NCBI RefSeq assembly: GCF_016757965.1
Contig: NZ_JAEKIW010000005.1
Location: 1 to 64,000, forward strand
Direction of reading: 5' to 3'
Source: Archaeoglobus neptunius
GTDB taxonomy: Archaea; Halobacteriota; Archaeoglobi; Archaeoglobales; Archaeoglobaceae
Length of the DNA: 64,000 nucleotides
The notes under the pieces were generated by a model, which saw nothing but the letters and a program-made list of their open reading frames with translations, ran no database searches and was not told where the DNA came from. The translations under genes and the position numbers were made by a program. The number at the start of each line of letters is the position of its first letter. Position 1 is the first letter of the stretch. Shown here piece by piece: positions 1 to 64,000 of this stretch.

Positions 1-135
1 CATTTGATGAAGTTCGTGGATGAGGGGAAGATAACCAAATGGGCGGTGCCAGACAGATTTGAGATCGTTGACGAGATACCCAAAACCAGTGTTGGAAAGA
101 TAGATAAGAAAGTGCTGAGGCAGATGTTTGGTTAA
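1..135 (+). CDS. Acyl-CoA synthetase (AMP-forming), C-terminal fragment
   Basis: The open frame runs in from the left edge and ends with TAA at 133-135. The 44 visible residues are the tail of an acyl/aryl-CoA synthetase of the ANL adenylate-forming superfamily. They contain the A10 motif PKTSVGKIDKK, whose lysine is the catalytic lysine of the adenylation half-reaction. A related tail (PKTSVGKFDKK) ends the broken synthetase at 38817-40461, so the two look like paralogues. The stop overlaps that of the convergent dehydrogenase by 4 bp. Substrate cannot be inferred. Confidence 0.85.
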   Translation, partial: HLMKFVDEGKITKWAVPDRFEIVDEIPKTSVGKIDKKVLRQMFG

Positions 136-1112
136 AATACTGGGTTGAGCGGCCTCTCGCCTGACAGAATTCTTTTCACCTCCTCGACAACCATCAGCGA
201 CATTCTTTTCCTCGATTCAACGGTGATCCCGGCGATATGTGGGGTGAGGATTACGTTGTCCATTTTAGACATCTCTCTGTAAAGCTCGCTTTCTGGCGGC
301 TCTTCTTCAAAAACATCCAGTGCAGCTCCACTTATTTTACCATTGATGAGCCCCTCATATAGTGCTTTCTCATCGAGAACCCCACCCCGTGCGGCATTTA
401 TTATAACAATGCCTTTTTTCATCTTCTCGATCTCTCTTCTTCCAATTATACCCTTCGTTTCAGTTGTCAGCGGAACCTGTATGATGAGGTAGTCAACCAT
501 CAAAATTTTTCCGGGAACTTTAAGACCCTGCCGCCTATCATCGTCGGTCAACGGTTCGTATCGCACACCAAGTTCTTTTTCAATCTGCCTCCTTCTCAGT
601 ACATCGTAGTAGAGCACCTGCATGTTGAAGCATCTGCAAAGTCTGGCAACCTCGGCCCCAATCCTTCCAAGACCAAGGATGCCTGCAGATTTTCCGTAAA
701 TTTCCGTACCATCATACCTTAACCTGTAATCCCAGTTTCCCTTCTTGAATTCCTCCTGGGTTGTGTGAAGTTTCTTGGCGAGAGCCAGCATCGTGCATAT
801 TACATACTCAGCAACGGAAACTGTGTTCGTTCCGGGAGTGTATGCGACAACTATACCTCTCTTCCTTGCCGCTTCAACATCGATGTTGTCATAACCAACT
901 CCCCATCGCACTATCCCCTTCAGCTTTTTGCCATTCTCGATTATTTTCTCCGTGATCAATGCCGGCACTCTTGCGACCAGCACGTCAGCGTCTTTCACTT
1001 CCTCTGCAAGTACCTCTTCTTCAACATCCGGGGATATCCTCACGTTTCCCAGTTTGCTGAGCTCTCTCACAATAAGCTCGTCAATGTGGCTCGTCAGCAG
1101 TATCTTCGGCAT
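132..1112 (-). CDS. D-isomer-specific 2-hydroxyacid dehydrogenase (phosphoglycerate dehydrogenase-like)
   Basis: 326 aa. NAD-dependent oxidoreductase interconverting 2-oxoacids and D-2-hydroxyacids. It has the family layout: N-terminal substrate-domain half, Rossmann motif GILGLGRIGAEVAR near residue 145, the catalytic arginine in AARGGVLDE, the glutamate in DVFEEEPP and the catalytic histidine in LTPHIAGIT. At 326 aa it lacks the ACT regulatory domain of full-length SerA, so it may act on another 2-oxoacid (glyoxylate/hydroxypyruvate type). Its ATG directly follows the stop of the LDH2-family gene, so it is the last gene of the kor operon. Family is certain, substrate is not. Confidence 0.85.
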   Translation of the reverse strand: MPKILLTSHIDELIVRELSKLGNVRISPDVEEEVLAEEVKDADVLVARVPALITEKIIENGKKLKGIVRWGVGYDNIDVEAARKRGIVVAYTPGTNTVSVAEYVICTMLALAKKLHTTQEEFKKGNWDYRLRYDGTEIYGKSAGILGLGRIGAEVARLCRCFNMQVLYYDVLRRRQIEKELGVRYEPLTDDDRRQGLKVPGKILMVDYLIIQVPLTTETKGIIGRREIEKMKKGIVIINAARGGVLDEKALYEGLINGKISGAALDVFEEEPPESELYREMSKMDNVILTPHIAGITVESRKRMSLMVVEEVKRILSGERPLNPVF

Positions 1113-2159
1113 TTACACCATCTCCAGCCCAACCCGGTATTTCTCAGCCAGAAGTCCTATCTGCTTCCACGTCTCCTCATGGACAGTTATGCCCTCTTTA
1201 AGCTGTTTCTGTTCCAGTCTGTACTCCAGCTCACCGGGAATCAAAACTTCGGATACACCCTCTGCTTTTTTGCATCCTTTAATATGATTTATGAGGGAAT
1301 TCATTCTGTCTAAAAATTCATCAACCCCCACGAAAGTTTCAATGTCGATGGCCATGATCGTGTTGCCGAGGTTTGGGGGTTGGGAGAGGTCGAAGATTGG
1401 ATGGGGCATGTCCGGGACAATGCTGCCGCCTGTTATGACTGCTGAAAGGATTTCCACAGCAAGCCCCAGTGCGTAACCCTTTGCTTCCCCTATGGGTACA
1501 AGAGCCCCCTCCAGCGCCTCTTCTGGATCGGTGGTTGGACGGCCGTATTTGTCTATTGCCCAGTTTTCCGGTATTCTTTCACCCTTGAGTGCGGCAAGTC
1601 TTATTTTCCCAACAACACCGGAGGTTATTCCCATATCAAGGACGAAAGGAAAATCTCTTCCTGTCGGTGCTGCAACGGATATCGGGTTTGTTCCGAGCTT
1701 CGCCTCTCTGCAACCGTAGGGGGCCACGAATGGTGGGGCGTTGACGAACATTATTCCGATCATGTTTTCCTCAGCGATTTTCATTGTGTAGTATGCGAGC
1801 ATCCCGAGGTAATTTGTGTTACGGGTAAGTACAGCACAGACACCGTTTTTTCTTGCCTTCTTAATTGCGATTTCTGCCGCTCTAACAGCCACGACCTGTC
1901 CCGGGCCATTGTCTCCATCAATCCATGCATACGAATGCCCTTCGGCTATGGTTTCTATTTCCGGATGCAGGTTTACAACACCACTTTCAATGCGAGGAAT
2001 GTAACTCGGGAATCTCATAATTCCGTGAGAGTGAACACCTCTCAGATCGGCCTTTACCGTAGAGTCGGCAATGATGAAAGCATCCTCTTCGGAAAGTCCC
2101 AGCCTGACAAGTATTGATTTGCATATTTCTGTGAGTTTATCTGGCATTACAACCGGCAT
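1113..2159 (-). CDS. Malate/L-lactate dehydrogenase family protein (LDH2/MDH2 type)
   Basis: 348 aa, the normal length for the LDH2/MDHG2 family of NAD(P)-dependent 2-hydroxyacid dehydrogenases, which are unrelated in fold to classical MDH. Family hallmarks visible are DLRGVHSHGIMRFPSYIPRI near residue 55, the nucleotide-binding stretch around KLGTNPISVAAPT, and GEAKGYALGLAVEILSAV. Members include malate, (2R)-3-sulfolactate and ureidoglycolate dehydrogenases, so the substrate is open. It lies 11 bp after korC and abuts the 2-hydroxyacid dehydrogenase gene, suggesting that the operon channels 2-oxoacids between a ferredoxin oxidoreductase and two hydroxyacid dehydrogenases. Confidence 0.85.
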   Translation of the reverse strand: MPVVMPDKLTEICKSILVRLGLSEEDAFIIADSTVKADLRGVHSHGIMRFPSYIPRIESGVVNLHPEIETIAEGHSYAWIDGDNGPGQVVAVRAAEIAIKKARKNGVCAVLTRNTNYLGMLAYYTMKIAEENMIGIMFVNAPPFVAPYGCREAKLGTNPISVAAPTGRDFPFVLDMGITSGVVGKIRLAALKGERIPENWAIDKYGRPTTDPEEALEGALVPIGEAKGYALGLAVEILSAVITGGSIVPDMPHPIFDLSQPPNLGNTIMAIDIETFVGVDEFLDRMNSLINHIKGCKKAEGVSEVLIPGELEYRLEQKQLKEGITVHEETWKQIGLLAEKYRVGLEMV

Positions 2160-2170
2160 GATATTCCCTC

Positions 2171-2683
2171 TCAGCCCATTTTGCTTAGCTCAAACCCCGC
2201 CATTAAAGCCCTCAGGTTCTTTTCCTCTGTCCCCTTTGGAACCCTTCTCAGTACAGCCTTTTCCGCAGATTTGATATTCACGACTTCTGTACTTCCAACG
2301 AGATATCCGACCACTATCATGTTATAACTTGCCCGTAGTCCCAGTTCTTCAGCCTTGGTTGTGAACGCACTCCCAGTGAACCGCTCGCCAGTTCTCACCA
2401 TGTCGGTATCAATTATAAGCACCCCACCATTCTTCAAAATTGCACTGTTCTCCTCATACGCCTGCTGCGAAAGTGCAACCAGAATGTCAGCCTCGGTAAC
2501 AACGACATCGAAAATGGGATCGGTAGAAATTATCACATCGGCCACCGACGCTCCACCCCTGCTCTGGGCGGAATAGTCCTGGGTTTGAATAACGTTCAGC
2601 CCTTCAATGGCTGCGGCCTCACCGAGAACAACTCCCGCAAGAATAACACCCTGCCCACCAAAACCTGCAATTCTTATCTGCAT
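2171..2683 (-). CDS. korC: 2-oxoacid:ferredoxin oxidoreductase, gamma subunit
   Basis: Gamma subunit of a four-subunit 2-oxoacid (probably 2-oxoglutarate):ferredoxin oxidoreductase. The N-terminal GFGGQGVILAG and the following QDYSAQSRGGASVADV are typical of the POR/KOR gamma family. A longer frame begins at a TTG at 2701, but I prefer the ATG at 2683. It stands one base after the korB stop and five bases after a GGTGA ribosome-binding site. About 170 aa, normal for the family. Fourth gene of the korD-A-B-C operon. Confidence 0.9.
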   Translation of the reverse strand: MQIRIAGFGGQGVILAGVVLGEAAAIEGLNVIQTQDYSAQSRGGASVADVIISTDPIFDVVVTEADILVALSQQAYEENSAILKNGGVLIIDTDMVRTGERFTGSAFTTKAEELGLRASYNMIVVGYLVGSTEVVNIKSAEKAVLRRVPKGTEEKNLRALMAGFELSKMG

Positions 2684-2684
2684 G

Positions 2685-3500
2685 CTACTCACCTTTCTCA
2701 ATTAGCCTGTTCAACTCCTCAACAAACTCCGGCCTGTCCACGTCCACGAACTCCCCAATGGTAATCCTGCCCTCCAGCTCTTCTAGGCTCATCTTGGCCG
2801 CCTTTTTTAACGGTACTGAAACTTTCAGAAACCACTTGAGCATTTCAGTTGCAGTTCTCAACTCATTTCTCCTACCATACTGCACCGGACATTGGGAGAT
2901 AACCTCGACAAGAGCAAAGCCTTTCTTCACCATGGCCTTTTTAATTGCCTTCAGGAGAGCGAATGGATGGGCAGTTGTCCATCTTGCAACGTAGCTTGCG
3001 CCGGCCTTTGCAATCGTTTCTGAGATGTCAAGTGGATGTTCAACATTCCCGTAGGGTGTTGTCGTCGTTTTAGCACCGAAGGGTGTTGTAGGAGCAACCT
3101 GTCCTCCTGTCATTCCGTAGATAAAGTTGTTAACGAGTATGACCGTGATGTCTATGTTTCTTCTTGCAGCATGGATCAAATGATTGCCTCCGATTCCTGC
3201 CAGATCACCATCTCCGGAGATAACAACGACATACTTGTCTGGCAGACCAATCTTAATTCCCGTGGCGAATGCTACCGGCCTTCCATGGGTGGTGTGCAGT
3301 GTGTCCGATTTAAAGTAGGGGCTTGGAATCCACGCAGCGCATCCAATTCCCGAGACCATAACCAGATTTCTTGGATCAATTCCGAGCTCGTCTATGGCAT
3401 TTGCGAAGACGTTCAGAACAGTTCCACCACCGCATCCGGGACACATGGTGGTTGGCAGAACTTCCTCTCTCAGATACTTCAGCATTCGGTATTTTTTCAT
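2685..3500 (-). CDS. korB: 2-oxoacid:ferredoxin oxidoreductase, beta subunit (TPP-binding)
   Basis: 271 aa. The beta subunit binds thiamine pyrophosphate and a [4Fe-4S] cluster. Visible are CPGCGGG near residue 20 (cluster ligands), GDGDLAGIGGNH near residue 95 (TPP/Mg motif) and a downstream NNFIYGMTGGQ. The start overlaps the end of korA by 4 bp, so translation is coupled. The length fits KorB and the complex probably oxidises 2-oxoglutarate to succinyl-CoA, although 2-oxoisovalerate-type substrates cannot be excluded by eye. Confidence 0.92.
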   Translation of the reverse strand: MKKYRMLKYLREEVLPTTMCPGCGGGTVLNVFANAIDELGIDPRNLVMVSGIGCAAWIPSPYFKSDTLHTTHGRPVAFATGIKIGLPDKYVVVISGDGDLAGIGGNHLIHAARRNIDITVILVNNFIYGMTGGQVAPTTPFGAKTTTTPYGNVEHPLDISETIAKAGASYVARWTTAHPFALLKAIKKAMVKKGFALVEVISQCPVQYGRRNELRTATEMLKWFLKVSVPLKKAAKMSLEELEGRITIGEFVDVDRPEFVEELNRLIEKGE

Positions 3501-4657
3501 GACATCACCCCTGATATCGCCCTGTAAACTTCGTCACTTGTTATCGGCACTCCGCCTATCTTGTTTACGCCGATAAGCTTCACATCATCGTTTGTAAACC
3601 GCTGAACTTCGAGAATAAGCTGTCCCAAATTCATTTCCGGCACCACAATCGCTTTAACATCTTTACCCAGCTCGTTAATCCTTTTTCCAGGAAACGGATG
3701 GATTGTGATGACTCTGAAAAATCCGGCTTTTATCCCCTCTTTTCTGGCCCTCAAAACGGCTCCGAGAGATGGTTTGGCACTTATCCCCCATGAAATCACA
3801 AGAATTTCTGCATCATCGGTAAACTTCTCTTCCCACTTTACAATATCCTTCTCATGCTCCCTAACCTTTTCATGAATCCTCCTAACAAGTCTGTCATGAA
3901 CGGATGGGGTGAAAACGTCTCTCATTCCCGTCTCCTTGTGCGTTGAGCCCGTAACGTGTGTGAAGTATCCTTTTCCGAATATGGGCATGGGTGGGACCAA
4001 TTCTCTGCCAAAAGGGTACTTGGTCTCCTCCATGTTTGTTGGCAGTTTCCTCTCAATAATACTTACCTCATCAGGGTCAGGGATTCTTATCTGTTCCCTC
4101 ATGTGCCCGACAATCCCATCGGCAAGAACCATAACCGGCATCCTGAACCTCTCGCTCAGGTTGAAGGCATCAATAGTTATCCAGAAACACTCTTCAACAC
4201 TCGATGGACTCAGAGCGATTGCAGGATGGTCTCCGTGTGTTCCCCATCTTGCCTGAAAGAAGTCACCTTGTGCCCCCTTCGTCGCCTGGCCCGTGCTCGG
4301 ACCGCTTCTCTGAACATCTACGATGACTGCTGGAGTTTCGGTCATTATGGCGTAGCCTATATTTTCCATCATAAGGCTGAATCCAGGACCGCTTGTGGCG
4401 GTCATCGTTTTCAACCCTGTCCAGGATGCCCCGATAATTGCCGCTATACTCCCTATCTCATCCTCCATCTGGATGTAGTATCCTCCCACTTTCGGAAGCT
4501 CTCTGGACATAGTTTCGGCAATTTCCGATGCAGGGGTGATCGGATAGCCCGCATAGAATCTGCAACCCGCAAAAATTGCACCATATGCTATTGCTTCATC
4601 ACCCTGCATGAAGTAGTTACCCTTAGGATACAGCCTGCGCAAAACGTTATTGCTCAT
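3497..4657 (-). CDS. korA: 2-oxoacid:ferredoxin oxidoreductase, alpha subunit
   Basis: 386 aa, normal KorA length. It has the pyrimidine-binding domain signature GYPITPASEIAE near residue 38, TATSGPGFSLM near residue 87, and a C-terminal transketolase-type domain with IHPFPGKRI. The gene lies between korD and korB, overlapping each by 4 bp. A separate small ferredoxin subunit with separate alpha and gamma chains is the common archaeal KOR arrangement. Confidence 0.92.
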   Translation of the reverse strand: MSNNVLRRLYPKGNYFMQGDEAIAYGAIFAGCRFYAGYPITPASEIAETMSRELPKVGGYYIQMEDEIGSIAAIIGASWTGLKTMTATSGPGFSLMMENIGYAIMTETPAVIVDVQRSGPSTGQATKGAQGDFFQARWGTHGDHPAIALSPSSVEECFWITIDAFNLSERFRMPVMVLADGIVGHMREQIRIPDPDEVSIIERKLPTNMEETKYPFGRELVPPMPIFGKGYFTHVTGSTHKETGMRDVFTPSVHDRLVRRIHEKVREHEKDIVKWEEKFTDDAEILVISWGISAKPSLGAVLRARKEGIKAGFFRVITIHPFPGKRINELGKDVKAIVVPEMNLGQLILEVQRFTNDDVKLIGVNKIGGVPITSDEVYRAISGVMS

Positions 4658-4875
4658 GACCTCACCTCCTCGATAGACAGGGCAAAGTCAGGACACATTA
4701 TCTCGCAGCGTCTGCAGATGGTGCATTTGTCCGAATTTTCGGGAACTGGGTAGTGAACGCCTCTCTCACTCAAATCCTTCGAGATCTCAAAAACTCTGGT
4801 GGGACAGACCTCGATGCATATATTGCAGCCCTTGCAGAATGCCCTGTTCACGTGGATTTCAACGTTTTTGCCCAT
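4654..4875 (-). CDS. korD: 2-oxoacid:ferredoxin oxidoreductase, ferredoxin-like delta subunit
   Basis: 73 aa with two [4Fe-4S] motifs, CKGCNICIEVCP and CTICRRCEIMCP. It passes electrons from the KOR catalytic core to free ferredoxin. It is the first gene of the leftward operon, and its ATG has a strong GGAGGAGAT ribosome-binding site four bases upstream. An AT-rich stretch near 4920-4935 could hold the promoter. It overlaps korA by 4 bp. Confidence 0.92.
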   Translation of the reverse strand: MGKNVEIHVNRAFCKGCNICIEVCPTRVFEISKDLSERGVHYPVPENSDKCTICRRCEIMCPDFALSIEEVRS

Positions 4876-5330
4876 GCTATCTCCTCCACGATCTAATCAC
4901 ATAATCTATAATGATCTTTTCTATGATAAATTTTTTGATCGAAATCTGCCTTCTTTTTTTCCGAAATTATTCCTCATCTCCCAGCAAATCTTTAGTGAAA
5001 CTTGACGAGAAAGCGATAAATTGATAATCAGAGAGAAAGGGAAAGGAACGCTAACTAAGCCAATAGCAGAGGTCAAGAATGTAATATCTGGGATAGTAAA
5101 GCAGATATAAAACTAACAAAATTAAAGAAGCTGGGGAGACCGAAGAAAGCTATCTGGGGAATAATATGGATGCAACGCAATAGTTCTCCAAAAAGATATT
5201 CGGGAGAAATAGGCTAAAAAATAACCAAGGACAAGATCATGATGTATTAGAAATGGATGGCTGAGCGAAATGGGAGTTATGGATTACCTTTTCTAAAAAG
5301 TTTTAAATACAACTGATTTCAAACACATCG
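4876..5330. other. AT-rich intergenic region at the left edge of the defence island
   Basis: About 455 bases with no convincing intact gene. It holds the korD promoter on the left and the radical SAM operon promoter on the right. A short rightward frame at about 5119-5214 reads LGRPKKAIWGIIWMQ followed by RNSSPKRYSGEIG and a stop. This basic, tryptophan-rich string recalls the N-terminal region of transposases but is too short and damaged to assign. No copy of the tRNA-Met 3' end is visible here. Confidence 0.4.
5301..5309 (+). promoter_or_regulatory. TATA box of the radical SAM-drm operon
   Basis: TTTTAAATA preceded by an A-rich BRE-like AAAAAG. It lies about 26 bp before the GTG at 5331 and 35 bp before the ATG at 5340. 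A start of transcription near 5330 would give a leaderless or nearly leaderless message. No other promoter is evident before 14850, since all the following genes overlap or abut. Confidence 0.6.
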
Positions 5331-6500
5331 GTGAGTGTTATGCACGTGCTGTTAGTAAAGCCGATGTTTTACACTAGGTATCCTCCTATTGGCTTACTTA
5401 AAATAGCCTCCTATCACAGAAACCTAGGAGATACAGTTGAATATATTGAAGGCGAAAAAGTTCCCACAGGAAAACCAGATTTGATTTATATTACAAGCCT
5501 ATTCACTTACGCATGGAAGCCTGTCTATAGGGCTGTAAAATACTACAAGGAGATATATCCAGACGTTAAAGTGATTCTTGGTGGGATATACGCTTCTCTT
5601 ATGCCTGACCACGCGGCACTTTCAGGAGCTGACGAGATTTATGTAGGGTTGTTCGAAGAGGCTGAAGACCTTATGCCTGCCTACGATTTAGTTCCGGATT
5701 GGGATGGTAGTATTATTTTTGCGTCTCGTGGATGCATAAGAAGATGCCCGTTTTGTGCAGTTCCAAAGCTTGAAGGAGGGATTAGCAGGATTAGGGACAC
5801 TATAAAGCCACTTGTTTATCCAAAACACACTAAAATAATACTTTGGGATAACAATATATTGGCGTCACCAAAATGGAGGGATATATTCGACGAACTGGAA
5901 GAACTCGGCAAGAAGGTAGACTTTAATCAAGGAATTGATGCTCGACTAATTACCGATGAAATTGCCGAAAAACTTGCGAGTCTAAAAACAAACATCTTGA
6001 GACTTGCTTATGATTCAAAATCGGAAAGAAAAGCTTTAAAAAAAGCTATTGAGAAATTAAATGCTGCGGGAATTAATGGACGAAAAATACTCGTTTATAT
6101 TCTTTACAATTTCCGTGATGACCCACAGGACTTTTACGAAAGAGTTAGAGACGTTCTTGAATGGGGTGCTGTAGCTTATCCGATGAGATTTGAGCCGTTA
6201 GATAGCCTTGAAAAGAACAAATATGTCTCTCCAAACTGGTCTGTAGAACAACTAGAAATGGTTGCAAAAGCTCGCAGAGTTCTCGGTTATTCCGGTGCTT
6301 TGCCACCCTATAAAGCACTGGTAGAGAAATTTCGAAAAGCAGAAACATTTGAAGAGGCATTCAAGTTGAGGCCACCCTCTAAGAAACAAAAAAAGAATAC
6401 AAGGAGAAAATTTAACAAGAAGTCTGCTGAAAGTAAGAGATATTATGACCTTTACAACAAAATCGTGGTGGATGATGTAGGGGGTGTAATTAGGTCATGA
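5331..6500 (+). CDS. B12-binding-type radical SAM protein, first gene of the DISARM-like operon
   Basis: 389 aa from GTG 5331 (386 from ATG 5340, which has GGTGAG just upstream). The N-terminal 120 residues resemble a cobalamin-binding domain (PPIGLLKIASYHRNLGD; VILGGIYASLMPDHA). The radical SAM motif follows as SRGCIRRCPFCAV with cysteines near 135, 139 and 142. Then come WDNNILASPKW and DFNQGIDARL, seen in COG1032-type Fe-S oxidoreductases. The last 45 residues are lysine/arginine rich (KKQKKNTRRKFNKK), suggesting nucleic acid contact. The stop overlaps the helicase start (ATGA). It takes the place a methyltransferase would hold in a DISARM operon; that it modifies DNA, RNA or protein is only a hypothesis. 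Confidence 0.8.
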   Translation: MSVMHVLLVKPMFYTRYPPIGLLKIASYHRNLGDTVEYIEGEKVPTGKPDLIYITSLFTYAWKPVYRAVKYYKEIYPDVKVILGGIYASLMPDHAALSGADEIYVGLFEEAEDLMPAYDLVPDWDGSIIFASRGCIRRCPFCAVPKLEGGISRIRDTIKPLVYPKHTKIILWDNNILASPKWRDIFDELEELGKKVDFNQGIDARLITDEIAEKLASLKTNILRLAYDSKSERKALKKAIEKLNAAGINGRKILVYILYNFRDDPQDFYERVRDVLEWGAVAYPMRFEPLDSLEKNKYVSPNWSVEQLEMVAKARRVLGYSGALPPYKALVEKFRKAETFEEAFKLRPPSKKQKKNTRRKFNKKSAESKRYYDLYNKIVVDDVGGVIRS

Positions 6501-9500
6501 ATAATGCGATTGTAGAAAATGAATTTTGCGAATTTTTAGTTGAAGAGGTAATAGAAAGATTAAAAGGGAGCCACCCACATTACTCCCGATTAATTCTTCT
6601 AAATCAATACCCTCATAGGTATATAATATTAGGTAGTCTCGCACCGAAAATCATTAGAGGTAGTAATGACAGTAGTGAGTTAGAAATGTTTGAGAGTGAA
6701 GAAGTTAGGAAAACAATAATATCTGACAGGGTAAAATCGATTAGTTTTCTTCTAAATTCAAACGAAGTAAACCTGAAGCTGAAGGTTAGTTTTTACGTAT
6801 TCTTTAGGACTGTACCGACTTTAGAAGAGCAAGTACTATTTCTGAGAGGTTACGAAGGACCTATCAAAGATTTTATAGGAGACTTCAGAACAGAAATAAC
6901 AAATCCTGAACATGAATATCAAATTGCGCAAGTATGGCAGCGGAAGCTGGTGGTAATTGAGAAGGACCTGAAATTAAATTTAAATGGCTTAATACAGGAC
7001 CCACTTGTCATCTCTTTAAAAGAAGACGCTATCAGAGCTCTTAAGGAAGGAGGAGAAACTATAAAAGTACCAAAAATATCTAAAAAATCGTTTGTTGGTA
7101 TCGAAGCTCTAGAGAGCAAAGAAAAGTTCGAAGAAGAAATATCACGCTACAGTACTGAAATTACCGTAGATGAGCTAGTCAATGATTTTCTTAACGTATA
7201 TCTTTACATTAACTGCGAAAACTATGAGCAAAATGGACAAGTCTTTAAAAAAATCAGGATAGTTATAGTAAATAACACCATATATGACAAAAAGAGACAC
7301 AAAAACATATACTTAGACCCAGCCATTTTTGACTGTAATATAACAGTGCTCCTAAGTGATGATATTTTTCCCTTTAAAGTAAGAAGTCCCTCAGGTGAAA
7401 TCATAGAAATACCTGTCAGAGCGAACAACTGCAGTGCTGAGTACACTAAAAATTCAGAGTTCAGTTTAATAGAGACTCAAAACTTCCTTCGTTATGATGA
7501 GCCCAGAATTCGCCCCAGAACATCTCCCCCAGACAAACCAGATATCTTCCCAAAATTTTCCGTATTATCGGACCTTGACAATGGAGGTTTTGAAATATTG
7601 GAAGCTATATATGACAGCCTCAGAGGATACTATTTGACGTTGGCTCAAGAAAGACCAGAACTAAAAGACCATATCTATGACTTCATAAAAAAATACAATG
7701 AGGGTTTAACTCTTCTAACAAACGATACTAACGCTAAAAAAGCATTCGAATTGATGAACAAAGTCTTCGACCACTACTCAAAGGATGATTTCGACTCCTG
7801 GAGGTTGTTCCAGATAGTTTTCATAATATGCAATTTACCAGATGTAGTCACTATGAAGGACTTGGACAGCGTAGACCTCCTAAATGTGTTTACAGGGGGA
7901 GGAAAAACCGAAGCTTACTTCGGTTTATGCATGTTCGCTGCATTCTACGATAGACTCATTGGGAGAGATTTCGGGACTACAGCCATAATCAAGTTTCCTC
8001 TGCGAATGCTCTCCATCCAGCAGCTTCAGAGGTTGACGCATATTTTAATAAGTGGCAATTACATTAAAAATCATGAGAACATTGGAGGCGAGGACTTTTC
8101 GCTTGGATTTTTTGTTGGAAAGAGTGCTGAATTCCCTGGGTCGTCTCTCTTAATTATACGAAGACTTAAACCAAATACTCCGGGAAAGTTCATAGATTCC
8201 TGCCCACTCTGCAATTCCAAAGTGTATTTGACTTACGATCATCAAAGTCTCGCTATATATCACACCTGCTCAAATGACAGTTGCTTTCTTAGTAAAGGTT
8301 TGGCGATTCACTATACACAACAGGAAATCTACCGATTTATGCCAACTTTCATTGTCAGTACTGTTGATAAAATGGGTTCGATAGCCTACAACAGACGTTT
8401 TAGAGGGCTAATCGGAGGGAAGGTCAGAAGGTGCAGAAAAGGACATGGATTCTTCCCTGATGGGGATAAGTGTACAGTATCCATTATAAAAGGAAAGGAA
8501 AAGATAATGTGCAATGATCGTGGAGAAGAAGTATCCTTGCCGAACACTTTTGGACCAAGACTGATGATACAGGATGAACTTCACTTAATTCGTGAAGGTT
8601 TTGGGTCAATCGTATCTCACTTCGAGACGCTGATAGAGACAATGAAAGAAAGATTTACTGGAAGTCGTCTAAAATACCTCTGCACAACAGCCACAATTGC
8701 TGGTGCTGATAACCAAGTCTTTAACCTATATCTTAAAAAATTAAGAGTTATTCCTCCAGAATCTGGATACGACATATCCAAGTTCTTCTTTGAGTCCGTA
8801 AAGGAAGATGACAGGCAGATTGTTGGCAGATATGTCTTAGGGCTAAGACCCAATTTAAGAGACAACCAGTATGCAACTCTCTTAACACTTCGCTACATAA
8901 TTCAAGTTATTCTGTCAGCCATGTTAAAACCTAGTGAAATTGCTCAGAGACTGGATATTTCTGAAGAAGATTTAAGACAACTCCTTAAAAACTACATGTC
9001 ATACCTAACATATCACAACAAGAAATCTGACGTCCAATCTACAGCCTTTTATCTCAGAGACGTAGTTGAATCAAAGTTCTATTACAACCCGTCGCTGGAG
9101 ATAAGGAGGTTGCTTTTAAGAAAAACTCTAACAGGAGATAATACAACCGAACAAGTTAAAGAAGTTGTGAACGAGTTGATAGATTTTGAAAAATTGAAAG
9201 AACCAAGAATCTTCGTAACTTCTGCGACCAACATTGTTTCTCACGGAGTTGACATTAAGTGGTGGAATATAATGTTGTTCCAGGGAATGCCGAGGAATAC
9301 GGCAGAATATATTCAGGCATTGAGCAGAGTAGGCAGGAGTTCAAGCGGGATCGTGTTCGTATGGTATTATCCCAATAGAGTCAGAGACTTAGACTTCTAC
9401 AAGAATTTCAAGATATATCATCCAGTTCTTTATAAACACGTTGAGCCAGTTCCCATTACAAGATGGTCAAAGCTGGCGTTAGACCAAACAATACCTTCCG

Positions 9501-9883
9501 TCTTTAGTGCGTCGATTATTAATTACTTGTCTGAGTTGAAGAAAAAACCAATTTATTCAGACTCGCATTTCATACGATATCTTATAAATGAGGAAAGTAG
9601 CGAGGAAGATGTTGACCGAAACTTTAGGACGATTCTGGATTTCATAGAAAAAGCTTACATGAGAGATTTTGAAGATTGGCAGTCGCAGGCGCTTACAATG
9701 CTTATACCAAAGAAAGTTGAAGAACTTAGGAAAAATGTCTATAACCAAGCCAGATACAGGTCAGAAAATTTCTTCCCGAGACATCTTAGATTGCTTTACG
9801 GATTGAGAGGAATTCAAGACATGATTAGCCTTGAATATGATTCAGATACAAGTGTGTTTATACGGAGGAACTCTGGGAGGTGA
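6497..9883 (+). CDS. drmA: DrmA-like helicase of a DISARM-type defence system
   Basis: 1128 aa. Superfamily 2 helicase with a long N-terminal region (about 450 aa), Walker A TGGGKTEAY at 466, a DELH box at 693-696, motif III TATIAG, SATNIVSHGVDI near 907 and motif VI QALSRVGR at 940-947. A zinc-finger-like CPLC...CSNDSC pair lies between motifs I and II. This large split helicase beside a DUF1998 protein and a PLD protein is the drmA-drmB-drmC core of DISARM, where DrmA with DrmB loads on invading DNA. Strongly AT-rich codon use. Other DUF1998-linked helicase systems are the alternative, but the PLD neighbour favours DISARM. Confidence 0.85.
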   Translation: MNNAIVENEFCEFLVEEVIERLKGSHPHYSRLILLNQYPHRYIILGSLAPKIIRGSNDSSELEMFESEEVRKTIISDRVKSISFLLNSNEVNLKLKVSFYVFFRTVPTLEEQVLFLRGYEGPIKDFIGDFRTEITNPEHEYQIAQVWQRKLVVIEKDLKLNLNGLIQDPLVISLKEDAIRALKEGGETIKVPKISKKSFVGIEALESKEKFEEEISRYSTEITVDELVNDFLNVYLYINCENYEQNGQVFKKIRIVIVNNTIYDKKRHKNIYLDPAIFDCNITVLLSDDIFPFKVRSPSGEIIEIPVRANNCSAEYTKNSEFSLIETQNFLRYDEPRIRPRTSPPDKPDIFPKFSVLSDLDNGGFEILEAIYDSLRGYYLTLAQERPELKDHIYDFIKKYNEGLTLLTNDTNAKKAFELMNKVFDHYSKDDFDSWRLFQIVFIICNLPDVVTMKDLDSVDLLNVFTGGGKTEAYFGLCMFAAFYDRLIGRDFGTTAIIKFPLRMLSIQQLQRLTHILISGNYIKNHENIGGEDFSLGFFVGKSAEFPGSSLLIIRRLKPNTPGKFIDSCPLCNSKVYLTYDHQSLAIYHTCSNDSCFLSKGLAIHYTQQEIYRFMPTFIVSTVDKMGSIAYNRRFRGLIGGKVRRCRKGHGFFPDGDKCTVSIIKGKEKIMCNDRGEEVSLPNTFGPRLMIQDELHLIREGFGSIVSHFETLIETMKERFTGSRLKYLCTTATIAGADNQVFNLYLKKLRVIPPESGYDISKFFFESVKEDDRQIVGRYVLGLRPNLRDNQYATLLTLRYIIQVILSAMLKPSEIAQRLDISEEDLRQLLKNYMSYLTYHNKKSDVQSTAFYLRDVVESKFYYNPSLEIRRLLLRKTLTGDNTTEQVKEVVNELIDFEKLKEPRIFVTSATNIVSHGVDIKWWNIMLFQGMPRNTAEYIQALSRVGRSSSGIVFVWYYPNRVRDLDFYKNFKIYHPVLYKHVEPVPITRWSKLALDQTIPSVFSASIINYLSELKKKPIYSDSHFIRYLINEESSEEDVDRNFRTILDFIEKAYMRDFEDWQSQALTMLIPKKVEELRKNVYNQARYRSENFFPRHLRLLYGLRGIQDMISLEYDSDTSVFIRRNSGR

Positions 9884-9888
9884 TACAC

Positions 9889-11793
9889 ATGAACAGGATG
9901 AATCTGGATTTTTCGGCACACAGCGCACTTTTTAGGGCTATGAAGAATATGATAGTTATACACGACGATTTCGTGTTCAGAGTAAAAAGTCTTGAGAGAA
10001 GACATCCATCTAAAGATATTAACATCACAAGATTAAAGAGGGCAATTTTTAACGAAATCCAGAGACTTTTCAACTTCAGAATTCAAAGTTATAACCTCCT
10101 ATATCCTCCCATAACAGATGACGAAATTGCAGGACTCAGCATTCACCAAATAGTTGTAAAGAAGGATGAGACACAAGAAGACGATGTTTATGCTGGCAGA
10201 GTTGAGTTATATCCTTTAGTTTTTATGTGTGATATATGTGGAGATTTTAGAGAGATCAGCTCTCAAGACTTGCAGTACTTCGATACGAAATGTTGCGTCC
10301 AAGGATGTAATGGGAACTATCGTCAGTTAAGCCTGCTACGCTACTGCCGAGAATGCGGTAAAGTCGAGCATTTTCGCTATTGGTGTAGGGCTGAGAATGA
10401 TAGAAGCCTTTCTCAGAAGTATACTGAGCACCCGATACAGCTACTCCAACCATCCAAAGACGCTCTTTTTGGCTGGAAATTCAGGTGCAAAACATGTGGA
10501 TGGGAAAAAGATATATTTGATTTCTCTTGTGACCATTTCGACCAAAAAGCCCAAAAAAAGATTTCCGATAAACCACCAACCAAATTCGACCCCCTGACAA
10601 TAAGAGAAGGGGGCGTATTCCAACCAATCGTGAAAACATACGTTTCTATAGAACCTTTAGAAAACGAGAAGATTCTGGAGGAGGAAGAACTCCTTATTGC
10701 GGTTGGTTACCACCTCGGAATGTTCTCATTTTTAGAGGACATTCTGAAAAGAAGTGAGGGAGAAGCAGAAATTATGAGCTTCAAGCAGGTTAAAAATTTA
10801 CTAAGTTCTCTTAGAAACCTAAAATCAGCAGGGTTAATTAGGTCTGAGCAAGAGAAAGTCTTGGACCAAATGGAGTCCGTACTGGAAAATCTCAAAACCG
10901 CAATAGGACTCATTGGAACAAGAAACCTTGATGAATTTCTTACGATTAAAGACCTGACGATGCCTAGGGGAGACCCCGATGACATTTACAGTCGCTTCGT
11001 CAAAGATTACGAAGGACATCTTGAAAGTTCAAGTCTCCCAGCTGATAAAAAGGAGGAAATAAGGAATAAATACAAGAGAATGTGTGGGAATTTTGGGATT
11101 CAAAATATCACCTATATCCCTGAAATTAAACTTGTTTCAGCATACATCGGCTACATCAAAGGGCCGTTTCCGAGAGATGGGGTACCTCATTTTGAGCCAA
11201 TTTGGATAGATGAAAGAAAGAAATTTGATGTCCACGAGCGAAATTTTGAAGCGTACATACACCCTTACAACACAGAAGGCATATTAGTTGAGTTTAATCC
11301 TCTCAAAATAGTAAGTTGGCTGCGTGAAAATGGCTTCGATGAGCTACGTGCCAACAACGAAAGCGAAGCACGAAAATTGCTTGTGCTTTTACGAGAAGAG
11401 AGTGATGACGGGCCCTATAACATGATTTTCAGACTCCTACACACTTTTTCTCATGCTTTCATGATGAATGCAAGTACATACTGTGGTCTTGACACGGATT
11501 CCTTGGGTGAGATTATTTTCCCCTCCGCAACTGCCGTAATGATATACTCGACAAGCGTGATAAACATTGGCGGGCTTCAATATATGTTCGAAAACAACTT
11601 ACCTGAGGTTTTAGAAGATATGCGGAATCACATTCAAGAATGTATCTACGACCCTGTATGCTCTTCAGAAGGAGGAGCTTGCTTTGCATGTATGTATCTA
11701 CCAGAATACGTCTGCGGGTATCTCAATCAAACTTTGGATAGAAGGATTTTTACAGGTTCGGAAAGTTTGCGGGGGTTCTGGGAACATGGCTAA
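9889..11793 (+). CDS. drmB: DrmB-like DUF1998 protein of a DISARM-type system
   Basis: 634 aa. I chose the ATG at 9889 over the in-frame GTG at 9880 because GGGAGGTGA at 9876-9883 stands five bases before it. Zinc-finger-like clusters occur in the first third (CDICGDF, CVQGCNG, CRECGK, CKTCGWE). The C-terminal DUF1998 domain holds HTFSHAFMM, GLDTDSLGEIIF and a Cys-rich end (CIYDPVCSSEGGACFACMY). In DISARM, DrmB binds DrmA as the second core subunit. The gene starts just after the drmA stop, and its own stop lies inside the drmC start region, so the subunits are likely made in a fixed ratio. Confidence 0.83.
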   Translation: MNRMNLDFSAHSALFRAMKNMIVIHDDFVFRVKSLERRHPSKDINITRLKRAIFNEIQRLFNFRIQSYNLLYPPITDDEIAGLSIHQIVVKKDETQEDDVYAGRVELYPLVFMCDICGDFREISSQDLQYFDTKCCVQGCNGNYRQLSLLRYCRECGKVEHFRYWCRAENDRSLSQKYTEHPIQLLQPSKDALFGWKFRCKTCGWEKDIFDFSCDHFDQKAQKKISDKPPTKFDPLTIREGGVFQPIVKTYVSIEPLENEKILEEEELLIAVGYHLGMFSFLEDILKRSEGEAEIMSFKQVKNLLSSLRNLKSAGLIRSEQEKVLDQMESVLENLKTAIGLIGTRNLDEFLTIKDLTMPRGDPDDIYSRFVKDYEGHLESSSLPADKKEEIRNKYKRMCGNFGIQNITYIPEIKLVSAYIGYIKGPFPRDGVPHFEPIWIDERKKFDVHERNFEAYIHPYNTEGILVEFNPLKIVSWLRENGFDELRANNESEARKLLVLLREESDDGPYNMIFRLLHTFSHAFMMNASTYCGLDTDSLGEIIFPSATAVMIYSTSVINIGGLQYMFENNLPEVLEDMRNHIQECIYDPVCSSEGGACFACMYLPEYVCGYLNQTLDRRIFTGSESLRGFWEHG

Positions 11794-12373
11794 ATTGACA
11801 GACTTATTAGAGATTATAGACAAAAAAACTTCGGTTGTTTGCTTAAGCTACCCCTTTTTTGATAAGTACGGGATATCTGCAGAAATTGAGTACTCAACTG
11901 TACTCTCACTGCATGACTGCTTCCAATTCCTATTTGAAGTTGCTGAAAAGAAAATAGATATTTGCTCCCCATTTATTGAAGCTAACGCCTTACTGAGGTA
12001 TAAAGACATTCTGCGTGAAAAGATTGAAAATGGAGTAAGGCTCAGGATCGTGGCAAGGGTGTTAGATACCGCTGAGGACAGACCTCTTGGCAAATTGAAT
12101 AGTATAGTCCAACACATTAATCCACAAAACTATCCAAACCTAAAAATCTATCAGTACCATTATACTAGCCCCCGTGGAAAACTGCTAAGTGGGATACATG
12201 CAAAATTCATAACGGTAGATGGCAAATTTTGCTATTTGGGAAGTGCGGATATTAAAAATTCTTCGTTACTAAAAAACCTTGAATTAGGAGTCCTCACATC
12301 AGACAAGGAGATCGTCAAAGTAACGGAAATGATTTTTAAGGAGCTTGTTAGAGTATCTGATGAAGTTGGATAG
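11786..12373 (+). CDS. drmC: DrmC-like phospholipase D family protein
   Basis: 195 aa from ATG 11786, overlapping the drmB stop by 8 bp; a longer frame to 11684 lies inside drmB and is unlikely. There is one PLD/HKD motif, HAKFITVDG (H138, K140, D145), followed by YLGSADIKNSSLLKNLELG, the usual Gly-Ser and Asn positions. A single HKD implies dimerisation to form the active site. It is somewhat shorter than the roughly 240 aa I recall for DrmC. Nuclease activity is expected from the family, and DrmC has been reported as dispensable in some DISARM systems. Confidence 0.78.
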   Translation: MAKLTDLLEIIDKKTSVVCLSYPFFDKYGISAEIEYSTVLSLHDCFQFLFEVAEKKIDICSPFIEANALLRYKDILREKIENGVRLRIVARVLDTAEDRPLGKLNSIVQHINPQNYPNLKIYQYHYTSPRGKLLSGIHAKFITVDGKFCYLGSADIKNSSLLKNLELGVLTSDKEIVKVTEMIFKELVRVSDEVG

Positions 12374-12378
12374 TGATC

Positions 12379-14850
12379 ATGAGCGAAAATAATAATGTTT
12401 TCAAATGGTGGGAAGAGTTCAACCTTACCTTTCGTAATCCTAAAAAAAAGAGTATGGACGTGTGTATATCCAGCGGCAAAAAGCCCTTTTTATCTCCATA
12501 TACTAACTTTATAATTAACACGTCAATTGAACTAATGAAAAAAGGAAAGAACGTTGTAATTGCATCTTTTAAACCGATAATTCGCCCTATGCCACTCATT
12601 GGGTACATGGCATCCAAAATATTTCGTAAAGATGTCGAGATCGTCACTTATCGGAGTTCAAAAGAACATCACAACGCTTACTGTTTATTAGCAGAAGCGA
12701 ACTACGTTTTTCTTTCAGTCCCTCCTATATTGGCTAAACAAAACGAGGAAGAAGGTCTTGTTTACCATTTGCAACCTTACATGCCAAAAGTGGGACGTAG
12801 CAGAAAATTGGATTTACTACAGGACGCTACTAAATCCTTAGGCACTTCAAACAAAGTACTGTTCTCAGAAAACTATTTAGTATTGTCGCAAGGAGAAGTT
12901 GAGATAAACGTTAAAAACGAAAAAGTGTTAGCAAGGTTAGAACCCAGAGTCTTCTTAATTGAAAATGGAAAGTTTTACTTAAAACATTCAAAATACTTCA
13001 TGAAGTTTGCCGAAAACGTTGATGGTACCTTCCTGATTTACATACAATCATCACTCAATGATGTTGTTTTAGAGTTTGCCAAAAGCCTCGACGCTGAAAT
13101 TATTTATTTACCACAGTCTTTTTTGTCACTTACTAAACATCATGCATACGATAAGTACAAAACAAAAATCTCCAGTAACAAATTCTTATTCACTGCTGGA
13201 TTTCCATTCTCAGAAGATGGATGGTTTTTAAAAGATGCCCAAGCTTTGCTTGATATGTTGAATTTCGACCACGAATATGATTACTTCTACCCCAAGATTG
13301 AAATTGTGGGTATAAAAGGGTTCGAAAACTTAAAAGTACACCTTCAAAATATCCTAAAACAACTTTATGGGTTATTTCAGGCTCAGGTAAACATAAAGTA
13401 TCTTATAGGAGACGTTTACAAAACCTCTACAAAAGCAATAAGGAGATTCCTACCTCCTGACTTAATATCCAAGTACAACCCTCGCACTGGATACCCTGAA
13501 ATTGAGTACGAATACTACTTAAAACAGATTGAACGTGCCCTTAACCGTATATCAGATGGCCGATTCTATGCTAAACTTCATGATGTTCGTTATAGCTTTT
13601 CAGCGATCTGCAACACCCTTAAACAAGTCAGTAGACCCTATAGTAAAGATAGTTTCCCAGATAGTAAATTGATGACTTTGCTAAAACTATTAAAACAAAG
13701 GGAGCCTGGAAAAAGATACTATATTTGCTGCACCAATGACCCAGTTAGCACTGTTGAAAGAATAGTCAAAAATTATCTGGGTGATACGAACACCCGCAAT
13801 GGGGTAATAGTCCTTAATCCAAATAGTCTTGCAGACCTCCTGAGTAAGAATGAAATAAAACCCAATTCGGTTTTAGTAGTCTCAGACCCAACAAGTGTAT
13901 TTAAGTTACTACCTGCCCCATTTGATAAAGTGTTCGTCTTGGCTTACGAAGGCGTTGAAAATTATGAAGAACTTGAAAACTGGGAAATAAAAAAAATATA
14001 TGATACAAAGTTGGCTATCGATTTGATTTACAGCTTGCATAGACAGCTCGGAATAGAACCTCCAAAGTTATTCTCGAAACTTCTAAAAGAGTTAGTCGGA
14101 AAACGTGAAGAAGAATATCTCAAGGAAATATCAAGAATGAAAAAAGTTCTACCTAAAGTTAGAGATGAACACCGCACTCCGTCTTACTATCAGAAAAGTG
14201 AAAGAAGTGTCCGAACTTGCAGAGTATTGTTAGAACCCTTAAAAGGAGGCATGTGTCGTGAATTGGAGGGTACACTCAACAAACGCATCCTGAGAATCGA
14301 GGAATCTACAGGTTTCGAAGTTGTTACATTATCAGAACTTAAAGATGAAGACGTGGTTTGTTTAATAGACGATGATGATAGGAAAGACTTGGTTGATTTC
14401 CTCTCTGAATTCGTCATGGAACAAGTTGATACCGAGTTTGTGAAATACTGGTATACCAAACTTGTAGAATTCCTTGCTGAGAACCAGATGACCTATTCTG
14501 AATTCTACAAAATATACAAGAGCACTAAAAAGAAGAATGTTAGAACATTTCCGGCAGTGAGACAATGGCTGCTGGGTAAAACTCTGGCTCCAGACGATAA
14601 AGATGACCTGAAGGTGCTTGGAGAAATTATGGATGATGACTTTCTGCTTGAAAATTACGCGAGGATTTATGAAGAGGCAAACAAAATCAGAAAGGTGCAT
14701 AGAATCGTTGGCAGGAAAATATACAACATTGTCAGAGGTATTATTACTTCAGACTTTTCAAGTATAACGAGCTTTGATGATGAATTGATAGCTTCCAGAG
14801 TTAGATTATACAGAGTAGTCTCAGTCGATACAGGAAATTCTACACCTTAA
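12379..14850 (+). CDS. Large protein in DrmE position; DrmE-like, function unknown
   Basis: 823 aa from ATG 12379 (a GTG at 12373 is in frame and overlaps the drmC stop). I see no canonical Walker, nuclease or methyltransferase motif. The middle has alternating helix/strand stretches such as VLVVSDPTSVF and FDKVFVLAYEGVENYEEL, which recall the RecA-like fold of a degenerate helicase. The C-terminal third is charged and helical. Class 2 DISARM carries drmE, a protein of about 800 aa without known domains, so size, neighbours and operon suggest DrmE. This rests on context rather than on a recognised signature. Last gene of the operon; AT-rich like its neighbours. Confidence 0.6.
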   Translation: MSENNNVFKWWEEFNLTFRNPKKKSMDVCISSGKKPFLSPYTNFIINTSIELMKKGKNVVIASFKPIIRPMPLIGYMASKIFRKDVEIVTYRSSKEHHNAYCLLAEANYVFLSVPPILAKQNEEEGLVYHLQPYMPKVGRSRKLDLLQDATKSLGTSNKVLFSENYLVLSQGEVEINVKNEKVLARLEPRVFLIENGKFYLKHSKYFMKFAENVDGTFLIYIQSSLNDVVLEFAKSLDAEIIYLPQSFLSLTKHHAYDKYKTKISSNKFLFTAGFPFSEDGWFLKDAQALLDMLNFDHEYDYFYPKIEIVGIKGFENLKVHLQNILKQLYGLFQAQVNIKYLIGDVYKTSTKAIRRFLPPDLISKYNPRTGYPEIEYEYYLKQIERALNRISDGRFYAKLHDVRYSFSAICNTLKQVSRPYSKDSFPDSKLMTLLKLLKQREPGKRYYICCTNDPVSTVERIVKNYLGDTNTRNGVIVLNPNSLADLLSKNEIKPNSVLVVSDPTSVFKLLPAPFDKVFVLAYEGVENYEELENWEIKKIYDTKLAIDLIYSLHRQLGIEPPKLFSKLLKELVGKREEEYLKEISRMKKVLPKVRDEHRTPSYYQKSERSVRTCRVLLEPLKGGMCRELEGTLNKRILRIEESTGFEVVTLSELKDEDVVCLIDDDDRKDLVDFLSEFVMEQVDTEFVKYWYTKLVEFLAENQMTYSEFYKIYKSTKKKNVRTFPAVRQWLLGKTLAPDDKDDLKVLGEIMDDDFLLENYARIYEEANKIRKVHRIVGRKIYNIVRGIITSDFSSITSFDDELIASRVRLYRVVSVDTGNSTP

Positions 14851-15034
14851 CTCCTAAAATTGACGGACTCAAAAAGCTTTCTTCTAACTTTTTACTATAC
14901 TTTACTTTGCATCAGAAAGTAGGAGGTAGTTAGATTTTTATAAGGGCTGAAAGTGGACAAATAGTACAATCCAAGTCTATAAAATTCGACTCCTGGTGGA
15001 AAGTCATGGTAGGGCATAGAACTGGAAGAAGGAG

Positions 15035-15108
15035 TGCCGAGGGGGGGATTCGAACCCCCGACCTCCTGATTATGAGTCAGGCGCCCCAACCAGCTAGGCT
15101 ACCTCGGC
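15035..15108 (-). tRNA. tRNA-Met (CAT), probably elongator
   Basis: 74 nt cloverleaf read from the minus strand: acceptor GCCGAGG pairing with CCTCGGC, anticodon arm CCTGA-CTCATAA-TCAGG, T arm with GGTTCGAATCC, discriminator A, no encoded CCA. The acceptor begins with a G-C pair rather than the A-U pair of archaeal initiators. It also differs from the GGGCCCG acceptor of the Ile2 type seen at 59162, so elongator Met is the best call. Its 3' end faces the DISARM-like island, the orientation expected if the island integrated at a tRNA. Confidence 0.9.
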
Positions 15109-15150
15109 TCAGTTAAAGTTGCCTGCATTGAATTAAAACACTTTCGCTTA

Positions 15151-15160
15151 AGTTTTTAAT
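15151..15160 (+). promoter_or_regulatory. TATA box of gyrA
   Basis: AGTTTTTAAT centred about 25 bp before the gyrA ATG at 15181, which suggests a leaderless or near-leaderless transcript. It also lies about 45 bp from the 5' end of the divergent tRNA-Met. Confidence 0.5.
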
Positions 15161-15180
15161 CCCCGGATTGACATTCAAGA

Positions 15181-17544
15181 ATGGAACTGCTCAGGGACAT
15201 CAGTGAGGAATTGAAAAGTTCGTACATCGATTATGCGATGAGCGTGATAGTTGGCAGAGCCCTTCCTGATGTTAGAGATGGTCTGAAGCCGGTACAGAGG
15301 AGAATTCTGTATGCGATGTACGAGATGGGATTGCTGAGTAACAGACCATACAGAAAATCCGCAAGAATAGTAGGAGAGGTTCTGGGTAAGTATCATCCTC
15401 ATGGTGATACTGCAGTCTATGATGCCCTCGTCAGACTGGCTCAGGATTTCTCAATGCGCTACCCGCTGATTGATGGTCAGGGTAATTTTGGTAGCATAGA
15501 CGGCGATTCGCCTGCGGCCATGAGGTACACCGAGGCAAGGCTGGCAAAGATTGCCGAGGAGATGCTGGCAGACATTGAAAGGAATACAGTTGACTTCATG
15601 CCGAACTTTGACTCCACCCTGCAGGAACCGGAGGTTCTTCCGGCGAAAATTCCCAATCTACTAATAAACGGCTCAAGCGGCATAGCTGTCGGCATGGCTA
15701 CAAACATACCACCCCACAACCTTTCGGAGGTGTGCGATGCGGTTGTTGCGTTTATCAGAAATCCGGAGATTTCGGTTGACGGGCTGATGAGATACATTAC
15801 TGCTCCTGACTTTCCGACTGGAGGAATAATCGTGGGCAGAGAGGGCATAGCTGAAGCATACAGAACCGGAAAGGGTAAGATAATCGTGAGAGGCAGGGTT
15901 GATGTTGAGGGAAACAGTCTGATCGTCAGAGAAGTGCCTTACATGGTCAACAAGGCAAAGCTTGTGGAGAGCATCGCCGAACTGGCGAAAGACAGAATCG
16001 ACGAAATACGGACGATCAGGGATGAATCTGACAGAGAGGGTATAAGAGTTGTCATCGAGTTAAAGAGCGGTTCAAACCCGGAGCTTGTTTTGAAGAAACT
16101 GTATGCATATTCCAATCTTCAGACAACCTTCGGAGTAATCTTGCTGGCTCTCGTTGATAAGGAGCCAAGAATTCTTAACCTCAGAGAGATCATAGCACTT
16201 TACGTTGACCACAGAAGGAACGTCGTCAGAAGGAGAGTTACCTTTGACCTCGAAAAAGCCAGAGAAAGACTGCACATCGTAGAGGGTTTGAAGGTTGTGG
16301 TTGAGGACATAGATAATGCTGTAGGTCTTATCAGGTCTTCACCCTCACCGTCTGAAGCCAAGAAGAGGCTGATGGAGAGGTACTCTCTCTCATCGAAGCA
16401 GGCTGATGCCGTTTTGCAGATGAGATTGCAGAAGCTCACTGCCATTGAAATCGACGCTTTGATGGCTGAGTATGAGGAGCTGAAGTCGAAGATTGCGGAA
16501 TATGAGTCGATTCTGGCGGATCCGAAAAAAATTGACGATATAATCGTCAGAGAGGTGCTGGAGATAAAGGAAAAGTACGGGGACGAAAGAAGAACGGAGA
16601 TAGCCATTCAGCAAGATGAAATTGCAGCGGAGGATTTAATAGAAGAGGAGGAGAACATCGTGCTGATAACCTCGGAGGGATTTGCGAAGAGAATGTCGCT
16701 CGAAGAATTTCGGCTGCAGGCGAGAGGGGGCGTGGGGGTAATAGGCACTGCACTGGGCAGAGAAGATAGCATTTCGGTTTTCAGAATTTGCAAATCAACC
16801 GATCATCTGCTGCTCTTTACAAACACGGGCAGGGTGTTCTGGATCAATGCTTACGAAATCCCCAAGATGGACAGAACTTCGAGAGGAACGAGTCTGAGAA
16901 AGTTCATAAGGCTTGAAAACGGTGAGAGAGTGGTTTCTGCAATAGGGGTGGACAGTTTTGATGAGAAATCTGTAGCGATACTCTCTTCGGACGGGTACAT
17001 AAAGAGGGTTTCGGTGTCTGAATTTGAGAACGCCAAGAGGGCAGGAATAAGGGCATCAAGCGGTGATATAGCATTTGCCGAGCTTGTAGAGGATGAAAGT
17101 GTCGTTATAGCGACATCAAATGGAAATGTTGTAAGGCTAAAAGCCTCGGCGATACCGGAGTACGGAAGAAATGCCAAGGGGGTTATAGCTGTAAGACTTC
17201 GTGAAGGTGACAGTGTATCGTCTATGAGCACATCAAAGGGGGAATATCTTCTGATTCTCACCGAGAAAGGCTACGGAAAGAGGTGTCACATCGACGAGTT
17301 CAGGTTCATAGGTAGAGGTTCGATGGGCATGATAGGTTACAGGGTTTCGGGCAAAACCGGAAAAGTCGTATTTGCAGAGCTCTGCAGTGGTGGAGAGGCC
17401 TTTATAATAAGTCCTGACGGCTACTGTATAAGGGTAGATATATCCACGATTCCGGTCCAGGGCAGGTACTCCTCCGGGGTGGTTGTGGCAAGAAAAGGTG
17501 TGGCTGCGGTGGCTCTCAAAAAATTATATAAAAATGCTTTTTAA
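15181..17544 (+). CDS. gyrA: DNA gyrase subunit A
   Basis: 787 aa. Breakage-reunion subunit of gyrase, which introduces negative supercoils with GyrB. The catalytic tyrosine is Y116 in AAMRYTEAR. The quinolone-region motif [16 protein letters not shown] is at 70-85. The C-terminal half consists of beta-pinwheel repeats (e.g. [24 protein letters not shown]). The GyrA box is degenerate: QARGGVG near 513 in place of QRRGGRG. gyrB is not in the window. Archaeal gyrases of Archaeoglobales and haloarchaea are considered of bacterial origin. The gene abuts the convergent GGR gene, overlapping it by 21 bp. Confidence 0.95.
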
Positions 17545-18690
17545 ATCCCAGAGCAATCTCGGGTGCGCCTTGATCAGCTCGGTTACAATCGCCCTTATAC
17601 TCATTTCACTTAAATTTTTACCGGATATGCTTGCTGCCAGCTTGTTGATGGTGGCATCATCCATTTCGAGGAATTTTAGCTGGAGCTTTTTGTTTCTTTT
17701 CAGCTTCTTTCCGAAATCATCTTTCCAAAGTTCATCGTACTTCCTGAGAAATCCAGCAGAGAAATCGCCCTTTTTAACTGCCTCTGCAGCCACTTTACCC
17801 GCATAGTAACCGCCTGCCAGGGCATTTGCTATACCTCCTCCAGTTATCGGGTCAGCGTGGAAGGCAGCATCCCCAACAAGCATGATATTGTCACTAACGG
17901 CAGTTTCAATCTCTCCATATACGGGAACAGCACCGGCAACAACCTCAACAACCTTGCCCTCGATACCTTCCCTCTCAATGAATGCATCAAGATACTCTCT
18001 CGCCGTTTTTTCTGCCATTTTTGGTAAAACACCTATCCCCACATTTGCCGAGCTGTTTCCCTTCGGAAATATCCAGGCGTAACCTCCCGGAGCAACCTCT
18101 CGGCCGAGGTAGAAGTAGGTGTAGCTCTGGTCAATGTCCAGACCTGTCATGAGGTACTGGACACAGCTTTCGATGTCATTCATCTTGAGTGTTTTGATTA
18201 TTCCGGCCTTTCTTCCTATCTTGCTCTCCACACCATCTGCACCAATCAAAATCCTTGCTTCCACATCCCATTCTTCGCCCATTCTTCTCAGCTTTACCCT
18301 TACAAACCCGTTTCTTCTTTCAAAATCAGTGCAGGCTGTTTTTACATAAACCTCAGCCCCGGCCTTTGCGGCCTCCCTGGCAATGAATCTGTCAAATATT
18401 TTCCTCTCAAGAACGTATCCAACCTCGTTACCTGCCATCTCCTCGGACATCACGACCTCGGTCTTATCCGGGGCGTAAATTTTGGCTCCCGTAACCTCGG
18501 CTGCGATCCATTTCTTGTCAACCTCAAAAAATCGTTCAACGTTCTCCCTGCTTATCCCCTCGGCACATCTCACCGGAGTTCCGATCTCCTGTCTTTTCTC
18601 CACGAGAAGAACCTTAAGCCCGTTTTCTGCGGCGGTCTTTGCGGCCATGCTTCCAGCAGGTCCGGCACCAACAACCACAACGTCGTACAT
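17524..18690 (-). CDS. Geranylgeranyl reductase family FAD enzyme (archaeal lipid saturation)
   Basis: About 388 aa. Reduces the double bonds of digeranylgeranylglycerol lipids (or geranylgeranyl groups) in archaeal membrane lipid synthesis. Seen are the FAD motif [14 protein letters not shown] at the N terminus, the family motif [10 protein letters not shown] near 205 and [14 protein letters not shown] near 275. A longer frame reaches 18750, but the ATG at 18690 has GGAGGTGA three bases upstream and overlaps the ferredoxin stop (TGATG), so I use it. The adjacent ferredoxin is a probable electron donor. Confidence 0.9.
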
Positions 18691-18878
18691 CAGTTCACCT
18701 CCACCAGTACAAGTGCACCCATTGGGCAGGTTCTGACGCAGATTCCGCAACCGTTACACCTGTCATCGTAAATTTCGAGATAGGTCTCGACAAGTTCGTT
18801 CGCATCAACAGGGCAAACAGCAACGCAGGCACCACAGTAAGCGCATTTCCTCCTGTTAACAGTTGCCTTTCTTGCCAT
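18690..18878 (-). CDS. 2[4Fe-4S] ferredoxin linked to geranylgeranyl reductase
   Basis: 62 aa with [12 protein letters not shown] and [12 protein letters not shown], a classic bacterial-type ferredoxin. Its stop overlaps the GGR start by one base, so the two are made together, and it is a plausible direct reductant of the FAD enzyme. A TATA-like AAATATATTTTAC (minus strand, near 18899-18906) lies about 25 bp before the ATG, giving this pair its own promoter apart from the polyferredoxin. Confidence 0.9.
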
Positions 18879-18917
18879 GAAGAAAAAAGGAAAATGTAAA
18901 ATATATTTGCTTTTCGT

Positions 18918-20042
18918 TCAGGTTTCCTCCTTCAACTCCCTGACAGAAATCGTCTCAACAGGGCAGTTAACAACACAAAGTCCGCATGCTGTGCAGTATT
19001 CGCTCACCCTACCTTCAGCTTTACCCTCAACTATCTCAATTGTCTTTCCATTCTTACTGACAGGACAAATGCTCTCGCAGATACCGCACCCTATACAGAT
19101 TTCCCCGATTCTGATTTCTTTCTTCCTTTTCTCTCTTATCCTGCGAAATTCAACTTCTATCTCTTCCTTCAATCTTCTCTCAATCTCTATTGCGCTTCCG
19201 GGACAGTATCTCTCGCACGTTCCGCAGAAATTACATCTATCGCTGAAAATAACAGCCTTACCATCTTCGTAGCTGTAGGAGATTGCGTTGTTGGGACAGA
19301 TATCTCTGCAGACCGTGCAGTCTTCATAGCATCTCTCTTTCTCCCACCTCTGCTCTCCTTCAAAAATTCTGTCAACCCTGATCGCTCCGGTGGGGCAGAC
19401 TTCTTCACACATCCCGCAGGTTGAACACGAGTGTTCGTCCACCATCACTGCCCCGCTGACAGCGTAAATTCTCTGGTCGAAAATCCTGCACGAATCGCAA
19501 CGGACAGATATAACACCCATCGGGCAGATTTTCGAGCAAATTTCGCAGTAAATGCATTTATCTTCATCTATAACGGGTTTTCCGTGATATATTTTTATTG
19601 CTTTGGTGGGGCAGTTCTCAACACAAAGTCTGCATTCAATACAACCATCTTCTATGCTGATTTCACCACTCCTCAGCTTTTTCAAATCAACAGACCTGAC
19701 AACTTTAATCGCATCTCTCGGGCAGTTTTTCATGCATAGAGCACACAATATACAATCATCATTATTTACGGTTACTTTATTAAATCCTATTTCTTCTTTT
19801 AAAATTTCAGTATATAATCCTCCTTCTTTCCCATTTCTGGAAAATCTCAAAGCCCCAAACTGGCAGAAGTCACTGCATGTACCACAAACTGCGCAATTAT
19901 TACCGATTTCGACCTCGAAACCCTTTCCGTTTCTGTAAACGGCTATGGCTGCTTTGGGGCAGACAGACTCGCACATTCCGCATCCAACACACTTTTCGGG
20001 CACAAAGTACAGATAGTTGCCCCTCTCTTCATCGCTTGCCAA
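18918..20042 (-). CDS. Polyferredoxin with about ten [4Fe-4S] motifs
   Basis: 374 aa made almost entirely of ferredoxin repeats. I count ten four-cysteine motifs, from CVGCGMCESVCP near residue 18 to CTACGLCVVNCP near 355; one is atypical (CYEDCTVCRDICP). It has no signal peptide or membrane segment, so it is a cytoplasmic electron wire or store. The start is unclear: TTG at 20042 is 13 or more bases from a strong GGGAGGTGAT at 20057-20065, while the better-spaced codons are ATC (20051) and ATA (20048). It is not next to hydrogenase genes, unlike MvhB of methanogens. Confidence 0.88.
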   Translation of the reverse strand: MASDEERGNYLYFVPEKCVGCGMCESVCPKAAIAVYRNGKGFEVEIGNNCAVCGTCSDFCQFGALRFSRNGKEGGLYTEILKEEIGFNKVTVNNDDCILCALCMKNCPRDAIKVVRSVDLKKLRSGEISIEDGCIECRLCVENCPTKAIKIYHGKPVIDEDKCIYCEICSKICPMGVISVRCDSCRIFDQRIYAVSGAVMVDEHSCSTCGMCEEVCPTGAIRVDRIFEGEQRWEKERCYEDCTVCRDICPNNAISYSYEDGKAVIFSDRCNFCGTCERYCPGSAIEIERRLKEEIEVEFRRIREKRKKEIRIGEICIGCGICESICPVSKNGKTIEIVEGKAEGRVSEYCTACGLCVVNCPVETISVRELKEET

Positions 20043-20120
20043 CTCTATGATGGTATCACCTCCCTTTTTCCAACTGCGGAATCTGCTGCTTAATAAGCAT
20101 TTTGGTTGATTTTGCCTGTA

Positions 20121-20134
20121 TTGTATCGATACAA
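20121..20134. promoter_or_regulatory. 14-bp perfect palindrome in a divergent promoter region
   Basis: TTGTATCGATACAA is an exact inverted repeat placed between the polyferredoxin start (leftward, 20042) and the DUF63 gene (rightward, 20181). It could be an operator for a dimeric regulator. It is about 20 bp upstream of the TATA-like TTATTTAAA at 20155-20163. Confidence 0.4.
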
Positions 20135-20180
20135 ATAGATTTTAATGAGAAGCTTATTTAAACGAGAGTATATTTGGAGC

Positions 20181-20978
20181 ATGGAGTGGTTGTGGAATTT
20201 TATTAAAGAGTACTATATTGATTCGATAGTCTACAAAGAGGGATACAATCCTGTGAACACACTTACGTGGGCAGTAATTTTGATTATCGCAGTTTTTGCA
20301 ATTTACAAGTTCTTGGAAAAGAGACTGGAAATTGACACCAGGTTTGTCTATGCCAACATTCCGTACATATTTCTGGGGTCATCTGTAAGGGTTGTGGAGG
20401 ATGCTGGTTTCCTCAAACCTCCCCTCTCCTATGTGTTCATGACACCACTCATTTACATCCTGATTTTTGCAATTGCATTTCCAGCCCTGCTTATATCAGT
20501 AAAGAGGTTTGGCAGGGAGTATTACAGACCTTATTCGGCTGTCGGCATCGTTCTGAGCCTCGGTGTGATTGTTTTACTCTTTACGAATCTTTCTGTAGAA
20601 AATGGCTGGATAATTCCGGCAGGATTGGCCCTTTCTTTGCTCGGTACCTTTATTTTTTATCTGATCTCTCCAGGGCCGATGAAGAATCAGTTGAGCCTTC
20701 TGACAATTTTCTCACACATGTTTGACGGATTTGAGACGTACTTCGGCATTGCGTACCTCGGTTACTGGGAACTCCACGTTCTGCCAAGAATTCTGATAAG
20801 CACGTTTGGTCCTGCAATCCTTCCGGTTGTGAAATTCGGTGTTTTTTTTGCCATTCTGTATCTTCTTGATACATCGGATGAGGAGGAAAAGCTAAAGAAC
20901 TACATCAAGTTTGTCCTAATTGTTCTCGGACTGGCACCGGGTTTGAGGGACGGTATAAGGATGATGTTCGGAACATGA
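20181..20978 (+). CDS. DUF63 family integral membrane protein
   Basis: 265 aa from ATG 20181; a frame from 20145 is open, but the TATA-like TTATTTAAA ends about 18-25 bp before 20181, favouring a leaderless start there. About seven hydrophobic segments, beginning with TWAVILIIAVFAIYKF. The sequence (NPVNTLTWAVIL, YIFLGSSVRVVEDAG) matches the archaeal DUF63 family, whose function is unknown. It overlaps the SAM hydrolase gene by 4 bp. Confidence 0.8.
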   Translation: MEWLWNFIKEYYIDSIVYKEGYNPVNTLTWAVILIIAVFAIYKFLEKRLEIDTRFVYANIPYIFLGSSVRVVEDAGFLKPPLSYVFMTPLIYILIFAIAFPALLISVKRFGREYYRPYSAVGIVLSLGVIVLLFTNLSVENGWIIPAGLALSLLGTFIFYLISPGPMKNQLSLLTIFSHMFDGFETYFGIAYLGYWELHVLPRILISTFGPAILPVVKFGVFFAILYLLDTSDEEEKLKNYIKFVLIVLGLAPGLRDGIRMMFGT

Positions 20979-21733
20979 GGATCGTGACACTTCTAACGGA
21001 CTTCGGGAGTTACTATCCGGGAGTGATGAAGGGTGTAATCTGGAAACTTGCTCCAGAAGCCATCATTGCGGACATAACTCATGAAGTTGAACCGCAGAAC
21101 ATCTTTCAGGGTGCTTTTCTGCTTTATCATTCCTACAGGTATTTCGACGGGGCGATCCATGTGGCAGTTGTTGATCCGGGTGTTGGTAGCGGGCGAAGGG
21201 CACTGGCCGTTTTGACTAGAAATAATGTTTTTATCGGGCCAGACAATGGAATACTCTATCCATCAGCTTCAGAGGACGGAATAGTTAAGGTCTACGAGAT
21301 AAGCGAGAGTGTTTCAGAGCTCGTAGGAACTCTCTCGACAACCTTTCATGGCAGAGATGTGTTCGCTCCTGCAGCGGCTCTCGCTTTAAGGGGGAAATAT
21401 GAGGGCTATTTTAAGGAGACGGATCGCATGCTAAGGATGGATATTTTCGATTATGCCGTGGGAGAGGAAAGAATCAGGTGCAGGGTGGCGTTTGTTGACA
21501 GGTTTGGCAATATTGTGACAAATCTCAGGGCTGAGGATGTGAAGGCAAAAGCCTTTTACTTTGGAGGGGTCAAGTTTCCGGTGGTGAGAACGTACTCTGA
21601 AGTTGATCCAGGTGAGCCGCTCGCCCTGATAGGAAGCTTCGGAACCCTTGAATTGAGTGTTAGAGAGGGCAATGCATCCGATTTGGTCGGGATCAGAAAG
21701 GGGAATGTTGAGATCGAACTGGAGGTCGTCTGA
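20975..21733 (+). CDS. SAM hydroxide adenosyltransferase (DUF62 / chlorinase-fluorinase fold)
   Basis: 252 aa. The family hydrolyses S-adenosylmethionine to adenosine and methionine. Signature stretches are TLLTDFGSYYPGVMKG at the N terminus, VVDPGVGSGRRAL near 66 and GPDNGILYP near 87. The halogenases share this fold, but archaeal members with this N-terminal D-F-G motif act with water. It is in a three-gene run with DUF63 and DUF61; the biological reason to destroy SAM is not known. Confidence 0.88.
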   Translation: MRIVTLLTDFGSYYPGVMKGVIWKLAPEAIIADITHEVEPQNIFQGAFLLYHSYRYFDGAIHVAVVDPGVGSGRRALAVLTRNNVFIGPDNGILYPSASEDGIVKVYEISESVSELVGTLSTTFHGRDVFAPAAALALRGKYEGYFKETDRMLRMDIFDYAVGEERIRCRVAFVDRFGNIVTNLRAEDVKAKAFYFGGVKFPVVRTYSEVDPGEPLALIGSFGTLELSVREGNASDLVGIRKGNVEIELEVV

Positions 21734-22137
21734 TGGATGAGAAAACCCTCGCAAAAATGATTGAAGCTGTAAACAGGCATATGCCTGCCAGGACAAGAAA
21801 TCTTGAGGAGATGCTCAGAGAAAAGGACCCCACGATCAGAGCGAAGGATGGTAATGAATACTACATTGAGAAAAAAGAGCTTGAGTTCATCGCACAGTAC
21901 GTGGATGAGCTGGACCGAAAAAGATTCAGAATACCGATAATTTTAGAAATGAACGATCTGGGTGGCGAGAGGGTCATATATGTAAGGGACAGGTTACATG
22001 CTGAGTTTATAAAAAAAGCCTTTGGTTACGACAGGATTCTGAACGGAATCCTGACGATCTACATGTATGAACTTCCGGAGATACGAAGAAAGCTCAGGAC
22101 AGCCAGTCAGGTAATCTTTCGAATCTCTTTGAAATAG
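21733..22137 (+). CDS. DUF61 (UPF0216) family protein
   Basis: 134 aa. Conserved archaeal family of unknown function. Recognisable by NRHMPARTRNLEEML near the N terminus and IPIILEMNDLGGERVIYV in the middle. The ATG shares one base with the TGA of the SAM hydrolase gene, so the two are translationally coupled. No membrane segments. Confidence 0.8.
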   Translation: MDEKTLAKMIEAVNRHMPARTRNLEEMLREKDPTIRAKDGNEYYIEKKELEFIAQYVDELDRKRFRIPIILEMNDLGGERVIYVRDRLHAEFIKKAFGYDRILNGILTIYMYELPEIRRKLRTASQVIFRISLK

Positions 22138-22277
22138 TCTCGAAAAATTGGGGCAGTGATGTTTTGAACGCTTAAAATCAGGGCAGCAGTCCGATATTGC
22201 GGTCGGTGATGTGGATAGAGGGGCGAAAATAAAAGATTTTTAGATAAGTTTTTGAACATTCTCGGGGAAATAACCAC

Positions 22278-23621
22278 ATGAGGGCAGGTGGGGCAGGTGA
22301 ACTCTTCGGCACAAACGGTGTTAGAGGAATTGCAAACTCCGAACTCACAGCCGAGCTGGCTCTGGATCTCGGAAGGACTATCGGTACACTGAGGCCTGGA
22401 AAAATAGCCATAGCATGTGATACGCGAATATCAAGCTCAATGCTCAAATCGGCTGTCTGTGCCGGAATCATGTCTACTGGAAGTGATGTTGTTGACATGG
22501 GTGTTGCTCCAACCCCAGCACTGCAGTTCTACACCAAAATGACGGATTGCAGTGCAGGTGTGATTGTAACAGCGAGCCATAACCCCAGAGAGTACAATGG
22601 AATAAAGTTTGTTCAGGAAAATGGAGTCGAGTTTTACAGGGAGATGGATGAGGAGAGCGAGAGAGTGTACATAAGCAAGAAATTTAGACTGGCAGAATGG
22701 AGCAGGGTTGGGCAGCTTTACAGAGATGAAATGGGGATAAATAGATATATAGATGCGATTGTCAACAGTGTTGAGCTTGACAGGAGCTACAGGATTGCAG
22801 TTGATTGTGGAAACGGTGCTGGTAGTTTCACAACTCCGGAAATACTCAGGAAACTTGAGTGCGAGGTCTACGGTATAAACTGCAATCCTGACGGAAAGTT
22901 TCCGGCAAGAAATCCGGAACCAGTTGAAGAGTCTCTTGACCTGCTTAAAAAAGCGGTTGTTGATTTTCGTGCAGATCTGGGTGTAGCGCATGATGGTGAT
23001 GCTGACAGGGCTGTTTTTGTTGATGAAAAAGGGAATTTCGTAAACGAGGACGTCATGCTGGCTATTATGGCCAAGTACTATGTTGAGAGGAACGGTGGAG
23101 GGATAGTGGTAACTCCGGTATCGTCTTCAAAATGTGTTGAGGATGTGGTTAGGGAGGCAGGTGGTGAAATCATCTACACGGTTGTCGGTTCACCAGTTGT
23201 TGCGAAGGTGATGATAGAGAAAAATGCTGTTTTTGGTGGGGAAGGTAATGGTGGTCTGATATTTCCCGAGCATCTCGTTGCGAGAGATGGAGGTATGAGC
23301 GTTGCGAAGGTTCTCGAGTTAATGGACTCGACAGGGAAAAAGCTGAGTGAGCTTGCCGCAGAGATACCCCGGTACCATATTGTTAAGGGAAAAGTGGAGT
23401 GCAGGGACAAGAAAAAGCTGCTGGAAGAACTGAAAAAAGAGTTTCCAGAGGCCAATCACATAGACGGGGCCAGAATCGATTTTGATGATGGGTGGTTGCT
23501 GATCAGACCCTCCGGAACGGAACCCATTGCAAGAATCTATGCTGAAGGAAAAACAGCCAGAAGGGCAGAGGAGCTTTATGAGATGGGTAAAAAAGTTGTT
23601 GATAGGATTTTAGGTCAGTAG
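22278..23621 (+). CDS. glmM: Phosphoglucosamine mutase / phosphomannomutase
   Basis: 447 aa alpha-D-phosphohexomutase. Catalytic phosphoserine loop TASHNPREYNG near residue 98, metal-binding DGDADRAVF near 240, sugar-binding GGEGNGG near 319 and phosphate-binding RPSGTEPIARIYAEG near 413. The archaeal short form usually acts on glucosamine-phosphate, feeding UDP-GlcNAc for glycosylation; mannose or glucose activity is possible. The ATG at 22278 adds a few residues before the conserved GELFGTNGVRG. An AT-rich TATTTTTAG-type element lies near 22230. Its 3' end overlaps the convergent membrane gene by 12 bp. Confidence 0.88.
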   Translation: MRAGGAGELFGTNGVRGIANSELTAELALDLGRTIGTLRPGKIAIACDTRISSSMLKSAVCAGIMSTGSDVVDMGVAPTPALQFYTKMTDCSAGVIVTASHNPREYNGIKFVQENGVEFYREMDEESERVYISKKFRLAEWSRVGQLYRDEMGINRYIDAIVNSVELDRSYRIAVDCGNGAGSFTTPEILRKLECEVYGINCNPDGKFPARNPEPVEESLDLLKKAVVDFRADLGVAHDGDADRAVFVDEKGNFVNEDVMLAIMAKYYVERNGGGIVVTPVSSSKCVEDVVREAGGEIIYTVVGSPVVAKVMIEKNAVFGGEGNGGLIFPEHLVARDGGMSVAKVLELMDSTGKKLSELAAEIPRYHIVKGKVECRDKKKLLEELKKEFPEANHIDGARIDFDDGWLLIRPSGTEPIARIYAEGKTARRAEELYEMGKKVVDRILGQ

Positions 23622-24215
23622 GCTCTGGAATTTTCTGGCCATTCTCATTCCTTTTATTTTTAGCCTCCCGCTCAGCACCCATCTCAGGGTTTTCAGCAGA
23701 CCTGCCTTTCCTGCTGACAGAGCGTTTATGGTTTCAAAGTCTGCAGATATTACGGCAAATTTGCCCTCCACAGGTTTTCCGTTGTAGACCGTAATCCTGT
23801 CCCTGTTGAACTCCACGGTGGCGGATACATCCATGTCGGTCACTTCAACGACCAGCGAGCCCTTGAGGTCTCTCACCACATTACCCTTTGCCGGGTTTTT
23901 CGACAGGGATTGCTCGATGAGCTGACCGAGTATCGAGGCAAATCCCTGTTTTTCGTAGGTTACCTCCAGCGGGCTCATCATCAGCTCGTATTTCTCTACA
24001 AATGCCCCGCTGCTCACCTTGAATATCGCTGCAAAGAGTCCGAAAAATAGGAGAAACAGGCCGGCAAAACCTAAGAAAAATGCAAGAATCCTGACACCGG
24101 AGAGAAAAAGGAACACACCGGCAGCAATAAACAAAATTCCGGCAATCATCCACAACAATCCGAGGAGGAAAGCCTTAAGGGCCAGTTTAAATGCATCTCC
24201 CCACTTCATATGCAT
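23610..24215 (-). CDS. Membrane protein with C-terminal SCP2-like domain
   Basis: 201 aa. Two N-terminal hydrophobic helices (about 15-35 and 43-65, rich in Leu, Phe and Ala) anchor a soluble C-terminal domain. The last 90 residues (GSLVVEVTDMDVSATVEF, then LSGRLKIKGMRMARKFQSLL) resemble the SCP2 sterol-carrier fold, which holds lipid or acyl chains. A membrane-tethered SCP2-like protein might handle isoprenoid lipids. I do not know a named family for the full protein. Confidence 0.6.
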   Translation of the reverse strand: MHMKWGDAFKLALKAFLLGLLWMIAGILFIAAGVFLFLSGVRILAFFLGFAGLFLLFFGLFAAIFKVSSGAFVEKYELMMSPLEVTYEKQGFASILGQLIEQSLSKNPAKGNVVRDLKGSLVVEVTDMDVSATVEFNRDRITVYNGKPVEGKFAVISADFETINALSAGKAGLLKTLRWVLSGRLKIKGMRMARKFQSLLT

Positions 24216-24326
24216 ATTGATGATGATGTTTTTTTAAAGTTTTCCATGTTAAAGCCAGCCAAAGTAAGGACATTTAAATTGCAGCAAACCGTAAAGGATA
24301 TATTGACTTCATTTCAGTTCGTTTCG

Positions 24327-24704
24327 ATGGTAAGCAAGCCTTTGTTCTATACAACTGCGGTTCTGCTGGGAGTGTTTGCTGCAGTGCTGGGCAGTGTGTT
24401 TTTTCACCATAACGACATGTCGGAGCTTCTCAGAACCATTGACAGCGCCAAAATCTATTACTTTTACTCCGATTACTGTCCCCACTGCAGGGAAGTAAAG
24501 CCATATATCTCCAAACTTGCCGGGAAATACAGCATTACATACTGCAATGTGCTGGATTTAAGCGATGAGTGTGCTGGAATCAAAAAAAAGCTCAATATTG
24601 AATATATCCCCACGCTGGTTTTCATAACAGACGAGAGTAATTACGTTTTCACAGGTTCAAATGAAGTGATAAATGTGATAAATGCTGTAGAGGGGATAAA
24701 ATGA
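24327..24704 (+). CDS. Membrane-anchored thioredoxin-like protein (CPHC)
   Basis: 125 aa from ATG 24327. Longer frames exist (24210, 24246), but a TATA-like CATTTAAATT at about 24271-24280 fits initiation near 24305, after those codons. One hydrophobic anchor (FYTTAVLLGVFAAVLGSVFF), then a thioredoxin fold facing outward with YSDYCPHCREVKPY and the cis-proline region YIPTLVF. CPHC is a DsbA-type active site favouring disulfide formation. It overlaps the following VKOR-like gene by 4 bp, so the pair probably forms an envelope disulfide system. Confidence 0.8.
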   Translation: MVSKPLFYTTAVLLGVFAAVLGSVFFHHNDMSELLRTIDSAKIYYFYSDYCPHCREVKPYISKLAGKYSITYCNVLDLSDECAGIKKKLNIEYIPTLVFITDESNYVFTGSNEVINVINAVEGIK

Positions 24705-25054
24705 AGAAAATAGCTCTTATCCTGACACTAGCAGGAATTCTGGATTCTGCGTATCTCCTCTACACAGAGATGCTGCCGAACTGTCCGTTTGGAACCTGTG
24801 CGTCGATTTCCATTTTCTTCTTCCCGCCATATGTTCCAGCGTTTCTCGGTCTTGGTTGGTTCATCGCATCTCTCCTCATCTTCACGCTTGGTACCGGAAG
24901 TGCAGTCCTTCAGGTATGGAGATTTGCAGGAATTTCAGGCATGGCCTTTCTGGCAACCTATGCGCTGCTCAACAGTTATTTCTGCCCGTTCTGCTTTACA
25001 GCTTACGGACTGGGAATACTGCTCGTATGGATTTCCGAAAGGGAGTTCAGCTAG
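24701..25054 (+). CDS. Short VKOR-like quinone-linked thiol oxidase
   Basis: 117 aa with about four hydrophobic helices. Four cysteines are placed as in vitamin K epoxide reductase homologues: a loop pair in NCPFGTCASI near residues 28-33 and a CxxC in NSYFCPFCFTAYG near residue 95. VKOR homologues reoxidise a thioredoxin partner and pass electrons to quinone. Many VKORs are fused to thioredoxin; here the two are separate but overlapping genes. Shorter than typical bacterial VKOR (about 140-150 aa) but apparently complete. Confidence 0.75.
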   Translation: MKKIALILTLAGILDSAYLLYTEMLPNCPFGTCASISIFFFPPYVPAFLGLGWFIASLLIFTLGTGSAVLQVWRFAGISGMAFLATYALLNSYFCPFCFTAYGLGILLVWISEREFS

Positions 25055-25128
25055 GCTTTCCAGCAGGATATGCCCAATCTGCTTTCCAGCTTTTTTCAAT
25101 TTTCTCTATCAGATGGGAAAAACCATTG

Positions 25129-25800
25129 TCAAATTTTGCCTTTTCTTATAATTTCCACCGGTATCCTCCCTCTATGCACGGCAGTTGCAACCAGCGCACC
25201 CCTGCATCCCATCTCTTTCAGTCTGAGCAGATCGTCCATTCCCGAGATTCCACCACCGATCATCACAGGGTTTTCGGAAACCTCAAGAGCAATGTTGAGG
25301 AGAGAAAAATCGGGCTTCATGGTTCCCACAGAGTGTATAGGAAGGACGATAATGCCCGGGAGATCAAAAGAGTTCAGGAATTCAACTGCTGCCTGCCAGC
25401 TTCTGAATCTCCCCGAGGCATCAAGAAATTTCCCTTTAAAATCCAGACTCACATAGCATTTCCTGTCAAGGTGAGTTATGTCGAAGGTTTCAGTACCCAC
25501 CACGGGGATGAATGGCAGATTTTCAAGTTCTTCTGATCTCCTGAATCCGCAGTCGGCTATTAGCTCATCAACCATCGGAGCGATTTGATGCAGGATATCG
25601 AAATTATCTCCTTTGCCCGTTATTCTGTCAAGATCTGCAGCGTAAAGAAATCTTGGCTTGATCTCGGATATAACATCCACAGGCTCGTCCGATTTTACAA
25701 GAGAACTCACATGGCTGACGGGTTGATACCTTTCCCTTTCCCCACTCTTTCCAGCAACAACGCTGCCGTTTTTGATGTCAACGACAAAGAACACCCTCAT
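25129..25800 (-). CDS. HisA/HisF-related TIM-barrel protein
   Basis: 223 aa. Half-barrel repeats and C-terminal phosphate motif MIGGGISGMDDLLRL resemble HisA, but the sequence departs from HisA proper. It belongs with the archaeal HisA/HisF-related group found in H4MPT-using organisms (TIGR00734 as I recall). It lies divergently from mtd, which hints at a role in methanopterin or methanofuran chemistry rather than histidine synthesis; that is inference. N-terminal FFVVDIKNGSVV carries the expected catalytic-type aspartate. Confidence 0.7.
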   Translation of the reverse strand: MRVFFVVDIKNGSVVAGKSGERERYQPVSHVSSLVKSDEPVDVISEIKPRFLYAADLDRITGKGDNFDILHQIAPMVDELIADCGFRRSEELENLPFIPVVGTETFDITHLDRKCYVSLDFKGKFLDASGRFRSWQAAVEFLNSFDLPGIIVLPIHSVGTMKPDFSLLNIALEVSENPVMIGGGISGMDDLLRLKEMGCRGALVATAVHRGRIPVEIIRKGKI

Positions 25801-25834
25801 GCTTGAATGTTCGTGAAGGGATTAAAAAGGAAAT

Positions 25835-25843
25835 GTTAAATAA
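25835..25843 (+). promoter_or_regulatory. TATA box of mtd operon
   Basis: GTTAAATAA about 34 bp before the mtd ATG, with a GGTGAT ribosome-binding site at 25865-25870; this gives a short 5' leader. Confidence 0.5.
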
Positions 25844-25872
25844 ACCACTGTTTACTCATCACAGGTGATACT

Positions 25873-26694
25873 ATGGTTGTGAAAGTTGGAGTTTTGAAGA
25901 TGGGTGCAATCGGGACTGCTCTGCTTGTCGAATATCTGCTTGATGAGAGGGCTGATAGAGAGGATATTGAAGTTAGGGTAGTTACAAGCGGTGCAAAAAT
26001 GCAGCCTGAGGAGGCTGTGGTGGCTGAGAAGCTGAAGGAATTTGATCCGGATGTTATTATCGTAATCTCACCAAATGCGGCCTTGCCTGGACCAAAAGCT
26101 GCCAGAGAGGCCTTTGAAGGCAAACCTGTAATTGTTATCAGCGATGCACCGGCAAAGAAGGCAAAGGACGAGCTTAAGGAAAAGGGATTCGGTTATATCT
26201 TCATTAATGCCGACTCCATGATTGGTGCACGCCGTGAGTTTCTTGATCCGACAGAAATGGCTCTGTTCAACTCAGACGTTGTGAAGGTTCTCGCTGCAAC
26301 CGGGGCATTCAGACTCGTGCAGGAAGCAATAGATAAGGTTATTGAAGACATCAAGGCAGGAAAGCAGCCCGAACTCCCGCAGGTTGTCGTCACCGCTGAG
26401 AGAGCCGTTGCGGCCGGTAAATTCAGCAACCCGTATGCAAGGGCAAAGGCGATGGCGGCATTCTACATTGCAGAAAAGGTTGCTGATATCGACGTTAAGG
26501 GCTGCTTTATCGAGAAAGATCCCGAAAAGTACATACCGCTCGTCGCATCTGCCCATGAGATGATGAGGATTGCGGCAATTCTTGCGGATCAGGCAAGAGA
26601 GCTTGAAAAGGGCAATGACACCGTCTACAGAAACCCGCACTCAAAAGACGGTGCAATTCTGTCCAAATCCCAGTTAATGGCCAAGCCTGAATGA
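25873..26694 (+). CDS. mtd: F420-dependent methylene-H4MPT dehydrogenase
   Basis: 273 aa, the exact size class of Mtd. It interconverts methylene- and methenyl-tetrahydromethanopterin using coenzyme F420 in the reverse methanogenesis / Wood-Ljungdahl methyl branch. N-terminal VKVGVLKMGAIGTALLVEYL, VISPNAALPGPKAAREAF near residue 58 and the C-terminal AHEMMRIAAILADQARELEKG are family hallmarks. The stop overlaps the start of a potassium channel gene (ATGA), an unexpected operon partner. Confidence 0.95.
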   Translation: MVVKVGVLKMGAIGTALLVEYLLDERADREDIEVRVVTSGAKMQPEEAVVAEKLKEFDPDVIIVISPNAALPGPKAAREAFEGKPVIVISDAPAKKAKDELKEKGFGYIFINADSMIGARREFLDPTEMALFNSDVVKVLAATGAFRLVQEAIDKVIEDIKAGKQPELPQVVVTAERAVAAGKFSNPYARAKAMAAFYIAEKVADIDVKGCFIEKDPEKYIPLVASAHEMMRIAAILADQARELEKGNDTVYRNPHSKDGAILSKSQLMAKPE

Positions 26695-27653
26695 GAACAA
26701 GAATTTTAATCTCAATTTTTATATTCGTATTTCTAATTTTGGTTTATTCCGTCCTTTTTGTTGCAATAATGTTCAACTTCGAGGGAGAGAGTTATACCGT
26801 TATTGACGGAATTTACTGGGTCATCTCCACGATTACGACCGTGGGATACGGAGACATATATTTCACATCTCTTCCGGGTAAGGTTTTCTCAGTGGTTGTG
26901 ATGCTCAGCGGCGTTCTGTACTTCTTTGGATTCTTTGTTCCGTACGCCATAATACCGTGGGCTGAGCAGAGATTCAGGCTCGTTTTGCCAACAGAAATTA
27001 AGAATTTGAGGGATCACTTCATCATTTGCGGTTACAATCGCTTCACGAAAGAGTTCTGCAAGATACTCGAGGAGTTCGGAGTAAGCTATGTTGTCGTTGA
27101 AAGGGATCAGGAGAGGGTAGGGGAGGCTATGGATGAGGGGGTCAGGTGCGTTTACTCGGATGGTTCGCTGGAGTCTTTCAGGAAGAATGGGGTGGAGCAG
27201 TGCAATGCACTCATCATCGGATGGGAGAATCTTGAGGATATTATTGACACACTCCTTACACTGAGGAAATACGGGGCAAGAAAGTACGTAATCTACGGAG
27301 ACCATACATACACAAGATATCTTCTGTATGCAGGGGCCACAAAGGTGTTCCTCCCCAAAAGTCTGATAGCCTCGAGTACTGCACGAATGATACTTCAGGA
27401 AGTTCAAATAGGCAGAATGAGGGAGATCCTCGGTGACATCCATACGATCGAAATTGTTTTACCGAAGAATGTCCCTGTTTCGGAATTTGAGGCCAGGGGC
27501 GTCAGGGTTGTGGCAGCCTGTCGCATGGGCAATCTTGAGTTCAATCCAGGCAAAGACAGGATCCTCGAAAAGGGATGTGTTGCTCTTGTGGCAGGGAAAA
27601 AGGATTCCTTGGAGGAAATTATACATGAGGGTTCTCATATTAGGCTACGGTGA
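26691..27653 (+). CDS. Potassium channel with RCK (TrkA-N) domain
   Basis: 320 aa. Two membrane helices flank the pore loop with selectivity filter TTVGYGD near residue 50. A Rossmann RCK domain follows, with FIICGYNRFTKEFCKILEE from about 108, and then a TrkA-C-like end. This is the two-TM MthK/Kch type ligand-gated channel layout. It is co-transcribed with mtd on the left and overlaps the next TrkA-like gene by 29 bp. Confidence 0.9.
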   Translation: MRTRILISIFIFVFLILVYSVLFVAIMFNFEGESYTVIDGIYWVISTITTVGYGDIYFTSLPGKVFSVVVMLSGVLYFFGFFVPYAIIPWAEQRFRLVLPTEIKNLRDHFIICGYNRFTKEFCKILEEFGVSYVVVERDQERVGEAMDEGVRCVYSDGSLESFRKNGVEQCNALIIGWENLEDIIDTLLTLRKYGARKYVIYGDHTYTRYLLYAGATKVFLPKSLIASSTARMILQEVQIGRMREILGDIHTIEIVLPKNVPVSEFEARGVRVVAACRMGNLEFNPGKDRILEKGCVALVAGKKDSLEEIIHEGSHIRLR

Positions 27654-28278
27654 TGTTGGGAGAACTGCTGCCAGAATACTGATTTCAAGGGGAGTTGAGA
27701 CTGTCGTGGTTGATAAAACTGTTGATGAGACAGTAGCTCTGGATGATGGGGCAGAACTGATAAAGGCCGATGTTACAAACGAGACCTTCTGGGAGGAGAT
27801 CGAAATTGGCGATTTTGAGGCAGCAATTGTGGCACTTCCAGATGATCTCCATGCCATATTCTGTATCCTGGCTCTGAAGAATAAGAACAGGAATATGAAG
27901 ATATATGCAAGGTGCAACAACGTGGAAAATGTTGAGAAGATGTATGCGGCAGGTGCCGATTATGTTATCGTTTTACCAATCGTCACTGCCGAGATGATAC
28001 TTTCGGAGATATTCGGGGAATCCATCAGAAGGAAGATGACCTTTGAGAACATTGATGTTGTCGTTTACACCATAAACAGGGGCTCTCGTGTTCTGGGAAA
28101 AACACTGAGGGAGCTTGAGAATTACGGAGTGATTGTCATAGCCGCAGAGTGCGGGGGCGAAATAATAACCGAGCTTGACGCAAAGATCAGGGAAGGTTGT
28201 AGAGTTGCAGTTGCTGGCAGGAAGGAAGACCTCATCAAAATTGAGGTAGAGCTGAGCATGGCGAAAGAAAAAGATTAA
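27625..28278 (+). CDS. TrkA/RCK-family NAD-binding regulatory protein
   Basis: 217 aa from ATG 27625 with GGAGG at 27611-27615; the longer frame from 27433 lies inside the channel gene. It has N-terminal Rossmann LILGYGDVGRTAARIL, the acidic VVDKT at the second strand end, and a C-terminal TrkA-C domain. It is a soluble RCK protein probably regulating the upstream channel or a Trk transporter by nucleotide binding. Confidence 0.85.
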   Translation: MRVLILGYGDVGRTAARILISRGVETVVVDKTVDETVALDDGAELIKADVTNETFWEEIEIGDFEAAIVALPDDLHAIFCILALKNKNRNMKIYARCNNVENVEKMYAAGADYVIVLPIVTAEMILSEIFGESIRRKMTFENIDVVVYTINRGSRVLGKTLRELENYGVIVIAAECGGEIITELDAKIREGCRVAVAGRKEDLIKIEVELSMAKEKD

Positions 28279-28301
28279 GAATTATCAAATCAACATCCTG
28301 C

Positions 28302-29096
28302 ATGGTCAGAGTTTACGTTCTGGTTGATAACAAGGTGGTGGATTTGAGACCTCCAGGGATGAGGGCAGAATGGGGTTTTTCAGCGTACATTGATGCCGGA
28401 GATCCGGTTTTAATGGATGCCGGACAGTCAGATGTGGCCTTCAGAAATATGCTTGCTCGCAATCTAAAAATCCCTCAGAAAATGGTGATCAGTCACGGAC
28501 ATTACGACCATACGGGTGGGCTGGCAAACATCCTAAGGCCGAAGATGAAAATATATGCCCATCCCAACGCCTTTCTGCCCAGGTTCTACAGGAAGATGCA
28601 TGTGGGAATTCCCTACGTCAGGGAGAGGATAGAATCTGTTGCGGAGGTTGTTGAGCACAGAGAGCCTGTGGAGGTTGCGAAGGGTGTTTGGGCGCTGGGT
28701 GAAATTCCAAGAAAGTATGAGGAGGCACTTCTGGAGGACTCTTACATTGTGACCGGCGGTAAAAAAGAATTTGACAGAATTCTTGACGATACAGCCGTTG
28801 CGGTGAAGACAGATGAAGGAATCCTGCTGGTTCTCGGCTGCTGTCATGCCGGGTTGAGAAATACAGTTGAGTATGCCGAGGAGATTACCGGTGATGAGGT
28901 GAGGTACATAATTGGCGGCACACACCTTATAGCCTTCAAACCGGACGAAATGTCTGAGATAATAAAATGGCTTGGCGACAAGGTTGAGAAAATAGCGCCG
29001 TGCCATTGTACGGGTTTGAACAATGAATTTCTGCTTAAAGAAAAGCTTGGAGATAAGTACATGATGGTCGGGAGCGGGAGTGTTTTTGAAGTTTAA
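28302..29096 (+). CDS. MBL-fold metallohydrolase (dihydropterin phosphate synthase-like)
   Basis: 264 aa. Metal-binding motif SHGHYDHTGGL near residue 65, further histidines in CCHAGLRNTV and IGGTHLIAF, and a final cap PCHCTGLN. This arrangement matches COG1237, annotated as 7,8-dihydropterin-6-methyl-4-(ribofuranosyl)aminobenzene 5'-phosphate synthase-like, which would link it to methanopterin synthesis. That activity is a family-level label only. Starts 23 bp after the TrkA-like gene. Confidence 0.75.
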   Translation: MVRVYVLVDNKVVDLRPPGMRAEWGFSAYIDAGDPVLMDAGQSDVAFRNMLARNLKIPQKMVISHGHYDHTGGLANILRPKMKIYAHPNAFLPRFYRKMHVGIPYVRERIESVAEVVEHREPVEVAKGVWALGEIPRKYEEALLEDSYIVTGGKKEFDRILDDTAVAVKTDEGILLVLGCCHAGLRNTVEYAEEITGDEVRYIIGGTHLIAFKPDEMSEIIKWLGDKVEKIAPCHCTGLNNEFLLKEKLGDKYMMVGSGSVFEV

Positions 29097-29115
29097 ATTT
29101 TTGTAAAATAGGATG

Positions 29116-30150
29116 TCAGGCCAGGCTTAAAAACAAATCTCGTCTCTCCACAATTTTTCTCTCAACAGCCTTCACTTCATCTCCTGCAGCCAGAATGGAA
29201 ACCAGTGGATCCTCCCTTCGGTAGAGCTCACCTTTATTCGGTACGTCCGCAAAGAAAGGATTTCCAGTAAAATCCGTTCTGATTTTCATGTCACGGGGGG
29301 AAAAGAGCACGGCCCTTATCGCGAACCTTTTTGGCCTTGGTTTTTCCGGAACTTTCCCGTTAAAAGCTCCTGCGTGCATCTCAAATACATTAACATCACA
29401 GCTCCATTCTATGCTGTCCAGAGAACCCTGAAAACGAGGATTGATCTCAAGGATGTAGGGCTTATCCGACAAAACAAAGTCCACACCCACCGATCCTGAA
29501 AGATCAAAAAGCTCCACAACCTCAACTGCAAGCTCCTCCAGTTTTTTTCTTTTTTCTTCCGCCACCACCAGAGGAGTGAGGTTTCCTGAGTATCTGAATT
29601 CCCCTGCGTTCATTTTATCCCACCCTGCATAAATGAGGTTGCAGGCAATCGGAACGGCTTTACCTTCTGATGCAATAAGAGATACACTGCATGGCAGACC
29701 TCTGATGAATTTCTGCTTTACGTATCCCTTTGGAACACTCTTCGAGATTCTCACCTCCTCCCCACCCCCGCCCCTCCGGGGTTTAACTATACCACTCTCA
29801 TCATCGGACAGAAGCTCTGGAAATGGTAGGCCCGCTCTTTCAAGCCTTCTGTAGAACCTCAGTTTGTCTGTAACCTCCAGTACAGTTTGGGGATCATTGC
29901 ATAGGAACTCTCCCTTAACGTTGAGAGTTTCGAAGCCAGAACAGAGCACGATTTTAGCTCCCAGCTCCTCGGCTTTCGCCTCAACGAGTTCCGCTGCCGC
30001 ATCATCATCAATACTGAAAATCTCATTACAGTATATCTGCAGGTCTGCGTCAGCAAATTTTGTCAGAGCGTAAACTTCCCAGCCCGTTTTTCGTGCAGAT
30101 TCCGCAACATTTCTTACATTGGTACCGGCTAAGAGCACTTTTTCAGACAT
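29116..30150 (-). CDS. ATP-grasp carboligase-like protein (COG2232 type)
   Basis: 344 aa. N-terminal pre-ATP-grasp domain, ATP-grasp core with a glycine-rich KPRRGGGGEEV loop near residue 127 and metal-binding EINPRFQGSLDSIEW near 250. The family is an archaeal ATP-dependent carboxylate-amine ligase of unknown substrate. It overlaps the downstream end of cofE by 22 bp, so a role in F420 or methanopterin cofactor tailoring is plausible but unproven. Confidence 0.75.
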   Translation of the reverse strand: MSEKVLLAGTNVRNVAESARKTGWEVYALTKFADADLQIYCNEIFSIDDDAAAELVEAKAEELGAKIVLCSGFETLNVKGEFLCNDPQTVLEVTDKLRFYRRLERAGLPFPELLSDDESGIVKPRRGGGGEEVRISKSVPKGYVKQKFIRGLPCSVSLIASEGKAVPIACNLIYAGWDKMNAGEFRYSGNLTPLVVAEEKRKKLEELAVEVVELFDLSGSVGVDFVLSDKPYILEINPRFQGSLDSIEWSCDVNVFEMHAGAFNGKVPEKPRPKRFAIRAVLFSPRDMKIRTDFTGNPFFADVPNKGELYRREDPLVSILAAGDEVKAVERKIVERRDLFLSLA

Positions 30151-30887
30151 CTTATTATGACATCCTCCTCTTCAGGGCGGTATATTTCCTCCATGCTGCC
30201 TTCCCCCAGGACGTCAAGTCCCCTTATCACAACGACGGGGATCCCGTCCCCCCCTTCCCCCATCAGAAGATTGGCGAAGGCAGCAATCTCGTCTGCAACG
30301 CACTCCACCGTAACCTCAAGTTCTCTGCCGTAGAGATCCTTCTCTCCCACCCAGTCCCTCATTGCTTTGATTCCGGCAACACCGATGGCAAAGCCCACAA
30401 CACCCCTCCTGAAACATCTTCCGTTTGTGTCCGTGATCACAACGCCAACACTCTTTCCGGTAAGTTCCTTTATCCTGTCCCTCAGTCTTTTTGCACTCTC
30501 GTCCGGCTTGGTGGGTGGGAGAATGATTCTACCTTCATCAATGTTGCTGCCGTCAATTCCAGCATTCACGCAGACATTCCCGAACTTTGCCTTAACCAGA
30601 AGAAATGGAAAATCGAGCAGAATTTCATGGCTTTCTTCAATAACAGCCTGTATGAACTCTGGAGGCTTTCCAAGCTTTCTGGAAAGAATCAGTGCCTTTT
30701 CTGATGGGTTATAGCTGCTTAGCTCTCTCACTCTGCCTTCAGCCTTGGAAACAACTGTAGAGCACACAACAACAACATCACCATCGGCGAGATCGACTTT
30801 ATCGGCGATCATCTCCGCTATATCGTCGCCCTCCTTTATTATAGGCAGACCCCTGACGGGGATGATCTCCACTGACTCAGACCTCAT
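30129..30887 (-). CDS. cofE: Coenzyme F420:L-glutamate ligase
   Basis: 252 aa, normal for archaeal CofE. Adds glutamates to F420-0 using GTP. The N-terminal EIIPVRGLPIIKEGDDIAEM, the metal-binding VCSTVVSKAEGR near 41 and VITDTNGRCFRRGVVGFAIG near 150 are family marks. The start overlaps the 3' end of alaS by 11 bp. F420 is the cofactor of Mtd encoded nearby, and is needed for the same one-carbon pathway. Confidence 0.92.
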   Translation of the reverse strand: MRSESVEIIPVRGLPIIKEGDDIAEMIADKVDLADGDVVVVCSTVVSKAEGRVRELSSYNPSEKALILSRKLGKPPEFIQAVIEESHEILLDFPFLLVKAKFGNVCVNAGIDGSNIDEGRIILPPTKPDESAKRLRDRIKELTGKSVGVVITDTNGRCFRRGVVGFAIGVAGIKAMRDWVGEKDLYGRELEVTVECVADEIAAFANLLMGEGGDGIPVVVIRGLDVLGEGSMEEIYRPEEEDVIIRCLKKCS

Positions 30888-33597
30888 GTTTCGACAGAAA
30901 TTCGAAGATTATATCGAATATCTCCTCCCTGTCGAGCAACTGCTGAACTGCCCCCTGCGCAAGATCCTTCCTTCCACCCCCGCTCCCCTTTGCCACTCTG
31001 CCTATCTCCCTCATGAGTTCTCTGGCATCGTATTTCTGACCGCTGAAGGTTACGACAAAGACCTTACCCTCACCCTTGGCCATCAGACATCCAACGGCAC
31101 CTCTGGATGCAAGAAATTCGGCAACCTTCTGAAGAACCTGCATATCGCCATCGATCACCTCTGCCACGACCTTCACAGAGTCAAATTCCTCGGCCCTTGA
31201 AAGAAGGCTTTCGGCTTTAACATCTGCAAGCTCAGCCTTAAGCCTGTCAATCTCCTTTTTCTGCTCTTTCCACTCCTCAAAGAATCTCTCAACAGTTTTC
31301 GGCAACTTTGCCGGTTCAACCCTGAGTATTGAGCTCGCTTCCTTCAGTATTTTTTCCATTTCCTCAACAGCCTCTATCGCTGCCTCTCCAGCAGCATACT
31401 CGAATCTGATAACTCCGTCCTGTATCGACTCCACTCTGAGGATTTTGAGCATACCTATCTCGCCAGTGGATCGGCAGTGAGTGCCTCCACACGCCTGAAC
31501 GTCATCCCCAACCTGCACTATTCTTATCTCTCTCCCCGGTGGAACACCGCCCTGATAGAGTCTGAAGCCAAACTTTCTTTCAGCTTCAATTCTATCCATC
31601 CATTCCCATTTAATTGGCTTGTTCGCCAGAATTTCCCTGTTTGCAAGCATTTCTATCTTCTTTATCTCCTCCTCACTCGGCCTTCTGAAATGGGTTATAT
31701 CAAGCCTGGCCTTGCCGTACTCCTTTCTGGCACCAGCCTGCCATGCATGCTTTCCGAGTATTTTCTGGATTGCGTACAGCAGTACGTGTGTTGCAGAGTG
31801 ATGTCGCATGTGTCTCCATCTCGTTTCCCCATCTATTACCCCTCTAACCTTTGTGCCGAGTTCGGGTCTGAATCCTCTGATTTTGTGCAACACCACCCCA
31901 TCAACCTCTTCAACATCGGTCACCTCTATCTTTTCATTGTTCACGATAAGAAATCCCACATCGTTATCCTGACCTCCGCTTTCTGGATAGAATGCACTTC
32001 TGTCAAGGATTACGTAGTCGTCCTCCACCCCAATAACGTTCGCTTCAAACTCCAGAAGTGTCGGATCGTCGTAATACAGCTTCTCCGTTTTTGGATAAGC
32101 CTTTTTAAGCTTTATTTCTGTCTCCTGAACCTTTTCGGCTTTCGAGTGCCTTGAAGCAAGTTCAGCGTAGAAATCTTTGGGCATTTCGACCTCGCCACCT
32201 TTTTGTCGGGCAATGTTTACTGCGAGCTCTGCAGGTACACCGTGAGAGTCGTAAAGCTCGATCAGATCTTCCTTTTCAAGCTTTTTCTTTCTTTCAAGAA
32301 GTCTTTCAACAAGTCTTATTCCTTTCTCGACCGTGGATGCGTACCTTCTTTTTTCTATGTCCAGAATCTCCTGAATCGTTTCGAGAGGAACATCAAAATC
32401 AAATTTCAGTATGTTATTGTGCATCTCAACAAGTTCGAAAACGTCAATGCTGACACCGAGCTCTTCAGCCAGTCTCAGGCTGCGCCTTATCATCAGTCTC
32501 GCCAGATAACCTGCTCCGGCATTTGAAGGTATGAGTCCATCGCCGAGCATGAAAAGGATGCACCTTGTGTGGTCAGCAAGTGCGTAAACCTTCTCGAGTG
32601 GTACGACAATACCCTCAAGCTCTTCAACACTAACCCCGACCATGTCTGCAACGCTTTTCCTGAGCTTGACAAGTCTCTCTCCTCTCAGCTCGCCCATTAT
32701 TCCGGCCAGTCTGGAACTCTCGGAAACAATTCTTCTTACGTGCTCGTCTTCTCTGTCAAATCCAATGCTGCTGCTTTCGATGATTCTATCCACGACATCC
32801 GGAAAAATTGCGTCGTACACTGTAGGCGTACCCTTGCTTGCCCATACAAACCTCTCCAGCCCATAACCGGTGTCAACAATGTAATTGTCCATTTTTCTGT
32901 ATTTCTCGCCCTTGATTTCTATGTTTCCGTCAGGATGCTCTTCCAGATTCATAAAGACAAGTGTGGCGACCTCAAGCCCGCCAACAATTGCCTCCAGACA
33001 TGGTCCGGCATTTCCTCCGCCTGCCCAGGGCTCTTCCTTGTATATGATTTTCTCCTTATCAACACCCAGCAATTCGAGAAGCTCCGTGCAGTACGCAACA
33101 GTCTCGTTTTTCCAGTATACCTCTCTCTCAGGATTGTTGAATGCGTGGTGGGCCATCATCTCAAAAAGCGTGAGGTGCCTTCCTGTTCTACCAACGCTGT
33201 CGAGATCATCAAGCCTTATACATGGCTGGGATATCGTGAGGGGATTTGCTGGAGGGGGAGCTACACCGGAAGTTACAAAGGGCTGAAAATCGGCAATCGA
33301 AGCGATTGTGAGAAAAATGTCAGTCCTCCATCTTGCGACCACCGGGTATCTGTCAATTCTCCCGTGCCCCCTTTTCTCAAAAAAGCTGAGGTAGAATTCT
33401 CTCATCTCGTCCAACTCATATTCTTTTTTGAAGACGGGGTTCCCTATGAAGCTGTAACTCTCACACGGTGGATCTCCGCAAATTTCTCTGCTCTCGTCTG
33501 CAGTCCAGAAATACTTTCCACACTTTGGACACTGCTTTCTGACGAAGCCGTTTTCTGTGAGGAATGTGATATCCAGATACTCTTCTTCCAAGCTCAT
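30877..33597 (-). CDS. alaS: Alanyl-tRNA synthetase (archaeal type)
   Basis: 906 aa. N-terminal extension with a zinc-binding-like cluster (CPKCGKYFWTADESREICGD, residues about 18-45) typical of archaeal AlaRS, class II catalytic core with TSGVAPPPANP and motif 3-like AGAGYLARLMIRR, editing domain with HHSATH near 605 and CGGTHC near 702, and a C-terminal glycine-rich C-Ala domain. Intact, with no frameshift over 2.7 kb. Confidence 0.95.
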   Translation of the reverse strand: MSLEEEYLDITFLTENGFVRKQCPKCGKYFWTADESREICGDPPCESYSFIGNPVFKKEYELDEMREFYLSFFEKRGHGRIDRYPVVARWRTDIFLTIASIADFQPFVTSGVAPPPANPLTISQPCIRLDDLDSVGRTGRHLTLFEMMAHHAFNNPEREVYWKNETVAYCTELLELLGVDKEKIIYKEEPWAGGGNAGPCLEAIVGGLEVATLVFMNLEEHPDGNIEIKGEKYRKMDNYIVDTGYGLERFVWASKGTPTVYDAIFPDVVDRIIESSSIGFDREDEHVRRIVSESSRLAGIMGELRGERLVKLRKSVADMVGVSVEELEGIVVPLEKVYALADHTRCILFMLGDGLIPSNAGAGYLARLMIRRSLRLAEELGVSIDVFELVEMHNNILKFDFDVPLETIQEILDIEKRRYASTVEKGIRLVERLLERKKKLEKEDLIELYDSHGVPAELAVNIARQKGGEVEMPKDFYAELASRHSKAEKVQETEIKLKKAYPKTEKLYYDDPTLLEFEANVIGVEDDYVILDRSAFYPESGGQDNDVGFLIVNNEKIEVTDVEEVDGVVLHKIRGFRPELGTKVRGVIDGETRWRHMRHHSATHVLLYAIQKILGKHAWQAGARKEYGKARLDITHFRRPSEEEIKKIEMLANREILANKPIKWEWMDRIEAERKFGFRLYQGGVPPGREIRIVQVGDDVQACGGTHCRSTGEIGMLKILRVESIQDGVIRFEYAAGEAAIEAVEEMEKILKEASSILRVEPAKLPKTVERFFEEWKEQKKEIDRLKAELADVKAESLLSRAEEFDSVKVVAEVIDGDMQVLQKVAEFLASRGAVGCLMAKGEGKVFVVTFSGQKYDARELMREIGRVAKGSGGGRKDLAQGAVQQLLDREEIFDIIFEFLSKHEV

Positions 33598-33673
33598 CGG
33601 ATGTTTTTAGCATTGCATGTTTATATTGATTCTGTTTACTATCATGTTGATTCAGAAGGACAGTGTGCAGTAA

Positions 33674-34663
33674 TTACAAGGGAAAGGTTATGAGAAAGGT
33701 AGCCCCGGAAGAACTGTCTTCAACTGTAACGCTACCTCCGTATTTCTGCATAAGGGAGTTCACGATGTACAGCCCCAGGCCACCTCCTCCGGTAGAGTAT
33801 CCCTCCTGAAATATGTTTTCTCTGACATTTTCCGGAATTCCGATTCCATCGTCTGAAACTTTTATCTCACAGTGACCCACTTTTTCAACAATGTTAACTT
33901 CAATCCTCCTGCTTTTCCCGTGCCTTACCGAGTTGCAGATAAGGTTCTCAACCACCGAGTATATCCCGTCATCCGCAGTAACCTCACAATCTCCAGAAAT
34001 TTCCAGTTCAATTTCGTAGTGTTTTCCAACATTTTCAAACACTTCCCTAACCGAAAAAGGTTTCATTTCGTTACCGCTTCTTATCAGCATTTCAAGATCC
34101 TGCATTCTGTTAAGAATTTGTATGCAGCTCTCGATACTCTCCAAAGCTCTTTTCAGAATTGTTTCATCCCTGTGTGTGAGATAGATGTCAAGGAAGCCAA
34201 AAGCAGCAGAGAGCTTGTTGGACAGATCGTGCCTTATAATCTTTCTCGTTAGCTCAACGAATTTTTCAACCTCCTCTCTCTTTCTCTCTGCAATCTTTTT
34301 CTCCGTGACATCAAAAACGCTGCAAAGTATGGCCGGTTCCCCACCGTATATCGCCGGAAGGGGTCTTAATGCAACCCACCCATCGCTCCCATCTTTTTTG
34401 GTGATCAGAAGTATGAGCTCGAACGGCAATTCACCCATATCACCCTCTAGAGCTTTTTTGGTAAATTTCATCATGGCATCTCTCTGATCCTTATCTGCAA
34501 TAAGCTGAAATGGGTTCATTGATCTGAACTCCTCTTCAGAATAACCGCTTATCCTGGACAGTTCTCTGTTTGTGAATACAAACCTGCCGTTCTGAAATAC
34601 GTAAATACCCACTTTCAAATTATTTAGCATTTCTTTTCCAAATTGAAAGTCTAAATTTAACAT
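33674..34663 (-). CDS. Cytosolic PAS-domain histidine kinase
   Basis: 329 aa. N-terminal PAS domain (LSRISGYSEEEFRSMNPFQ, about 10-125), a short linker, a dimerisation helix with the phosphoacceptor in KIIRHDLSNKLSAAFG near 147, and an ATPase domain with N box NLICNSVRHGKS, G1 DDGIGIPENV and G2 GGGGLGLYIV. No membrane segments, so it senses an internal cue. No response regulator gene is adjacent, which is common in Archaeoglobales. Divergent from the SRP RNA gene. Confidence 0.88.
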   Translation of the reverse strand: MLNLDFQFGKEMLNNLKVGIYVFQNGRFVFTNRELSRISGYSEEEFRSMNPFQLIADKDQRDAMMKFTKKALEGDMGELPFELILLITKKDGSDGWVALRPLPAIYGGEPAILCSVFDVTEKKIAERKREEVEKFVELTRKIIRHDLSNKLSAAFGFLDIYLTHRDETILKRALESIESCIQILNRMQDLEMLIRSGNEMKPFSVREVFENVGKHYEIELEISGDCEVTADDGIYSVVENLICNSVRHGKSRRIEVNIVEKVGHCEIKVSDDGIGIPENVRENIFQEGYSTGGGGLGLYIVNSLMQKYGGSVTVEDSSSGATFLITFPL

Positions 34664-34702
34664 AATTTCATTCGATTTACATCTAAATAACTTTTTTCGT
34701 AG

Positions 34703-34716
34703 GTTAAAGTTTTAAG
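34703..34716 (+). promoter_or_regulatory. TATA-like promoter element of SRP RNA
   Basis: GTTAAAGTTTTAAG ends about 23 bp before the predicted 5' end of the SRP RNA at 34739, a normal archaeal spacing. Confidence 0.4.
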
Positions 34717-34738
34717 CTGAGGTGTCAGGTTTATTAAT

Positions 34739-35048
34739 GGTGGGCTAGGCCGGGGGGTTCGGCGTCCCCTGTAACCCGAAACCGCCGATATGCGGGGGCC
34801 GAAGCCGAGGGAAGGTCTGTCGAGCGGATGGCAGCGGCTCCGGGTGTTGTAGAGTCTCCGTCCCGGAGGGTCGGCGGTTATGGTCGGGCTGCCCGGAGGG
34901 GCTGTCCGCCATATTTGCCGGGGGGAACGGCCCAGGCCCGGAAGGGAGCAGGCTAACCCCGGACGTCCGGCGCTTCCGGGGGTGCGGGGAGGAGACACCC
35001 GGAGCTTCAAGCCATCCGTAAGGCAGATCGACCCGAGGCGTGCCCACC
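34739..35048 (+). ncRNA. ffs: Signal recognition particle RNA (7S RNA)
   Basis: About 310 nt, very GC-rich against its surroundings. The ends pair (GGTGGGC at 34739 with GCCCACC at 35042-35048), as in archaeal SRP RNA. The conserved domain IV hairpin is visible near 34930-34955, with CAGGCCCGGAAGGGAGCAGG containing the GGAA tetraloop and the SRP54-binding AGCAGG strand. It scaffolds SRP19 and SRP54 for co-translational targeting. Exact ends are estimated from base pairing. Confidence 0.93.
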
Positions 35049-35091
35049 TATTTTCAGTTAAATTGAAAAATCCACACGCTGAGGTGGGACA

Positions 35092-36741
35092 ATGTTTCTG
35101 CGATTTATAAACGAGGTGAAAAGGACTCTCGGTGAGTATGGTGATGAAAGATTTCTCAGAGAGAGCGAACATTCTGATCTGGCTTCAACGATCTCATTTA
35201 AACTTGCTAAAGAATTGAGAAAGAGTCCTAAAGAAGTGGCAGATGAAATCGTTCAGAAAATTGAGATTGAAAGCGATTATATCGGGAGCGTTGAGAGTAC
35301 GAACGGGTACATAAACTTCTTCGCAAGTTACGATTTTCTCGAAGATACCGTAAATGTAATCCTTGATGAAGACGAAAATTACGGGCATCTGAACCTGGGA
35401 GGGGAAATTCTGGTTGAACACACGTCTGCAAACCCCGATGGCCCTCTGCATATCGGCCATATTAGGAACTCAATCATAGGAGACACAATTGCCAGAATTT
35501 TGAGGAAAGCTGGTGTGGATGTTAAGACGCACTATTATGTGAACGATATGGGCAGACAGGTAGCGATAACAGTTCTGGGAGTTGAAAAGTTTGGTCTTAC
35601 CGGGAAGAAGCCAGACCATGCTATCGCAGAAGCGTACATTAACGCAAACAGGTTGCTGGAGAGCCGTCCAGAACTCGAAAGGTACGTTGAGGAGCTGATG
35701 CTGAAATATGAAGGCGGGGATGAAGAGGCAGTCAAGAAATTTAGGAGCGTAGTGGGCAAAGCTCTTGATGGAATAAAGCAGACTTTAGACCGAATTAACG
35801 TAACACATGATAGGTACGTGTGGGAGAGCGAGTTCATCAGGAACGGGTACGTTGAAAAGGTCCTGAAAGCTATTGATGGGAAAGGTCTTATAAAAAAGGA
35901 TGGAGCATGGATAATAGAGCTTGAGGATTTTGAAAAGGAGGTTGTTGTGCGGAGGGAGAATGGTACAACTCTCTATATTACAAGAGATCTGGCCTACCAT
36001 CTCTGGAAGAATGAGAACTTCGATAGGTTCATAAATGTTCTGGGTTCTGACCACAAACTCTACGTTTCACAGCTCTCCAGAATTCTCGAAATCGTTGGTT
36101 TAAATCCACCTGAGGTCATATTTTTCGAGTTTGTGTCCCTCCCTGAAGGAAGTATGAGCACAAGAAGAGGAAAGTTTATCTCCGCTGATGAGCTGATATC
36201 CAAGGTTTTGGAGGAGGCGGAGAAGATAATTGCAGACAGGGATATGGATGAGGAGGAGAAAAGGAAAATTGCAGAAGCTGTGGCGGTAGGAGCGGTGAGA
36301 TTTGATTTCGTAAAGGTTGCACCGGAAAAGCCAATGACCTTTGACTGGGCCAAAGCACTGGACTTTGAAAGGCAGACGGCAAGCTACATCCAGTACAGCC
36401 ATGCAAGAGCATGCAGCATTCTGAGAAAGGCTGTTGAAGGTGGTATGCCTGATCTCGAGTTCAAGGGTGAGCTTTGCAATGCTGAAGAAAGAAGACTTGT
36501 GATGCTTCTCTCAAAAATGCCGTACGTGATAAGCAGGGTTGTGGATGAACTCAGGCCCAATGTTTTTGCTGAGTATGTTCTGAGTGTTGCTGCAGCATTC
36601 AACGAGTTCTATCGCAGCAACCCCGTCCTGAAGGCCGAATCAGAGGTTAGAATGCACAGGCTGGCGATTGTGGATGCAACCCGCATCGTTCTCAGAAACG
36701 GACTGGAACTTCTGGGCATTGAACCTCTTGAGAGGATGTGA
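35092..36741 (+). CDS. argS: Arginyl-tRNA synthetase
   Basis: 549 aa class I synthetase. HIGH motif in ANPDGPLHIGHIRNS near residue 118; the KMSKS loop is replaced by MSTRRGKFIS near 355, as is common in ArgRS. N-terminal tRNA-recognition domain and C-terminal helical DALR anticodon domain (MHRLAIVDATRIVLRNGLEL). The ATG is preceded by GAGGTGGG. Located just after the SRP RNA; intact. Confidence 0.95.
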   Translation: MFLRFINEVKRTLGEYGDERFLRESEHSDLASTISFKLAKELRKSPKEVADEIVQKIEIESDYIGSVESTNGYINFFASYDFLEDTVNVILDEDENYGHLNLGGEILVEHTSANPDGPLHIGHIRNSIIGDTIARILRKAGVDVKTHYYVNDMGRQVAITVLGVEKFGLTGKKPDHAIAEAYINANRLLESRPELERYVEELMLKYEGGDEEAVKKFRSVVGKALDGIKQTLDRINVTHDRYVWESEFIRNGYVEKVLKAIDGKGLIKKDGAWIIELEDFEKEVVVRRENGTTLYITRDLAYHLWKNENFDRFINVLGSDHKLYVSQLSRILEIVGLNPPEVIFFEFVSLPEGSMSTRRGKFISADELISKVLEEAEKIIADRDMDEEEKRKIAEAVAVGAVRFDFVKVAPEKPMTFDWAKALDFERQTASYIQYSHARACSILRKAVEGGMPDLEFKGELCNAEERRLVMLLSKMPYVISRVVDELRPNVFAEYVLSVAAAFNEFYRSNPVLKAESEVRMHRLAIVDATRIVLRNGLELLGIEPLERM

Positions 36742-36788
36742 TTTTGATAATGGAATTTATTTATTTGTAGGAGTAAAAATTAAATTAT

Positions 36789-36887
36789 TTAAAAATTTAT
36801 TGTAGATGGGACTATTACAAGAAAGAAAATCAAGATTAGGGCAAGCAATAGCAGCGGAATCAGTATTAGAAGTTTTCTCTTTCTCAT
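36789..36887 (-). CDS. Small hydrophobic single-span peptide (32 aa), candidate
   Basis: ATG at 36887 opens a 32-codon frame encoding MRKRK, a run of about 23 hydrophobic residues (LLILIPLLLLALILIFFLV) and a short tail. The basic N terminus followed by one helix is the layout of a small membrane protein. It starts 16 bases after the stop of the metalloprotease gene and a GGA lies five bases before the ATG. It may be a maturation or immunity partner of the protease, or a chance frame. Confidence 0.4.
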   Translation of the reverse strand: MRKRKLLILIPLLLLALILIFFLVIVPSTINF

Positions 36888-36903
36888 TTTTCCAGCCCCG
36901 TAA

Positions 36904-38038
36904 TTACGTCTCGCTTATTCCATTAATGTTGTTGTATATCTTCTGCCAGCATGAGTCGCACCATGTATTCGTTCCCATAATCGCCCAGCAATAGTTCATT
37001 ATGCACCTATCATGCTCCCAGCAGTATCTGCCCATATCATCGGCATTGAAGTTGTGAGATATCTCATGCTGAGCGATGATGTCCAAAGGTAAAACCCAGC
37101 ATGAGTAATATCCGCTCTCAGCTACTCCGACGCTGAAGTAACCATTTATATAGGCGTACCCACAATAGTTATCGTCAGCTGTTTTTATCCATCCGATCAC
37201 CATATCATTCTGTGGATCTCCATCGTTTAAAGTGTACCTGACCCAATCCATATCTTCCTTTAAATCTTGGAGATAATCGCTTAATTTCTTCGTGTACACA
37301 TCGCTCGCATCCCAGTTATTTACAACAAAATAATAGTCGAGTGTCGCAGCATCATTAAACTGCTGAAACCTTCTGTAACCATCCAACGTTGCATAGAGGT
37401 AATCTATGCTACTTGGCGCATCACCACCTGCAGCTTCCACGATCCAGAGATAAAGGGCGTTGTTCTTAAGTTGAGGTCCCGTATCTGACGTCGTTTTTAC
37501 TGATGATTCTTGATTGAGCTTAATGCTCAAATCAAATTTTGGTATCCTGCCGCCTCTAACAAGTTCCTCACCCAGTCGTTTAGCATACTCTTTGGGGACA
37601 GGAATGCCATCTATAACCACCACTTTCGGATTCAAAGGATCGACACCGTACCTTTTCATGTATTCCTTTCTTGCCCTTTCCACAATATCTGAAAATTCAG
37701 ATGCAGTCAATACTTTAAACCCCATCCTCTCCAAAATTGATGGTGTCATTTTCGTTAAGTCTGTCAACCACGCCCCCGCTTGGCGATATTCTACCCATAA
37801 CGACGTATGGTCCGTCTAGTACATCATCCAAGAAGTGTGGCAGTTCACCCCGTGCAAATTTTATGTCGTTCTCCGTTATGTTGTATTTCGCATACAGAAC
37901 ATGCAGCTCTTTTTCCGTGAAGTCTTTAGGATGTTTTAGCCCTGTATTGGTTTGTTTCGGTGTAGCCAATGCATTGACCATACCTAATACCAAAGCTGGC
38001 ACCAAAATCAAAGCTAACAGTGACCAAGCTTTTTTCAC
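36904..38038 (-). pseudogene. Secreted zinc metalloprotease, frameshifted
   Basis: Two frames make one gene. The first (GTG 38038, GGAGGTGA just upstream) starts with a signal peptide, MKKAWSLLALILVPALVLG, and runs to 37715. The second continues to 36904. Taking one base from the G5 run at 37773-37777 joins them into about 370 aa reading ISPSGAWLTDL. Near the C terminus is HEISHNFNADDMG, a metzincin-like zinc site with Asp as possible third ligand (HExxHxxNxxD), followed by CIMNY as a possible Met-turn. Several Cys suggest disulfides. Either a recent pseudogene or a sequence error. Confidence 0.65.
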
Positions 38039-38166
38039 TTCATCACCTCCTCAACTTTCTATCAGTTAGATATGTATATTAGTTATCAAGTGGTATTTAA
38101 CAATTTTGACTGCTCCAATCTACGTTGAAATAACGAAAAATTATAGGCTGATCGTTTTGATGCTTT

Positions 38167-38691
38167 TCAAGCAGAATGAAATCTTAGGTGTAAGTATTTT
38201 AACCCAGTAATTTCAATCATTTTTAAGAACTCTCTTAATAAACCTGATTTAAAGAGTATCGTGGGATGTGAAGGGGACTCTGTCATTCTCTCAAGCCTCT
38301 GCCTTGAATCTCTGTGGCTCATCGATAAAGCATAATAGATGGCTATTGCAGCTATGTCTGGCTGGTAAAGTCTTTTCCCGTCGAATTCTATTAAGTTATA
38401 GAGAGGACAGAAAGTTCTGCCTGTCGATTTGTCTTTGACCCTGCTAACTTTAAAGGTTGTTTTTCCAAGCTGCGTTAAAATCGTCCTCCTCTCTTTTTGA
38501 TGTTTGTGGTATTCATTCTTTCCGTATCCTTTCTGCATTGAGGAGACCAAAAGGCAGTCTATTTCCTCCAGAACTCTCCCCAGAATTGCAGCTTCAAGTC
38601 ATTTTAGAGCAGATGTCAGCTCCTGAATGGGAATCTTTTTATTCTGTATGTCTATGGTTAACTGTAGGGGCATATCTATCCGGAGCTGCAT
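38167..38691 (-). mobile_element. Remnant of an ISH6-type transposase gene
   Basis: Starting at ATG 38691 the minus strand reads MQLRIDMPLQLTIDIQNKKI, then a TGA at 38599-38601, then LEAAILGRVLEEIDCLL and the open frame to 38167. I recognise the pattern 'DVPLQLSIDI.DKKIPI..L...LK.LE..IL' from ISH6-family transposases, followed by FDGKRLYQPDI. The catalytic C-terminal half is missing. So this is a broken, truncated copy. Terminal repeats were not found by eye. Confidence 0.6.
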
Positions 38692-38816
38692 GGGTGGGGT
38701 TAAAATCCTGTTTAATTTCCAAGGAAGATGTAACAGCACCTAAATTTTTATGTTCTAAACACTTACTTAAACGAAAAATTATTGTAGATTGGGGCGTATA
38801 TTGTTTGGTGAGAAAG

Positions 38817-40461
38817 ATGTTAAAGGGAATACCTTCTACGATGAATGATGACTACCAGCTTAACACCACAAGAATAATTCAGTATGCGGCCAGAATCCAT
38901 CCGAAGAGGGAGATATCATCAAGAACAATTAAGGGTATGCTCAGATACAACTATGCTAAAGCTTATGAGCGTATTTGTGCGATTGCCAATGCCCTCGAAG
39001 AGCTTGGTATTAAGGCAGGAGATGTTGTTGGCATAATGGGTTTCAACACCCATAGATTTTACGAGAGCTACTTTTCTGTTCCCGGACTGGGAGCGGCTTT
39101 GCTTGAGCTCAACATGCGATTGCCTCCAGCGGATTTGGGCTATGTGGTGGAGCACAGTAATGCTAAAGCTCTTCTTGTGGATGATCTTCTGGTGTCCTAT
39201 GCAGAAATGCTGGCACAGCAGCATGACTTCGAGTTCTTTGTTGTTATGAGTGACAGAGAGGTGGAAACAAAGCTCGATCCTGTTTACAGCTATGAGGAGC
39301 TTGTTGAAAAAAGCAAAAAGGAAAGGGAATGGGATGAGATCGATGAGAGAAGTACGGCAACAATATGCTAACACATCCGGAACAACTGGAAGGCCGAAGG
39401 GAGTGTACTATTCACACAGATCTGTTTACCTCCATGCATGGGGAGGTGTGGCAAATCTGGGGATAAGGGCTGAGGACTGCGTGATGCAGATCGTGCCCAT
39501 GTTCCATGCGAACGGCTGGGGCGGGCATATCGGCGGGACAATGGTTGGAGCAAAACTCGTGTTTCCCGGATTCTTCACGCTGCAAAACGCCGATCTGCTG
39601 GTCAACCTTATTGTAGAGGAAGGTGTTACCGTAACAATGGCTGCACCGGTCATACTAATCCCGATGCTGGAGTATCTGAGAAAGCTTGAACCCAGACCTG
39701 ATCTCAAAGGGCTCAGGATAGGCTCGGGAGCTTCAGAACCTCCGGTGGCGATGATGAAGGGTTTTGCGGAGTTTGGTGTTGAAATAGTACACGCATACGG
39801 TGCTACGGAAACGAGTCCACTAGTCACGATGAATTTCGTCAAACCTGAGCTTGATCTGAGTGAGGAGGAGTACTGGGAGCTGAAAAGGTGTCAGGGACTT
39901 CCGGTTTTGGGTACGGAGGTGAAGATTGTTGATGCAGAGGGCAACGAACTGCCATGGGATGGTAAGTCGATGGGCGAACTGCTGATAAAGGGTTTGTGGG
40001 TTACCAGAGAGTACTATAACGACGAGAGGACAAGGGATAGCTTTACTGATGGGTGGTGGAAGAGTGGTGATGTAGCCGTAATCACCCCTGAAGGGTACGT
40101 TAAAATCGTGGACAGGGTTAAGGATGTTATAAAAAGCGGTGGAGAGTGGATAAGCAGCGTTGATCTCGAAAACTACCTGATGGCTCATCCTGCTGTTTAC
40201 GAAGCCTGTGTGGTTGCTGCGGAACACCCCAAATGGCAGGAAAGACCGGTAGCCATAGTCGTGCTGAAACCTGATTACAGGGGAAAGATTGCATCAGCGA
40301 ATCTCAAAGAGTTTCTCGGTCAGAGGTTTTCAAAATGGCAGTTACCAGACGACATAATCTTTGTGGACGAAATTCCAAAGACAAGTGTAGGGAAATTTGA
40401 CAAAAAGCTGCTCAGAGAAAGATACAGAAAATATCTGATGGAAAAAGTAAATAAAAATTAA
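38817..40461 (+). pseudogene. Acyl-CoA synthetase (AMP-forming), frameshifted
   Basis: About 548 aa across two frames. Start ATG 38817 with GGTGA five bases upstream. The first frame ends at TAA 39369-39371; removing one A at 39370-39371 restores ATICYTSGTTGRPKG, the ATP-binding A3 motif, and joins the frame that ends at 40461. The rest is intact: AYGATETSPL, GWWKSGDVAVI, DRVKDVIKSGGEWIS and the catalytic-lysine tail PKTSVGKFDKK. It resembles medium-chain or long-chain acyl-CoA ligases. Paralogue of the gene cut by the left edge. Pseudogene or sequencing error. Confidence 0.75.
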
Positions 40462-40994
40462 AGTTCCGTCAGAATTTCGTCCAGCAGCTTCAAGTAATCT
40501 TCTTCTTTTTTCCAGAGGTTGCCAAAGCTCATGTCTGCATTCGGATGATAGTAGCGGTCGATTGCAAGAGCTCTGATGTGCGGGGCGAAGTTCTTGATTG
40601 CGGCAAGCATCTGGGAGCCGTGGTAGTAGATGGTTCCAAGCATGAGGACAAGGTCGTAGTTACCCTGCCCGTCAAATCCCTGCCACTCGGGGTCGAGAAG
40701 GAACTGGGTCAGTTCATGCAGTACCGCATACTTGACCTTTCCGTCAACTCCTGCCTCAACAAACCTCGTTATTGCACTTCCCGTTGCCACCACTGTGATA
40801 TCCTTCTCAACGAATTTCAGAACTCTCTCGAACATCTCATCCGTTATGTCCGGTCCAACGATGAGCAGAGGCCTCTTTGCCCTCTTTATCATGTTCGCCA
40901 CAGGTTTGCCCTTCTCAAGCAACGTCGCCATCTTCGGCCCGGGAATGTTTGCCGCATCGAAAGGCTGTTCAAACGCTTTCGGCATCTTCACCAC
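40458..40994 (-). CDS. cdhB: CO dehydrogenase/acetyl-CoA synthase epsilon subunit
   Basis: 178 aa. Epsilon subunit that pairs with CdhA in the alpha2-epsilon2 CO dehydrogenase component. Features [13 protein letters not shown] near residue 40, a Rossmann-like DHS fold, and [14 protein letters not shown] near 120. It follows cdhA by one base. Its end overlaps the convergent synthetase by 4 bp. Confidence 0.92.
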
Positions 40995-40995
40995 C

Positions 40996-43392
40996 TCACA
41001 GCGTCATGAACCCTTCCTTAAACAGCCTTTCCACGTTCGTCGGGTTGAAACCTGCATAGTAGGGTCTTATCGGTCCCTCAACGATCTTCTTCTTCTCCCA
41101 GTCGATCTTCCAGCCGTGCTTGTCTTCGAGCTCCTTCAGCAGCTCCTCCTTCTTGGCGAGAGGCAGGTCAGCCTCACTCCTCACGAACAGATGCCAGTCG
41201 TCGGGCATTCTTTTGAGGTACTTCAGGCTGAGGTCGAGATAATGTGTCAGCTTTATCGATCTTCCCTGAGAGGTATCGTTGGGGCGGAAGCAGAGCTTGG
41301 CCATCAGCGGAATTGCCTCTTCAACAGTTTCTGCTGCAACAAGCAGGTCCTGTGGAGCTGGCTCTATTCTAACCTTCTCCCCGCTCCTCACATCGTAAAC
41401 CATCCAGTCCTCGTCGTTGTATGGTCTGCCAAGAAATGCTCTGCGGTACTTGCTTCCGTGCGGCCCGACAACTACAGGAATGCCGAGTCTGTTAACTCCG
41501 GTTGCAATTGAAGCAGCCTTCTGGCTGTAGGCTCCCCAAGCCAGACCGCATGCACCAAGTCTGTTAAGGATGTAGTCCGCAATCTCCTCAAAATTCGCCC
41601 TGATGTTCCTCTTTGCGAAAATTCTCGCAACCTTTATCGCTGCACCGTGGATGTGAGCATTAGCAACGCAGCTACCGAGGTTGGCAACACAGCCACCGTC
41701 GAAGTCATCCGGATATCTCTCGTAAACTGTCTGTCCCTCCTCGTCCTTGTACAGTCCAGCATCCATGGCCATACAGCCAGTTGTGACGACGATGTAGTTT
41801 CTCGAAGCGAATTCGTTCATGAACGTGTATGCATCCTTTGTTCCGTTGGGGTAGTTGCTGCATCCTACGATAGCAATAACTCCCGGAATCGTACCCAGAA
41901 CGATCGGAGCACCAACGTTCCTGATCTCCGAGTCCCTAACAGGACCTCTACCCCTCCTGACTTTGCCCTTCTCGTTGATAATTCTGTTCCAAGCGGCGAA
42001 GTTGAACATGTCTATGATGGGTATGTTCTTCGGACACACCTGCTCGCATCTGCCGCATGCTATGCAGATGTCCCACCTCTCCTCGAGCTTACTTCTATCT
42101 CCATTTTCAGCAGCTTCCATAGCCTCTCCAATCCTGATCCCCTGCGGACATGCTATCGTGCAGTTTCCGCACTGTGTGCAGGCTTTGGCATAGTTCATGA
42201 ACTCTTCCTCGCTCAGAACCGGCTTGAAGTCTTCACCTCTCTGCTTTCTCCTCGCCCTCGCAACCTCAACCGCCACCTCACCAACTTTCAGCGGATCGAG
42301 GATAACACAACCAACGTTGCCATCAAGCAGGTACTTGATGATCTCTTTCGGATCCTTACCCGTCATATCCGGCAGACCGTGCATGGCTTTCTCGTTTGTG
42401 CATATAACCGGAATTCCGAGCTTTTTGGTGTGGTAAAGAATGTCTGCCCTTATGCACTGCTCGTCAATAACGATGACATCCGCAATTCCTGCCCTTATCG
42501 CCTTAAGCTGTCTGCCAAGAGCTCCAACAATCTTTGCCTTCTCGTAGTATCTGCTCATGTCGTGGGCTGTGCAGCAAATTCCTGCGAGCTCTACATCGTT
42601 CTCCAGTCCGTTGTTGTCGATGTAGTCGGCAATATTTATTGCTGGAGGAGCGTGATGACCTATAACAAGAACGACGGCTTTGTTTCTGTCAATTACTCCC
42701 ATTCCAATCTCTATTAATGGCTGGTTGCTCTCCCCCTTTGGAAAGCCAAAAGCACAGATCTGGGCGATGTCTGCAATCTCCTTACCCAGAGCATCCATCA
42801 TTCCCAGATGTAGAGCCTTGCTCTCAAAGTCAAGATAACTCCCCTCCTGTCCGGTATGGACGGCATCCATTACCTGAGTTATCTGCTCCTCCACATATCT
42901 CAAAGCCTTTTCAAGGTCGGCAAGCGTTTTCGGCTTTATTCCTGTGATAAGCTCTGTCAGCGGAGCAACCTCTGCAATCTCTGGCCCGAGATCAACCGGA
43001 ATTTCATCGAGCTTCTTTCCGGTCATGTGTACAATATCGTGAAGCATGTGCCTTGCATGCCCTGTGTGACAGGTTGTTCCCATTGCAACGGCTATCGTCA
43101 CAATCCTGCCCGTCTGGGCTGCGAGGTCAATTCCGCACGCTCCTCTCTTGTTGCCCGTCAGATCACACTTGCCCATCGTACACAGGCAGCACATGTCGCA
43201 TGCTGGAGCGTAGAATGGCTTGTACCTTTTTAGAAGGAAGAAATCCCAGTCTCTGAGTGTTGCGATGCCTGGCATTGGGGTTGGGCCCATTGGAGCCCAT
43301 TCCTCCTCCTCTTCAACAACTTCTCCGATTTTTATGCTTACGTTCTTTAATTCATCTATAACAAAAGTTCCTTTTCCGAGCTCAAGCACCAT
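40996..43392 (-). CDS. cdhA: CO dehydrogenase/acetyl-CoA synthase alpha subunit
   Basis: 798 aa Ni-Fe-S catalytic subunit of archaeal CODH. N-terminal cluster ligands in [13 protein letters not shown] near residue 70, an inserted pair of ferredoxin motifs [12 protein letters not shown] near 408 and [12 protein letters not shown] near 447, and later Cys/His clusters such as [15 protein letters not shown] near 550. It oxidises CO or reduces CO2 in the carbonyl branch of the Wood-Ljungdahl pathway. AGGTGAT precedes the ATG. cdhC, D and E are not in the window. Confidence 0.95.
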
Positions 43393-43481
43393 GTAATCAC
43401 CTCTTCTCTGGCTGCTGTTTTTTTAAGTAATTAAGAACTTTTCGATTTGTTTCGCTCAAACCGGTGGATAACACGTTTTTT

Positions 43482-43503
43482 TGGAATGTTAATACCAATT
43501 CCA
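43482..43503. promoter_or_regulatory. Inverted repeat in the cdhA-feoA divergent region
   Basis: TGGAAT and ATTCCA arms separated by ten bases, with a nested TTGG...CCAA. It lies upstream of a TATA-like AAAATATAATGG (minus strand near 43505-43515) that could serve cdhA. A candidate operator, based only on symmetry and place. Confidence 0.3.
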
Positions 43504-43546
43504 TTATATTTTATCATTATTCATTGAGACACCCGGCTCTCAATTA

Positions 43547-43562
43547 TTTAGGATAACCGAAA
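43547..43562 (+). promoter_or_regulatory. Putative iron box 1 of the feo promoter
   Basis: TTTAGGATAACCGAAA directly followed by the TATA-like GATTTAATAG (43562-43571). Matches the TTTAGG-N4-CCGAAA pattern found at two other promoters in the region. Placement at the BRE/TATA edge suits a repressor. Confidence 0.55.
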
Positions 43563-43574
43563 GATTTAATAGCA

Positions 43575-43590
43575 TTTAGGTTACCCTAAT
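43575..43590 (+). promoter_or_regulatory. Putative iron box 2 of the feo promoter
   Basis: TTTAGGTTACCCTAAT just downstream of the TATA and ending five bases before the feoA ATG at 43595. Its first 14 bases resemble the bacterial DtxR/IdeR half-site TTAGGTTAGCCTAA. With box 1 it brackets the TATA, a layout that would block TBP and polymerase. Confidence 0.55.
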
Positions 43591-43594
43591 AGTA

Positions 43595-43831
43595 ATGACA
43601 GTACTCCCATTGTCAGCACTCAGAGAAGGGCAGGAAGGCAGGATCGTTGCAGTAAATGGTGGTAGGGGCTGTACTGTTCGATTGATGTCAATGGGAATAG
43701 CTCCTGGAAAGAAAATCAAGATCGCAGGAAGGAGGGGAGGAGCCTTACTTGTCTCTGTTAATGGCACGAAGTTTGTTGTCGGAAGAGGTCTGGCGATGAA
43801 GGTGGCAGTTGATGTTGGGGAAAAGGGCTGA
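43595..43831 (+). CDS. feoA: Ferrous iron transport protein A
   Basis: 78 aa SH3-like cytosolic partner of FeoB. Sequence LSALREGQEGRIVAVNGG and RLMSMGIAPGKKIKIAGRRG are typical. The TATA at 43562-43571 lies about 28 bp before the ATG, so the message is probably leaderless. First gene of feoA-dtxR-feoB; overlaps the regulator gene by 20 bp. Confidence 0.9.
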   Translation: MTVLPLSALREGQEGRIVAVNGGRGCTVRLMSMGIAPGKKIKIAGRRGGALLVSVNGTKFVVGRGLAMKVAVDVGEKG

Positions 43832-44261
43832 AGACTATCTGGAGGCTATTTACTCTCTGAGCAGGGAGAAAGGTTATGCTAAGGTTATGGAGCTGGCAGA
43901 AATGCTGGATGTCAAGCCTGCCACCGTTTCCGAGATGCTGGATAAACTTTCCAGAAAAGGATATGTTGTGTACAGGAAAAGGCATCATGTAACACTGACT
44001 GAGAAAGGCATAGAAGAGGCAATGAAGCTCAGAGAGAAAAGAAATTTGGTGATTAAGTTTCTTACTGCTCTGGGTGTTCCTGATCACGTTGCCGAGAAAG
44101 ATGCGTGTGCTCTCGAACATGTTCTGCATCCTGAAACGCTCGAACAACTAAACAATTTCGTCCGTTTTATAGAATCCAGCCCTTCAGTCAGTCCAAAGTG
44201 GCTGGATCACTTCAGAGAGTTTTGCAGAACAGGAAAACATCCATGCCTGAAGCAGAGGTGA
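43812..44261 (+). CDS. DtxR/MntR-family metal-dependent repressor
   Basis: 149 aa from ATG 43812 (TTG 43809 is also in frame; GGTGG lies six bases before the ATG). N-terminal winged helix (EDYLEAIYSLSREKGYAKVMELAE, then VKPATVSEMLDKLSRKGYV), and a C-terminal dimer/metal domain with EHVLHPETLEQL near 95-106. It lacks the third SH3-like domain of DtxR, so it is the short MntR-like form. Being inside the feo operon, it is the natural candidate to bind the boxes at 43547-43590. Confidence 0.88.
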   Translation: MLGKRAEDYLEAIYSLSREKGYAKVMELAEMLDVKPATVSEMLDKLSRKGYVVYRKRHHVTLTEKGIEEAMKLREKRNLVIKFLTALGVPDHVAEKDACALEHVLHPETLEQLNNFVRFIESSPSVSPKWLDHFREFCRTGKHPCLKQR

Positions 44262-44266
44262 ATTTT

Positions 44267-45970
44267 TTGAAGGTGGCGATGGTTGGGAATCCCAATGTTG
44301 GGAAAACGAGTTTGCTCAATGCTCTGACCGGCGGTAACTTCTCTGTGGGCAACTTTCCGGGCGTTACAGTTGAAAAGAAAGAAGGTAAAGGTAAGATTGA
44401 CGGAAAGACCGTTACATTTGTTGATCTGCCGGGCATTTACAGTTTTCAGGCGGAAAGCATTGATGAACAGGTGGCAAGGGACTATTTAATCAAAGAAAAG
44501 CCCGATCTGATTCTCAATGTTATAAACGCTCTGAACATTGAGAGAAACCTGTATCTGACTCTTCAGCTTACGGAATTTGGAATACCCATGATCGTCGTTC
44601 TCAACATGATCGACGAGGCTAGGAAGGAAGGAATCAACATTGATGCCGAAAAGCTGAGTGATCTTCTGAGGGTGCCTGTTGTCGAGACCTCTGCCGTTAG
44701 GGGAGAGGGCATCCAGGAACTCAGGAGGGAAATACTGAGGGGCGGGAGGATACCCAGGGTATATCATGGCAGCATTGAAGAAATAGTGAAGATGGCCGAG
44801 GACATTGCAAGGGAGGTTGTGAGAGCAGGAGGTATCGGAAAGTCGGAATTTGAAGAAGCTCTGGATGAAGTCTTTATGGACAGACATCTCGGAATTCCGA
44901 TTTTTCTTTCAATCATGTGGATGATGTTCGTATTTACCTACTCTGTCGCTCAGCCTCTGACCGATTTGCTTGGCAGCCTGTTCGATAGCATCGCATCTCA
45001 TATTGCCGGACTGGGTGGATGGTTTTTCTCCATGCTGGGTAATGGTGTTGTTGCTGGAGTTGGCAGTGTTCTTTCGTTCGTTCCGAACATAGTCTTCCTG
45101 TTCCTTTTTCTTTCTCTGCTTGAGCTGAGCGGTTATATGCCCAGAGCTGTCTTTCTTGTTGACGGATTCATGTCCAGATTCGGGTTAAATGGGAGATCCG
45201 TAATTCCTATCATAATGGGTTTTGGTTGCAATGTTCCGGCTGTTCTTGCGACAAGAAGCATTGAGGACAGGAAGGTCAGGATAGCCACAGTGCTGGTAAA
45301 TCCCTTCATCTCCTGTTCTGCAAGACTTCCGATATATATCCTATTTGCCGGTACCTTCTTTCCCGAGAGTGGAAGTCTCATAATTATGGCGCTCTATTTA
45401 ACCGGTGTGGTGATAGCCCTGGTTTCAGCTTTGATACTGAGAAACTCGCTGCTCAAGGGTGAAAGCGAGTTTATCATGGAACTTCCACCCTACATGCTTC
45501 CGAACACCAGAGAACTCTGGCTCATGACATGGAGCAGGACAAAGCACTTCATTCAGAAAGCCGGTACGGTAATTCTGGTTATGTCGGTGGTGGTATGGTA
45601 TATAACAAACTATCCGGGAGGGAATATAGAGAGCAGCTATGCAGCGATGCTGGGAAAGGCGATCCAGCCACTATTTTCGCCAATGGGCTGGAGCTGGGAA
45701 CTTGTTCTTGCTTTGATATCTGGATTTGTCGCAAAGGAGGTCGTTGTTGCTACAATTGGTGTTTTGAATGTGGATATATCCAGTATTATGAGTCCGACTC
45801 AGGCCTTCGCTTACATGCTGTTCACTCTTTTGTACATGCCATGCGTTGCAACAATATCAGCGATCAGGGCTGAGATCGGAGCAAGGTGGGCGGCGTTTGC
45901 GGTTTTATTCAGCTTTTCAGTTGCGTACGTTATATCCATCCTTGCAACGGTGGTGGGAGCATGGTTCTAG
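44267..45970 (+). CDS. feoB: Ferrous iron transport protein B (GTPase-permease)
   Basis: About 567 aa. N-terminal G domain: G1 GNPNVGKTS at the start, G3 DLPGIYSF, G4 NMID. C-terminal membrane region with about eight helices and two gate repeats (GRSVIPIIMGFGCNVPA, FVAKEVVVATIG). I use TTG 44267 because GAGGTGA at 44255-44261 is well spaced and the protein then opens LKVAMVGNP as FeoBs do; ATG 44243 is the alternative. Shorter than E. coli FeoB (773 aa) but complete. Confidence 0.92.
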   Translation: MKVAMVGNPNVGKTSLLNALTGGNFSVGNFPGVTVEKKEGKGKIDGKTVTFVDLPGIYSFQAESIDEQVARDYLIKEKPDLILNVINALNIERNLYLTLQLTEFGIPMIVVLNMIDEARKEGINIDAEKLSDLLRVPVVETSAVRGEGIQELRREILRGGRIPRVYHGSIEEIVKMAEDIAREVVRAGGIGKSEFEEALDEVFMDRHLGIPIFLSIMWMMFVFTYSVAQPLTDLLGSLFDSIASHIAGLGGWFFSMLGNGVVAGVGSVLSFVPNIVFLFLFLSLLELSGYMPRAVFLVDGFMSRFGLNGRSVIPIIMGFGCNVPAVLATRSIEDRKVRIATVLVNPFISCSARLPIYILFAGTFFPESGSLIIMALYLTGVVIALVSALILRNSLLKGESEFIMELPPYMLPNTRELWLMTWSRTKHFIQKAGTVILVMSVVVWYITNYPGGNIESSYAAMLGKAIQPLFSPMGWSWELVLALISGFVAKEVVVATIGVLNVDISSIMSPTQAFAYMLFTLLYMPCVATISAIRAEIGARWAAFAVLFSFSVAYVISILATVVGAWF

Positions 45971-46263
45971 CTCTTGTTTTCACCCTTTATTTCCTCCTTC
46001 TTACGGTTATGGAGGTAGTGTCGGCCCTGCACCTCTACAATCTGGAGGGAGGATCGCTGATGAATGCTTTTGTTCTTGGGACGATAACGGCAATATACCT
46101 TAAAGGACTGGTGGTTAAAAAGAGCTCGTACGCAACTGTAGCTTCACTGATTGCAGCATCCTTCTCGACGTTGATGATTCTCGTCTATCTGGTATCGGGG
46201 AGCTTCAGCTTTGGAATGCTGGGGATACTCGCACTTCCCCATGCTGTTAAAAAAGTTAGATAA
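45961..46263 (+). CDS. Small three-helix membrane protein in the feo operon
   Basis: 100 aa, hydrophobic, with about three membrane helices. The ATG at 45961 overlaps the feoB stop by 10 bp, so it is translated with feoB. I do not recognise the family. It may be a FeoC-like helper in position only; it has no winged helix or cysteines to support that. Confidence 0.65.
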   Translation: MVLALVFTLYFLLLTVMEVVSALHLYNLEGGSLMNAFVLGTITAIYLKGLVVKKSSYATVASLIAASFSTLMILVYLVSGSFSFGMLGILALPHAVKKVR

Positions 46264-46267
46264 AAAA

Positions 46268-46507
46268 TTACCTCTCAAGATCCCTTTTCAGCTCCTCAAT
46301 CCTTTTTGTGATATCCTTGAGTTCAGCTTCAAGGTCTTCTTTCATCGCCTCAAGCATCTCCAGCTCATCCTCGGGCCTGTATGTCGGAGAGGGTGGATAG
46401 AATGGAGGCTGTTCCCACCAGCCCCATCTCATCCATCCCGGCAAGCAGGTGGCTCTGTACCACCATCTCCAGCCTCTACCACCCCATCCGGGCATCCACC
46501 AGGGCAT
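46268..46507 (-). CDS. DUF5320-type small protein, Trp-rich with coiled coil
   Basis: 79 aa from ATG 46507, with GGAGGTGA five bases upstream. The N-terminal half is very rich in Trp, Gly and Pro ([15 protein letters not shown]); the C-terminal half ([19 protein letters not shown] onward) is a predicted coiled coil. Such proteins accompany Mrp/NBP35 and NifX-like genes in anaerobes. Function unknown. Confidence 0.7.
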
Positions 46508-46512
46508 CGCAA

Positions 46513-46710
46513 TCACCTCCTGCCTCTACTTCTCCCTCTACCTCTTCTCCAGAATCCAAATCTGCCAAACCATCCGAACCATCTGCCACCGAAAGGAGGA
46601 TACACTGAGCGGTTCATGAATCCGGGCCTGCTGTAGCCGGAGCAGAAGCCAGCCCTTCTTCCAGTTCTTGGCCCCCTTCCCCAGGGGCCAGTTCCATCTC
46701 CACCCGGCAT
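46513..46710 (-). CDS. DUF5320-type small Gly/Arg-rich protein
   Basis: 65 aa beginning [21 protein letters not shown] with FCSGYSRPG, the characteristic N terminus of DUF5320-type proteins; the end is Arg/Gly rich. GAGGTGA stands five bases before the ATG. It is followed within 6 bp by the Trp-rich partner; the two may be halves of one DUF5320 protein. It has its own promoter with an iron-box match just upstream. Confidence 0.7.
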
Positions 46711-46753
46711 GCTATCACCTCAAGTTTAAAGTTGTACATTCTTATATTAAATT

Positions 46754-46769
46754 TTTCGGCGATCCTAAA
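46754..46769 (-). promoter_or_regulatory. Putative iron box upstream of the DUF5320 pair
   Basis: Minus strand TTTAGGATCGCCGAAA, directly followed by AATTTAATATAAG, a TATA-like element (46741-46751). Fourteen of sixteen bases match feo box 1, and the placement relative to the TATA is the same. Confidence 0.5.
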
Positions 46770-46880
46770 AAAGGTTGCCGATCCTGGTGGCTTGTATATC
46801 TGGTCGCAATCACAATAGAATCCCCTCTTAAGAAAACGTTGGGGAATAAAAAGGTAATGGAATTGCTTTTGTATTCGGTT

Positions 46881-47645
46881 TTAGAAGTCAGCGTCTTCAA
46901 ACCAATCCTTTTCGTACTCTTCTATCCTTCCGCTGTCAGCCAGTTTCAGCAATTCCTCCTCGATTGGTATCTCGGTAACGAAACCTATACCATATTTTTT
47001 CGCCAGCAGCTCTCCCCTTCCCTCTCCAAAGATACGACTTCTGTGACCGCAGTTTGGGCAGACAAAGTAGCTCATATTCTCAACAAGCCCGAGAACAGAT
47101 GTTTGGGTCTCTTCAGCCATGTTTATTGCTTTCTCCACAATGACTGCAGTCAGTTCCTGTGGTGTGGATACCACAACAACTCCTGTTGGCTTTGCGTCCT
47201 GCATGACTGTAAGTGGGGCATCTCCTGTCCCGGGTGGGAGATCTACGAGAAGGTAATCAAGCTCGCCCCACGCAACCCTACCCAGAAACTCCCTTATCAT
47301 CCCCGCAATCAGCGGCCCCCGCCAGATGACCGGAGTATTCTCCTGCGGTAGAAGAAACTGCATCGACATCACCCTGATTTTGTATCTCTGAGTCAAAACC
47401 GGCTCAAGTCCATCAGCGCTCACGGACACTCTGCCATTCCTCAGCCCGAAGAGTATGGGTATGCTCGGGCCGAGAAAGTCCGCATCCAGAATTCCAACCT
47501 TCTTTCCCTTCCTGGCATAATGCAGGGCAAGCAGTGCCGTGACCGTTGATTTGCCAACACCACCCTTGCCGCTCATCACGGCAATCCTGTTCTTTATTTT
47601 ATCCAGTCTGTTTTTAATCTCCTCATCCGTAACTCTCCTCTGCAC
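46881..47645 (-). CDS. Mrp/NBP35-family Fe-S carrier ATPase
   Basis: 254 aa. Deviant Walker A MSGKGGVGKSTVT near residue 24, switch II region LLVDLPPGTGDAP near 128, and CPNCGH near 196, the CxxC that holds a bridging [4Fe-4S] cluster in the Mrp dimer. It serves as a scaffold or carrier for Fe-S cluster delivery. Last of a leftward operon with two MinD-type ATPases, abutting the previous gene. Confidence 0.9.
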   Translation of the reverse strand: MQRRVTDEEIKNRLDKIKNRIAVMSGKGGVGKSTVTALLALHYARKGKKVGILDADFLGPSIPILFGLRNGRVSVSADGLEPVLTQRYKIRVMSMQFLLPQENTPVIWRGPLIAGMIREFLGRVAWGELDYLLVDLPPGTGDAPLTVMQDAKPTGVVVVSTPQELTAVIVEKAINMAEETQTSVLGLVENMSYFVCPNCGHRSRIFGEGRGELLAKKYGIGFVTEIPIEEELLKLADSGRIEEYEKDWFEDADF

Positions 47646-48497
47646 TCACAACACCTCCTTAACATTCTTCCAGCATTTCTCAATCTCTCTTGCTGCCTTG
47701 CCGTGAAATGGAAAGTCCAGATTTGCCATCTGTTCTGGAATCGATTCATCAAACGGGATCACACCTACGAACTCGACTCCGTTAGCGTTGCAGAAGCTCT
47801 CTATTTCGTAACTCACCTGTTCGTTCAGGTCGTATTTATTTACAACAACAAATGGACGGATTCTGAAATGTCTGCACAGGTCAATGATCCTCAGCATATC
47901 ATTAAGACCAGAAGCGGTCGGCTCTGTTACGATAATTGCAGCGTCAACTCCGGTAAGGCTTGCCATTACCGGGCATCCGATTCCCGGAGCAGCATCAACA
48001 ATAAGAATCTCGGCATTTATCTCTTCTGCAACAGCCTTCGCTCTGTTCTTGACTTCTGTGACAAGTCTTCCGGTATTTTCTTCACCGGGCTTAAGCCTTG
48101 CGTGTATGAAGTAACCCCATTCTGTCCTGGAATGGTAGATTTCCCCAGTCTTGGTGTCCATCATAACAATTGCATTTTCTGGACAGATGTTGTAGCAGAA
48201 TGCACAGCCCTCACACTTTTTCTCATCCACCACGTAATTTTCACCAACTTCAATCGCATCAAATCTGCAGACTTCGTGGCACATACCACATCCCGAACAT
48301 AGATCCTGCCGTATTCCTGCCTTTTTTGTTGCGGTAAAATCCCCGGAGCTTAAAATTTCTGGCTTTAATAGAATGTGCAGATTTGGAGCATCGACATCGC
48401 AGTCGGCAATCACACCACCCTCAACTGCATGAACCGTTGCTGAAAACGATGTCTTCCCCGTTCCCCCTTTCCCGCTTATCACAGCCACCTGCTTCAC
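47646..48497 (-). CDS. MinD-superfamily ATPase with inserted ferredoxin domain (copy 2)
   Basis: 283 aa. Deviant Walker A ISGKGGTGKTSF at the N terminus, then an inserted 2[4Fe-4S] ferredoxin (CSGCGMCHEVCR near 67, CEGCAFCYNICP near 94), then the rest of the P-loop domain (ILIVDAAPGIGCPV). COG1149 type, common as tandem pairs in anaerobes with NifX/NifB-like proteins. Likely ATP-driven Fe-S or metal-cofactor handling. It overlaps its tandem partner by 4 bp. Confidence 0.88.
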   Translation of the reverse strand: MKQVAVISGKGGTGKTSFSATVHAVEGGVIADCDVDAPNLHILLKPEILSSGDFTATKKAGIRQDLCSGCGMCHEVCRFDAIEVGENYVVDEKKCEGCAFCYNICPENAIVMMDTKTGEIYHSRTEWGYFIHARLKPGEENTGRLVTEVKNRAKAVAEEINAEILIVDAAPGIGCPVMASLTGVDAAIIVTEPTASGLNDMLRIIDLCRHFRIRPFVVVNKYDLNEQVSYEIESFCNANGVEFVGVIPFDESIPEQMANLDFPFHGKAAREIEKCWKNVKEVL

Positions 48498-49282
48498 ACT
48501 ATCCCCTCGTAAAGATCCACGAAAAAGCTCTTCATATCATGAAGCAGTTCTCCTCTGGAGTATTTCCTAGCTATCTCCCTGCTGAAGGGTATCTTGCCAA
48601 GGATCTCTATTCCCGTTTCCCTGCAGTATTTCTCAACACCCTCGTAGGGCAGGCCGTATTTGTTTATCACGACTCCGAATTTTCGCCCCAGATCAGATAC
48701 CACCTCTGCAGCAATCTTCAGATCATGAAAGCTGAAAGGTGTTGGTTCTGCGACGAGAATAACGAAATCACTATCGTTCACACTTTCAACCATGGGACAT
48801 GCAACGCCGGGTGGGGAGTCGATGATGGCATCCCTGCCCATTAATTCCTTGACCTGCTCTATCAGGAAAACGGCTGAAGCCTCACCGATTGTGAGCTCAC
48901 CGTAAGTGAGTATTATGTCTGAATCAACAGTTACTATCTTTCCCGTCTGGTAGTCTGTCTCTTTCAACGCATTTTCAGGACAGAGATGTATGCATGCGCC
49001 ACAACTGTGACAGAGCTCTGGCAGAGGATATGCCCTGTCGATGACGTATATTGCATTGAACTGGCAGATGTCCTTGCAGAGACCACAGGCATTGCAGTCA
49101 TCTGTCACAACAGGAACCTTTCTGTAGGCCGTCTTCTCTTTTTTCTCTCCCTTGATGAAAATGTGGTCATTCGGCTCTTCAACGTCAAGATCAAAAAGAT
49201 TAACAGAATTAAACACTGCGAGATTAACTGCAACGGTCGTTTTTCCCGTTCCACCTTTACCGGATGCAACAGCGATTCTCAT
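48494..49282 (-). CDS. MinD-superfamily ATPase with inserted ferredoxin domain (copy 1)
   Basis: 262 aa. Walker A ASGKGGTGKTTVAVN, ferredoxin insert with CNACGLCKDICQ near 62 and CHSCGACIHLCP near 90, then AIIDSPPGVACPMVES near 150. Paralogue of the next gene, so the two probably form a heterodimer. Overlaps the preceding small gene by 4 bp. Confidence 0.88.
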   Translation of the reverse strand: MRIAVASGKGGTGKTTVAVNLAVFNSVNLFDLDVEEPNDHIFIKGEKKEKTAYRKVPVVTDDCNACGLCKDICQFNAIYVIDRAYPLPELCHSCGACIHLCPENALKETDYQTGKIVTVDSDIILTYGELTIGEASAVFLIEQVKELMGRDAIIDSPPGVACPMVESVNDSDFVILVAEPTPFSFHDLKIAAEVVSDLGRKFGVVINKYGLPYEGVEKYCRETGIEILGKIPFSREIARKYSRGELLHDMKSFFVDLYEGIV

Positions 49283-49530
49283 ATCTCCTCCACTATAAAA
49301 TCATCCCCGCTTCTTTTAACCCTCACCCGAATTTCCCTGCTGCCGTCAAAACCTCTTTTTCTGAGCTCCTGAAAGTTGGCCTTTTTCAGAAATTCAAGAA
49401 GAAAATCGAGTTCCCTCTCCATTTCTCCTGTTTTATCCTCCTCCCTGAGCAGATTGCGAACGAGCCTTTCGTACCTTTTCTTTGCTTCTGTTTCGATGCA
49501 GTGTCCCTTGAGGTGGATCACTATCTCCAT
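49279..49530 (-). CDS. Small conserved-looking protein of unknown function in the Fe-S operon
   Basis: 83 aa, charged, mostly helical, with strands at both ends. I do not recognise it. It overlaps the NifX-like gene before it by 10 bp and the MinD gene after it by 4 bp, so it is surely part of the operon. A single Cys near residue 11 is not enough for a cluster. Confidence 0.65.
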   Translation of the reverse strand: MEIVIHLKGHCIETEAKKRYERLVRNLLREEDKTGEMERELDFLLEFLKKANFQELRKRGFDGSREIRVRVKRSGDDFIVEEI

Positions 49531-49943
49531 CTACCTCCTCCCTTCCTGCCCTGCCCCATTTCTCCAGTCCCTCTTCCCTTACCTCCTCCCATACCTCTGG
49601 AAGGGGATGCAATCTCTTCGAGTTCTCCATTCATGAATCTCTCTATCGCTTCTCCGACTTTCAATCCATCGGCTCTGAAAATTCCAATACCTGCCGACTT
49701 CAAAACGTTCATGGCTTTTGGTCCCACATTACCGGTCAGAATCGCCTCAACCCTTCTATCAACAAGAATCTGTGAGGCTGCAATCCCTGCACCACTTGGT
49801 TGAGATGCTGCAGTATTCTCCACAATCTCGACGTCTTTTATCTCGCCATCGTAGTCGACTATGGTAAAGGTAACAGCCCTCCCGAACTGGGGGGTTATGG
49901 TATCCTCAACTCCCCCTCTCCGTGTTGTTGCCGCAATTCTCAT
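49521..49943 (-). CDS. NifX/NifB-domain (dinitrogenase FeMo-cofactor-binding type) protein with Gly-rich tail
   Basis: 140 aa from ATG 49943, which lies 25 bp from the TATA GTTATATAC (49964-49972); ATG 49949 is the other option. The domain covers residues 1-105 (TPQFGRAVTFTIVDYDG, ILTGNVGPKAMNVLKSAGI); the tail is Gly/Arg/Lys-rich. Members bind metal clusters; in non-diazotrophs they occur with Mrp and MinD ATPases. First gene of the operon leading to Mrp. Confidence 0.85.
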   Translation of the reverse strand: MRIAATTRRGGVEDTITPQFGRAVTFTIVDYDGEIKDVEIVENTAASQPSGAGIAASQILVDRRVEAILTGNVGPKAMNVLKSAGIGIFRADGLKVGEAIERFMNGELEEIASPSRGMGGGKGRGTGEMGQGRKGGGRWR

Positions 49944-49973
49944 GATCATACTTTTCCTGTGCTGTATATAACT

Positions 49974-49989
49974 TTTCGGGAAACCTAAA
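49974..49989 (-). promoter_or_regulatory. Putative iron box of the NifX-MinD-Mrp operon
   Basis: Minus strand TTTAGGTTTCCCGAAA followed by AGTTATATAC, the TATA. Same order and spacing as at feoA and DUF5320: box, then TATA within two bases. Confidence 0.5.
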
Positions 49990-49993
49990 AAGA

Positions 49994-50341
49994 TCAGTGA
50001 GTGCAGCCCATGGATTCATCCGCTTCCAAAAGCTTTCCGGCCAAAAACTGATCAATTGCCTCCTTAACCGTACCGCTCGCACCCATGTATACCTTTATTC
50101 CAAAAGTTCTGAACATGGCTATAGCCCTTGCACCCATACCACTGCAGATTACGACATCAGCTCCAGCAGCCTTTATCAGTTCTGGAGGTCTCCCCATTCC
50201 GCCAAAGTGCTCGCTTGTATTCCTGATCACTGATATCTCCCCTGTTTCTGTGTCATAGATTGTGAAACTCTCCGCCCTGCCAAAATGATCGCAAACGTAG
50301 TCGTCCAGTCCTCCTCTGTAGGTTGGTATGCACACCTTCAT
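49994..50341 (-). CDS. NifX/NifB-domain protein, single domain
   Basis: 115 aa. Same fold as the neighbour: VCDHFGRAESFTIYDTETG near residue 17 and VVICSGMGARAIAMFRTFGI near 68. It lacks the glycine-rich tail and ends with ESMGCTH, whose Cys and His could bind metal. It has its own short upstream region with a symmetrical box. Confidence 0.85.
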   Translation of the reverse strand: MKVCIPTYRGGLDDYVCDHFGRAESFTIYDTETGEISVIRNTSEHFGGMGRPPELIKAAGADVVICSGMGARAIAMFRTFGIKVYMGASGTVKEAIDQFLAGKLLEADESMGCTH

Positions 50342-50361
50342 ATAACAGGGATCACTTGACG

Positions 50362-50383
50362 ATTTTTAGGTTTTTCTAAAAAT
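50362..50383. promoter_or_regulatory. Inverted repeat before the second NifX-like gene (iron-box variant)
   Basis: ATTTTTAG-GTTTTT-CTAAAAAT, arms of eight perfect bases, between the ACT-protein gene end and the NifX-like start at 50341. Read as TTTAGG-N4-TCTAAA at 50365-50380 it fits the box pattern with one change in the second half-site. It could instead be a transcription terminator hairpin of the ACT gene. Confidence 0.4.
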
Positions 50384-50391
50384 GTTGTTCG

Positions 50392-50889
50392 TCAGCTAAT
50401 CAGAACCTTTTCCACACCGTCAACCCTGAGAATTTCATCGACAACCCTGCCGGGAATTTTGGTCTCGGTGACAATGGTCAGTTTTGACTCCACACTTAGC
50501 TCCGGATCCTCGGCAAGAATGTATCTTATGGAAATCCCCTCCCTCGCAAGTGCGGATGACACTCCTGCAACTATCCCTACCTTGTGACTTTCCGCATAAA
50601 CCTCAACAACTCCGAATCCCAGAAGTCTCGCAACCTCTGCTATGTTTGCAACAGGCTTCAAGGCTGAAAATACCTTTCTTAATTCATCATCACCCTCAAT
50701 ATTCTGGATGGCAGCCAGAACGACCTTTCTGTCAACTCCTATTGCATCGGCTATTTTTGTTGGTACGAGCTCAATGTCCCCGCAGTACGCCTTTCCGTCT
50801 CTCACGGCGATACCCAGTCTGAGAAACTCTCTGGCTACAGCAATTTGAGATGGATAATTTTCGAACTTTTCAGCAACTTTTTTCCACAT
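50392..50889 (-). CDS. ACT-domain regulatory protein
   Basis: 165 aa. An N-terminal helical region resembling a DNA-binding or allosteric domain (PTKIADAIGVDRKVVLAAI) and a C-terminal ACT domain (KVGIVAGVSSALAREGISIRY). This fits the archaeal COG2061 group, described as ACT-containing regulators of amino acid metabolism. Divergent from the ABC ATPase gene with a shared short promoter region. Confidence 0.75.
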   Translation of the reverse strand: MWKKVAEKFENYPSQIAVAREFLRLGIAVRDGKAYCGDIELVPTKIADAIGVDRKVVLAAIQNIEGDDELRKVFSALKPVANIAEVARLLGFGVVEVYAESHKVGIVAGVSSALAREGISIRYILAEDPELSVESKLTIVTETKIPGRVVDEILRVDGVEKVLIS

Positions 50890-50947
50890 GACCGTACTTA
50901 GACTTCCAAGTATTAAACTTTATATCCTGCTATATTATTGTAGACTG

Positions 50948-51793
50948 GTGCTGGAGGTAAGTGGAATATCCAAAAAATATGGCGATTTCTTGGCCTTGAA
51001 GGATCTGAGCTTCACGGTGGAGAGAGGAGAGGTACTGGGGATTATAGGCGAGAACGGTGCAGGAAAATCAACGACACTCAAGATTCTGGCTGGATTGATC
51101 GATCCTGACAGCGGTGAGGTGAGGTACTTTGGAAAAAGGATTGACAATGATGTAAAAAGAAGACTGAGCTATCTTCCTGAAATTGACGCCCTTTACGATA
51201 ACATGTTTGTTTCCGAGTACCTACGTTTTTTTGCGGATATATATGGTGTTGAGAACCCGGATAGGAAAATTCAGGAACTGATGGAAAAACTCAGTCTTCA
51301 GGACAGATTGATTGGGAATCTATCCAAGGGGATGAGGAGGAAAGTTTCAATCGCAAGAACGCTGATTCACAATCCAGATGTGCTGATTTACGACGAGCCA
51401 ACGGGTGGACTCGATCCGAGCACGTCCCTGATGGTGGCAAATTTAATGAGAGAGCTGGCGGAGAGTGGAAAAATAATTGTGTTTTCAGCTCACAATATGT
51501 TTTATGTTGAAAAGATAGCGGATAAGGTTATCATAATGAAAGGAGGCCGGGCGCTCTATTACGGCGGTCTTCGGGAGCTGATGGGGAGGAGTGCATACAT
51601 CATCGAATTCACGATTGACGGGAGAAGGAAATCTTTAGAAGTCTCCGAAGTTGATGAACTCGTGAAAACTGTGGAGAAAATTAGGCAGGAGGGTGGTACG
51701 ATTCTGGAGATAGACAGAGAGGTGCCGAGACTTGAGAACGTTTATTTCGCTCTCATGTCGGGTAATTTCAAAAATGTGAGAAAAGTTTATTAA
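50948..51793 (+). CDS. ABC transporter ATP-binding protein, without adjacent permease
   Basis: 281 aa from GTG 50948, which lies 25 bp after the TATA CTTTATATCC (50918-50927); the frame upstream to 50888 is unlikely. Walker A GENGAGKST, signature LSKGMRRKVSIART, Walker B VLIYDEPTGGLDP, H-loop SAHNM. Closest in style to the CcmA/Nat/ABC-2 export group. No permease gene follows; the next gene is on the other strand. Confidence 0.88.
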   Translation: MLEVSGISKKYGDFLALKDLSFTVERGEVLGIIGENGAGKSTTLKILAGLIDPDSGEVRYFGKRIDNDVKRRLSYLPEIDALYDNMFVSEYLRFFADIYGVENPDRKIQELMEKLSLQDRLIGNLSKGMRRKVSIARTLIHNPDVLIYDEPTGGLDPSTSLMVANLMRELAESGKIIVFSAHNMFYVEKIADKVIIMKGGRALYYGGLRELMGRSAYIIEFTIDGRRKSLEVSEVDELVKTVEKIRQEGGTILEIDREVPRLENVYFALMSGNFKNVRKVY

Positions 51794-51837
51794 TGATAAT
51801 TTACTTTACATTCTTTGGGGGTGATAGCCAGAAAGGG

Positions 51838-53055
51838 CTAATACTTGGTTGTTGGCTCGATTTCGCCGACTATGTTCTTCTTTACCATTTCTTTTGCCTC
51901 CTCCATACTGTAGTTTCCGAGCAGCCACATCAGTTTTATAAGGGCCACTTCCGGCAGCATATCTTCCCCCTCAATCACACCGGCTCTTATCAGATCTCTT
52001 CCGGTGTCGTAAACCCTGTCACAGACCCTTCCCCACAAACACTGGGAGGTCATGACAACCACAGAGTCCTCGCAAATTCGCCTCAATGTCTCCATCCAGT
52101 CAGTCGAAACGTGACCAAGACCCGTCCCCTCAATTACAAAACCCCTGAAACCCCTGGAGTGGTAGTATTCGAGAATGTCACTCCTCAAACCGGGGAAGAA
52201 TTTTATGAGTACGACTTTCTCCTCCAGCCTGTCCATCAGATTGAGCTCCCTTTCATTCCTTCTGAACCTCCACGAAATCCATTCGACATTCAGAGATGGG
52301 TACTCCACTCTGGCAATTGGTCTGATGTTGATCGACTGAAACGCATCTCTTCTTGAGGTGTGATTTTTTCTCACCTTCACACCCCTGTGGACATAGCAGA
52401 AGTCATCGCTTGTGGATCCATGCATTGTGACAACAACCTCTCCCAGGTCTTCACTCGCAACCCTTGCAGCGCAGAGAAGATTCATTGCTGCATCACTGCT
52501 CGGCCTGTCCGAGCTTCTCTGTGCACCTACGAATACAACTGGTTTGGGGGTTGAGATCATGAAGGAAAGCGCAGCGGATGAGTAGTGCATCGTGTCGGTT
52601 CCATGTGTGATTATGACTCCATCATGTTTTTTCAGCGCATCGTAAACGTGTCTGGCAAGCTCAATCCAGTTCTGGGGCTTCATGTTTTCGCTCAGTATAT
52701 TGTAGAGCAGCTCTGCGTCGACGTTACAGATTTCGGTCAGTTCTGGAACCTCGGAAGCAATTTCCTCAGCGGAGAACTGGCTGGTTACTGCACCGGTTCG
52801 GTAATCAACCTTGCTTGCTATGGTACCTCCCGTGGAAATAATTTTCAGGTTGGGTAATCCCTCCTTTCTGGCGAGTTGGGGAATTTCTACCTCGAATCTC
52901 TCCTCATCCAGTACTTCGAGAAGCTCGTATTCTTTGAATCCGATGTTATAACCGTTGTCAAGCTTTAATACGAAATTTCCGGTGAAGGACGGCATTGCTA
53001 TGCCCTCAAAAACCCTTCCCTTGGCTTTAATCCTCACCCTCCTGCCCTCAAGCAT
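51838..53055 (-). CDS. gatD: Glu-tRNA(Gln) amidotransferase subunit D
   Basis: 405 aa. Archaeal GatDE glutaminase subunit that releases ammonia for converting Glu-tRNA(Gln) to Gln-tRNA(Gln). N-terminal small beta-barrel (GRRVRIKAKGRVFEGIAMP), then an asparaginase-like domain with KIISTGGTIASKVDYR near 77 and ITHGTDTMHYSSAALSF near 150, containing the catalytic threonines. Overlaps argH by 8 bp. gatE is not in the window. Confidence 0.93.
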   Translation of the reverse strand: MLEGRRVRIKAKGRVFEGIAMPSFTGNFVLKLDNGYNIGFKEYELLEVLDEERFEVEIPQLARKEGLPNLKIISTGGTIASKVDYRTGAVTSQFSAEEIASEVPELTEICNVDAELLYNILSENMKPQNWIELARHVYDALKKHDGVIITHGTDTMHYSSAALSFMISTPKPVVFVGAQRSSDRPSSDAAMNLLCAARVASEDLGEVVVTMHGSTSDDFCYVHRGVKVRKNHTSRRDAFQSINIRPIARVEYPSLNVEWISWRFRRNERELNLMDRLEEKVVLIKFFPGLRSDILEYYHSRGFRGFVIEGTGLGHVSTDWMETLRRICEDSVVVMTSQCLWGRVCDRVYDTGRDLIRAGVIEGEDMLPEVALIKLMWLLGNYSMEEAKEMVKKNIVGEIEPTTKY

Positions 53056-54499
53056 GGAAATTCACCTCCAGCTTCTCCGCCTCCTGGTAAAGCATTCTCA
53101 AGCTAAGACCTATTCTTCCCCTCAGATTTCTGATTTTAGCTCTTCTATCTTTGAGTTCACTTTTTCTGGCAGTTATCATTCTCCTTACCTCCTCCAAGGC
53201 GGTGCCACCAGTATTCTTTCTCCTCTCCACAGCCTTCCCGATATTCATGGCTTCGTCAATATCGTCGTCATTTATTTTTATACTGTAGCCCATTTCCCTG
53301 GCCAGGGACTCAATATCTTTCCCGGTAGGTTTTTGCACCCCTCTGGCAGCCAGCTTTCCAATGATGCGGTGTGAGATTCTGAAAGGAATGTTGTATTTCA
53401 TTACCAGCATGTCAGCGAGTTCCGTGGCTGTTGCAAATCCCTTTGAAGCTTTCTTCTCAATAACATCCTTCTTAAATCTGATTTTTTCGAACATCGCTGC
53501 AAGAACCTCACTTGCCGTTTCAGCCCTTTTCAGCGAGTCGTAGAGAATGGCATTCATTTCCTGAAAGTCTCTGTTGTAGCTGAACGGCATGGCTTTGTAT
53601 ATGCTCATTGTGGCCGTGAGATTTCCAATCATCCGTCCAGCATTGGCTCTCAGCAGTTCGGCAATGTCGGGATTCTTTTTTTGTGGCATGATGGATGATG
53701 TGGAAGCGAATTCATCTGGCAAATCAATAAAGTCAAATTCGGAAGAGAAAAGAACGATCTCTTCGGCGATTCTGCTAATGGACAGCATCAGGGATGCACA
53801 CACATACACAGCGTCTATTATGAAATCTCTCGAAGAAACAGCGTCTTCTGAGTTCTCAACAACCCCGTCGAATCCGAGGAGTCTTGCAGAGTAATGTCTG
53901 TCGAGAATATAGCCGGTTGATGCAAATGCTGCTGAACCGAGAGGTGACCTGTTCGCCCTCTTGAACGCTTCCAGAGCTCTATCAAAATCCCTTGAAAGCA
54001 TATCATGGTAGGCAATCAGGTGGTGAGATAGTCTGGTGGGCTGGGCGTACTGCAGGTGGGTGAACCCCGGCATTATTGAATTGCTGTTTTCGGCCCTGTT
54101 AAGTATCACCTCCATAATCAGCAGGATGTTTTCGGCAAGGTTCAGAAGATGGTCTCTCGCAAACAGTCTGAGACACGTGGCAACCTCATCATTTCTACTC
54201 CTTCCCGTGTGCATCTTCATTCCAGCAGGAGTTAATCTGGTAACCTCTGCCTCAATCGCCTCGTGGACGTCCTCGTATTTCCACTCCGTGTTGTAACCCC
54301 TATCCTTAATTTCTTTAAGAGCCTTGAGTATCTCGGCCGCCTCTGTGTCGGAGAGATAGCCTGATTTGTGAAGGGTCAGAGTGTGGGCAACATCTACGAG
54401 AATGTCATAGTAGAAAATATTTCTATCATGAGCAATTGAACTCGAAAGTTTGAGAGCGCGAGAGTCCATGCCTTTTTCCATTCTGCTATCTCTGAGCAT
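53048..54499 (-). CDS. argH: Argininosuccinate lyase
   Basis: 483 aa, last step of arginine synthesis. Fumarase/aspartase superfamily signature SSIMPQKKNPDIAELLR near residue 277, MHTGRSRNDEVATC near 100 and GFTHLQYAQPTRLSHH near 145. A TATA-like AATTAATTAATC at about 54519-54530 lies some 25 bp before the ATG, suggesting a leaderless transcript shared with gatD. Confidence 0.94.
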   Translation of the reverse strand: MLRDSRMEKGMDSRALKLSSSIAHDRNIFYYDILVDVAHTLTLHKSGYLSDTEAAEILKALKEIKDRGYNTEWKYEDVHEAIEAEVTRLTPAGMKMHTGRSRNDEVATCLRLFARDHLLNLAENILLIMEVILNRAENSNSIMPGFTHLQYAQPTRLSHHLIAYHDMLSRDFDRALEAFKRANRSPLGSAAFASTGYILDRHYSARLLGFDGVVENSEDAVSSRDFIIDAVYVCASLMLSISRIAEEIVLFSSEFDFIDLPDEFASTSSIMPQKKNPDIAELLRANAGRMIGNLTATMSIYKAMPFSYNRDFQEMNAILYDSLKRAETASEVLAAMFEKIRFKKDVIEKKASKGFATATELADMLVMKYNIPFRISHRIIGKLAARGVQKPTGKDIESLAREMGYSIKINDDDIDEAMNIGKAVERRKNTGGTALEEVRRMITARKSELKDRRAKIRNLRGRIGLSLRMLYQEAEKLEVNFHA

Positions 54500-54588
54500 G
54501 TGCCTAGTATTCCACTTGATTAATTAATTTTCTTGTTTCTCCCGAGATCGATGGTTTTTTGTTCTGTCAAAAACTTAAGAAAAGCTTG

Positions 54589-54714
54589 ATGGGTAAAGGG
54601 ATAATTGAATATAATCGCAAACTGACCTTGACAGACCTCAAATTGGGTTTTCGGTGGTTAAAAAGGAACGGAGAATTACAAGCTAACAGAAACCGGACGA
54701 AGGAGAACCAATAG
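54589..54714 (+). CDS. Small basic ORF (41 aa), doubtful
   Basis: Between argH and top6B an ATG at 54589 opens 41 codons: MGKGIIEYNRKLTLTDLKLG and a basic, polar tail ending TAG. An AAAACTTAAG element lies about 20 bp upstream. It may be a tiny gene or the remnant of a mobile-element protein. No match recognised. Confidence 0.2.
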   Translation: MGKGIIEYNRKLTLTDLKLGFRWLKRNGELQANRNRTKENQ

Positions 54715-54730
54715 TTTTTGATATGCTCGA

Positions 54731-56542
54731 CTAGTAGTTCATCACCTCTCCACCGCTCAGCACCTCCCTGTCAACTCCATCGAAAAGTGGCTTCCTGTTG
54801 AGAATTCTCCCTTTCAGAGTGTATCTCAGCTCAACCTCTTCCCCCGGCTTCAGGGTCAGATTCCATGAAATGGTGGTGAATCCCGAGGATGACACCTTTG
54901 CCCCCTCTGCCTCTACATCGCCAGAACACATCTCAAACACTTTGAATTCTTTTTTGGACCTTGTGAAGTTTGATATTCTCAAAACCACTTCTTTAACACC
55001 GTCTTTCTCTGCCATTTCACGCTCGGCGTAGAGATACCCCATGATTCTGGCCACGATCTTGTCGATCTCTATCGGATCTTTCTCGAGAACTTCGCAGACT
55101 TTCTTTGCTATAAGGGGTAGAACCTTGCTTATCATTTCCTCCTTCTTTTTCTTCTTCTGCTGTCTGCTCTTTCTTTCGATGTATTCCTTCAGTTTTCTTC
55201 CTGCTTCCTGAAGCGCCAGACGAGTTTCATCCATTATCTCCGGTATTGCCGCTATGGCCTCTTTCGATTCGGATGTGTATGGAATGTTGGTCGATGCAAC
55301 GTGCACGAGAATGACAGCCGGGCCCGAAGGCAGTTCACCTCTGTTTTGCATTAACCCGTAGGTTTTCCAGTTGACGTTCTCTACAGCCTTTGTTATTGCG
55401 CAGCCACCCTGCTGGTAAAGCAGAGGAATTTTGTTTGCGTATCTGAGAACCGCAACTTTTTCAGTTTTTATTTCACCACCATAGGCGATTCCAACCTCAA
55501 CCAGGAAGGGATGTCCGGAATAGACTTTTGGCCGTCTGGTTACTGCAAAGACGAATTCTGGAGAATACTCAGCCATCAAACTTCGTGCAATCATCTTTTC
55601 TCCTATTGGTGAGAGACAGTCTGTTGGGGGTGGAAGGAAATCGGTGTTACGGAATGCTTCAAGAAGTTTTACAGCTTCATCCCTCCCCATCTCATGAATA
55701 TTCTCGGTGCCACTGAACCCGGCCCTTCTAAGGACATCATCAGCAATTTTATCACCGACCCTCACGAATTCATCTTTCAGAAACTTCTTCAATGTTGTTG
55801 CCTTTGAAGTTTTCAGCATGTTCATCAGAGTCCCAAGCTCGATTCCATGTGGATGTGGTTTTATGGATTTGGGAGCTGCCGGAATTTCGTCAGTTACTCT
55901 GTCAAATTCGTTAATCGTCCCATCCGGCTCGACAAAGGTTATTTTGGCATGGGGATTTATGACAGACGTTTCCCTCAGGTACTCTAGTACACTCTGTTTC
56001 CTTTCACGAACGTAGCTTCCCGCAATTTCAAGCTCGATTTTCGTTCCACTGGGCATGTACCAGTCCTCTTCAACCACCTCGACGATTTCGGGCTCGTTCT
56101 TCTTTGTGTTGATGTAAAGGACCATTTTCGTAGCCTTTTCATCTCGGACAGTTTTTGAAACGACCACCGCCGGTTTTCCAGTTGTGAGCTGAGCGTACAG
56201 CACTGCTGCAGAAATCCCAATTCCTTGCTGACCTCTGCTCTGCCTTATTTCGTGGAATCTCGAACCATAAAGCAGCTTTCCGAAAACTCGTGGAATCTGC
56301 TCTCTCTCAATCCCGGGCCCATTGTCCTCGACGGTGACCTTGAAGTGGTTGTCAACCTTTGTTATCCTCACAAAAATGTCAGGGAGAATTCCGGCCTCTT
56401 CGCAGGCGTCGAGAGCGTTATCTACGGCCTCTTTCACAACAGTTATGATTGCCTTCGACGGGTTCGCATATCCGAGGATGTGTCTATTCTTTTCAAAGAA
56501 CTCTGCAACGCTTATCTCTCTGTGTTTACCACCCTCACTCAT
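54731..56542 (-). CDS. top6B: DNA topoisomerase VI subunit B
   Basis: 603 aa. GHKL ATPase: N box [13 protein letters not shown] near 38, VEDNGPGI near 74, [13 protein letters not shown] near 104, then helix-two-turn-helix and transducer domains and a C-terminal Ig-like extension. The ATP-gated half of the archaeal type IIB topoisomerase. top6A, often adjacent, is absent here. It overlaps the RAM-domain gene by 4 bp. Confidence 0.94.
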
Positions 56543-56769
56543 ATCTCAGCTCCAACCACTGTTTGAGTCTTTGTAACACCCTCAATCGTTCTTATCTCGT
56601 CAACCAGCCTGTTGAGATCGGAAAGGCTCTTGGTGTCTATTATGACAACGAAGTCAAACTCTCCAAAAACGTGATAGACCTCTCTCACATCCTTCTTGTT
56701 CTTGATTTTGAGATAGACATCTTTCTCCTTTCCCGGAGCGACATTGACCATCGTTACTCCTATTACCAT
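56539..56769 (-). CDS. Stand-alone Lrp/AsnC ligand-binding (RAM) domain protein
   Basis: 76 aa: only the RAM effector domain ([34 protein letters not shown]), with no helix-turn-helix. Such proteins oligomerise and bind small ligands, often modulating Lrp-type regulators. Coupled to top6B. Confidence 0.85.
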
Positions 56770-56936
56770 GAAATTCCGTGTATTTCATGATTTAATAGTT
56801 TTTCCATCGAGTCCAGTTCATTCGGGTAATTAAAATCTAATTTCAGCAGGCAAATCAACCCTTCTCTCCATCTGGCTCGATCATGGGGCGGTTTGGTTTG
56901 AGTAACCTTTTTATCTTCCAAAGCAAAATTAACGTG

Positions 56937-57098
56937 ATGAACACGGGAGAGATCCGCATCGAAATTGAATATCCTGTTTTCAGGAAGATCAAAGGAGAAA
57001 AAGATGTAAGCTTAGAGGAAGTCAGAAGGATTCTATCAAAAATTAAAGGCTCTCTTGCTGAAGAAGTCCTGAAAGAGAGGGATGAGGAGTGGAGATAG
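56937..57098 (+). CDS. Antitoxin of a VapBC pair
   Basis: 53 aa from ATG 56937, about 25 bp after a CTTTTTATC TATA-like element; a longer frame from 56883 is less likely. Short, charged, ending IKGSLAEEVLKERDEEW, like archaeal VapB-type antitoxins with a C-terminal toxin-binding helix. Its stop lies 10 bp inside the start of the PIN gene. Confidence 0.65.
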   Translation: MNTGEIRIEIEYPVFRKIKGEKDVSLEEVRRILSKIKGSLAEEVLKERDEEWR

Positions 57099-57507
57099 CC
57101 TATTTAGATACAAGCGCTCTGGTCAAGAGATATCACAGAGAGGAGCATTCAGATACAATTGACGAGATTTTCGAAAAATCATCATCGCTATTTCTGAGCT
57201 GTCAATTGTCGAATTCACCTCGGCTTTAAGGAGGAAGGCTGACGAAAGGGTGATCAGACAAAAAGAGGTCTCTTACGTCCTTACTAAGTTTCATGAGGAT
57301 CTCGCCAACTTCATCATCCTGAAATTCGATTCAAACGTCATCAGCAATGCCGTTGAGTTCGTTATGAGGCACCGCCTCAAAACTCTCGACTCTCTGCAAC
57401 TGTCTTTCGCAATGAAACTCAAAGAATATGACCCTCTTTTTGTTAGTTTTGATCGAAAATTGCTTGATTGTGCGAAATTGGAGGGCTTTAGAGTTCTGGA
57501 CATTTAG
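57089..57507 (+). pseudogene. PIN-domain ribonuclease toxin (VapC), frameshifted
   Basis: GTG 57089 starts AYLDTSALVKRYHREEHSDT, the PIN N terminus with its first catalytic Asp. The frame is lost near 57174-57184. A second frame then reads AISELSIVEFTSALRRKADE, TLDSLQLSFAMKLKEYDPLF and SFDRKLLDCA to the stop at 57507. All four acidic positions are therefore present across two frames. One A missing from the A5 run at 57174-57178 would explain it. If real, the toxin is dead. Confidence 0.65.
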
Positions 57508-57834
57508 ATCTCCCTCAGCTCCCTGAACAGCATCGACCTCGCAAACCAGACAACCATCAGCAAGCTTAAGATGGAAGCGTGCTGACACCCATTCCTCAGA
57601 GCTAAAATCATTATCACTCCCGATAATCCCAACCAGAAACAGCGGGAACAAAGTAACGGATTCATTCGGCAACTTAAACCTCTCATTCTCAAAGCTGTAA
57701 GCTTGCAAAAACTCAACCAGCTTCTTGTTCTTCAAAGCCTTCCTCCCGTTCTTCACCCCTATCCACCGAGCCTCAACCTTCCCAGCCTTTATCAGATCAT
57801 CTAAGGAAAAACAGAATCTTGTTACTGTTATCAC
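57504..57834 (-). pseudogene. Small membrane protein, probably frameshifted
   Basis: From GTG 57834 the minus strand encodes a soluble start (LDDLIKAGKVEARWIGVKNG) and then LFPLFLVGIIG; dropping one G of the run at 57619-57621 continues as VIMILALRNG and SILSLLMVVWFARSMLFREL, ending 4 bp inside the vapC stop. The joined product of about 110 aa has two membrane helices. Without the correction the frame runs antisense to vapC to 57331. Family unknown. Confidence 0.4.
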
Positions 57835-57928
57835 GATCTTACCTGCAGAGAAAATGTTTAAGGAGTGTAACCGAATATGGGAAAACCCTGTTGGAACTAC
57901 CGGCTTGTAGTCAAGCAGTAGCCCAACT

Positions 57929-58754
57929 CTAACCTGTTCGCGAAGCTATCCATATGTCATAGTTCCCGAATCTGTCGGTTGTAAAGGCAACCTTCTTACC
58001 ATCTGGACTGAAAATCGGAAGCATGTCATGTCTGCTTTTCGTAAGTTCAATCTCCTCCTTAGAGTTCAGACACAAAAGGGTCACGTTGAAGCCGTAATCA
58101 TGGGCCAATAAAGCGTCATATAGCGTGTAATGTCCAACTCTCTCGGCAATGGTCTTCTGCTCTCTGCTCTCCACATTCGCGCAGTAGAGGGCGGAATTAT
58201 TGAGGAAACACAGCTCACTTTCTGATCTCCACTCAGGCTGCACTCCGCTGCCGATCCTTCTCTTCCCGCTACCATCGGCATTCATCACCCATATCCCCCT
58301 TTTACCCGATATTTTCGCAGAGAAGGCTATTTTGCTCCCATCCGGGCTCCACTTCGGGTTCAGATTTTTGCCGTTCATTTCAAAGCACTCCGTAACTCTT
58401 GTTTCGTAGTCCATAACGCAGATATCTGAGCTATCGTTGTGAATTGAAACAAACACTATCTTTTTGCCGTCAGGACTGAACTTGCCGTCGAGAAAGGTGC
58501 CATTTTTTGTAAGCCGTTCTCTGGTTTTGCTGTTTAAGTCAAAAACCCAGACTTGGTTCCCGGAGTTATATACATCTTGCTGCTGTCCGGGCTCCAAGAG
58601 ATGAAGAACTCGTTCTGAGGGGGGATGTGACGGGTGTAAATTCAGCGTTTTGAAATGCCTTGCAGCTGTCTGGAAGGTGTGAACTGCAAATGGCCAAAGC
58701 CAGTCCAAATACGCTTATAGCAGTTACGATTGCCAATAAGTTTCTCTTCAACAT
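57929..58754 (-). pseudogene. Secreted TolB-like beta-propeller protein, frameshifted
   Basis: ATG 58754 (GGTGG five bases upstream) begins a signal peptide, MLKRNLLAIVTAISVFGLAL. After FQNAEFTPVTSP the frame is lost at the G6/C6 run 58619-58624, a second frame gives PPQNEFFISWSPDSSKMYI, and a third from about 58570 gives NQVWVFDLNSKTRERL to the end. WSPDGSKIAF and FSPDGKKVAF are PD40 (WD40-like) repeats. About 270 aa if repaired: an extracellular propeller. Two indels make decay more likely than a single error. Confidence 0.6.
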
Positions 58755-58763
58755 AAACGCCAC

Positions 58764-59161
58764 CTATAATTTACTGCTTACAGTTTCACCTCCAAAGAAA
58801 GCCCAGCAATCGCAAAATAAATCTACGAAACACTCTGGAATATCCTCCACATCAAACCTTTTTGAGGTTGAAGTGAGCGTCCAAAATGCTGTGGGTGTAT
58901 TTATCATGCTAAATGTTGGTGTGTTACAATTTAAAAATATTGTGCTTTGTTAGACTTTGGGATAAACCAATCTCACTACGAATATGTTTGCAATGGTGTA
59001 AAACAGGGCAGTTCGGTTTGTTTATCAGGTACATTGGCTGGAGATCGTCGTCAGGGATTAGGAGAATTTTTGTCCCAAACTACCATGTTATCACGTCCTA
59101 TCTTGGAATCCCACACAACTCTTTTTTCGAAAAAGGAATTATTTAGAATCGACAATTATAA
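58764..59161. other. Intergenic stretch, no gene recognised
   Basis: About 400 bases, AT-rich, between the TolB-like gene and tRNA-Ile. It should contain the TolB promoter on its left. Short frames on both strands have no recognisable content; a rightward string (LSGTLAGDRRQGLGEFLSQT) is unconvincing. Confidence 0.4.
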
Positions 59162-59236
59162 TGGGCCCGGAGGGATTCGAACCCTCGACCGCCCGGTTAT
59201 GAGCCGGGCGCTCTGACCTGGCTAAGCTACGGGCCC
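59162..59236 (-). tRNA. tRNA-Ile2 (CAT anticodon, agmatidine-type)
   Basis: 75 nt cloverleaf: acceptor GGGCCCG/CGGGCCC, anticodon arm CCCGG-CTCATAA-CCGGG, T arm GAGGGTTCGAATCCCTC, discriminator A, no CCA. The CAT anticodon with a GGGCCCG acceptor matches the archaeal tRNA that reads AUA after agmatidine modification of C34, rather than tRNA-Met. An AAATAAACCC element lies about 20-25 bp upstream (59250-59262). Confidence 0.8.
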
Positions 59237-59286
59237 ACCTGTTTCAATGTTCAGTTATGGGTTTATTTGTTTTTTGCTTACCGGTA

Positions 59287-59369
59287 TGCGGGGGGAGGGA
59301 TTCGAACCCTCGAACCCCTGCGGGACTGGACCCTAAATCCAGCGCCTTTGACCGCTCGGCAACCCCCGC
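59287..59369 (-). tRNA. tRNA-Leu (TAG)
   Basis: 83 nt with a long variable arm (type II). Acceptor GCGGGGG/CCCCCGC, anticodon loop TTTAGGG between CTGGA and TCCAG, giving TAG (reads CUA and CUG), T arm GAGGGTTCGAATCCCTC. TATA TTATAAAAAT (minus strand, 59391-59400) is correctly spaced for the 5' end at 59369. Confidence 0.9.
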
Positions 59370-59440
59370 TCTTTCGGTCTGTGTGTGCTTATTTTTATAA
59401 ATTTTACATTGTTTTTGAGCTTTTTGGTAACTGGGAAATC

Positions 59441-59449
59441 TTTTATACC
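59441..59449 (+). promoter_or_regulatory. TATA box of ccmE-ccmF
   Basis: TTTTATACC centred 25 bp before the ccmE ATG at 59470; suggests a leaderless message. Confidence 0.5.
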
Positions 59450-59469
59450 TTCTTTAACCCTCACCAGAT

Positions 59470-59811
59470 ATGGACAGCAGGAAACTGAGCTTGATGATGT
59501 TTGCGGGATTCATGGTTTTAGTTATTTTCGCCCTGTATCATTTTGCGTCTCCTTACAAAACACCCTCAGATTTGATTAAAATGGAAAGTGCCGAAAATGT
59601 ACAGGTTGTGGGTAAAATTGCTGATGTCAGAGCCAATGGTCACGAAACCAGGTTTGTCCTCACAGATGGTAAAAATGAAATTGATGTAGTATATCAGGGG
59701 GAAGTGCAGAAGTACGATACTGAGGTTGTTGTTGTTGGTGATTGGAAAAATGGCGTTTTAATAGCCAAGGAAATTCTGAGGAAGTGCCATACAGAATACA
59801 CAGGTGGTTAG
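59470..59811 (+). CDS. ccmE: Cytochrome c maturation haem chaperone CcmE, CxxxY variant
   Basis: 113 aa. One N-terminal membrane anchor (SLMMFAGFMVLVIFALYHF), then an OB-fold domain (VQVVGKIADVRANG, VVVVGDWKNGVLIAKEIL). The haem-binding motif is KCHTEY: Cys replaces the His of bacterial HxxxY, as known for the archaeal and Desulfovibrio type CcmE. Delivers haem to CcmF. Located outside the cell membrane. Confidence 0.85.
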   Translation: MDSRKLSLMMFAGFMVLVIFALYHFASPYKTPSDLIKMESAENVQVVGKIADVRANGHETRFVLTDGKNEIDVVYQGEVQKYDTEVVVVGDWKNGVLIAKEILRKCHTEYTGG

Positions 59812-61320
59812 TTGGAGCTGGGAAACTTTCTTCTGCTCTTGTCATTTTTAACGTGCATTGCATCATCGCTTCTGTTTTACGGGAGAAGACGCCTTGTTAT
59901 AGCCGAAAATTTGCTTTACGCATCATTATCCTTCCTGCTTGCATCTCTTGTTCTGCTCATATATTACTTTGTGACCGACAATTTTCAGATTTGGTATGTT
60001 TATGCGAACTCGGATGCAGGGATGCCCCTTATTTACAAAATAAGTGCGGCCTGGGCTGGAAAGGAGGGCAGTCTACTTTTATGGGCTTTCTTCAATCTGT
60101 TTCTCCTCTCCATATATCTAAATTCGGGTAAAAAAGACGACTCAAAAGCAATCACGGCCTTTATCGTGACGGTATTCTCGGCCTATCTCTTGCTGATACT
60201 TTTTCTCGTGTCAAATCCTTTCGCAACTCTATCCTATGTTCCTTCTAACGGTTATGGACTGAATCCACTTCTGAGAACAATTGAGATGGCTGTGCATCCT
60301 CCAGTAGTTTTTCTGGCATATTCTCTCTCAACTCTACTCTTCGCAATCCACCTTTCGAATGCTGAAAAGTCCTACATCGTAAGCCGGGTCACGTGGCTTA
60401 CCTTAACTCTGGGCATAGTTATTGGAGGGATATGGGCTTATAGGACTCTCGGCTGGGGAGGGTTCTGGGGTTGGGATCCAGTTGAGAATGCGTCTCTCCT
60501 GCCCTGGTTAACTCTGACTCTGTATTTTCACGTCAAAAAGAACAGGGAATTTTTTGCATATGCCACATTCACTCTGGTTTTGCTTGCTACTTTCATTACA
60601 AGGAGCGGCATCATAAGTTCTGTTCACAGCTTTGGCGGGGAGTATTCAGATTACTTCTATGTTGTCCCGTTTACCGCATCTCTAGTACCCGTCATTCGAA
60701 GAGCGATGAGATTCGGTGAATTAAAGAGTGTTTGCTTTTCTCAGCTTCCTGTAGCATTTTCAGCAATGCTTATTGTGGTTTTGCTCGGTACGCTGGCAAA
60801 TCTTATCGTTAAAGTGGAGAAAGCTTACTACCTGGTGACGTTCCTTCCAATTTTCGCTGTGCTGGCATCTGTCGCTGCTTTGAAAATCAGAAATATGGAC
60901 ACTGCTCGAAAAATGCTTCACTTTGGTATGATACTTCTTTTTGTTGGTTCAGCTTCGGTCTGGCTTTTTGAGCAGCACGAAACGGTAAATCTGGGTAAAA
61001 ACACTGAGTTCAAGCTCATGGATATGTGGATTGGAGAAGATGCTGAAAAATTTACGGTTTATTCTAAAATTTCCACACCTTATGGCGAGATTACTCCGAA
61101 AGTGTTGATATACAAAATTGATAGAGAAGATAGACGGGTTTCAACAGTCAGTGTCATCAGCTATCCCTGGATGGATCACTATTTTGCCATCACATCTTTC
61201 GATTTGAAGTCGGGCAGTGTGACCATCGAGTACTACCGTGTACCGTTGATTTTGGCGGTCTGGGTTGGCTCGGCACTCATGATTGCGGGAGAGATGTTCA
61301 GATTGAGAGGTCGTGGTTGA
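59812..61320 (+). CDS. ccmF: Cytochrome c haem lyase subunit CcmF
   Basis: 502 aa starting at TTG 59812, directly after the ccmE stop. Polytopic, about eleven or more helices, with the haem-handling WWD motif GGFWGWDPVENASLLPWL near residue 220 and flanking histidines (AVHPPVVFLAY near 160). Shorter than bacterial CcmF (about 650 aa), as usual in archaea. With ccmE it implies c-type cytochromes; ccmA, B and C are not in the window. Confidence 0.9.
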   Translation: MELGNFLLLLSFLTCIASSLLFYGRRRLVIAENLLYASLSFLLASLVLLIYYFVTDNFQIWYVYANSDAGMPLIYKISAAWAGKEGSLLLWAFFNLFLLSIYLNSGKKDDSKAITAFIVTVFSAYLLLILFLVSNPFATLSYVPSNGYGLNPLLRTIEMAVHPPVVFLAYSLSTLLFAIHLSNAEKSYIVSRVTWLTLTLGIVIGGIWAYRTLGWGGFWGWDPVENASLLPWLTLTLYFHVKKNREFFAYATFTLVLLATFITRSGIISSVHSFGGEYSDYFYVVPFTASLVPVIRRAMRFGELKSVCFSQLPVAFSAMLIVVLLGTLANLIVKVEKAYYLVTFLPIFAVLASVAALKIRNMDTARKMLHFGMILLFVGSASVWLFEQHETVNLGKNTEFKLMDMWIGEDAEKFTVYSKISTPYGEITPKVLIYKIDREDRRVSTVSVISYPWMDHYFAITSFDLKSGSVTIEYYRVPLILAVWVGSALMIAGEMFRLRGRG

Positions 61321-61371
61321 TTGCGTCAGATGTGACAACAAAGTTTTTAAATTGGGAGTCGAAGTGAGGAC

Positions 61372-61557
61372 ATGGGTAAGACAGGCAGTGTAACGTGGGT
61401 TAAGATAAAGAAGAGAAACAGTAATGAGTACAGGCTCGTTCCCACAAAGTGGCAGGACTACAAGAAGCCTGGACCGAACCAGAAGTATACATCTGATGGC
61501 AAAAAGAGGAGAAGGATAAAGAGATCCCAGAAATCCATCCTTGGAGTGCGGAGTTAA
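61372..61557 (+). CDS. DUF5350-type small basic protein
   Basis: 61 aa, very basic: MGKTGSVTWVKIKKRNSNEY, then KKPGPNQKYTSDGKKRRR. The G-K-T-G-S start and KPGPNQ resemble the archaeal DUF5350 family. A GTTTTTAAAT TATA (61341-61350) lies about 27 bp upstream, so the mRNA is short-leadered. Possibly nucleic-acid or ribosome associated, by charge only. Confidence 0.7.
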   Translation: MGKTGSVTWVKIKKRNSNEYRLVPTKWQDYKKPGPNQKYTSDGKKRRRIKRSQKSILGVRS

Positions 61558-61559
61558 AT

Positions 61560-62102
61560 TTACGTTTTAAATGCTGCCAGGTAGTGGAAAGGCAGCTCCT
61601 CAAACTTAACCATTTTGTAGCCCGATAAGTCTGTTATCTCTTCTAGGCTCAGTCTTTCGTTTACCGGTGGTCCAAACTCCGTCTCCTCTTTTTTCCATTC
61701 TGCAACAACGACGTAGTCTGCTCTGCTCCCCCATTCAAGGTATTCCTGCGGGTTTTCCATTTCATGGAGAACGTTTGAAAACAGAACAAGGTCAATGTGA
61801 AAGTCTATCTCAGGTGGCTTTTCTGAAACTATTATTCCAACATTCAGCACCTTCTCATCTTCAATCCTTTTTCTCAATTTTTCGGCCATTTTTACGTTGA
61901 TCTCAACAGCATATACTTTTTTGAACATTTTTGCAAGTGGCACTGTGAGATAACCTGTACCAGCCCCGATATCGAACGCAATATTTTTTCGAAGCCCCTC
62001 GATGTCGTCAATGAATTTCATTACTCTGTCTGGAGGAAATACTTTTTTTCGCCATTCTGACTCCAGGATATGGGCTTTTTCGGGGTCGAAGATGTGAGGC
62101 AT
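61560..62102 (-). CDS. SAM-dependent methyltransferase (class I)
   Basis: 180 aa. Motif I AFDIGAGTGYLTVPLAK near residue 38 and YAVEIN at the second strand end; post-motif VLFSNVLHEMENPQEYL resembles small-molecule or UbiE-like methyltransferases rather than DNA methylases (no DPPY or PC motif). Convergent with DUF5350. Substrate unknown. Confidence 0.8.
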   Translation of the reverse strand: MPHIFDPEKAHILESEWRKKVFPPDRVMKFIDDIEGLRKNIAFDIGAGTGYLTVPLAKMFKKVYAVEINVKMAEKLRKRIEDEKVLNVGIIVSEKPPEIDFHIDLVLFSNVLHEMENPQEYLEWGSRADYVVVAEWKKEETEFGPPVNERLSLEEITDLSGYKMVKFEELPFHYLAAFKT

Positions 62103-62243
62103 TCGTTCACATCTTTATGGCTGAACTTTAATTTTTCCCCAGTTTTCAACATTTTTGATTATTAGGAATAGTTGAAAGGTATTTAAAGTGCATGCTTTCA
62201 AAATAATTCGGTAAGGTTAAATTAAGTAAAAATCAGGGATCAC

Positions 62244-63041
62244 ATGCTTCTGTCCAGAATGTACGGGGATGTCGAAGCGGTTAGGGTTGGCACTGAGGTT
62301 CGGGGGAGAGTTTTTCACTGGGTTTATCTCTACCACTACAGAGGTCTTCTCTTCGATACCGGCTGTGTCAACACCGCACTGGAGGTTTTTCAGCATTTCA
62401 GGGAAAGGGAAATAAAGGCTGTACTCATTACACACCACCATGAGGATCACATAGGAGCTGTCAGCCTTTTCAGGAACATTACTGAGGTGTATGTCCCACC
62501 GGATTCGGTTGAAATACTCAAAAATCCGCCCGACATTCCGGAGTACAGAAAGATAAGCTGGGGTCAGCCCGAGAGCATCGTGGATGTGAAGGTTGCTGGA
62601 GAAAAGATGGTTTTTGATGGACTGGAAGTTCTGATGATTAAAACTCCCGGTCACAGTTTTGACCATGTTAGTTATCTTGTTGATGACAAGCTTTTCTGCA
62701 GTGATCTGGTGATCAACACCGCCCAGATGGTCTGCATGAGGGAGGAGGATTTGCTCGAAACCATCGCATCCATTGAGTGGGTTTTGGAATACGATTTTTC
62801 CCGTGCGTACACAGGTGTTGGGGTTTCAACGAGAGAGGAAGTTGAGGAGTATGTGGATTATCTCAGAGGTTTGAAGGCGAGGGCCGAGGAACTTTATGCG
62901 TCTGGCAGGGGTATCGATGATATTGTTAATGCAATCTTCCCCAGTCCTTCTCAAAAGGCAATTTTAATGGAATTTGTCAGCGAAAAAGAGTGGGCGAGAG
63001 AAAACATGGTGAAATCACTTCTCGGTTTGCCCAGAGAGTGA
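62244..63041 (+). CDS. MBL-fold metallohydrolase
   Basis: 265 aa. Zinc motif LITHHHEDHIGAVSLF near residue 57, GHSFDHVSYLVDDKLFCSDL near 138 and a C-terminal helical region (EEYVDYLRGLKARAEELYA) like the glyoxalase II/LACTB2 group. Hydrolase of unknown substrate. Its 3' end overlaps the convergent dys gene by 27 bp. Confidence 0.82.
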   Translation: MLLSRMYGDVEAVRVGTEVRGRVFHWVYLYHYRGLLFDTGCVNTALEVFQHFREREIKAVLITHHHEDHIGAVSLFRNITEVYVPPDSVEILKNPPDIPEYRKISWGQPESIVDVKVAGEKMVFDGLEVLMIKTPGHSFDHVSYLVDDKLFCSDLVINTAQMVCMREEDLLETIASIEWVLEYDFSRAYTGVGVSTREEVEEYVDYLRGLKARAEELYASGRGIDDIVNAIFPSPSQKAILMEFVSEKEWARENMVKSLLGLPRE

Positions 63042-63932
63042 TGAGTCGAGCATAAATGCATAGAGGAGAGGAAGTGCGATTGTTGCATCACAGTAGACTG
63101 TAACAGCTTTCGCATCTGGCTTAAGCTTGCACCAGCTTTTGGCTTCCTCAAGTGTTGCACCGCTAAGGCCACCCCACTGTGGAGAATCCGTGGTGATCTG
63201 CACCGCATAATCAAAGCCATCGGCCAGAAGCATGGCCTGAAGGGTGAAATTTTTTGGAACACCCCCTCCAACAATAATCACACCCATCCTCCTTTTCTGG
63301 AAGCAGAGGTCTATCATTCTGTTTACATCTCTAAAAAAATCTATCTGCAGGTCTTTTCTGTATATTGAGACATGCAGGCCGGCTATCGAGTCGTGGAGGG
63401 TGGGACAGAAAATAGGAATTTTCTTCTCCCAGGCTATTCTGAGAAAAGAACTGCTGTCGTCAAGTCTTTTTCCAATTTCCCACAGAAATTCGTAACTCGT
63501 GTAAGTTCCATCAAGCTCGGTGATAACCCCTGAAAGGAATTCCTCAATTTTCTCAAAAGCCTCCTGAGCTATGAACACGTCGTAAATTCTGTTTATGTTT
63601 CTTTCAGCCAGTTCCAGGTCATTGGCGTATGAGGAGCCGATCTCATGGCCAAGCCCCAGAGATTCAGAAATCTCATGCACGATATTTGCCCCGGTTGTTA
63701 CAAGGCAGTTTACGAACCCATTTTTGAGCATTCCTGCTATTATATTTCTCATACCGGCAGGAACCATCGCCCCTGCAACAGTCATAAAAACGAAGGTGTC
63801 GTTTTTTATCATCTCATTGCAAACCTGTGCGGCTTCACCAAGCCTTCTTGCATTGAATCCGGTTCTTTTCATCATTTCTATTAGTTCTGAAACTCTGATT
63901 CCCCCTCTGATTTCCGGACTCTGAACTTTCAT
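63015..63932 (-). CDS. dys: Deoxyhypusine synthase
   Basis: 305 aa from ATG 63932; the frame extends to a TTG at 63950, but the TATA CTTTAAACCC (minus strand, 63951-63960) is 25 bp from 63932, giving a leaderless start. It transfers aminobutyl from spermidine to a lysine of aIF5A. NAD-binding TTGANIVHEI, GGGVPKNFTLQAMLLADG and the active-site lysine region EAKSWCKLKPDA near 275 are visible. Confidence 0.92.
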   Translation of the reverse strand: MKVQSPEIRGGIRVSELIEMMKRTGFNARRLGEAAQVCNEMIKNDTFVFMTVAGAMVPAGMRNIIAGMLKNGFVNCLVTTGANIVHEISESLGLGHEIGSSYANDLELAERNINRIYDVFIAQEAFEKIEEFLSGVITELDGTYTSYEFLWEIGKRLDDSSSFLRIAWEKKIPIFCPTLHDSIAGLHVSIYRKDLQIDFFRDVNRMIDLCFQKRRMGVIIVGGGVPKNFTLQAMLLADGFDYAVQITTDSPQWGGLSGATLEEAKSWCKLKPDAKAVTVYCDATIALPLLYAFMLDSSLSGQTEK

Positions 63933-64000
63933 GAATCTGCATTTCGGCAAGGGTTTAAAGTTCTTTCAAAAGGCATATATACCAGCCAATAAACAACCTC

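What the first reader, a model, noticed from the sequence alone, without database searches (positions are those of the whole stretch)
5331..14850. Methyltransferase-less DISARM-like operon led by a B12-type radical SAM enzyme
Five overlapping genes encode radical SAM, DrmA-like helicase, DrmB-like DUF1998, DrmC-like PLD and a DrmE-size protein. Described DISARM systems (class 1 with drmD/drmMI, class 2 with drmE/drmMII) use a DNA methyltransferase to mark self. None is encoded here or next to the operon. A radical SAM protein with a basic tail holds the first place. It may supply a different self mark (a radical-installed base change), act on the Drm proteins, or the system may discriminate self without modification. 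Gene content and overlaps are seen; the family roles are known; the replacement idea is inference.
Basis: partly seen in the sequence, partly recalled or inferred. Interest (0 to 1): 0.92.

Follow-up and report, generated by a model that had tools for sequence, protein, structure and literature searches.

The report
DISARM-like defence with radical-SAM self-marker
An archaeon carries a virus-defence operon related to DISARM in which the usual DNA methyltransferase is missing and a B12-type radical SAM enzyme stands in its place; the same enzyme family sits beside several other DNA-attacking systems and in phages, which suggests an undescribed kind of DNA self-marking chemistry.

Summary
Window 5331-14850 is one low-GC, five-gene operon: B12/radical-SAM (rSAM), DrmA, DrmB, DrmC (PLD) and a divergent DrmE. 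No DNA methyltransferase (MTase) is in or near it, and the 99.99%-complete genome shows only a truncated, unlinked MTase remnant. The rSAM is not a passenger. All 11 DrmA proteins of this clade (100/100 support) in deeply different archaea sit beside an rSAM of this family. Their rSAMs are not one clade (AU p = 6e-5), so the gene was exchanged but never lost. In the sampled phylum, the 13 rSAM-less DrmA loci carry a nearby MTase (12 cytosine-C5, 1 DUF1156-type); the 8 rSAM loci carry none beyond a 33-residue scrap. The rSAM family also recurs beside DGQHR/DpdB-like proteins, GHKL ATPases, an SNF2 module and NurA-HerA, and in viruses beside ParB-N6/N4-MTase fusions. Best reading: the rSAM makes a DNA mark that replaces methylation as the self signal for a class-2-like DISARM core. 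The chemistry is untested; cobalamin use is inferred from fold only. I found no paper describing this. It fails DISARM's MTase criterion, so I call it a DISARM variant and the rSAM a candidate new family of DNA-modifying enzymes.

The parts
5331..6500 (+). B12-binding-domain radical SAM protein (389 aa; ATG at 5340 is also a possible start); candidate DNA-modifying enzyme in the place of DrmM
   Evidence: Pfam B12-binding 2e-9, Radical_SAM 5e-6; AF2 model pLDDT 90.4, nearest PDB folds MtaB, AprD4, TokK; conserved beside drmABC in 11 DrmA loci
6497..9883 (+). DrmA-like SF2 helicase (1128 aa)
   Evidence: PADLOC DrmA 1.9e-108, NCBIfam DISARM_DrmAS 9.8e-99, PDB 7S9V_A 7e-51
9880..11793 (+). DrmB-like DUF1998/MZB protein (637 aa)
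   Evidence: PADLOC DrmB 5e-29, NF038324 4e-21, PDB 7S9V_B 1e-6
11786..12373 (+). DrmC-like phospholipase-D nuclease (195 aa from ATG; the mechanical ORF begins at 11684)
   Evidence: PLDc_2 1e-14, DISARM_DrmC_I 8e-12, HAKFITVD motif
12373..14850 (+). DrmE-family protein (825 aa), class-2 DISARM marker, divergent
   Evidence: PF24957 DrmE_C 1.2e-15, NF038316 2.4e-16; homologous to the enlarged ~1100-aa protein at the same place in relatives (hhalign 99.1%, E 6e-19)
5300..5311 (+). TATA-like AT-rich stretch (gttttaaataca) about 20-30 bases before the first gene; possible archaeal promoter
   Evidence: seen in the sequence; not tested
15034..15108 (-). tRNA-Met at the distal edge of the low-GC island; neighbouring landmark, not part of the system
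   Evidence: ARAGORN; the tRNA-Met next to gyrA is also found in congeners without the operon

Best explanation
This is a class-2-like DISARM core (DrmA-DrmB helicase complex, DrmC nuclease, DrmE) in which self DNA is marked by a B12-domain radical SAM enzyme instead of a cytosine or adenine methyltransferase. Proposed steps. (1) The rSAM enzyme, using a 5'-deoxyadenosyl radical and probably cobalamin, installs a base change (methyl or other group on an unactivated carbon) in host DNA; in many relatives a DGQHR/DpdB-like ATPase aids access or targeting, but the window's genome lacks one. (2) DrmAB loads on DNA with 5' overhangs; the mark keeps it inhibited on self DNA, as methylation does in studied DISARM. 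(3) On unmarked invader DNA, DrmAB is activated and DrmC, DrmE or the helicase itself blocks or degrades it. Shown here: gene content, homology, operon layout, clade-wide retention, MTase exclusion, family contexts. Taken from published DISARM work: steps 2-3. Inferred: that the substrate is DNA, the kind of chemistry, and the self-mark role.
For: (a) All 11 DrmA proteins in the window's clade (100/100 support) sit beside an rSAM of this family, and none of the 12 outside it does. (b) Those rSAMs are not one clade: AU p 5.9e-5, 9 context changes. The rSAM was replaced by different subfamilies yet kept, which argues for need. (c) In the sampled genomes, 12 of 13 rSAM-less DrmA loci have a C5 MTase within about 20 kb and the 13th a DUF1156-type MTase with DPPY; 0 of 8 rSAM loci have an MTase nearby apart from a 33-residue scrap (Fisher 5e-6 to 4e-5, not corrected for kinship). 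(d) G000 and G270 show no intact DNA MTase in the families searched. (e) Of 83 rSAM loci, 77 have a recurrent restriction-type neighbour: GHKL ATPase 42, DGQHR 22 (21 adjacent on the same strand), SNF2 module 20, Drm 11-12, NurA-HerA 7. Partners change 8-11 times each on the rSAM tree, as expected of an exchangeable modification gene. (f) DGQHR proteins belong with DpdB and DndB of known DNA-modification systems; DpdB is described as the ATPase for inserting dPreQ0 into DNA (PMC12839542). (g) Viral copies abut or overlap ParB_N-N6_N4_Mtase fusion genes (L175, L188, L206), a Dam-like gene (LoVEphage) or a DndB-like gene (L153). (h) The fold matches B12-domain rSAM enzymes. (i) The operon is a low-GC island; no congener has this rSAM.
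Against: No chemical evidence for any DNA modification. Cobalamin binding is not shown: no DxHxxG motif, and the close structural match AprD4 has a B12-like domain without, to my knowledge, bound cobalamin. The window's genome has no DGQHR partner, and a targeting protein is not identified. Some rSAM relatives sit beside an N6-MTase-like gene (cluster c20: L076, L086, L087, L097), so rSAM and MTase are not exclusive in every context. MTase exclusion coincides with a single DrmA clade, so it may be one evolutionary event. DISARM also discriminates by DNA end structure, so a mark is not strictly needed.
Confidence: 0.6

Rival explanations
1. The rSAM is part of the attack rather than self-marking: it makes a lesion or alters bases on foreign DNA during DrmAB unwinding, or makes a small antiviral molecule, as viperin-type rSAM enzymes make chain-terminating nucleotides.
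For: It is always in the operon; antiviral rSAM enzymes exist (viperins, general knowledge); self versus non-self could rest on DNA end structure as in studied DISARM (PMC9142583).
Against: The fold is B12-domain rSAM; no viperin appears among the listed PDB matches. Viruses carry copies beside ParB-MTase fusions or a Dam-like gene, as expected for protection rather than attack. Partners are DpdB/DndB/ParB-like. MTases are missing exactly where the rSAM is present.
Confidence: 0.15
2. The rSAM modifies a protein or RNA of the system, for example activating a Drm protein or a host tRNA, and DrmAB needs no DNA mark.
For: The nearest fold (MtaB, PDB 9a6d) is a tRNA methylthiotransferase; many rSAM enzymes modify RNA or peptides.
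Against: The same rSAM family pairs with unrelated DNA-attack cores that share no obvious protein substrate; the distribution is patchy and island-like, unlike a tRNA enzyme; partners are DNA-modification proteins.
Confidence: 0.13
3. The DISARM-like core discriminates self by DNA structure alone (5' overhangs), and the rSAM is a regulatory or accessory gene of little importance to self-recognition.
For: DrmAB is reported to recognise 5'-overhang DNA, and methylated DNA still supports some ATP hydrolysis (PMC9142583).
Against: Retention of the rSAM through replacement by different rSAM lineages and its generality across restriction systems.
Confidence: 0.09
4. The rSAM gene is a passenger next to a degenerate DISARM whose methyltransferase was lost.
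For: The genome holds a truncated DUF1156-type MTase remnant on another contig.
Against: rSAM-Drm linkage in 11 DrmA loci of diverse archaea, a 4-base rSAM-DrmA overlap and shared low GC; the remnant sits with VapC-type genes far from the operon; the Drm genes are intact.
Confidence: 0.03

Closest known systems
DISARM class 2 (drmE-drmMII-drmA-drmB-drmC)
   Same: DrmA, DrmB, DrmC and a DrmE-family protein, all by profile
   Different: No DrmMII or DrmMI; a B12/rSAM gene leads the operon; the DrmA clade is separate and deep (window DrmA 41-44% identical to its nearest relatives)
Dpd (7-deazaguanine DNA modification)
   Same: RM-like system with a non-methyl base mark; relatives of the window operon carry a DGQHR/DpdB-like gene beside the rSAM; DUF1998 and YprA-type helicase shared
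   Different: No DpdA (TGT) or DpdC recurred among the neighbour clusters examined; the candidate modifier is rSAM; the window's genome lacks DGQHR
ARMADA / BRIGADE / TALON (YprA-helicase defence classes, PMC12458937)
   Same: YprA/DrmA-type helicase at the centre
   Different: ARMADA has a PglX-like MTase, BRIGADE 7-deazaguanine genes, TALON a NERD nuclease; the preprint's main text has no mention of radical SAM, DndB or DpdB
Cobalamin-dependent radical SAM methylases and B12-domain rSAM enzymes (TokK, AprD4, MiaB/MtaB-type)
   Same: B12-binding-like Rossmann domain plus rSAM barrel, CxxxCxxC; TM-score 0.52-0.62
   Different: 14-16% identity; no PDB sequence match at E 0.01; known members act on small molecules, peptides or RNA, none on DNA to my knowledge

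Membership tests
DISARM | DrmA helicase | tested here: met
   PADLOC 1.9e-108, NCBIfam 9.8e-99, PDB 7S9V_A 7e-51; below the 950-bit equivalog cut-off, so divergent
DISARM | DrmB (DUF1998) protein | tested here: met
   PADLOC 5e-29, NF038324 4.4e-21 (below its curated cut-off), 7S9V_B 1.1e-6
DISARM | DrmC phospholipase-D protein | tested here: met
   PADLOC 1.9e-15, NF038319 8.3e-12 (below its curated cut-off), HKD motif
DISARM | Class-2 gene drmE (or class-1 drmD) | tested here: met
   PF24957 1.2e-15 above its cut-off, NF038316 2.4e-16 below its cut-off; distant, no PADLOC hit
DISARM | DNA methyltransferase DrmMI or DrmMII | tested here: not met
   None in the operon or flanks; no PF00145 hit in the genome, only RNA-MTase-like or truncated weak hits for PF02384/PF01555/PF02086
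DISARM | Anti-phage activity dependent on DrmAB ATPase | not testable with these tools
   needs plaque assays
Dpd | DpdA TGT-type transglycosylase with a preQ0 pathway | not tested
   not found among recurrent neighbours, but no dedicated DpdA search was made
Dpd | DGQHR/DpdB protein | tested here: not met
   Absent from G000 by PF14072 and TIGR03187; present in related rSAM loci
Cobalamin-dependent radical SAM methylase | B12-binding domain plus CxxxCxxC rSAM core | tested here: met
   Pfam B12-binding 1.7e-9 above cut-off, CIRRCPFC motif, fold match to TokK
Cobalamin-dependent radical SAM methylase | Bound cobalamin and methyl transfer | not testable with these tools
   requires purified enzyme

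The most novel reading that the evidence does not exclude
A widespread, undescribed family of B12-domain radical SAM enzymes installs a DNA base modification by radical chemistry and serves as an exchangeable self-mark for at least five unrelated restriction cores (DISARM-like, GHKL, SNF2 module, NurA-HerA, SMC/ResIII), with phages carrying copies as counter-marks; the window operon is its DISARM branch.
Probability: 0.5. Interest if true: 0.94.

Novelty: new variant of a known kind. Interest (0 to 1): 0.86.

Why it matters
Host DNA marks in restriction systems are known as methylation, phosphorothioation and 7-deazaguanine insertion. A radical-SAM mark would be a new chemistry for epigenetic self-recognition, able to reach unactivated carbons. 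It would explain how a DISARM core works without a methyltransferase and would give a direct test of what DrmAB senses. The family's recurrence across bacterial and archaeal phyla and in viruses means one positive mass-spectrometry result would annotate many defence loci and phage genes at once.

Tried and rejected
A genome-contig scan with DrmA alone found no relatives; the rSAM alignment scan gave 80 loci. A possible MTase in the genome (PF02086/PF01555 hit on contig C3) was followed and found to be a 337-aa DUF1156-type N-terminal remnant without the DPPY half, beside a 773-aa ORF without a Pfam hit that I recognise as DUF499-like and VapC-type genes; the C15 hit is a THUMP-type tRNA MTase by its sequence. 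A PDB sequence search with the rSAM profile gave nothing. The DrmE structure prediction was poor (pLDDT 55) and was not used, so a hidden catalytic fold in DrmE is not excluded by structure. G085's rSAM lies among carbamoyl-phosphate synthase genes with a type-I-R-like gene about 7 kb away and was not counted as a defence context. The V1296 methylation sensor of studied DrmA could not be placed, as the alignment to 7S9V ends before it. Literature searches found no report of a radical SAM in DISARM or of this family in DNA modification; the library is open-access only.
Full report
Observation. The window's five genes at 5331-14850 are real, intact and co-directional, with overlapping or abutting ends. 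Profile searches place them as B12-binding radical SAM, DrmA, DrmB, DrmC and DrmE, and phmmer aligns DrmA and DrmB with the solved DISARM complex 7S9V. All five have GC 0.37-0.40 in a 0.46-0.48 background. The operon lies between an oxidoreductase cluster and tRNA-Met/gyrA. A one-contig congener (G005) keeps gyrA, tRNA-Met and the oxidoreductase genes without the operon, and no congener has this rSAM, so it is an acquired island. The host is an archaeon: relatives include Methanoculleus-type genomes.

No methyltransferase. PF00145 has no match in the 99.99%-complete genome. PF02384 gives one 21-bit hit in a 363-aa protein that I read as a THUMP-type tRNA MTase. PF01555 and PF02086 both hit one 337-aa ORF, which is the N-terminal third of a DUF1156-type MTase (DUF1156 57 bits) lacking the DPPY half, on another contig beside a 773-aa ORF that I recognise as DUF499-like and VapC-type genes. 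G270, another rSAM-DISARM genome, likewise shows only sub-threshold or weak hits in a 352-aa protein. Other, rarer MTase families were not searched.

The rSAM is a fixed member of a DrmA clade. DrmA relatives in the phylum were collected, their neighbourhoods fetched and annotated. Seven genomes with 41-44% identical DrmA all carry an rSAM of this family next to drmAB and the other genes; more loci came from the rSAM scan (L080, L081, L147, and L088 with drmBCE at a contig end). On the DrmA tree the 11 rSAM-bearing proteins form one clade (100/100); none of the 12 others has an rSAM. The rSAMs of these loci do not form a clade: holding them together is rejected (AU p 5.9e-5, log-likelihood 691 lower) and the context changes nine times on the tree. 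The DrmA and rSAM trees disagree: window DrmA lies nearest L051/L052/L147 by path, whose rSAMs belong to the other rSAM group. The rSAM has thus been exchanged by non-orthologous replacement while its presence was kept. In L053-L055, L078, L080 and L081 the rSAM is paired with a DGQHR gene and DrmE is replaced by a ~1100-aa protein that is a diverged DrmE (hhalign 99.1%).

Exclusion of MTase. Among sampled DrmA genomes, 12 of 13 rSAM-less loci have a cytosine-C5 MTase within about 20 kb, and the 13th (G143) a DUF1156-type MTase with a DPPY motif; 0 of 8 rSAM loci have one, apart from a 33-residue N6-MTase scrap about 13 kb from the G294 operon (Fisher 4.4e-5 for 12/13, or 4.9e-6 for 13/13). 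Caveats: rSAM presence is a single change on the DrmA tree, so the p-value is optimistic; PF01555 was run on rSAM genomes only; some contigs are short (G248, 10 kb).

The family beyond DISARM. A pattern scan plus tblastn found 336 relatives, the best 80 kept. Clustering neighbours of the rSAM genes and annotating clusters shows: GHKL ATPase of the MutL/BbrUII type; DGQHR proteins of the DpdB/DndB type; a c2-c5-SNF2-c2 module (c2 annotated as ParB N-terminal in a plasmid record); NurA-HerA-like pairs (named so in Marinitoga camini virus 1); SMC-like/ResIII/Schlafen sets; ParB_N. Of 83 non-redundant loci 77 have at least one, and 21 DGQHR genes are directly adjacent on the same strand. Partner types change 8 to 11 times each on the rSAM tree. 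This is the pattern of a modification gene exchanged among restriction cores. The cluster labels were derived from these same neighbourhoods, so the 77/83 figure is descriptive, not a test.

Viruses. Copies occur in Marinitoga camini virus 1 (51% identity), Bacteroides phage LoVEphage (near a Dam-like gene), Methanomassiliicoccales viruses and many IMG/VR contigs. In L175, L188 and L206 the rSAM abuts or overlaps a ParB_N-N6_N4_Mtase fusion gene, and in L153 it follows a DndB-like gene. Some contigs in that collection are clearly carriers of complete host-type modules (L156-L160, L173, L184), but the short viral form beside ParB-MTase genes looks like a phage DNA-modification set.

Enzyme. The AF2 model (pLDDT 90) matches MtaB, AprD4 and TokK: a B12-type Rossmann domain before an rSAM barrel. 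The invariant residues include the three cluster cysteines, GG-A in the Rossmann domain, DNN, and R/W positions. Whether cobalamin is bound is open.

Mechanism. In studied DISARM, DrmAB is autoinhibited, loads on 5'-overhang DNA and is less active on methylated DNA (PMC9142583). The simplest reading here is that the rSAM's product on DNA takes the role of methylation. DpdB is described as a ParB-like ATPase used to insert dPreQ0 into DNA, dispensable in some clusters (PMC12839542), which fits DGQHR being common but optional beside this rSAM. Marked as inference: DNA substrate, chemistry, sensing of the mark by DrmAB.

Novelty. No paper in the open-access library links radical SAM enzymes to DISARM or describes this family as DNA-modifying. 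The YprA-helicase preprint that defines ARMADA, BRIGADE and TALON does not mention radical SAM, DndB or DpdB in its main text. Because the MTase criterion is not met, the window operon is filed as a DISARM variant rather than a DISARM member.

Noticed in passing
L131, L156-L160, L184, L212, L213 and ~20 genome loci: A mobile module DGQHR - radical SAM - GHKL ATPase with ParB-like c2, c5 and a short SNF2 helicase (plasmid-borne in Roseomonas and Bradyrhizobium) looks like a complete, unnamed restriction-modification-type system common in Alphaproteobacteria.
   Followed up: partly
L175, L188, L206 (IMG/VR contigs): Short phage radical SAM genes overlap or abut ParB_N-N6_N4 methyltransferase fusion genes, suggesting a phage DNA-hypermodification pair.
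   Followed up: partly
L209 (Marinitoga camini virus 1, 5995-7077): A virus carries a 51%-identical radical SAM gene beside HerA and NurA-like genes.
   Followed up: partly
L053-L055, L056, L057, L078, L080, L081, L135: A ~1040-1110-aa protein replaces DrmE and is a highly enlarged, diverged DrmE without a Pfam domain.
   Followed up: partly
G000 contig C3 around 84.7-90.1 kb (L231 7707-13131): Remnant of a DUF1156-type methyltransferase next to a DUF499-like ORF and VapC-type toxin genes in the window's own genome: a decayed second defence system.
   Followed up: yes
L076, L086, L087, L097: Radical SAM genes close to Eco57I/N6-type methyltransferase-like proteins (cluster c20): contexts where rSAM and an MTase coexist.
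   Followed up: no
L099 10001-12593: Two radical SAM genes of this family in tandem beside a ParB_N gene.
   Followed up: no

Follow-up and report, generated by a model that had tools for sequence, protein, structure and literature searches.

The window, by which we mean the whole 64,000-nucleotide stretch of Archaeoglobus neptunius DNA analyzed here, includes a five-gene operon with the order rSAM-drmA-drmB-drmC-drmE that can be considered a variant of the defense system DISARM. Its first gene codes for a B12-domain (class-B) radical SAM enzyme, as judged by domain and fold, and the DISARM operons linked to such a gene (rSAM) are a stable lineage. We see about an even chance that rSAM is the modification enzyme of this five-gene DISARM variant, taking the place of the methyltransferase and marking self DNA by radical chemistry. 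The features of the region are as follows.

5000-14990, no strand: low-GC island with the entire operon inside (GC 0.36-0.40; flanks 0.44-0.50)
5300-5309, + strand: archaeal TATA-like box GTTTTAAATA, upstream of the operon, recognized from sequence only
5331-6500, + strand: rSAM open reading frame (389 amino acids), member of phrog_9298, its N domain being of the B12-binding type; start probably at ATG 5340; AlphaFold2 mean pLDDT 89.8
5733-5756, + strand: codons of the CxxxCxxC [4Fe-4S] motif (C135, C139, C142), invariant in 30 relatives
5916-5945, + strand: codons for VDFNQGIDAR, the family motif, in whose place a sister branch carries ESQSGFDGR
6363-6497, + strand: basic C-terminal tail, low-confidence and unconserved (composition, alignment and model)
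6497-9883, + strand: drmA, SF2 helicase (PADLOC DrmA 1.9e-108; NCBIfam NF038325 9.8e-99, 331.8 bits where the cut-off is 950)
9880-11793, + strand: drmB, DUF1998/MZB protein (PADLOC DrmB 5e-29; NF038324 4.4e-21, under the NCBIfam cut-off)
11786-12373, + strand: drmC, PLD-type nuclease (PLDc_2 1.1e-14; PADLOC DrmC 1.9e-15); the reading frame opens at 11684 and ATG 11786 is the likely start
12373-14850, + strand: drmE-like gene (Pfam DrmE_C 1.2e-15; NF038316 2.4e-16)
15034-15108, − strand: gene for tRNA-Met, bounding the island on the right

The rSAM protein probably starts at the ATG at position 5340, which would give a product of 386 amino acids, because the same residues MHVLLV open the close relatives and the TATA-like box is found shortly upstream. 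As stated in the original prediction, the rSAM stop overlaps the drmA start; the two share the 4 bp ATGA at 6497-6500. The idea that this overlap ties the dose of one product to the other is plausible, but rSAM is located at the opposite end of the operon in other genomes. The DrmA, DrmB, DrmC and DrmE proteins of the window were recognized using PADLOC, NCBIfam and Pfam, and all of them are divergent and fall under the NCBIfam curated cut-offs. The whole block looks like an acquired island, since its GC content is well below that of its flanks and a tRNA-Met gene adjoins it. This island of about 10 kb (5000-15108 with the tRNA gene) ends at the tRNA-Met gene and gyrA. For the gene of a 2-oxoacid:ferredoxin oxidoreductase in the left flank, a search of the seven other genomes of this genus gave no match at E <= 1e-80.

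Both the B12-binding-like N domain and the CxxxCxxC cluster that had been described for this protein are present. Amino acids 16-111 matched Pfam B12-binding (PF02310) with an E-value of 1.7e-9, over the cut-off, and amino acids 132-259 matched Radical_SAM with 5.4e-6, slightly under it. The cluster, RGCIRRCPFC, is invariant across 30 aligned relatives. The PHROGs profile phrog_9298, annotated as 'radical SAM domain protein', matched amino acids 4-331 (1e-71, positions 1-298 of 305 of the model); another B12 radical SAM protein (locus L045, 9977-11287) did not match this profile. In the AlphaFold2 model residues 1-345 have a pLDDT of about 95, and the closest folds are those of AprD4 (Z 25.7), MgmA (23.3), TsrM (22.3), CysS (21.1) and MiaB (21.0), with RimO at 19.1, while the corrinoid protein 1y80 aligned with residues 1-109 at Z 9.0. 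A sequence search of solved structures detected weak matches to RimO and MiaB only. The CxxxCxxC motif together with a barrel fold like those of AprD4, MgmA, TsrM and MiaB identifies rSAM as a radical SAM enzyme. Judged by this fold rSAM may or may not use cobalamin, since the nearest folds mix B12-using and B12-free enzymes: to our knowledge AprD4 is no methylase and works without cobalamin in spite of its B12-type domain, and MiaB is, as far as we know, a B12-free enzyme. For the same reason AprD4 as best fold match weighs against a DNA mark as the product of rSAM. Several phage members of the family have a shorter B12-type domain.

The basic tail of about 45 residues noted in the original prediction is real, with 10 lysines and 5 arginines against 3 aspartates and 1 glutamate. 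However, it does not support the contact with nucleic acid that had been read from it, because most of the tail has a pLDDT <50, which predicts disorder, and it is absent or far shorter in the close rSAM homologues.

An independent search of 294 genomes of the phylum identified rSAM in 21 and DrmA in 16. At 8 of the 16 drmA loci rSAM is found on the same contig at a distance of no more than 6.5 kb, and precisely these loci hold the eight best DrmA matches (the window and seven at 41-44% identity); none of the eight weaker DrmA matches is accompanied by rSAM. The chance expectation is about 0.009 rSAM-drmA pairs, and counting only four pairs as independent P is ~2e-10. A DrmA tree placed all nine rSAM-linked DrmAs of archaea in a single clade (support 100/100), among them that of Methanoregula UBA247, which was added from the genome scan; the DrmA of the viral contig L141 stands apart. 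The link to defense that had been proposed is therefore firmer than first supposed, as rSAM-drmA neighborhoods recur in a monophyletic DISARM lineage.

Several arrangements were observed. Six loci include drmA, drmB, drmC, a gene for a DrmE-like protein of about 1039-1116 amino acids and rSAM, four of them with a gene for a DGQHR protein; two loci have the structure drmA-drmB-drmE-rSAM; and the viral contig has the structure drmA-drmB-NERD helicase-rSAM-GHKL. When profiles were compared, the 1039-1116-amino acid protein of the six operons aligned with the C-terminal region of DrmE (E 1.2e-6, probability 91%), and the one member that was compared with Pfam had no match. Loci of this protein family include L042 (6559-9909), L223 (8053-11382), L224 (15273-18602), L226 and L227. 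Contig L141 (2-14742, IMGVR_UViG_2619619281_000003), classed as viral, carries the genes for a UvrD-like helicase, DrmA, DrmB, a NERD-helicase, rSAM, GHKL and an Mrr-type nuclease consecutively.

Two kinds of rSAM, both matching phrog_9298, occur inside the DrmA clade, one with the motif VDFNQGxDAR (the window, L042 and L223-L225) and the other with ESQSGFDGR (L226-L229), so the slot has been filled anew from another branch of the family. The position of rSAM varies between DISARM operons, as does its subclade. In one archaeal genus the rSAM-DGQHR pair adjoins DISARM in genome G289 and PbeA-PbeC in genome G196. The latter locus (L238, 7500-14949), where the pair lies beside PbeA, PbeC and a small protein, can be considered an apparent swap of the restriction module with respect to G289.

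DISARM operons typically include a DNA methyltransferase, the ATPase activity of DrmAB is reduced on methylated DNA, and DISARM is able to restrict phages that have no methylation motif (PMC9142583). A motif scan and Pfam recognized no methyltransferase in the ten rSAM-DISARM loci (missing METHYLTRANSFERASE), and Pfam, PADLOC and NCBIfam detected neither DrmMI nor DrmMII among the genes of the window operon. As for the host genome as a whole, there was no PF00145 match, i.e. no C5 methylase was found, and the N6/N4 models gave one PF01555 match under the cut-off and a PF02384 match that, with 21.1 bits, was just over its cut-off of 20.4. Among the DISARM loci without rSAM, C5 and/or N6 enzymes are encoded in three of eight. 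This complementarity (0 of 10 versus 3 of 8 loci) is suggestive but not decisive, because the other five of the eight rSAM-free loci also show no methyltransferase within about 10 kb, which weakens its absence as a proof of replacement.

A scan of bacterial and archaeal genomes identified at least 508 rSAM relatives, of which the best 80 were retained; the genes around these loci were called by a simple script, clustered, and annotated with Pfam and PADLOC. Had the original prediction been wrong about defense, homologues were to be expected chiefly in metabolic operons. The outcome was the opposite: among the best 80 of at least 508 relatives, 68 of 78 cellular loci had at least one recurrent defense-like neighbor family, a figure that reflects recurrence and is no independent test of enrichment, because it was from these very loci that the partner families were derived. 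The partners in the 78 loci (from the best 80 of at least 508) were a GHKL ATPase in 47, ParB-like proteins in 31, DGQHR in 26, an SNF2 helicase in 26, PIN in 7, HerA-NurA in 6, PbeA/PbeC in 5-6 and DrmA in 1. GHKL was the immediate same-strand neighbor of rSAM in many of these best 80 loci of at least 508, downstream in 36 and upstream in 11. The DGQHR protein corresponds to Pfam DndB and PADLOC DpdB, the SNF2 helicase is like ZorD/DpdE/DrmD, and the clusters c14 and c18 are PbeC and PbeA. The family is coupled to other modification-linked restriction modules, with rSAM, DGQHR and GHKL adjoining interchangeable SNF2-ParB, HerA-NurA, PbeA-PbeC, PIN or DISARM modules. DGQHR is found beside rSAM in L042, L223-L225 and many bacteria.

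Curated plasmids of rhizobia and Novosphingobium carry the same DGQHR-rSAM-ATPase cassette with DEAD helicase, ParB and PIN genes. In proteobacterial loci (L028, L030-L032, L069, L077, L095, L113 and others) the cassette consists of DGQHR, rSAM and GHKL ATPase genes with an SNF2 helicase, two ParB-like genes and a gene for 140 amino acids, to which PIN-ATPase genes are often added. This cassette is a candidate defense system, unnamed as a whole by the PADLOC matches obtained here. The host's own archaeal family has only distant radical SAM proteins and one broken fragment in genome G035, at a contig end (L002, G035:C151), which is the frame-shifted remnant of an rSAM homologue with 50% identity. 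Two Dehalococcoidia rSAM homologues (L038, 10001-11374, and L040, 10052-11392) are extended at the C-terminus by a stretch in which four-cysteine motifs resembling zinc fingers occur (CAECGSC...CPDCH).

An alignment query of viral contigs retrieved 421 rSAM relatives; a scan of the viral contigs with the single rSAM protein gave no matches. The closest phage protein, with 51% identity, is that of Marinitoga camini virus 1, which comes from a hydrothermal-vent setting too. Genes of the ParB_N / N6-N4 methylase families adjoin the viral rSAM in 15 of 77 viral loci. These phage copies, often beside ParB or DNA methylase genes, are consistent with a protective modification of DNA, although other readings are possible. 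On an archaeal plasmid (LC711081; L035, 6609-8645) three DNA methyltransferase genes directly follow an rSAM gene that has an intein-like insertion immediately ahead of the CxxxCxxC motif.

In the mechanism that we propose, rSAM would put a chemical mark on the host DNA, either by carbon methylation or by another radical change of a base or of the backbone. DrmAB would read this mark as self and would not engage the host DNA, and viral DNA without it would be restricted. We infer DNA as the substrate, the role of the change as a self mark, its reading by DrmAB and the use of cobalamin. In favor of this mechanism are the co-occurrence of rSAM with a single DrmA clade, the operon structures, the lack of a recognizable methyltransferase in these operons, the reduced DrmAB ATPase on methylated DNA, the pairing with DGQHR and GHKL beside other restriction modules, the module swap between G289 and G196, the methylase genes near viral and plasmid copies, and the fold. 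The ability of DISARM to restrict phages without a methylation motif (PMC9142583) suggests that a self mark is perhaps not strictly needed. Two further observations count against a DNA mark: the window operon has no GHKL partner and no DGQHR protein, the latter also absent from the host genome (no PF14072 protein), and the system in L041 has both an N6 methylase and rSAM.

The substrate could instead be a protein of the system such as DrmA or DrmB, with rSAM switching the system on or tuning it. Examples are MgmA, which methylates a glutamine in methyl-CoM reductase, and RimO, which acts on the ribosomal protein S12; both are among the nearest folds, and the rSAM gene is tightly coupled to drmA. 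However, members of the same family also accompany unrelated effectors and occur in many viruses that lack DrmA, which leaves no protein as a substrate common to all, and we regard protein modification as unlikely. An RNA substrate, either tRNA or viral RNA modified in the manner of MiaB, would turn the place of the gene in a defense operon into one of translation protection. The MiaB-RNA complexes are close in fold (Z ~21), and RtcB and a tRNA gene are located near rSAM in a Bacteroides phage; against this, the Pfam search of rSAM detected no TRAM or other RNA-binding domain and the partners of the family are DNA-directed (helicases, ParB, DndB-like, HerA-NurA, DrmA), which makes an RNA substrate decidedly unlikely.

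Viperins are the known precedent for radical SAM enzymes in antiviral defense, and rSAM, being such an enzyme within an antiviral operon, might by analogy produce a modified small nucleotide to poison the polymerases of viruses. We give this very little weight. The original prediction already placed rSAM in a class distinct from viperin, and the comparison bears this out: no viperin model of Pfam, NCBIfam or PADLOC matched, viperin folds reached Z ~9 against 20-26 for the B12-domain enzymes, and the family is widespread in viruses themselves. A viperin-like rSAM was rejected on profile and fold. There is also a small probability that rSAM is passenger cargo of a mobile defense island, with its own role (e.g. 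anti-restriction on behalf of its carrier) outside DISARM. Members of the family are common among phages and plasmids, the block forms a low-GC island beside a tRNA gene, and rSAM switches side and subclade between DISARM operons. On the other hand, its gene overlaps drmA, it is consistently linked to one DrmA clade, and the slot stays filled when one rSAM subclade replaces another.

If rSAM does mark self DNA, radical chemistry would be able to write such a mark within a stable DISARM lineage, whereas DISARM is currently understood as self recognition linked to methylation. The phrog_9298 family would then be a general, unrecognized DNA-modification module present across unrelated restriction modules and in many phages. 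It is possible, although somewhat short of an even chance, that a broad and so far undescribed class of DNA-marking defense systems has phrog_9298 as its common modification engine, which would make a mark unlike known methylation or phosphorothioation, act with or without DndB/DpdB-like and GHKL proteins, have been plugged into DISARM, PbeA-PbeC, HerA-NurA, SNF2-ParB and PIN, and have been taken by phages for protection. Among openly licensed papers we found no description of an rSAM module with DISARM or defense islands, which may have been described elsewhere, and recent surveys of YprA-family helicase systems and of Dnd systems describe, in the passages searched, no such radical SAM partner (PMC12458937, PMC10853773).

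Compared with DISARM (drmA-drmB-drmC with drmMI or drmMII, and drmE variants), the window operon shares DrmA, DrmB, DrmC, a DrmE-like protein and overlapping genes, but has a radical SAM gene instead of that for the methyltransferase, and its divergent Drm proteins all score under the NCBIfam cut-offs; it is therefore a variant and not standard DISARM. AprD4, MgmA, TsrM and MiaB have the same N-terminal Rossmann-like domain followed by a radical SAM barrel (Z 21-26), but rSAM is only 13-19% identical to them, differs from them in its family motif VDFNQGxDAR or ESQSGFDGR, and is found in a context of DNA defense, while theirs are antibiotic, MCR or tRNA modification. Prokaryotic viperins share with rSAM the radical SAM class and the antiviral setting, and rSAM differs in its B12-domain architecture, a far weaker fold match and the lack of a viperin profile match. 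The profile places rSAM in the same family as the phage proteins of phrog_9298, which is catalogued solely as a phage family without assigned function, whereas the rSAM of the window belongs to a cellular defense operon. With respect to Dnd and Dpd, neither DndC nor DpdA was found beside rSAM among the annotated proteins, and the window itself has no DGQHR protein. As in Dnd, Dpd and Pbe (CxC), however, the relatives of rSAM pair with a DndB/DpdB-like DGQHR protein, some of them beside PbeA-PbeC, and their modification and restriction modules are interchangeable.
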